IMG/VR virus record: IMGVR_UViG_3300046517_000088
Location: 1-22,287 of that record
Direction: 5' to 3' (one strand)
DNA from: a virus
Length of the DNA stretch: 22,287 nt
The notes beneath the pieces were generated by a model that had not been told where the DNA came from, searched no databases, and saw only the letters and a list, made by a program, of their open reading frames with translations. A program made the position numbers and the translations under genes. Shown piece by piece: positions 1 through 22,287 of this stretch. Position 1 is the stretch's first letter, and each line of letters begins with the position of its first letter.

Positions 1-25
1 CCCGTCAATCTACTACAGATTCAGC

Positions 26-790
26 TTAGCGCTGCGTTGCGACGTAGCGCGGCTGCGTACCGAGCTTGAGCACGCTTGCCGCCCACGTAGCTTGCTGCCA
101 CGTATCCGCGATCAGGTCGAGGTTGCCGCTGGCCGAAAGCTGAACGTACGGCCAGAAGAAATCCTTGTTCGAGCCGACCGGGTTATCGGACATGAAGCGC
201 AGCGAGCCGAAGACCTGAATGCCCTGGTCGATGACGAAGATGCGCTTGCCGTTGCCCGCTGTCCAGCCAATCGTGAGAACGTCATCGGGCATGATGTCCG
301 TAGCGTCGGACTCGATGTAAATCCGGCCGCCCGCGAGGTCGATCTCGTAGTTGCCAGCAGCAGCGACCGCGACTGCCGCCTTCATTACCGTCACGGCGGT
401 AACGTCGCGAAGACCTTGCGGATGGTCGGCGTCCACGCCCATCTGGAAGTACGCGCCGAGCACTGCATTCCAGTCCTGCGTAACCGGCGTAGCCGATGCA
501 GTCGTCTCCGTGTCCTGCACACCGAGGAACCACAGCGCGAGGTTCGCAACGTTCATGTTGTCGGATGCGAATGTGATCGTGTGGTCGTTTTGCAGCGTAA
601 CCGTCCGATCCTTCACCTTCAGACCGGACTGACTCGAATAGTGGTCGAGTTGGGTGTTCTGCTGAGCAAGCTGAACGCTCGGAACGTTGCCGAAGAACTT
701 CTCGGCCGTACCGGTCGTCGTGCCGGTCAGGAACTGATTGAAGAACAGTCGGCCACGGCCGACGACGAGATCGTCAATGTTCTGATCCAT
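26..790 (-). CDS. Major tail tube protein (lambda gpV position)
   Basis: A 254-residue protein, the last complete gene of the leftward series. It has no signal peptide or membrane segment and is rich in beta-prone Val, Thr and Asp stretches, as tail tube subunits are. The N-terminus (MDQNIDDLVVGRGRLFF) reads like the opening of phage tube proteins that form the inner hollow tube of a non-contractile tail. The length is close to lambda gpV (246 residues), and the gene follows U-like and Z-like genes exactly where V lies in lambda. ATG at 790 has GAGAGG upstream. The function rests mainly on gene order; a generic tail structural protein is the alternative. Confidence 0.72.
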   Translation of the reverse strand: MDQNIDDLVVGRGRLFFNQFLTGTTTGTAEKFFGNVPSVQLAQQNTQLDHYSSQSGLKVKDRTVTLQNDHTITFASDNMNVANLALWFLGVQDTETTASATPVTQDWNAVLGAYFQMGVDADHPQGLRDVTAVTVMKAAVAVAAAGNYEIDLAGGRIYIESDATDIMPDDVLTIGWTAGNGKRIFVIDQGIQVFGSLRFMSDNPVGSNKDFFWPYVQLSASGNLDLIADTWQQATWAASVLKLGTQPRYVATQR

Positions 791-823
791 ATACGCCTCT
801 CAAGGTTGATGAAGTAAAACGAC

Positions 824-1366
824 TTACTCGACCGTAACGTACGGCTGAGTGTTGTCGGTTTGAAATACCGCCCTCAAGGGCAGGTAGAAAAACGCCGTCG
901 ATGATACCTGATTGTCGGGCGGCCGGACCACTGAAGGGCCGATAAGTAGATCGGTTATGACGCCGCCGAGCCGGAACGCGACCGGATCGACGCCGAGGCC
1001 GGTACGTGGGTTCATCTGGATAACGCTCACCAGACGCTCCTGAACAGCAGCGCAGAGGAAGTACGCCGGGTCGGTCGGATTGGCCGTATCGTTCTGCGCG
1101 AAGCCTTGCAGAAGGATGTCCCACGTCTCGCTATATGCGTACTTGCCTGAGCCCGCGAAAACGCCGCTATCAGGGCGTCCACTTTCGAGGATCGACAGCA
1201 TAGGCAGCGGCGAGCTATCGGGGGCGTAGACCGTCTTGCCGCGAAACACCGAGGCCGACAGGTCGTACGCGTAGCCGTTCGCTGGCGTGATGCCCTGAAG
1301 GTGCGTCGTCAGCCGCTTCAGGATCGCAAGCCGACGCGGTAGCTGGTTAGCTGTTGGAATTGTCAT
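824..1366 (-). CDS. Tail terminator / minor tail protein U-like
   Basis: A 180-residue protein. Tail terminators cap the growing tail tube and join it to the head. The N-terminal part (ILKRLTTHLQGITPANGY) is typical of small phage tail-completion proteins that start with a helix followed by a short beta fold. Its ATG at 1366 overlaps the stop of the upstream Z-like gene (TGATG), so translation is probably coupled. Lambda gpU is shorter (131 residues), so the family assignment is by position and general look, not by a diagnostic motif. Confidence 0.55.
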   Translation of the reverse strand: MTIPTANQLPRRLAILKRLTTHLQGITPANGYAYDLSASVFRGKTVYAPDSSPLPMLSILESGRPDSGVFAGSGKYAYSETWDILLQGFAQNDTANPTDPAYFLCAAVQERLVSVIQMNPRTGLGVDPVAFRLGGVITDLLIGPSVVRPPDNQVSSTAFFYLPLRAVFQTDNTQPYVTVE

Positions 1367-1989
1367 CAGTCGCTCAGTCGAGTGAACTGCCGCAGGAACT
1401 CTGCGCCTACGTCATCCGCGATGTCCCCGCCAACTTCGTCGATGACTCCACGGAAAACCTGATTCACAGAAGGCCCATACAGCAGGAAGACGTTCGGGAA
1501 GAGTTGATACGCAGTGCCATTGTGGCGATTGCGGACCGACTCACCGGGCTTCACGCGGATCGCGAGGCCCATGTTGTACTGCGTCTCTGTCAACTGCGCA
1601 CCTTGTCGCAGCTTCACGAGAAACGCGTTCTTCATGTCGATACTTTGCCCTGGCTTCACCTGAACCGATACGCCACCCATCCGGGCCGTCTGCTGCGTCT
1701 GGCCGGGGTTCATGAAGCGGGCGAGGCTGGTAGGCCGGAACCGGCCGGTGATGACTGCCTCAAGATTCTCATCGGTCGCGCGCTGCGTGACGCTAAGGCG
1801 GTCGTTCTGAGTGAGGTAGTTGGTCGGGAAGGCGACTTGATCGTAGATCGCGTTAGAGATGCGCTTCATCCCTGACCGCGTTGCTACCTGATTGATCGCG
1901 AGGCGGGCCGCCTGCCGTGCTACGCCGGGTAGCCGGTCGATGTAGTCCGACAGGTTAGCCAGCGCATCGGCAGTTACGGTTACGCTCAT
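1366..1989 (-). CDS. Minor tail protein Z-like
   Basis: A 207-residue protein resembling the prophage minor tail protein Z family, which helps connect tail to head. An N-terminal helix (LSDYIDRLPGVARQAARLAI) is followed by the family-typical stretch NQVATRSGMKRISNAIYDQV and a middle part with repeated VKPG turns. Length fits lambda gpZ (192 residues). I chose ATG at 1989 over an upstream one at 2010, because 1989 makes an ATGA overlap with the end of the previous gene, usual in this operon. It sits between FII-like and U-like genes, as in lambda. Confidence 0.7.
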   Translation of the reverse strand: MSVTVTADALANLSDYIDRLPGVARQAARLAINQVATRSGMKRISNAIYDQVAFPTNYLTQNDRLSVTQRATDENLEAVITGRFRPTSLARFMNPGQTQQTARMGGVSVQVKPGQSIDMKNAFLVKLRQGAQLTETQYNMGLAIRVKPGESVRNRHNGTAYQLFPNVFLLYGPSVNQVFRGVIDEVGGDIADDVGAEFLRQFTRLSD

Positions 1990-2342
1990 CGGATTCTCAC
2001 GACGACCCAAATCTCTTCGATGGGTCCGTTAGGTGGCTCTTTCACGTCAAGCTGAAACTTATCGCCTGCCGCGTTGAGGGTGACGATACTGTTGCTCGAC
2101 AGAACGATGCCCTTGGAAGTTAGTTCCGGCCGGTTAAAAATCAGCCGGTCGATCCCCTCGACGGTTTGCGCCCATCCGGCGTTTTCGAGGTTCCCGAACC
2201 GGTTGATCTTGTCGTGCCAGCGAACGGTGATATCCAACGGCTCGTCGCCCGGAGCAACCACGACCGCAGCATCGACCTTCAGAACGTCGTGGACGGCCTG
2301 TCTGATCTCTGCCTTGGTCTCGGCCCAATCGAACGACGACAT
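1986..2342 (-). CDS. Head-tail joining protein, FII position
   Basis: A 118-residue protein, nearly the same length as lambda gpFII (117), located between the FI-position and Z-like genes. FII-type proteins form the head side of the head-tail interface. The sequence has an N-terminal amphipathic helix (MSSFDWAETKAEIRQAVHDVL) and then mostly beta-prone residues with a small-domain look. No catalytic motif is visible. ATG at 2342 lies 5 bases after the upstream stop and lacks a strong ribosome site, so coupling is likely. The gene contains a copy of the dispersed dyad at 2113-2127, which encodes Glu-Leu-Thr-Ser. Confidence 0.55.
   Translation of the reverse strand: MSSFDWAETKAEIRQAVHDVLKVDAAVVVAPGDEPLDITVRWHDKINRFGNLENAGWAQTVEGIDRLIFNRPELTSKGIVLSSNSIVTLNAAGDKFQLDVKEPPNGPIEEIWVVVRIR
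2113..2129. repeat. Dispersed dyad copy 1
   Basis: TTGGAAGTTAGTTCCGG, a copy of the TTGGAAGTNACTTCCAA dyad with one change in the right arm (AGTTCC for ACTTCC) and a lost AA end. It lies inside the FII-position gene. Confidence 0.75.
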
Positions 2343-2347
2343 GGCGA

Positions 2348-2767
2348 TTACAGGCCGCTATCGTCGGTCGAGGCGGCGTCCTTCTTGCCGCCATCCTTCT
2401 TCGAGTCGGTCGTTGTGCTCGCAGCGGCAGCGGCAGCTTCAGCGGCAGCAGCTTCAGCGGCAGCAGCGGCGGCAGCTTCAGCCTGAAGTGCCGCGTCGGT
2501 CTTCGTTGCGGCCTTCGATTCGTCGCCCTTACCGCCAGCGGCCTTGTAGGCGTCGATCTCTTCCTGCTTCGGCTTGCGGATCGACTCCGGAGCCTCGCGA
2601 TTCAGGTAGTCGAGTTCGTCCTGCGTCAGATCGACGACGAAACCCGGCTTGATGCGGATCAGCGGAGCGAGCATGCGCCGGATCGGCGTGCCGTTGAAAA
2701 TCTCGATCTTCTCTTTCGGCTCGCCGCGTGCGACGGTGATGGTGTGGACAGCGGTGCGGAGTGGCAT
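2348..2767 (-). CDS. Ala-rich head protein, FI position
   Basis: A 139-residue protein in the slot of lambda gpFI (132 residues), between the major capsid and FII-position genes. Residues 1-80 look folded (MPLRTAVHTITVARGEPKEK, then a Pro/Ile/Arg-rich segment). Residues about 90-122 are almost pure Ala with regularly spaced Glu, followed by a Ser/Thr/Asp/Lys-rich hydrophilic end. No catalytic motif is seen. ATG at 2767 has AAGGAAG upstream. An in-frame TTG at 2827 would extend the protein, but that extension is just the dispersed dyad and a hairpin. Role in DNA packaging or head completion is inferred from position only. Confidence 0.6.
   Translation of the reverse strand: MPLRTAVHTITVARGEPKEKIEIFNGTPIRRMLAPLIRIKPGFVVDLTQDELDYLNREAPESIRKPKQEEIDAYKAAGGKGDESKAATKTDAALQAEAAAAAAAEAAAAEAAAAAASTTTDSKKDGGKKDAASTDDSGL
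2421..2486. repeat. GCNGCN-type low-complexity tract
   Basis: A run of CAGCGG/CAGCTT hexamers coding on the minus strand for an Ala-rich helix with spaced Glu in the FI-position protein. Repeats of this kind change length easily by slippage. Confidence 0.7.
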
Positions 2768-2796
2768 TTGATCTTCCTTGATCTGGATGTGAGGCC

Positions 2797-2812
2797 GAGG
2801 CCCGAAGGCCCC
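2797..2812 (-). other. TTCG-loop hairpin after capsid gene
   Basis: On the minus strand this reads GGGGCC-TTCG-GGCCTC, a six-pair stem (one G-U pair) closed by a UUCG tetraloop. It lies directly after a copy of the dispersed dyad and 33 bases downstream of the capsid stop. There is no T-run, so it is not a classical terminator; RNA protection or processing after the highly expressed capsid gene is possible. Confidence 0.5.
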
Positions 2813-2827
2813 GGAAGTTACTTCCAA
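2813..2827. repeat. Dispersed dyad copy 2 (intergenic)
   Basis: GGAAGTTACTTCCAA, a perfect copy of the dyad core, in the 78-base gap between the major capsid gene and the FI-position gene. Confidence 0.85.
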
Positions 2828-2845
2828 CTACCCGGCTTACGCGAC

Positions 2846-3973
2846 TTAAGCTGCCGGTGCGACGTATCCCGGAGGGGTCAGCACGCCGGGGTAGCCTTCG
2901 AACAGGTTCGGGAAGCTCAGCACCGATGCCGTGACCTTCAGGGTGAACGAACAGTTCGGGTTCGTCGGGACCATCAGCGGAGCCGATTGGGTCATCGTGT
3001 ACGTCGTGCTCGGATCATCTTCGTCCCACATCTTCGGGAACATCGCGAGCGACTGAAGCTGCGCGTGACGGTCACGGATCGCACCGTACATGCGATAGCC
3101 GCCGATGCCCGAGCCGAAGCCGCAGACCGTACCGCTGTCGAGGAACGGAATCAACTGGCCGCTGCCGTCTTCATCTTCGTACGTGTCGCTGTACATCCAC
3201 AGATCGAGCGAGCCCATGCCGTTGCTGCCCGACAGTTTGCCCATGTACTCGAACGGCTCGCCCTTGATCGACGCGGTGTTGTAGTCGGTAGCCGAACCGC
3301 GATTGAATGCATTCAGCAGCGCCTGAACCTTCGCGTTTTCCGAGAACGCCTTCCACGCATCCGGCCCGAAGACCAGCGTGTCGATGGACGTGCCGGACAG
3401 CCACTGCACCAGACGACGGTGATGGTTGATGTCGTCGATGGGGTCCGAGGTCGATTGATCCCACGCAGCAGCGCCGGTGAAGGCCGCCGTCAGGTTCGGG
3501 TCACGACCGAAGTCCACCGTCACCAACGGGTAGTTGTCGCCTTCCAGCGTCACCTTCCCGTCGATCACTGCGCGAGCCGCCATCCACTCCCAACGGCGCG
3601 TGATGAACTCTTTCTCACGACGCATGTTGTCCGCGATGATCGCGTTGTAGCGCTCTTCAGCCGTCAGCGTGCCGCCGATGCCTTCGCCTGCGCGACGCGG
3701 GATCGCACGGCTCGGATCGACGACATGCTTCGGCTTGATGTAGCCCGGACGGAACGCCTTGCTCGTGTAGCCACGGTCGCGCATCACTTGACCCTGAACG
3801 TTCGGAGCGACGAACGGGGCAAGGCGGCGGTCACGCGGCAGCACGTCGAACATGATCGTGTCGGTGTCCGAGTTGACCTGATTCGGGAAGAAGTTCAGCC
3901 AGAAGGGCTTGAACGTTTCCTGAACCTGAAGAACCCCCAAGAGGGTGATTGTGTCGTAGATCGTGTATTCCAT
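2846..3973 (-). CDS. Major capsid protein (lambda gpE family)
   Basis: A 375-residue protein of the HK97-fold lambda gpE family, which builds the icosahedral head shell. Family-like features in order: an N-terminal arm (LQVQETFKPFWLNFFP), the RDRRLAPFVAP segment, GYTSKAFRPGYIKPKHVVDP, an E-loop helix with REKEFITRRWEWMAARAVIDG, and a C-terminal part with FGSGIGGYRMYG and PLMVPTNPN. Lambda gpE has 341 residues. ATG at 3973 has AGGAGAAGTTTGCG upstream. It follows the decoration protein gene as in lambda. This is one of the safest calls in the window. Confidence 0.93.
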   Translation of the reverse strand: MEYTIYDTITLLGVLQVQETFKPFWLNFFPNQVNSDTDTIMFDVLPRDRRLAPFVAPNVQGQVMRDRGYTSKAFRPGYIKPKHVVDPSRAIPRRAGEGIGGTLTAEERYNAIIADNMRREKEFITRRWEWMAARAVIDGKVTLEGDNYPLVTVDFGRDPNLTAAFTGAAAWDQSTSDPIDDINHHRRLVQWLSGTSIDTLVFGPDAWKAFSENAKVQALLNAFNRGSATDYNTASIKGEPFEYMGKLSGSNGMGSLDLWMYSDTYEDEDGSGQLIPFLDSGTVCGFGSGIGGYRMYGAIRDRHAQLQSLAMFPKMWDEDDPSTTYTMTQSAPLMVPTNPNCSFTLKVTASVLSFPNLFEGYPGVLTPPGYVAPAA

Positions 3974-4045
3974 CGCAAACTTCTCCTAGTGTGGTTTTAA
4001 ACCGGATGGCAGCATGTACTAGCCTGCCCGTTACTGCTCGGCCGA

Positions 4046-4429
4046 TTAGCCGGTCAGCACCCCGACTTGCAGGATGCGGCCATCCAGCGCCTTTTTCATG
4101 TCCAGCAAAGTCGTACCAGCAGGCTTCACCAGAATCTCGAAGTTGAAGAACCCACCGACGAAGGTAGGGCCGTTCGCGGGCGTCGCCGCTGCCGTGGTAA
4201 TCGGCTGAGCCGCGATACCGACGATCTCGTTCGTCGTGTCCACAGCCGCCTTGTCCCACGGTACGAGATTACCCGCAGCGTTGCGCGCCATCACCGTATA
4301 TTGCTTGATGGTCTGGCCGCCTTCGTAGGTGTTGCTTTCCGACACTACGTCGATGTCGCCCGCATACACATGAACCGGGTTCAGGGAGCCCAAGCTGCCG
4401 CCAGCAGCCAAATCGCCATTTCCAAACAT
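4046..4429 (-). CDS. Head decoration protein (lambda gpD family)
   Basis: A 127-residue protein of the gpD family, trimers of which sit on the expanded head and stabilise it. Typical features are an early Gly/Asn/Pro stretch followed by VHVYAGDIDVVSE, a central YTVMARNAAGNLVPWDKAAVD, and a Gly-rich GGFFNFEILVKP segment before the C-terminal helix. Lambda gpD is 110 residues. ATG at 4429 has AGGAGAG upstream. It lies between the protease/scaffold gene and the capsid gene, as expected. Confidence 0.88.
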   Translation of the reverse strand: MFGNGDLAAGGSLGSLNPVHVYAGDIDVVSESNTYEGGQTIKQYTVMARNAAGNLVPWDKAAVDTTNEIVGIAAQPITTAAATPANGPTFVGGFFNFEILVKPAGTTLLDMKKALDGRILQVGVLTG

Positions 4430-4468
4430 GTTTCTCTCCTAAGAGTTGATAAACGATTGAGCCGGGGC

Positions 4469-4930
4469 TTACGCCTTAGCCTCGATTTTCTTGCCGGTTG
4501 CTTTCGCCTGGCTGGCAAGAATTCGGTCCGCGTGCGACATCTCCTGCCCGCCGCCAGCACCGGCCGAAGCACTTTCGCCAGCGCCCACGTTCGGATGCTT
4601 GCCGGAGTTCATTGCTTCGGTGAACGCCGACGCCGTTTCTTTGGAAGTAACTTCCGTCGCCGCCTTCGCGCCAGCCTCGACGCCAGCAACCGCGAGCATC
4701 TTCTTCGCGTCTTCGACCGACATCTCGGTATTCAGCGCGAGATGGTTAGCGAGCGCCGGACGGCTTTTCGCTTCTTCGCTGTTCAGGATGCCGCTCATGC
4801 GCTCGCGCTCGGCGGTCCGAACAGCCTGCTCGTTGACAGGCGCTGCCTGCGTGGTCGATGCTGCTGCCGCAGCCGCTGAGAGTTGTGCCGCTGCTGCTGC
4901 GTCTGCTGCTGCTTTTTCTTCCGGGGTCAT
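4469..4930 (-). CDS. Nested in-frame scaffold protein (Nu3-like)
   Basis: An in-frame internal ATG at 4930 (codon 321 of the protease) is preceded by AGGAG at 4937-4941, six bases upstream. That is ideal ribosome-site spacing inside a coding region. It would yield a 153-residue protein starting MTPEEKAAADAAAAAQLSAA: Ala-rich, charged and helical, with a Gly/Ser-rich hinge (NVGAGESASAGAGGG) and a basic end (KATGKKIEAKA). Lambda makes its scaffold Nu3 from an internal start in gene C, in the same place. The start site is directly visible; the scaffold role is from family knowledge. Confidence 0.75.
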   Translation of the reverse strand: MTPEEKAAADAAAAAQLSAAAAAASTTQAAPVNEQAVRTAERERMSGILNSEEAKSRPALANHLALNTEMSVEDAKKMLAVAGVEAGAKAATEVTSKETASAFTEAMNSGKHPNVGAGESASAGAGGGQEMSHADRILASQAKATGKKIEAKA

Positions 4931-5890
4931 CGCATTCTCCTGTCCAGATTGGTCGTCATCATCGTCATTGCTGCCCGAACCATTCGGGTCAGCGTCCTCT
5001 TTGTCGTCCGCGTTCATGACGGCTTCCTGATACGCGGTCAACGCTTTTGATGGCGCTGCCACGATATCAATCAGTCCGACCGACTCCGCTTCTGACGCTC
5101 GATACACGCGGGCCTGCGTATCGCGTACCGCTTGCTCGCTCATACCGCGATTACGCGCTACGAGTGCTGCGAAGGCGTCCATCGACAGATCGACGTTGGC
5201 CTGAATGCTCTGCTTCATCTCTGCGGTCAAATCTTCGTACGGGTTGCCATCGACCTTGTGATCTCCGGCAGTGATGAACTGCACTTCGATCCCGGCCTTC
5301 TGCAACATGTTCTTGTACCCGACCCACATTACGACGACGCCGATGCTACCAGCGTATCCCGAGGGCGTCACGACGATCTTGCTTGCGCATGATGCAACCG
5401 CGTACGCCGCCGAGCAGCAGAACGAATCTACAACCGCTACTGTCGCTTTCTCGCTGCGCAACGCGAACAGATCGTCGCACAACTCGAAGCAGCCTGCGGC
5501 CTCACCGCCGCCGCTGTTCACGTCGTACAGAATCGTGTGAACATCAGGGTCTGCGGCGGCGGCTTGGGCCTGCGAGCGGATGAAATTATAGCCGGTGAGC
5601 CAAGACCAGCCGTAGCTGAAGCGATTGACCAGCATTCCGTGAACCGGGATGATCGCGACGCCATCGGCATACGCAAACGGCTTTGACTGCTGCGTGTTCT
5701 CCGGAAAACCGTATGCCGACAGAAGCTGCTTCGAGCGATGGGTATCTGCTGAAGCCTGCTCAAGACCTTCGTCAACTTCCATGAGTTGTTGGAAGAAGGC
5801 CGTCAGTTTCGTCTGCTCCTGCGGCCACATGAGTTGCTCTCGCATGTTCATGCGGTTGGCGATTGAGAGCGCGAAAGAGTTGGTCGCCAT
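4469..5890 (-). CDS. S49-family head maturation protease (lambda gpC-like)
   Basis: A 473-residue head protease with a C-terminal scaffold part. Residues about 75-285 are an SppA/S49 serine-protease domain: VNSGGGEAAG (124-133, oxyanion region), the nucleophile Ser160 in CCSAAYAVAS (equivalent to the SppA SGxYY region), and GSIGV at 181-185. A linker rich in Asp (309-313) follows. From about 321 the chain is Ala/Glu/Lys-rich and helical, like a scaffold. ATG at 5890 overlaps the portal stop (TGATG). The C-terminal region is also likely made separately from an internal start at 4930. A copy of the dyad at 4641-4655 encodes Glu-Val-Thr-Ser in the scaffold part. Confidence 0.9.
   Translation of the reverse strand: MATNSFALSIANRMNMREQLMWPQEQTKLTAFFQQLMEVDEGLEQASADTHRSKQLLSAYGFPENTQQSKPFAYADGVAIIPVHGMLVNRFSYGWSWLTGYNFIRSQAQAAAADPDVHTILYDVNSGGGEAAGCFELCDDLFALRSEKATVAVVDSFCCSAAYAVASCASKIVVTPSGYAGSIGVVVMWVGYKNMLQKAGIEVQFITAGDHKVDGNPYEDLTAEMKQSIQANVDLSMDAFAALVARNRGMSEQAVRDTQARVYRASEAESVGLIDIVAAPSKALTAYQEAVMNADDKEDADPNGSGSNDDDDDQSGQENAMTPEEKAAADAAAAAQLSAAAAAASTTQAAPVNEQAVRTAERERMSGILNSEEAKSRPALANHLALNTEMSVEDAKKMLAVAGVEAGAKAATEVTSKETASAFTEAMNSGKHPNVGAGESASAGAGGGQEMSHADRILASQAKATGKKIEAKA
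4641..4655. repeat. Dispersed dyad copy 3
   Basis: TTGGAAGTAACTTCC, a perfect core copy inside the scaffold part of the protease gene. Confidence 0.85.
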
Positions 5891-7638
5891 CAGTTATTCC
5901 CCTTGTTCGTGGTGCTGTCGCTGTTCGTCGTGCTGGCGTTGTTCTGATTGTCGTCAGCCGGACCGCCAGTGCCGCTTTGCAGCGTGCGCGAGGATACATC
6001 GGTGTTCAGGTTCAGATCGTACTTCTCGATCAGCTTTTGCTCGCGGGCGAGTTGCTCGAAGTTCTTGCGGAAGTCCGTACCGAGGCGGGCAGATTCGCGC
6101 TCGTACGTAGACAGACCGCCCTTGACACGCAGCAGCGCTGCCTGCGTTTCCTTCATCTCGTCGATCTGGCCTTGCGATGCTCCAATCCAGTCTGCGACCG
6201 AGAAGGCTTCCTTCATCAGCGGCAGATAGAAGTAGTCACGCGTCATTCCGGGCGGCAACGGCAGCATCTTCTCTGCAATCATCTCTTCGAGACAAAGCTG
6301 ATAGATGTTGTTCGCCAGCCGGTCTGCTACGACCTTCTTACGCGACTGCATGAAGCGCCACGTATTCGCCATACTCGCACGAGCCGACGAGTAGTTCGTT
6401 TTCGTATAGTCGCGGCTGAACTCTTCGTATGAGAGTCCGAGCGCTGCCGCGATGTGACGCAGAAGCGAGACTTCGAAGTCACTTCCAACGCCGCCCGGAG
6501 TCCCCATCGGCGTCAGGTTAAGTTTCGTGCCGGGGAACAGGTGTGGAATCTTCGCGCTGTCGAGCTTGATGTTGCCAGAGGCTTCCATGTACTGATTCAG
6601 AGCGGCCATGTACGCGCCGATCTGGCCGAGCCATGCCTCATTACCTTGACCCGGCAGAACCGGCGTCGTGCCGGGGCCGCCCATCAATTGATACACAGCG
6701 TCGCGCGGCAGTTCCGACTCGATGGCCGCCGCATAGCTCGCGTTGATGACTGCGTTCTGAAGCGTGATCTCCTGAAACTGCTTGGTCATCCGCATCTGCT
6801 TCAGTACGGAAACCATGTCACTGATGCCTCGCGTCTGCGAGATACGCATCTGCTCGACGATGTGAATGACCTGTTTGCGGCCCCACGGCTTCTCGGCGGC
6901 TATCTCGTCCCACCTGTATGAGTTCGGGTCGATCACTTCAGTCGGATACGCGCCGCGAATGGTGTAGGCGAGCGGCCGACCTCGATCATCGAGCCGAACT
7001 CCGCGACGCAGGTTCGGGGTGTCCGGAGTGTTATTCGGGTTCGACAGACGGTCGGGCGAGAGTAGTTGGATGGCGGTCTTCAATGGTCGCTGGCCGTCCG
7101 ACTTCTTGCTGAGCCATTCGCTCGTCGCCAGCACTTCACCGGCCGGGACATACGTACCGATGGCGAGACGAATGATGTCGGTGAACGTGTTGCGCCTCGA
7201 TGCGTCGAGCCAGCACGACTCGGATGAAGCGATCAGGCCGAACAGGCTCTCGACGGTAAGCTGAAACTCTTCCGCCCAACCGGCGAGATCGGCCTTCGTC
7301 CCCATGATCTTCCCGATGGCGACATGATCCGGCTTCGCGTTGAGACGGTACTCCGCGCCGACGATGCTATCCCGGTGAATCTGTACTGCGCCGGAAGCGT
7401 AGCCGTCGTTCTGCACCATGTCGCGCGAGCGCGCATCAGCCAGGGGCTTGACAATGTTGATCTGCTGATCTGGCGAAGTCATCGCAGGCCGCCAATCCAC
7501 TGTCTCGCGGTGCCGTCGCTCCGCGCCTTCGAAGCCAGCACCGCGGAATGGCGCAACGTCCGAGCCGAAGAACGACATCTGCTCGGATGGAGCGCTGGCC
7601 GCCAGTGCCGCCTGCTTCAGCTTGAGAATCTCGCTCAT
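5890..7638 (-). CDS. Portal protein (lambda gpB family)
   Basis: A 582-residue protein of the lambda-type portal family; a dodecamer forms the DNA entry vertex and docks the terminase. Recognisable segments are DWRPAMTSPDQQIN near residue 50, LADARSRDMVQNDGYASGAV, IVGAEYRLNAKPD, the central RRGVRLDDRGRPLAYTIRG, and ALGLSYEEFSRDYTKTNYSS around residue 410, which is strongly conserved in this family. Lambda gpB has 533 residues. The C-terminal end is Asn/Ser/Thr-rich and likely flexible. ATG at 7638 has AAAGGGA upstream. It contains a dyad copy at 6474-6488. Confidence 0.93.
   Translation of the reverse strand: MSEILKLKQAALAASAPSEQMSFFGSDVAPFRGAGFEGAERRHRETVDWRPAMTSPDQQINIVKPLADARSRDMVQNDGYASGAVQIHRDSIVGAEYRLNAKPDHVAIGKIMGTKADLAGWAEEFQLTVESLFGLIASSESCWLDASRRNTFTDIIRLAIGTYVPAGEVLATSEWLSKKSDGQRPLKTAIQLLSPDRLSNPNNTPDTPNLRRGVRLDDRGRPLAYTIRGAYPTEVIDPNSYRWDEIAAEKPWGRKQVIHIVEQMRISQTRGISDMVSVLKQMRMTKQFQEITLQNAVINASYAAAIESELPRDAVYQLMGGPGTTPVLPGQGNEAWLGQIGAYMAALNQYMEASGNIKLDSAKIPHLFPGTKLNLTPMGTPGGVGSDFEVSLLRHIAAALGLSYEEFSRDYTKTNYSSARASMANTWRFMQSRKKVVADRLANNIYQLCLEEMIAEKMLPLPPGMTRDYFYLPLMKEAFSVADWIGASQGQIDEMKETQAALLRVKGGLSTYERESARLGTDFRKNFEQLAREQKLIEKYDLNLNTDVSSRTLQSGTGGPADDNQNNASTTNSDSTTNKGNN
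6474..6488. repeat. Dispersed dyad copy 4
   Basis: CGAAGTCACTTCCAA, one mismatch from the core at its left end, inside the portal gene. Here it is read in a different frame (encoding Gly-Ser-Asp-Phe), so the DNA and not a peptide is conserved. Confidence 0.75.
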
Positions 7639-7647
7639 GGCATCCCT

Positions 7648-7887
7648 TTAGAAAATGAACCGAAACGCGGTCGGCATCGTGGACTTATCCACAAGGCCGA
7701 GTTGCGACTTCAGGTCGTCGATATACGCCTTCAGCTTGTCGGCGTCGGCGGCTGTGAACGTCACGCGTTCGCCGTTCTGGTCTACTACGGTCGATGCCAG
7801 TCTTCCGGTCATCAGCTTGTGATACGCAAGAGTCGCGTCCGCAAGCTGTTGCGTCAGCAATACCTGTTGGTCCGGCGTCAGTGCCAT
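7648..7887 (-). CDS. gpW-like head-tail connector
   Basis: A 79-residue protein of the lambda gpW type (68 residues), which binds the portal after packaging and is needed before tail attachment. N-terminal helix (PDQQVLLTQQLADATLAYHK), a short beta hairpin (RLASTVVDQNGERVTFTAAD) and a second helix (ADKLKAYIDDLKSQLG) match the gpW fold. ATG at 7887 is chosen over longer in-frame options because TAGGAG sits about 9 bases upstream and overlaps the terminase stop. It lies between terminase and portal, exactly as W does in lambda. Confidence 0.88.
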   Translation of the reverse strand: MALTPDQQVLLTQQLADATLAYHKLMTGRLASTVVDQNGERVTFTAADADKLKAYIDDLKSQLGLVDKSTMPTAFRFIF

Positions 7888-7897
7888 TGTGATTCTC

Positions 7898-10069
7898 CTA
7901 TCCGAGAGCTTTACCGAGTTGCGCGAAATCATACGCCTCTTCGGTCGGACGCTCAAAAGGCTTCGCCTTGTCCGGACTGAAGACGAGCGGATTCTTATCC
8001 CACACTTCGGCCCACAGCGGCGGCCTCTCCCAATCAATCTTTTCGACTGGCAGCAGCGGCGAGACGCACAAGCCGAGGGCGTAGTAGCCCAAGTCCCATG
8101 CTTCGTTTCGGTGATTGTTCGGGTTGTGCCAGCCTTTATCGTCCCGCACTTCTTCGCAAAGCTCGGCCCAAAACCAGTCTTCGAGCCAGTCCGGAAACAG
8201 GATCACTCCCTTGCCGGGGACCGTACACATGAGCCGGTTGCTCAGCACGTCCTTAAGTTCATTCGAGTTGAACATCAGAACGGGTACGTCGCCACGAGCG
8301 ACCGAGAACTTGTCGCGCCGGTTCGAGTCAGGATACGTTATACGGGCTCGCGGGATGCCTCGGGTATGGTCGCCCTTGACCAGATGAAAGCGGCCCGCGT
8401 ACGGCATGTTTGCTTCGTCTGTGCTGAACGACCGCCAGTAGTTGTATGCGTTCGTCGTCACACCTTCCCGGCCGCCCGAGTCCCCGACCGTCATCCGCAG
8501 CGACATATGCCGTCCGGAGTCGTCGTCAAGCTCGTATGTCTTCGAGATGAGTTGCTCCGTGATCTGATTCCAGTCTTCGAGGAACGTATGCGGCCGGACC
8601 ATGTATGGGTCGCCGTCCGCATCGAGCCGTTTCGACTTCGCGATGTCAAACCGGTCGATCAGCACGAGATCGAATGGCGTGCCGGGTTGAACTCCGAACA
8701 CTTGAGCGATGAAGCGGTTCTTCTGCACGTCAACGGTGCCGAACAGGATGCGCGTATTGGCCGGAACCTTGCGCTGCGGCAGCTTCTCGGCGCGGCTCTT
8801 CAGCACTTCGGGAAGGCGCTCGTTCTCGGAGCCACGCGGCAGGAAGGGCTCACCAAGGTCGTTGTTGTAGAACTTCTTCAGTTCCTCCTGAGAGCCTGTG
8901 CGCTCGAACGAGTCCAGCGCATTCAGGTACAACTCGACGAGCTTCTTCCACGTCACGAACGAAGCGGCCACGCCGTTGAGCCAGAACGATGCGATGGATG
9001 TTCGCGGAGTCTCGCCGCGCACGATGCCATACTCATCTATCCACTGACCATCCTTCAGCCAGATACCCCACATATCCATCTCGGAGCGTTGATCCGGGTG
9101 AACCTTCGCCTCGCAGTGCGGACATTGCAGGCGAACCGTCTCGCCAGACTCAAGATTGGTCCCGCGACGCTCGTACACCAGCATCGAGAAGTTGGCTTCG
9201 AAGTAACTTCCACAATCAGGGCAGGGCCAGTAGCGGCGGCGTCGGTCGCCCCGGTTGTACAGGCCGAGGATACCGTCACACGGCGGCGCTTCGTGCCGGG
9301 TCTTCCTGATCCACTTCGGATTCTTGACTTCGCGTGATGGCGTTGACTCGGCCAGACACATCGCGAACGATCCGAATGTTGTGCCGCGCTTCGAGGCCAG
9401 ATCGTACGCGTTACCGTCGCCGCCGATATCGTCATCCATCCGGTCGTAGTCGGTCAGTAGCTGAATGCCGACAGGACGACCGGCGAACTCAGTTACTGAC
9501 GGCCACGAGAGCGTCAGCATCATTCCGTTTGTGTACTGCTTATCGAACTTGTTGTCGGCGTCCGATGCCGCACCGAGCATCATGCCGATCTCGGGCGAGT
9601 GCCGGTGCATCCGGTCTACCCGACGCATCGAGAAGTCGCGCGCTGCTGACTGCGTAGGGCAGAACAGCAGGATATCCATCGGGTCTACTTTGACGTGATG
9701 GGCGACCTTGTTCAGCAACAGGCTTTGCGTCTTACCGGCCTGCGCTGGCCCGACGAAAATCTCGCCAGTGTAGTCGCGTGAGATCGAGACATCCATCGGC
9801 TCTACCATGTAGTGAGCCATCGAGTTGAGGTACGGCCCGACGTAAGCGCCTGGCGTATTCAAGTGGACGTACCGTGACGCCGACTCTGACACCTTCAGCC
9901 GTTCGGGCGGCTTGAACAGTCCGGCAAGATCGCAGACGACGGCCCCGAGGCTCTTATAAACCTTCTGCCGGGTCAGCAGCGTCTTCGACGGCGGCCCGTT
10001 CGGGTTCTTCTGCTGCATCGGCTTCTCGGCCGTCATTGGAAGGAACTTCAAAGGTTCGGTCAGGTTCAT
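7898..10069 (-). CDS. terL: Terminase large subunit (GpA family)
   Basis: A 723-residue packaging motor and nuclease of the lambda gpA family. Walker A is GPAQAGKT at 107-114 and the Walker B-like strand is LLTDYDRMDDD near 204. A zinc-binding-like pair CPDC and CPHC lies around residues 270-305. The C-terminal nuclease half begins near GTVDVQKNRFIAQVFG. Lambda gpA has 641 residues. The start is uncertain: ATG at 10069 has no clear ribosome site and overlaps the small-subunit gene by 116 bases; ATGs at 10036 and 10018 are alternatives. Contains one dyad copy (9200-9212). Confidence 0.93.
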   Translation of the reverse strand: MNLTEPLKFLPMTAEKPMQQKNPNGPPSKTLLTRQKVYKSLGAVVCDLAGLFKPPERLKVSESASRYVHLNTPGAYVGPYLNSMAHYMVEPMDVSISRDYTGEIFVGPAQAGKTQSLLLNKVAHHVKVDPMDILLFCPTQSAARDFSMRRVDRMHRHSPEIGMMLGAASDADNKFDKQYTNGMMLTLSWPSVTEFAGRPVGIQLLTDYDRMDDDIGGDGNAYDLASKRGTTFGSFAMCLAESTPSREVKNPKWIRKTRHEAPPCDGILGLYNRGDRRRRYWPCPDCGSYFEANFSMLVYERRGTNLESGETVRLQCPHCEAKVHPDQRSEMDMWGIWLKDGQWIDEYGIVRGETPRTSIASFWLNGVAASFVTWKKLVELYLNALDSFERTGSQEELKKFYNNDLGEPFLPRGSENERLPEVLKSRAEKLPQRKVPANTRILFGTVDVQKNRFIAQVFGVQPGTPFDLVLIDRFDIAKSKRLDADGDPYMVRPHTFLEDWNQITEQLISKTYELDDDSGRHMSLRMTVGDSGGREGVTTNAYNYWRSFSTDEANMPYAGRFHLVKGDHTRGIPRARITYPDSNRRDKFSVARGDVPVLMFNSNELKDVLSNRLMCTVPGKGVILFPDWLEDWFWAELCEEVRDDKGWHNPNNHRNEAWDLGYYALGLCVSPLLPVEKIDWERPPLWAEVWDKNPLVFSPDKAKPFERPTEEAYDFAQLGKALG
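9200..9212. repeat. Dispersed dyad copy 5
   Basis: CGAAGTAACTTCC, an 11-base perfect palindrome core with one arm end changed, inside the terminase gene between the codons of the two CxxC pairs. Confidence 0.7.
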
Positions 10070-10607
10070 TTTGGAATTGTTCGATCAGGTTCTTGTTCAA
10101 GCTATTCATGAGGTTGTCCATCTGCGCCAACATCATGTTTCGCTGCTGCTCGGTAAGCTCGGTAGTCTTCTCGATCTGGTCTACGGTCAGCATGATAGTC
10201 GTTCGAGCCACCTTGAACGTATCCGCGAAGTGCGCGATCACGTCCGACGTTCGCCACAGGTCGTTACGATCTTCCTCGAACTTCATCCGTGCGATCTGAC
10301 CGGACCAGAACTCCTTTGACAGCTTCGGTGGCAGATCGTCCGGCGACATCTTCTTGATGTAGTCCTCGATGTCGCCCATCGGCTTGACCAGATAGGCCGC
10401 TGCCTCACTGATCTTGTAGATAGGATGTCCTGCCCGTTTGCCGACCGATCGAACGCCCTGAATCTTCTTCGTGATCGTGCGGTTATCGTGACCGAAGAGG
10501 GAGGCAAGCTGCGATATGCTTGCGCCCTCGAACAGCATCGCCTTCGAGTCGTCGTCCTGAACCTTCGTGTCTGGTCTCTCTTCTCGTGCGCGTGGATACA
10601 TTTTCAT
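9954..10607 (-). CDS. terS: Terminase small subunit (Nu1/DUF1441-like)
   Basis: A 217-residue DNA-recognition subunit of the terminase. Residues about 25-60 form a helix-turn-helix (GASISQLASLFGHDNRTITKK) with the wing-like PIYKISEAAAYL after it, as in Nu1 and DUF1441 proteins. The middle is helical (LWRTSDVIAHFADTFKVART) and mediates assembly in the family. The C-terminus is acidic (DAAEEPERAAVEDAADPAEGL), a likely contact to the large subunit. ATG at 10607 overlaps the helicase stop (ATGA); a second ATG two codons later is possible. It lies directly before the large-subunit gene. Confidence 0.85.
   Translation of the reverse strand: MKMYPRAREERPDTKVQDDDSKAMLFEGASISQLASLFGHDNRTITKKIQGVRSVGKRAGHPIYKISEAAAYLVKPMGDIEDYIKKMSPDDLPPKLSKEFWSGQIARMKFEEDRNDLWRTSDVIAHFADTFKVARTTIMLTVDQIEKTTELTEQQRNMMLAQMDNLMNSLNKNLIEQFQNEPDRTFEVPSNDGREADAAEEPERAAVEDAADPAEGL
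10036..10051. repeat. Dispersed dyad copy 6 (diverged)
   Basis: TTGGAAGGAACTTCAA, with two mismatches to the consensus, in the overlap of the two terminase genes. Confidence 0.55.
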
Positions 10608-12268
10608 AGGTCTAGGTTCTCTGTCATCAGTTCGTCGTAAGCGTCGTCGAACTCGTAATCGGGGATATCCTCGCCGCGATGCACCGCAGCGCGAATCTCT
10701 TCGAGCAGCTTGAACAGTAGCTGCTGACCGGCTTCTTTGTCGATCACAGCAACGCGCGCAATCTCATCGACGGTCCCGACCGCCATGAGCAGGTAGACAA
10801 GCACAAGGTCTTTCTGGCCCTGACGGGCGAGACGGCCGACAAGCTGAGTGTATAGCTCGTTCGAAAAGAACATGTCGAACACGACAAGTATGTGGCCGCC
10901 GTGTTGCAGGTTCAGACCGGCTCCGGCGCTCTGCGGCTGAACGAGCATCATCTTGATCTTGCCTGCATTCCAATCCTTGACGCACTTGCCGTCAGGGTCC
11001 ATGACAACCGCCTTCGGGAATGCCTTCTTCAGCCGCTCGCGAGATGCGTTATGCCAGTACGAGACAAGGATCGGCTGTCCGTTGGCTTCCTCGACGATCT
11101 CTTGCAGCGTTTCGATCTTCGCGTTGTGTAGGTCATATGCCTTCTTCTTCTCGTCGTACACGAAGCCTGAAGCGATCTGCATCAGCTTCTGTTGCAGGGC
11201 CGCAGCAGTCTCTCCGGTGATCGTCTTCTCTTCGACGTGGATGACTGCCTCGCGAGCCGCGCGCCTGTACGCCCTCATCATGTCCGGCGAAAGGTGAACC
11301 TTTACGGGAATCGTTTTCGGCTCTTTCAGGTCGAGGTAGTCGCGGGCTTTCATGGTCAGGCAGATGTCCGCGATCTTCTCCGCGATCTCCTTTTCCATGC
11401 CTGGAAATAACTTCCAATTGTAGCCAGACCGATTTCGCCGGAAGTAGCGCTCGCGGTAATGCGTGATGTGCGTACCGAGCCGCTTGCCCCGGTCGAGTAG
11501 GTACATCTGCGCGAAGAGGTCTTCGTAGGTCTCGGCTGCTGGCGTGGCCGTCAGAAGGTGCAGCCGCTTCAGGCGGTACAGAACGGCCTTCATCGCCTCG
11601 AACCGCCCGCTCTTGTGATTCTTGAACGACTGCGACTCGTCGATGGCTACGTTGAGGTAGGGCCAGCGATTCGGACCCCATGCCGCGACCAGATGCTCAA
11701 GCTGCTCACGGTTGATGATGTGGACGATAGCGGGGTTACGCGCGAACGCCTTCTTGATCTCGATATGGGAGACTCGCTCGCGCTCCTGCTTACCGATCAA
11801 CGCCAGCTTCTTCCTGAACGTGTCGTGAAAGAGGGCGAACGCGGCTTCCTGCTTCCGAGTACCGGGCCTAACGAAGTCAGGCTCGTCGATCAGCATCGCC
11901 TTGCGCTCGAAATCCACCTTCAGCTTCGCAGCGTCCTTAAGCGCCTTCCGGTATTGCTTGTCGAAAGGGGAGCGGTTGCTGATGTGCGCGATGTGCCGCC
12001 ACTCCTTGAACTCATGCGGCCACGTCTGGCGAGCGACGCGCTTCGGCGCGATGATGAGCCACGGACCCCAATCGCCTTCGTCCAGAAGCTCCGCTATGAG
12101 GGTTGCGACGATGATTGTCTTACCGAGGCCGAGGTCGATGAATAGGGCGCTGAACGGGTTATCGCGGAGAAAGTTCTTAGCTGTGTGCTGGTATTCATGA
12201 AGCGCTTCGAGGCCCCGCAGGACCTCGTTGAATAAGCGCTTTAGTGCAGGGTCAATAGAAAACTTCAT
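10604..12268 (-). CDS. SNF2-type DNA helicase/translocase
   Basis: A 554-residue superfamily 2 ATPase of the SNF2 type found in phage replication modules. Motif I is DLGLGKT (45-51), motif Ia LIIAPKRVARQTW, motif II DESQ (210-213, replacing DEAH/DEGH), motif III LTATP (239-243), and the C-terminal motifs are AGAGLNLQHGGHILVVFD and QLVGRLARQGQKD. Between motif Ia and motif II lies a charged stretch (about 100-180) that seems longer than usual. ATG at 12268 is chosen because GAGAGG precedes it and it starts 17 bases inside the end of the VRR-NUC gene; a longer upstream reading frame is shadow sequence. The chain ends in Leu-Asp-Leu. Confidence 0.88.
   Translation of the reverse strand: MKFSIDPALKRLFNEVLRGLEALHEYQHTAKNFLRDNPFSALFIDLGLGKTIIVATLIAELLDEGDWGPWLIIAPKRVARQTWPHEFKEWRHIAHISNRSPFDKQYRKALKDAAKLKVDFERKAMLIDEPDFVRPGTRKQEAAFALFHDTFRKKLALIGKQERERVSHIEIKKAFARNPAIVHIINREQLEHLVAAWGPNRWPYLNVAIDESQSFKNHKSGRFEAMKAVLYRLKRLHLLTATPAAETYEDLFAQMYLLDRGKRLGTHITHYRERYFRRNRSGYNWKLFPGMEKEIAEKIADICLTMKARDYLDLKEPKTIPVKVHLSPDMMRAYRRAAREAVIHVEEKTITGETAAALQQKLMQIASGFVYDEKKKAYDLHNAKIETLQEIVEEANGQPILVSYWHNASRERLKKAFPKAVVMDPDGKCVKDWNAGKIKMMLVQPQSAGAGLNLQHGGHILVVFDMFFSNELYTQLVGRLARQGQKDLVLVYLLMAVGTVDEIARVAVIDKEAGQQLLFKLLEEIRAAVHRGEDIPDYEFDDAYDELMTENLDL
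11403..11417. repeat. Dispersed dyad copy 7
   Basis: GGAAATAACTTCCAA, one mismatch (A for G in the left arm), inside the helicase gene and read in a third frame (Trp-Lys-Leu-Phe). Confidence 0.75.
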
Positions 12269-12545
12269 AGGCCCTCTCGATGCTGTCGATGACCTCGACC
12301 TGAACGCCTGCAATGCGCAATTCGGCATGCTGAATCTGCTGCTCGACGTTGACCTCGCCGTCGTCAGGCTTCTTGAATTCAGCCAGGATGATCGTACCGT
12401 GCCGGACACAGAAGTCGTCGGGCGCTCCGTTCGCGTCCAACCATTTCAGCTTATGCACGAGCCAGCCGCGTGACTTCATGAACTTCTTCGCATCCTTTTC
12501 AAGCACCGACTCTTTCTTTCCCCGGTATAGGTCGTTTGCCTTCAT
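12252..12545 (-). CDS. VRR-NUC domain nuclease
   Basis: A 97-residue stand-alone VRR-NUC nuclease of the PD-(D/E)xK superfamily. In phages such small enzymes cut branched or flap DNA. Visible motifs are Glu16 in the first helix (SVLEKDAKKFMKSRGWLVHK), GAPDD at 40-44, ILAEFKKP with Glu56 and Lys58, and a Gln pair at 69-70 (EQQ) in the following helix. ATG at 12545 uses AAGGA located in the last codons of the polymerase gene. It lies between polymerase and helicase, the usual neighbours of this family. Confidence 0.9.
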   Translation of the reverse strand: MKANDLYRGKKESVLEKDAKKFMKSRGWLVHKLKWLDANGAPDDFCVRHGTIILAEFKKPDDGEVNVEQQIQHAELRIAGVQVEVIDSIERAYEVFY

Positions 12546-12548
12546 GGA

Positions 12549-14627
12549 TCAGTCCTTTTTATAGAACGAATTGCAGTATCCCGCCGAGCCCATCGGCATA
12601 TCGCGAGCGAACGACGGCGGCAGGCGGAATACCGTGTTCATCACGTCCAGCGTGTGAATCTGATCTTCTTCGTCTTCTTCGCTGACGCCTTCATCGTGTA
12701 CGTGCAAGACAAGATTGAAGTCCTGCGCGTCGAGTTCAAGCAGCTTCTCAAACAGCACGTCTCGGCAGAACGCCTGCACACCATTCTCGATCAGCTTTCC
12801 GCCCCATGAATTGACGCGGACCCACTTGTTGCCGACCTTCGACTTCCCCATGTATGAGAACTGATAGCGCGTGTACGGGTTCCCCGCCTTGCTGACCATC
12901 GGTATCTCGTCGATCTGCGGCTTGTAATAGAAGATCGGCCGACCGCTCGGGAGCCACATCAGCAGGAAAGGGCGCATGTACTCGATCCGGAAGAGTCCGG
13001 CTGTCCGAGCCTTGCCATCCTTCATCACGCCGCGCACTGCCGCATCGAGTTCGCCCCATGTCGATACAACCTCGGGCGCATAGTCGTCACGAAAGGCGTT
13101 CACAGACCGGTGGCTGTCTTCCTTCGACATGTCGATACCCATGCTCTCGGCGTAGCCCCACAAGCCCGTACGTTCGCCTTCCTCGCTAAGCGTGCCGCCG
13201 CCGAGGCCGAAGCCTGCACCGAGAATAGCTGGCTTCGAGTCCGTGCGCTGTTGCTTGGTGATCTCTTCGTACGCGATGCCGTACATCACCGTGCCGAAGT
13301 CCTTGTAGATGTCCTTGCCGCTCCGGAAGACGTTCAGCATCCGTTCGCACTTAGACACGTAGCCCACACCGATAGACTCGACCGAGGTCAGATCGGTAAC
13401 GCGAAGCTCTTTGCCTTCCGGCGCGCGAATCGCAGACCGAACGCAACCGGCAAGCACTTCCATCGGCTCTTTCGAGAAGAGCTTGAGGCCCTCATAGTCG
13501 CCATCTCGCACGAGATTGGTAGCTACTTCCAACAGGTTAGGGCGACCATCTTTTTCGAAGTCGCGCTCTTCGAGGTCTTTCGGCGTGCGGGCTTGATTAT
13601 GCGGCTGAGCGCCTCGGCCGCCATGACGACGAGTCCGCTGAGCGCCAGCCATCTGAAGCCCCATCATGTACCGGCCGCCGACCTCACGATTGACGTAGAC
13701 CTGATACTTCGATGCCGCCGTGGACGCCGACCAGCGACGCAGCTTCGCAGCAGCAATCGCTTCGTCCGACATATCGTCCTTGAAATTCGCGAGCGCCTTC
13801 TTGACGCTGGCTTTCTGAAGGTCTTTGAAGGGGTATCCGCGATGCCGAAGCCACGGTAAAAGCTGAGCAGGGGAGTTCGGATTAGCCAGGCCGGTGATAC
13901 CGCGCATCTCCGCGATGATCTCAGCCTTGCGCTGTTGAACCATGTGAATCGCGTTGTGGATGAACTGCATATCGAGCGGGTAGCCGCGATCATTTACCTT
14001 CTGGTCGAACGCATAGATATCCCACTCGTTATCCCCAATCGGGTAGCGCGTGAACTTGTTCCATTGGTCGATCTCGGCGACCGTATCCTGAATGCAGTAC
14101 TCCCGGAAAAGCTCCCAATCCTCTTCGTCCGTGAGGCTATCGCGCCACAGGTACGGCTGATTACGCGTCACTCTCTGAGGCATGCAAAATAGGCGGATGA
14201 GCCGATCGCCCTCGGTCATCTTCTGCTTGTCGAGGGGCGCATCAATCTGTTTGGCGATATCTCCGAGGCCGCCGATGAACGATAGGCAGTAAGCGAGCAC
14301 CATTCCGCAGCGCCACGACGCGTAATCGGTATTCAGGCCGAGAACATGCTTGCAGATTACCCTCTCGAACTGCGCGTTGAACGCGACCTTCATGATGCGC
14401 GGGTCTTCCACGGCATCGGCAATCTCGGCCGGGAAGGTACGGGTGTCGTTGTAGTCCCACAGCTTAGGGACCGCGTTCTTGCCCCACGAGCGGAACTTGT
14501 AGCTGCACAACATCGCTTCCGTCGAAGGGTCGAGCGCGTACCGCATCAGACCGGCTGTCTTCAGGTTCGTATCGCTCTTCGTTTCGAAGTCGAAGTGAAT
14601 CTCGTCTGTGTAGTCAACGTAAGCCAT
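12549..14627 (-). CDS. Family A DNA polymerase with 3'-5' exonuclease
   Basis: A 692-residue replicative polymerase. The exonuclease domain carries DFE at 13-15 (Exo I), FNAQFE at 83-88 (Exo II) and YCIQD at 177-181 (Exo III). The polymerase domain has motif A DLTSVES (412-418), motif B RTDSKPAILGAGFG (461-474) and motif C HDE (644-646). Motif A keeps Asp, Ser and Glu but lacks the Arg that usually follows. ATG at 14627 is chosen: an upstream in-frame TTG only adds the dyad-encoded MEVTS. The sole ribosome-site candidate, GGAAG, lies in that dyad. A terminator-like hairpin sits just upstream. Confidence 0.93.
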   Translation of the reverse strand: MAYVDYTDEIHFDFETKSDTNLKTAGLMRYALDPSTEAMLCSYKFRSWGKNAVPKLWDYNDTRTFPAEIADAVEDPRIMKVAFNAQFERVICKHVLGLNTDYASWRCGMVLAYCLSFIGGLGDIAKQIDAPLDKQKMTEGDRLIRLFCMPQRVTRNQPYLWRDSLTDEEDWELFREYCIQDTVAEIDQWNKFTRYPIGDNEWDIYAFDQKVNDRGYPLDMQFIHNAIHMVQQRKAEIIAEMRGITGLANPNSPAQLLPWLRHRGYPFKDLQKASVKKALANFKDDMSDEAIAAAKLRRWSASTAASKYQVYVNREVGGRYMMGLQMAGAQRTRRHGGRGAQPHNQARTPKDLEERDFEKDGRPNLLEVATNLVRDGDYEGLKLFSKEPMEVLAGCVRSAIRAPEGKELRVTDLTSVESIGVGYVSKCERMLNVFRSGKDIYKDFGTVMYGIAYEEITKQQRTDSKPAILGAGFGLGGGTLSEEGERTGLWGYAESMGIDMSKEDSHRSVNAFRDDYAPEVVSTWGELDAAVRGVMKDGKARTAGLFRIEYMRPFLLMWLPSGRPIFYYKPQIDEIPMVSKAGNPYTRYQFSYMGKSKVGNKWVRVNSWGGKLIENGVQAFCRDVLFEKLLELDAQDFNLVLHVHDEGVSEEDEEDQIHTLDVMNTVFRLPPSFARDMPMGSAGYCNSFYKKD
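13518..13532. repeat. Dispersed dyad copy 8
   Basis: GGTAGCTACTTCCAA, with two changes in the left arm, inside the polymerase gene. Confidence 0.6.
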
Positions 14628-14628
14628 A

Positions 14629-14642
14629 GAAGTTACTTCCAA
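14629..14642. repeat. Dispersed dyad copy 9 at polymerase start
   Basis: GAAGTTACTTCCAA lies between a T-run terminator and the polymerase ATG. On the minus strand it reads TTGGAAGTAACTTC, then T, then ATG, so GGAAG is the only ribosome-site candidate (8-base spacer). A protein on this site could affect transcription and, through the RNA, translation. Confidence 0.8.
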
Positions 14643-14644
14643 TC

Positions 14645-14674
14645 AAAAAAGAAGGCCGACGTGTGCTGTCGGCC
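14645..14674 (-). terminator. Intrinsic terminator upstream of polymerase gene
   Basis: On the minus strand GGCCGAC-(7-base loop)-GTCGGCC is followed by TTCTTTTTT. A perfect seven-pair GC-rich stem plus T-run is a good intrinsic terminator. It ends the DUF2815 transcript and would reduce transcription of polymerase and everything downstream unless read through or antiterminated. Confidence 0.75.
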
Positions 14675-14727
14675 CTCAAAGCCCGCGAGGGCGTCCCCAC
14701 TACAGGAATATTGGTTGTGCTCTATGG

Positions 14728-15393
14728 TTACAGATCGTCCGCGTCGTCCTCGGCGGTCTTAGCGAACCCGCCTGCGTCGCCGCCATCTTCGTCATCGTCG
14801 ATGTCTGCGAAGCGGTTCTTCACGTCGTCGGCGGTGATGCGGCCTTCACCGAACTGTTCATCATCCTTCCAGAAGCGGACCGACGCGAAGCCGCAGTTCA
14901 GGCGCTTGCCGTACTCCGCTGAGTCCTGATACCACGGACGGATGATGACATGCCCCCAACAGCCGCCGTAGAACATTTCCTCGGCCTGATCGGCAGTGAT
15001 AAGTTCGCCCTTACGGTCCATCACGATAGGGCGACGGGTTTCACGACACGATACCGTCCAGTGACCAATAGCCACTTCGCTATCGACAAGCTCGCCGTCG
15101 CCGTCGCGGATGAACTTCGCATCGGCCTTGACCTTCTCGCACTTGTTCTCAGCCATCAACCGCTTGTTGTTCTCCGTGATGAGGCCGCAGGCTTCCTTAT
15201 GCTCGGTCTTGTTCAGAAGCGCCGTCACAGAAAAAAGCGGCTTTCCCATCTCCTGAGTCTTCGGGTCTTTCATCGCATGGGCGTGCCCGACGTGAGGGTA
15301 GGACAGCCGGACCCGCTCGATCCGGATCGTGCCGTCGCTATACAGGACGCCGTTCTTGACTTTCTTCAGAATAGTGACTTCTTCTTTTGCCAT
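14728..15393 (-). CDS. DUF2815 ssDNA-binding-type protein
   Basis: A 221-residue protein of the DUF2815 family, regarded as a phage single-strand DNA-binding protein with an OB-like fold. Characteristic parts are GTIRIERVRLSYPHV at 21-35, GKPLFSVTALLNKTEHKE, and the GGCWGHVIIRPW strand followed by LNCGFASVRFWKDDEQFG. The last 40 residues are strongly acidic (DIDDDEDGGDAGG) and end in Asp-Asp-Leu, like the interaction tails of SSB or T7 gp2.5. ATG at 15393 has AAGGAGCATCAAA upstream. It lies between the DUF2800 nuclease and the polymerase, the standard order of this cassette. Confidence 0.85.
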   Translation of the reverse strand: MAKEEVTILKKVKNGVLYSDGTIRIERVRLSYPHVGHAHAMKDPKTQEMGKPLFSVTALLNKTEHKEACGLITENNKRLMAENKCEKVKADAKFIRDGDGELVDSEVAIGHWTVSCRETRRPIVMDRKGELITADQAEEMFYGGCWGHVIIRPWYQDSAEYGKRLNCGFASVRFWKDDEQFGEGRITADDVKNRFADIDDDEDGGDAGGFAKTAEDDADDL

Positions 15394-15436
15394 TTTGATG
15401 CTCCTTTCGGGATTATCGGATTAACGTTTTCACGGA

Positions 15437-16798
15437 TTAAAGATCATCGGCCGGGTCATCTTCTTCGTCGAGATCGTCGAAGCGATTCGCCATGCCATCA
15501 ACATACACAGCGCGCTTGTCAGTGACAGGCGCTAGTGTGGGTCCCCCGAGCTTTTTCTCGTACATCGTGCTCAGGAATATTTCTCGGTCGGCGGGCCTCA
15601 TACCGGCCGAGATTAATTCTTTCTCTGCTTGCGCGACGCTGATGAGCTTCGTCACAAACAGCTTTGCTGCATCGAGCCGCGCATCGCGCCAGCGAGCCTC
15701 AACGCGGGCGTCCTCAAGCGTCCATACCCGCTCGCCGCGCTTGCGGACCAGCTTCATGTTCGGGACCGTCACATGGTCTTCCAGCGCGGCTTTCTCTGCC
15801 TGTTCGTGCATCGACGTGAACCACGCGACGATCATCCCGCGATGGGGAAGGATGTAGCCCATATCCTCAATTGACAAGGACTCCACAGCAGGTACATCGA
15901 AGATATCACCGCCGAGCGGATCATGCATGTCCTCGACCGCAGCAATCATCTCTTCGGAAGTAACTTCCATCGAAAGCTCATCATACCGACCCGCAACAAG
16001 CCGCTCAAGCCATACGATGCGCGCGGGGCAAACTTCCTTCTCGCTGCAAAACTGACATGCCTTCTTACTCGGCGTACGCGAAGCGCCGACGCGCCAAGCC
16101 TGTTGCGCACGAACCACGACCTGTCCGGCAAACATGAGCAGTTCATCGCGGCTAATCTCCCATGTATCAAAGTTGTCGCAGCGCGGCTGTGCGATACGCA
16201 ACACAATCCGTCTAAAGTTGTAAATCCAGTCCAGTTCGAAGAACCGGCCGAGCGCGTACAGGAGAAGCTGAGAGTTCCATTTGGCCTTGATGATGTCCAT
16301 CCCGTACTTCAGATCAGTCACGTACAGGACGCCGCCGACGAACGACTCGATGTCACCGCCGACAATCGACTCGACGTAATCGCAGGCCGCATGGTCTGAT
16401 GTGCCGCCCTGATTCGGGATCGGGGTCAAACGGGAGATGTCGATCCGTGCCTCGACGTAATGATCGCCAGGCAACTCATTGCACCAACGCACATAGCTTT
16501 GTACGTGGTCCAACATCTCTCGTGTGATCTCGATATCGAACCCGTCGATCTCATCACCAACCCATACGTGATCGCCAATGCGGCTGAGAGGGCGCACTCC
16601 AGACGAGAGCCACTCTTCAGCAAGCGCATGGGCTACCGTGCCCTCGGCGGCCACGTATGAACCGGTTTCGGGAGCCAGCGCATTAGGGATCAGCGATCCG
16701 GCGCAGGACATCCACATATGCGAACTGGAAGGCGAGAAGATCGAGTGCGACCGCTCGCGCTTAGCCAGTTCTTCGAGATCGACGGATCTTAGTTTCAT
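15437..16798 (-). CDS. DUF2800 Cas4/RecB-like nuclease with Fe-S cluster
   Basis: A 453-residue PD-(D/E)xK nuclease of the DUF2800 type. Visible motifs are His57 with AHALAEEW, Asp125 in GGTSDHA, DLK at 162-164 and the Gln motif QLLLYA at 177-182. One Cys near the N-terminus (Cys32, MSCAGS) and three after the nuclease core (Cys248, 251 and 257 in CQFCSEKEVCPAR) match the four-Cys iron-sulfur pattern of Cas4 and AddB. The tail is acidic (FDDLDEEDDPADDL) and ends Asp-Asp-Leu. ATG at 16798 has no clear ribosome site and lies 1 base after the upstream stop. It probably acts in recombination or DNA-end processing with DUF2815. Confidence 0.87.
   Translation of the reverse strand: MKLRSVDLEELAKRERSHSIFSPSSSHMWMSCAGSLIPNALAPETGSYVAAEGTVAHALAEEWLSSGVRPLSRIGDHVWVGDEIDGFDIEITREMLDHVQSYVRWCNELPGDHYVEARIDISRLTPIPNQGGTSDHAACDYVESIVGGDIESFVGGVLYVTDLKYGMDIIKAKWNSQLLLYALGRFFELDWIYNFRRIVLRIAQPRCDNFDTWEISRDELLMFAGQVVVRAQQAWRVGASRTPSKKACQFCSEKEVCPARIVWLERLVAGRYDELSMEVTSEEMIAAVEDMHDPLGGDIFDVPAVESLSIEDMGYILPHRGMIVAWFTSMHEQAEKAALEDHVTVPNMKLVRKRGERVWTLEDARVEARWRDARLDAAKLFVTKLISVAQAEKELISAGMRPADREIFLSTMYEKKLGGPTLAPVTDKRAVYVDGMANRFDDLDEEDDPADDL
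15956..15968. repeat. Dispersed dyad copy 10
   Basis: GGAAGTAACTTCC, a perfect 13-base palindrome core inside the DUF2800 nuclease gene, encoding Glu-Val-Thr-Ser. Confidence 0.85.
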
Positions 16799-16799
16799 G

Positions 16800-17003
16800 T
16801 CAATTGGAAGTCAGTTCCAAGTCACGCCCCGGAGAGCGGTTATCATGTCGCGCTGCTTCTTCCCAACCGACATCCCATTGACCGTGACAGTCGGTCCCGC
16901 ACTCGTAGGGATTGGCATCGAGCTTCAGACCGTTCTCGTGCGCAATGTGACCTTCGCGGCGGGCCAGTCCACGCTCATACCTCTGTTGTTTGTTCAGGTG
17001 CAT
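16800..17003 (-). CDS. Rmf/CrpP-like small protein
   Basis: A 67-residue basic protein resembling the ribosome modulation factor / CrpP family. The basic N-terminal helix (QQRYERGLARREGHIAH) is followed by NPY at 31-33 and the family-like QWDVGWEEA at 42-50, matching the WxxGWxxA pattern of Rmf. Rmf itself promotes ribosome dimerisation; phage relatives are common but mostly of unknown role. Two Cys (35 and 39) are extra. ATG at 17003 has AAGGAGATCGCG upstream. Its last codons (Leu-Glu-Leu-Thr-Ser-Asn) are a dyad copy, and the stop is 1 base before the nuclease ATG. Confidence 0.7.
   Translation of the reverse strand: MHLNKQQRYERGLARREGHIAHENGLKLDANPYECGTDCHGQWDVGWEEAARHDNRSPGRDLELTSN
16804..16820. 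repeat. Dispersed dyad copy 11 (full 17 bases)
   Basis: TTGGAAGTCAGTTCCAA, full length with one changed base in the right arm, five bases upstream of the DUF2800 nuclease start codon. Confidence 0.8.
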
Positions 17004-17070
17004 CGCGATCTCCTTGCGGCGGGCGCAGCATCATGTGGAAGAGCAGGGACCAGAAGGTGAGAAACGACAT
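16975..17070 (-). CDS. 31-residue hydrophobic small ORF
   Basis: A short reading frame starting at ATG 17070 with AGGAG at 17078-17082, seven bases upstream, a strong ribosome site not otherwise explained. The product begins MSFLTFWSLLFHMMLRPPQG, a short hydrophobic stretch then a polar tail, so it could insert in the membrane. It overlaps the start of the Rmf-like gene by 29 bases in another frame and may couple its translation. No homology is recognised; it could be only a leader peptide. Confidence 0.5.
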   Translation of the reverse strand: MSFLTFWSLLFHMMLRPPQGDRDAPEQTTEV

Positions 17071-17093
17071 GGTGAGTCTCCTGATTGTGGAAG

Positions 17094-17134
17094 AAAAAAC
17101 GGCCCACGGTGCCGTAAAGCATTCCGTGAGCCGT
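17094..17134 (-). terminator. Intrinsic terminator after Ala-rich acidic gene
   Basis: On the minus strand ACGGCTCACGG and CCGTGGGCCGT form an 11-pair stem (one G-U) around a 14-base loop, followed by six Ts (17094-17099). It lies 20 bases after the stop of the first leftward gene, so it should limit transcription into the following operon. Confidence 0.75.
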
Positions 17135-17154
17135 CTCTGCTCGGCGCGGGCCGA

Positions 17155-17526
17155 TTACAGGTCGTCTTCCTTGTTCTCCGGCGCGTCGTTGCCTGCGGCG
17201 AGCTTCGCTTCGCACGCTTCGACAAACGCGTCGTAGTTTTCCGGCTTGATCGCCTTCAGTTCGTCGGCCTTGCCGGATTCCTTGATGAGTTCCTTCGCGG
17301 CCGGTTGGCCGAACGCATCCTTGACCTTCACTGCTGCTGCCTTCACTTCTTCTGCCGAGTACTTCGGCGCGGCGGGCTTGTCGGCCTTCGTCGTAGCGGC
17401 CTTCGTCGTCGTCGTTGCTGCCTTACCTGCTGCTGCCGTACCGGCTGCTGCGAGGGCCTTGGTACTAGCTTCCAAAGCTGCGGTGTTGGCTTCGATGGCT
17501 TTCAGCAGGTTTTCGAGAATCGACAT
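17155..17526 (-). CDS. Ala/Lys-rich protein with acidic DDL tail
   Basis: A 123-residue protein, first gene of the leftward series. Residues 1-25 are a helical, coiled-coil-like start (MSILENLLKAIEANTAALEA), 26-52 a low-complexity Ala/Thr/Lys linker, and 53-112 a compact helical domain (VKVKDAFGQPAAKELIKESG, then Leu/Ile/Pro and ENYDAFVEACEA) of a type I have seen in phage proteins encoded near ssDNA-binding genes. It ends ENKEDDL. ATG at 17526 has AAGGAG upstream and the promoter lies 56 bases away. Function is unknown; a replication accessory role is suggested by position and by the DDL tail shared with the two larger replication proteins. Confidence 0.72.
   Translation of the reverse strand: MSILENLLKAIEANTAALEASTKALAAAGTAAAGKAATTTTKAATTKADKPAAPKYSAEEVKAAAVKVKDAFGQPAAKELIKESGKADELKAIKPENYDAFVEACEAKLAAGNDAPENKEDDL
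17461..17475. repeat. Dispersed dyad copy 12 (degenerate)
   Basis: GGTACTAGCTTCCAA, right arm intact, three mismatches elsewhere. This is a doubtful member, listed for completeness. Confidence 0.35.
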
Positions 17527-17581
17527 GGTTGGTGCTCCTTCAGTAGTGGTGAGTTGTTTGTTGCGCCTGCAACGGAAATGG

Positions 17582-17610
17582 ACTTTACAGAGTGGAAATC
17601 TTGCTGTCAA
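17582..17610 (-). promoter_or_regulatory. Sigma70-type promoter for the leftward operon
   Basis: Minus-strand TTGACA (17605-17610), a perfect -35, then a 17-base spacer and TAAAGT (17582-17587) as -10. An AT-rich stretch (TATAAATATTTTGCAA) lies just upstream like an UP element. It faces the Ala-rich acidic gene. The weak -10 leaves room for control. Confidence 0.72.
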
Positions 17611-17641
17611 CGTCCTTTGCAAAATATTTATATGTACGCTG

Positions 17642-17654
17642 CCGCACGCTGCGG
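17642..17654. promoter_or_regulatory. Inverted repeat in divergent control region
   Basis: CCGCA-CGC-TGCGG, a perfect five-base dyad between the divergent leftward promoter and the rightward operon. It is a candidate operator for the adjacent YdaS/Cro-type regulator. No clear rightward promoter could be picked out in 17590-17710. Confidence 0.4.
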
Positions 17655-17710
17655 AGTAGGTATATCATCGCTCCCGTTTCACCTTTCAATCGTCGATAAG
17701 GAACAACAAT

Positions 17711-18007
17711 ATGCCTATTGAATATCCCCGACATATCCGGAAGAAGCCGGTAGGCGCTCGCGGGGGCGCGGAACTCCGGTTCAAGCTGCGGGTTGTCGCC
17801 CTTTACGGAACGGAAGAGGGCAGTTTTACCGCCCTGGCCGCGAAGATCGGCGCGCACATCTCGCAAATCTCCTACTGGATTGCCCTGCAACGCCTTCCGG
17901 CTTCTGTCGCCGTGAAGTGCGAGAAGCTGGTCGGTCCGGAAATTGCCCCGAGGGAGTGGCTGGCTCCGGACGCGTTCCCGATCAAGGAGAGCGCTCATGC
18001 CGAATGA
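17711..18007 (+). CDS. YdaS/Cro-type HTH regulator
   Basis: A 98-residue DNA-binding protein. Residues about 40-60 (TALAAKIGAHISQISYWIAL) form a helix-turn-helix, followed by RLPASVAVKCEKLVG and REWLAPDAF. That is the order seen in YdaS/Cro-like phage regulators (HTH, then a short helix, then the R-x-D/W-L-x-P-D-x-[FW] end). The N-terminus is basic. ATG at 17711 has AAGGA upstream. It is first in the rightward operon and faces the leftward promoter, the usual place of a switch regulator. Whether it represses or activates cannot be told, and it may bind the 17642 inverted repeat or the dispersed dyad. Confidence 0.75.
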   Translation: MPIEYPRHIRKKPVGARGGAELRFKLRVVALYGTEEGSFTALAAKIGAHISQISYWIALQRLPASVAVKCEKLVGPEIAPREWLAPDAFPIKESAHAE

Positions 18008-18701
18008 AGTCTCATGGGGCGAGTATGTGTTCCCTTCGCAACAGGCCGCTCGACGTGAGTGCGAACGGCGTCTGACGAAGTACGGGCACAAAGACTTCCT
18101 GCAAAATGGCGACCGCCAATTCTTCGTCAGCCTGTTCGAGGCCCGTCTTCCGAACTTCGTCGAAAACTTCTACGGTAGTGAGGACCCCGATCTATGCGAC
18201 AAGCCGTCCTTGCAGCGTATTCACTGGAATGAGTTCTCTGAACGTACGCCGTTCTCCCATTGGGGTCTGCGGGCTATCCGTGAAGACGGCTCGTGGTCTC
18301 CGATGTCCTACCGGCTCGCGACAGATACGGGCGGCCATCGCTCATGGGTTCAGGCAGCAGCGCGACGCATCGTGGCACCGCAGGCGAACGGCTTTTTATC
18401 CCGTTGGCTGGCTCAGCAGGGCAACGTAAGCGCACTCAGCGGCCCGACAAACGACCCGCTTACGCATCGGTACACCGGCTCGTCGTTCGGGGAATTATTT
18501 TTTCGGTGGATGAAGGCCGAAAATTTGCATTTTTCCGACATAAAGACTGTTGTAAACGGCAAAAATAGCGTAACCTTTAGGGATATCGCGCTGGTCGAGT
18601 CGTGGGCCGCTTTTCACCGCAAACATGCTTCTATGGATGCGGTGACTTCGCTTGAGTATTACACCGCTAAACCGACCGACGTGGGGTATCCGTATGCTTG
18701 A
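17997..18701 (+). CDS. DUF3223/DCL-like protein
   Basis: A 234-residue protein. Residues 9-50 (FPSQQAARRECERRLTKYGH then DRQFFVSLFEARLPNF) and 85-120 (HWGLRAIREDGSWSPMSYR) resemble the DUF3223/DCL domain, which has an F-x-S-xx-A-x opening and a later R-x-DGS-xx-xxSYR element. The match is by eye. Residues 145-215 form a separate part with no match (FGELFFRWMKAENLHFSDIK) coded by more AT-rich DNA. ATG at 17997 has AAGGAG upstream and overlaps the regulator's end by 11 bases. Function unknown. Confidence 0.6.
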   Translation: MPNEVSWGEYVFPSQQAARRECERRLTKYGHKDFLQNGDRQFFVSLFEARLPNFVENFYGSEDPDLCDKPSLQRIHWNEFSERTPFSHWGLRAIREDGSWSPMSYRLATDTGGHRSWVQAAARRIVAPQANGFLSRWLAQQGNVSALSGPTNDPLTHRYTGSSFGELFFRWMKAENLHFSDIKTVVNGKNSVTFRDIALVESWAAFHRKHASMDAVTSLEYYTAKPTDVGYPYA

Positions 18702-18957
18702 GTCTACTTGCGAAGTAGCTGTTTCCGTTTTCAACCGGGACCACATGATTTTCGCACTCAATCTGTCCGCTTATCTCGTTGATGAACGTTCCGATCTGGC
18801 TTCGGCTATGCGGTCTGTCACCATCGACGAAAACAAAGTAGTCCGCATCAAATTCATCCCTGTTCTCACGAAGTCTGACATCGACTACGTTCGCTCGAAG
18901 TTCGCGTTCGTGCGCGGGATCGAGAACATGCACGGCTTCACGCTTCAGATCATCTAA
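18694..18957 (+). CDS. Hypothetical 87-residue protein
   Basis: A small protein starting at ATG 18694, which overlaps the upstream stop (ATGCTTGA), so translation is probably coupled; an earlier in-frame ATG at 18652 is less likely. Composition is mixed, with predicted alternating strands and helices (VRIKFIPVLTKSDIDYVRSK) and no motif I recognise. It lies between the DUF3223-like gene and the primase-helicase gene. Confidence 0.65.
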   Translation: MLESTCEVAVSVFNRDHMIFALNLSAYLVDERSDLASAMRSVTIDENKVVRIKFIPVLTKSDIDYVRSKFAFVRGIENMHGFTLQII

Positions 18958-18974
18958 CACTCTCCGGGGTTCTA

Positions 18975-21635
18975 ATGTCCCATCTCTCAGTAGTGAAAGA
19001 GGACGGTCATCTGGATCGCGTCATCGAGTACTCGCTCGGTGGGTCACGCGGTTTGGGTTACGTGTCCAATAAGAGGGCGACATGGGGAAAGATGGTTGAC
19101 GTTCTTACGACTGACCGACGTACGGACATGACGACGAAGCAGTACCACGCGCTCTCTGTTGATGAAAAGCAGAAAGAGAAGATGCGTGCAGGCTTTATCG
19201 TCGGCGGCCATTGCGATGACGGCAAGCGCGTTGCTCGCGCTATCCGGACTCGCAGCTTCCTCAATCTCGACATCGACAATCTGCCTGTTGCAGATTTTCA
19301 TCAGTTTCAGTTCGACCTTGATTCCGGCGAGGGTTTCTTCGCTAACGAGTTCATCTGGCACACGACTCGTTCGCACACTCCGGAAAAGCCGAAGTTCCGC
19401 ATTATCGTTCCGCTTAGCAAGGCAATCACCGCCGAGAAGTTCGTTGCTGCATCGCGCATTCTCGCGTCGAAGTTTGATGCAACGATGGTTCACATCGACA
19501 CCGTGTCGTTCGTGCTTGCACAGATCATGTACAAGCCGCTTACGAACCGTGACGGTGAGTTCCTCGCAGGGCGCAATGCAGGATCGTTCCTCGATGCCGA
19601 CAGGATGCTCGAAGAGTTCGGTGACTGGCGCGATTACTCGAAGCTGCCGTGCCGTGAAGACGAGACCCTCGGCAAGCTGGTAGCGCCGGGGACCAAGCAG
19701 GAAAACCCGTTCGAGAAGAAGGGTATCGTCGGGGCATTCAACCGTGCGTATCCGATTGAACAGGTGATCGACGAATTCCTGCCGGACGTGTATGAACGGT
19801 CCTCGGAAGTTAGTTCCAACGGGCTCCGCTACACCTATCTGAAGTCGGAAACAGGGCAGTCGAACGGCGTGCTCGTGTATCCGGAACAGGGCTTGCTGTT
19901 CTCGCACCATTCGAGCGATCCGTGCGGAAACGGGCACTCGTACAACGCGTTTGATGCTGTCCGGCTGCACCTATACTCGCATCTCGACGATGGCGTCAAG
20001 GCTGACACGTCGCCCATGAAGTATCCCTCATTCAAGGCAATGACGGAGAAGTTCAAGGACGACGACTTTGTATCGAAGGAGATGCTTCAGGACCGCTACG
20101 ACCTCGAATCGCTGACGAAAGCCGCGATGTCCGATCTCGATGAGGAAGATGAGGATGAAGAAGAGCAGGGCGCTAACAAAGAGCCGACCGAGAGCGAGGA
20201 AGACGAACTCGGCAACGATGCTGACGACCTCGACACCGATAACTGGATTCTGAAGCTCGACCGGGGCGAGGGCGGCGTCATCAAACCGACGCTGCGCAAC
20301 GTGGTTGAGATTCTGACGAAGGATAAGCGCGTCGCGGGGATGGCTGCATACGACGAGTTCGCTCGCACTATCGTCAAGCGCCGTAACTTCCCGGCCGGTA
20401 CTCTCGGCTCCCTGGCTGGCGGCAAGAAAGTAGTTGAGAGGCGCGTCGAGGACTCTATCAAGGGCGACGCGTGGACCGACAAAGACGACGAGAAAATGCG
20501 GTACTTTCTCGGCCTTCCGGGCGGCTCGACGCACAACGGCTACCAGATCAGTCCGTCGAAGCAGGACGTACTCGGCGGGATCGAGCTTGCGGCCGACATC
20601 TTCCGCTTCCATCCGGTGAAGCAGGCGTTCGACGCGGTGAAGTGGGACGGCAAGACGCGCGTTAAGCACCTGTTCACGGAGTACCTCGGCTGTCCGGACG
20701 ACGCCTACCATCGCGAGACCGCAGAACTGGTGATGATCGCTATGGTTGCCCGCATCTACACGCCGGGTCACAAGTGGGATTACGTTCCGATTCTGGAAGG
20801 GAAGCAGGGCAAGCGGAAGTCGTACTTCATTCACACGCTGTCGATGGGTTGGTTCGCGGAAATGCGCGGTGACGTGGTGACGGATTCGAAGAAGACCGCG
20901 GAATTGCTTGAGGGCGTCATGGTTGTCGAGATTCCGGAGTTGCATACGTTCAACCGAACCGAGTCGAGCGCGCTGAAGGCATTCTTCACGGCGTACAACG
21001 ATAAGGCCCGTCCGGCGTACGGTCGTCGCACTCTCATTAACAAGCGGCAGGCTACCTTTTGGGGAACGACGAACGACAAGGAGTATCTCCGCGACAAGAC
21101 CGGCAATCGGCGCTACTGGCCTATCGAGTGTCTGGTCGGGTTCATCGACATCGACGAATTGCAGCGGAACATTCAGCAGCTTTACGCCGAGGCGCTGATG
21201 CTCTACAAGGCCATGTTGATCGACTATCCGGCCCACAAGTTGCCGCTTTTCCTGGCTGATGGAAGCGAAGCCGCTATTCGGGCGGAAGAGTTGCAGGAGT
21301 CGCGCCGTATCGAGAGCGCCGAGGATCGGGAGAAGGGGCCGCTCGAACTGTGGCTCGAAGAACCAGCTCATCCGGCGCTGGTTGACTGCCGGAAACTGTC
21401 CGATAACTTCTCGGATGACGACAATCAGGAGCCCGTCCTGCGCACGATGACCTGTTCGAAGGAGGTTTTGGAAGTACTCGCAAAAGGGGAGGACCGGAAA
21501 GCGGAGACGTTCCGACGTGCAATGTCGGGAATCAAAGGCTGGCGATTCACGAAAAATACGCACCACACACCGAGATTCGGGCCATGCAAACTGTTCGTTC
21601 GGATCGGATCGGCGGCCGATGAGCGATATGTCTAG
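18975..21635 (+). CDS. Primase-polymerase / VapE-type helicase fusion
   Basis: An 886-residue replication protein. The N-terminal primase-polymerase-like part has LDID at 98-101 (Asp99, Asp101) and HTTRSHTPEKPKFRIIVPL from 129. A central zone resembling other VapE proteins (GLLFSHHSSDPCGNGHSYNA) is followed by an acidic linker (about 385-420). The C-terminal helicase domain carries a Walker A-like GKQGKRKS (609-616), with Arg614 where Gly is usual, a Walker B-like VVEIPEL (650-656), and TTNDKEYLRDKTGNRRYWP (698-716) with the arginine finger. The start has no strong ribosome site. It probably opens and primes the origin for the polymerase encoded on the other strand. Confidence 0.9.
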   Translation: MSHLSVVKEDGHLDRVIEYSLGGSRGLGYVSNKRATWGKMVDVLTTDRRTDMTTKQYHALSVDEKQKEKMRAGFIVGGHCDDGKRVARAIRTRSFLNLDIDNLPVADFHQFQFDLDSGEGFFANEFIWHTTRSHTPEKPKFRIIVPLSKAITAEKFVAASRILASKFDATMVHIDTVSFVLAQIMYKPLTNRDGEFLAGRNAGSFLDADRMLEEFGDWRDYSKLPCREDETLGKLVAPGTKQENPFEKKGIVGAFNRAYPIEQVIDEFLPDVYERSSEVSSNGLRYTYLKSETGQSNGVLVYPEQGLLFSHHSSDPCGNGHSYNAFDAVRLHLYSHLDDGVKADTSPMKYPSFKAMTEKFKDDDFVSKEMLQDRYDLESLTKAAMSDLDEEDEDEEEQGANKEPTESEEDELGNDADDLDTDNWILKLDRGEGGVIKPTLRNVVEILTKDKRVAGMAAYDEFARTIVKRRNFPAGTLGSLAGGKKVVERRVEDSIKGDAWTDKDDEKMRYFLGLPGGSTHNGYQISPSKQDVLGGIELAADIFRFHPVKQAFDAVKWDGKTRVKHLFTEYLGCPDDAYHRETAELVMIAMVARIYTPGHKWDYVPILEGKQGKRKSYFIHTLSMGWFAEMRGDVVTDSKKTAELLEGVMVVEIPELHTFNRTESSALKAFFTAYNDKARPAYGRRTLINKRQATFWGTTNDKEYLRDKTGNRRYWPIECLVGFIDIDELQRNIQQLYAEALMLYKAMLIDYPAHKLPLFLADGSEAAIRAEELQESRRIESAEDREKGPLELWLEEPAHPALVDCRKLSDNFSDDDNQEPVLRTMTCSKEVLEVLAKGEDRKAETFRRAMSGIKGWRFTKNTHHTPRFGPCKLFVRIGSAADERYV
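19806..19820. repeat. Dispersed dyad copy 13
   Basis: GGAAGTTAGTTCCAA, one mismatch in the right arm, inside the primase-helicase gene. It is the only good copy inside a rightward gene. Confidence 0.75.
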
Positions 21636-21675
21636 GTTGAGAAGTACTTCCAAGGTCGCTTCGGCGGCCTTTTTT
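21636..21675 (+). terminator. Intrinsic terminator 1 with dyad
   Basis: Directly after the primase-helicase stop: AAGGTCGC-TTCG-GCGGCCTT followed by a run of six Ts that includes the last two stem bases, an eight-pair stem (one G-U) with a UUCG loop. A short dyad copy (GAAGTACTTC) precedes the stem. Confidence 0.88.
21641..21653. repeat. Short dyad copy 14
   Basis: GAAGTACTTCCAA, the dyad without the central unpaired base, next to terminator 1. Confidence 0.7.
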
Positions 21676-21689
21676 ATCGCCTCGATTCC

Positions 21690-21729
21690 GTTGAGAAGTA
21701 CTTCCAAGGTCGCTTAGGCGGCCTTTTTT
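21690..21729 (+). terminator. Intrinsic terminator 2, tandem copy
   Basis: A second copy of the 40-base dyad-plus-terminator unit, 54 bases after the first, with one difference (loop TTAG instead of TTCG). Two near-identical terminators in series suggest a recent tandem duplication. Confidence 0.85.
21695..21707. repeat. Short dyad copy 15
   Basis: GAAGTACTTCCAA, identical to the copy at terminator 1. Confidence 0.7.
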
Positions 21730-21740
21730 CTTGCCGATTC

Positions 21741-21992
21741 ATAACCGACCGAAAAATGAGTTATAGAGTAATTCCTTTAAAATCAATGACCTAACCGGCA
21801 TAACCGGCATAACCATGTTCGCTAGGACTCTCCGGGACCTCATAGGTTTGCACGGATTCTTACAATGCCTGTAAGGAAGCATATAAACCCTTTATCTTTA
21901 CTCCAATAATATTGGTTATATTGGTTATATTAGTTAGAATGGCTACTGGCAAGGCTTTGCGGGCTAACCGGACGGCTAACCGAACATAACCA
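21741..21992. other. Iteron cluster, candidate replication origin
   Basis: AT-rich relative to the rest, with TAACC at 21742, 21792, 21801, 21810, 21965, 21977 and 21987, and the reverse GGTTA at 21914 and 21923 (AGTTA at 21932). Two triplets repeat every 9 bases and face each other: TAACCGGCA-type at 21792-21818 and TATTGGTTA-type at 21910-21936. Between them is AT-rich DNA. This is the build of an iteron origin, next to the primase-helicase gene. A repressor or recombinase binding cluster is the alternative. Confidence 0.55.
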
Positions 21993-21998
21993 GACGTA

Positions 21999-22013
21999 GA
22001 AGTACTTCCAAGG
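21999..22013. repeat. Short dyad copy 16 beside iterons
   Basis: GAAGTACTTCCAAGG, the short form of the dyad, 8 bases after the last iteron element and without a terminator stem after it. Confidence 0.7.
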
Positions 22014-22287
22014 AAAATTACATCGACGGATCGCCTGATCTGACCTAGACTTGAATCACCGGGCCGCCATTCGAGCGGCTCGCATCTCCCTCCGCAGTCC
22101 GCAGCACAATCCCGATACCCCATACCGCCGCCCGCCAGCAAAAAGCTGTTCGGTCGAGCTTTTGCACGTCGATGCGTTCCGAGATTCGGTACACTGCGGC
22201 TCTGCCGCATCACCTGACGCGGAAAATATCGGCCAAAGGTGTCATAGCGGCCACCAGAAATTGTGCGAGACCGGGGCTCTGCGCCCT
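22014..22287. other. Non-coding right end with hairpins
   Basis: No convincing gene. Visible dyads are GCCGC/GCGGC at 22063-22079, GCAAAAAGCT/AGCTTTTGC at 22138-22165 (one bulged A, terminator-like in both directions) and GCGGC-TCT-GCCGC at 22196-22208. It may hold a structured RNA, an end/packaging site or a control region; the sequence alone does not decide. Confidence 0.4.

Follow-up and report, generated by a model that had tools for sequence, protein, structure and literature searches.

Gene order and genome end

The DNA analysed here (hereafter, the window) is the whole of record IMGVR_UViG_3300046517_000088, 22,287 bases in length and itself a genome fragment of an environmental phage. 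Looking along it, we find structural, terminase, SNF2 helicase, family-A polymerase, Enc34-type SSB and DUF2800 exonuclease genes on the minus strand and a VapE primase-helicase gene on the plus strand, in the same order as in BcepNazgul, AH2 and Enc34. The final 15 bases are identical to the end of BcepNazgul, the last 12 bases of which are annotated as its cos overhang; the window thus stops at a physical (right) genome end, with GCTCTGCGCCCT as the overhang (22,276–22,287; the chi cos being 5'-GGTGCGCAGAGC). Terminase, family-A polymerase, SSB, DUF2800 exonuclease and primase all appear in the order of the Casjensviridae, with a 12-base cos at the end; on gene order and cos end, we classify the phage as Casjensviridae-type (chi/BcepNazgul-like).

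The VapE product (18,975–21,635, plus strand; 886 amino acids), our proposed initiator, matches Pfam PF05272 (E = 7.4e-66), PHROG 256 and the solved VapE 7pds, its PHROG matches being primase/helicase families; structure prediction for it was poor (mean pLDDT 50.5; 5 sequences). Its Walker A motif (residues 609–616) reads GKQGKRKS, with R replacing the usual G before K; the close relative described below, G001, has the same motif, L242 and L247 have G..GIRKS, and DSS3-P1 and L109 have GKS. Upstream of VapE lies a small regulator-like ORF (17,711–18,007, plus strand) of weak, sub-threshold similarity to YdaS, which occupies the place that Cro-like genes hold in AH2 and BcepNazgul.

We also noted a palindrome, GAAGTNACTTC, that occurs six times in the window (2814, 4644, 6475, 9200, 14,629 and 15,957), in coding and noncoding DNA alike, against an expectation of ~0.02 estimated by us from base composition; a 10-base form is found at 21,641, 21,695 and 21,999. 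It is dense in several relatives (13 copies per 13 kb in L242, 12 in L247 and 6 per 13 kb in BcepNazgul) and was not found in the AH2, Enc34 and DSS3-P1 stretches read. We take it to be a scattered, apparently operator-like element.

An iteron array between VapE and cos

The interval between the VapE stop (21,635) and cos spans 640 bases and contains an array of short repeats. Here the initial annotation had placed ten TAACC-type elements within 250 bases, just past the primase-helicase gene; our count agrees, with nine exact copies of TAACC/GGTTA (plus strand: 21,742, 21,792, 21,801, 21,810, 21,965, 21,977 and 21,987; minus strand: 21,914 and 21,923) and a tenth element, TAACT, at 21,932 on the minus strand. 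An outlying plus-strand copy (21,742–21,746) is followed by three sets: a left set of three TAACC at a 9-base period (21,792–21,814, plus strand), a central set of TAACC, TAACC and TAACT, also at a 9-base period (21,909–21,936, minus strand), and a right set of three TAACC spaced 12 and 10 bases apart (21,965–21,991, plus strand). The two opposed triplets had been described as exact: this holds for the left one, and for the 9-base period of the other, but the third copy of the latter is ATATTAGTT, leaving two exact copies and one mismatched, so that the description was slightly overstated.

This array is far above chance. When the whole window was simulated 200 times with a first-order model, the largest TAACC cluster per 252 bases was 3, versus 9 observed, and simulation with the region's own dinucleotides (n = 2000) gave a mean of 0.84 and a maximum of 6. 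Since our automatic word finder chose GTACTTCCA in the window, the case for this array rests on the direct TAACC counts. Rfam returned no match.

Two stretches of the region are AT-rich (21,750–21,789 and 21,870–21,939). A nearest-neighbour profile places the least stable duplex of the entire record at 21,872–21,941, overlapping the central set; the lowest-stability 60-base stretches begin at 21,872–21,882 and extend into the minus-strand repeats, making this a candidate unwinding element. Local GC skew in the window is confounded by gene direction.

Two plus-strand intrinsic terminators precede the array, one directly 3' of VapE (21,652–21,676) and one at 21,706–21,731. Given these, the repeats might be read as operators or other transcription-regulatory sites; a further suggestion, that a stem-loop origin acts here, comes from pRN1, which requires such a structure 3' of its primase-helicase gene (PMC4234260). 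Against this, there is no sigma-70-like promoter in 21,000–22,287, only small unsupported ORFs lie between array and cos in the window record, and folding is unremarkable (z = −0.87 for 21,815–21,913 and −0.41 for its G001 counterpart), leading us to reject the stem-loop and to regard both proposals as extremely improbable. As a separate observation, each terminator sits in one copy of a tandemly duplicated 46-base block (21,636–21,681 and 21,690–21,735) that also carries a AGAAGTACTTCCAAGG element; a single copy is present in the stretch of G001 that was read.

Conservation in a close relative

An exact-pattern scan for the spaced triplet returned 92 stretches, of which we recognised only G001 (IMGVR_UViG_3300048918_000104) as relevant; when the others were searched locally by tblastn, with the VapE of the window as query, no VapE was found. 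G001 is 59,371 bases long with an exact terminal repeat of 127 bases, and is therefore complete or nearly so; its VapE is 89% identical to that of the window. All ten sites are retained at a single constant offset, without an indel: seven are exact TAACC, including the outlying copy, the central set with its TAACT is the same, the right set keeps its positions, and the left set reads TAACT, TAACC, TAACG. Across 21,909–21,983 the two sequences agree at 71 of 75 positions. Loss of the repeats from relatives with the same replication genes would have spoken against an origin; we find the opposite.

The proximity of the array to cos brings in another explanation, namely that the repeats form a terminase-binding (cosB-like) packaging site. 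In the window the array lies within 285 bases of cos, and in AH2 (L106), BcepNazgul (L107), L113 and L140 a few copies of the respective word are found beyond cos too, such that the array spans it. The distance is not kept, however, being 510 bases in G001, where a 76-amino-acid ORF intervenes (6811–7041 of L006, minus strand). This ORF has a good ribosome site, no Pfam match and no counterpart in the window. Similar arrays also follow VapE at many loci that have no cos-like end nearby.

Arrays with other words in wider relatives

We next consider post-primase regions more broadly. These were drawn from two 80-locus scans, one anchored on the primase and one on the exonuclease, together with reference phages, giving 114 non-redundant regions (one further scan of genome contigs yielded two relatives only). 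Each was given a repeated-word score covering both strands, with values of at least 7 taken as strong. Such scores were reached by 60 of the 114 regions, mostly behind PrimPol-type primases, versus 0/114 coding controls, and 66 of the 114 exceeded all 60 of their dinucleotide shuffles. Behind VapE genes, in a 78-locus scan that overlaps the first set at a few loci (e.g. L242 = L400), the corresponding figures were 49/78 and 0/78. As each region's word was selected for its high frequency there, the density profile arises partly by construction, and it is the shuffles and coding controls that carry the claim. The remaining regions (54/114 and 29/78) scored below 7; part of these have no cos gap or noncoding gap behind the primase.

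The word itself differs by lineage, examples being AGGTCCGAA in the AH2 group, CATACCGAA in L113, ATGCCGAA in L140, GTACCAGAA in the L212 group, GCAGTACAC in L242 (VapE type), ATTCGGACC in BcepNazgul, TATTACAAA in Enc34 and GTGTTCCA in DSS3-P1, the last picked by eye in a region where the automatic finder detected nothing significant. With near-identical words removed, 31 of 32 VapE words and 38 of 40 PrimPol words occur in both orientations, and the trimer ACA is enriched 2.5–2.9 times among the words of both sets. Spacings between same-strand copies peak at 9 bases (34 in the VapE set, 24 in the PrimPol set) and at 12 bases (19 and 14); these are raw counts, and word length (7–9) combined with the overlap filter can favour spacings of ~8–9, less so 12. 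In L212, L196 and L242 a 9-base set faces a 12-base set ~45–50 bases away, as it does in the window at ~33 bases.

Which protein reads the word?

Among 40 PrimPol-type loci, with four background genes allowed for, the more alike two primases are, the more alike are their words (partial r = 0.45, permutation p = 0.002), although linkage can explain part of this correlation, as the primase adjoins the array and correlation drops with distance from it. The words do not follow the terminase: partial r is 0.07 (p = 0.07) for TerS and 0.08 for TerL. Neither co-variation with terminase nor a constant distance to cos is thus observed, and we consider a packaging site of cosB type very unlikely.

It is also conceivable that the region is an origin whose repeats are read by the small Cro/YdaS-like protein encoded 5' of VapE, which would then recruit the helicase. 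Identity of the Cro-like gene follows the word (partial r = 0.51), albeit over fewer pairs and likewise affected by linkage. One or two word copies are found ~3 kb 5' of the primase stop in L212, L216, L217, L244 and L183 (the GTACCAGAA group plus L183), near the expected start of a regulator-primase operon, and possibly reflect autoregulation. Over all lineages, however, words are not enriched near the operon start (0.6–0.7 per kb, versus 15–18 per kb in the gap), no upstream copies are present in the window, AH2 or BcepNazgul, and the family match of the window's own regulator-like ORF falls below threshold. We judge this reading to be unlikely.

We favour VapE itself as the probable reader of the TAACC word, by analogy with SaPI Rep and Cch2, which bind their own downstream iterons (PMC7581432), and because VapE always precedes the array here. 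Within the VapE set the global word correlation is weak, and a segment-wise comparison found no VapE segment that tracks the word; for PrimPol primases, partial correlations by segment were weak in a first set and, in a second, high from residue ~181 to the end and lower at the N-terminus. Natural word/initiator pairs may help here: the primases of AH2, L140 and L113 are 63–73% identical and their words differ, from which recognition residues could be mapped.

A candidate replication origin

Taking these observations together, we propose that 21,742–21,991 is the replication origin of the phage, with the upstream-encoded VapE as the putative iteron binder (probability roughly 0.8, from sequence evidence). 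The iteron origin put forward in the initial annotation is supported by the ten sites kept in G001 and by the lineage-specific arrays found at the same place in dozens of phages; to it we add the cos terminus, the third iteron set, the change of word between lineages and a layout like that of SaPI/PICI satellites. Our best reading, drawn by analogy with those satellites, is an origin served by a self-loading primase-helicase. VapE would bind the TAACC iterons, with the oppositely oriented sets serving to load a pair of helicase rings; the AT-rich, low-stability duplex at 21,872–21,941 would melt and admit the helicase, and the primase part would supply primers to the family-A polymerase that the phage encodes.

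Whether this amounts to a general grammar we regard as evenly balanced: tailed phages whose primase-helicase is of the VapE or PrimPol-DUF5906 type would have their origin directly 3' of the gene, built from opposed 9-base and 12-base iteron sets whose word turns over fast with the initiator.

Comparison with known systems

Within the Casjensviridae, BcepNazgul, AH2, Enc34 and DSS3-P1 share the gene order and primase-to-cos gap of the window but differ in their words, and the place of VapE is taken in AH2, BcepNazgul and Enc34 by a primase of PrimPol-DUF5906 type. The chi and AH2 genome papers make no mention of an origin or of such repeats. The pRN1 plasmid resembles the window in that its ORF904 belongs to a repressor-primase-helicase operon closely followed by an essential region (PMC4234260); its origin, however, is a ~100-base stem-loop, and none was found here. 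The putative origin of SCCmec Cch2 has short iterons directly 3' of the gene for a self-loading helicase, whose C-terminal domain binds them (PMC7581432), but comprises only three AAGTG iterons, with a helicase of another family, in a staphylococcal cassette.

The closest layout is that of the SaPI/PICI origins, which lie immediately 3' of pri-rep, have an AT-rich region enclosed by two iteron sets and can drive replication of a plasmid (PMC6092414). The window likewise has its array just behind a primase/initiator-helicase gene, iteron sets on either side of AT-rich DNA and an element-specific word (PMC6092414, PMC7581432): the left plus-strand and central minus-strand sets correspond to the two satellite sets, with AT-rich DNA (21,870–21,939) between them and over the central set. 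It differs in having a third set after these and an outlier, in its 9-base and 12-base spacings, in a ~59-kb phage genome, in an array beside cos, in a VapE fusion protein and in being a candidate known from sequence. The downstream-iteron layout has so far been described mainly in phage satellites, and we consider its breadth among tailed phages, the cos-side site and the word-independent spacing to be the interesting parts. Were the general grammar to hold, a layout that has been called peculiar to the PICI satellites would be widespread in a large group of phages, and the satellites may have acquired it from them; finding it in chi-like phages, and broadly behind the VapE genes of phages, would link satellites with phages.
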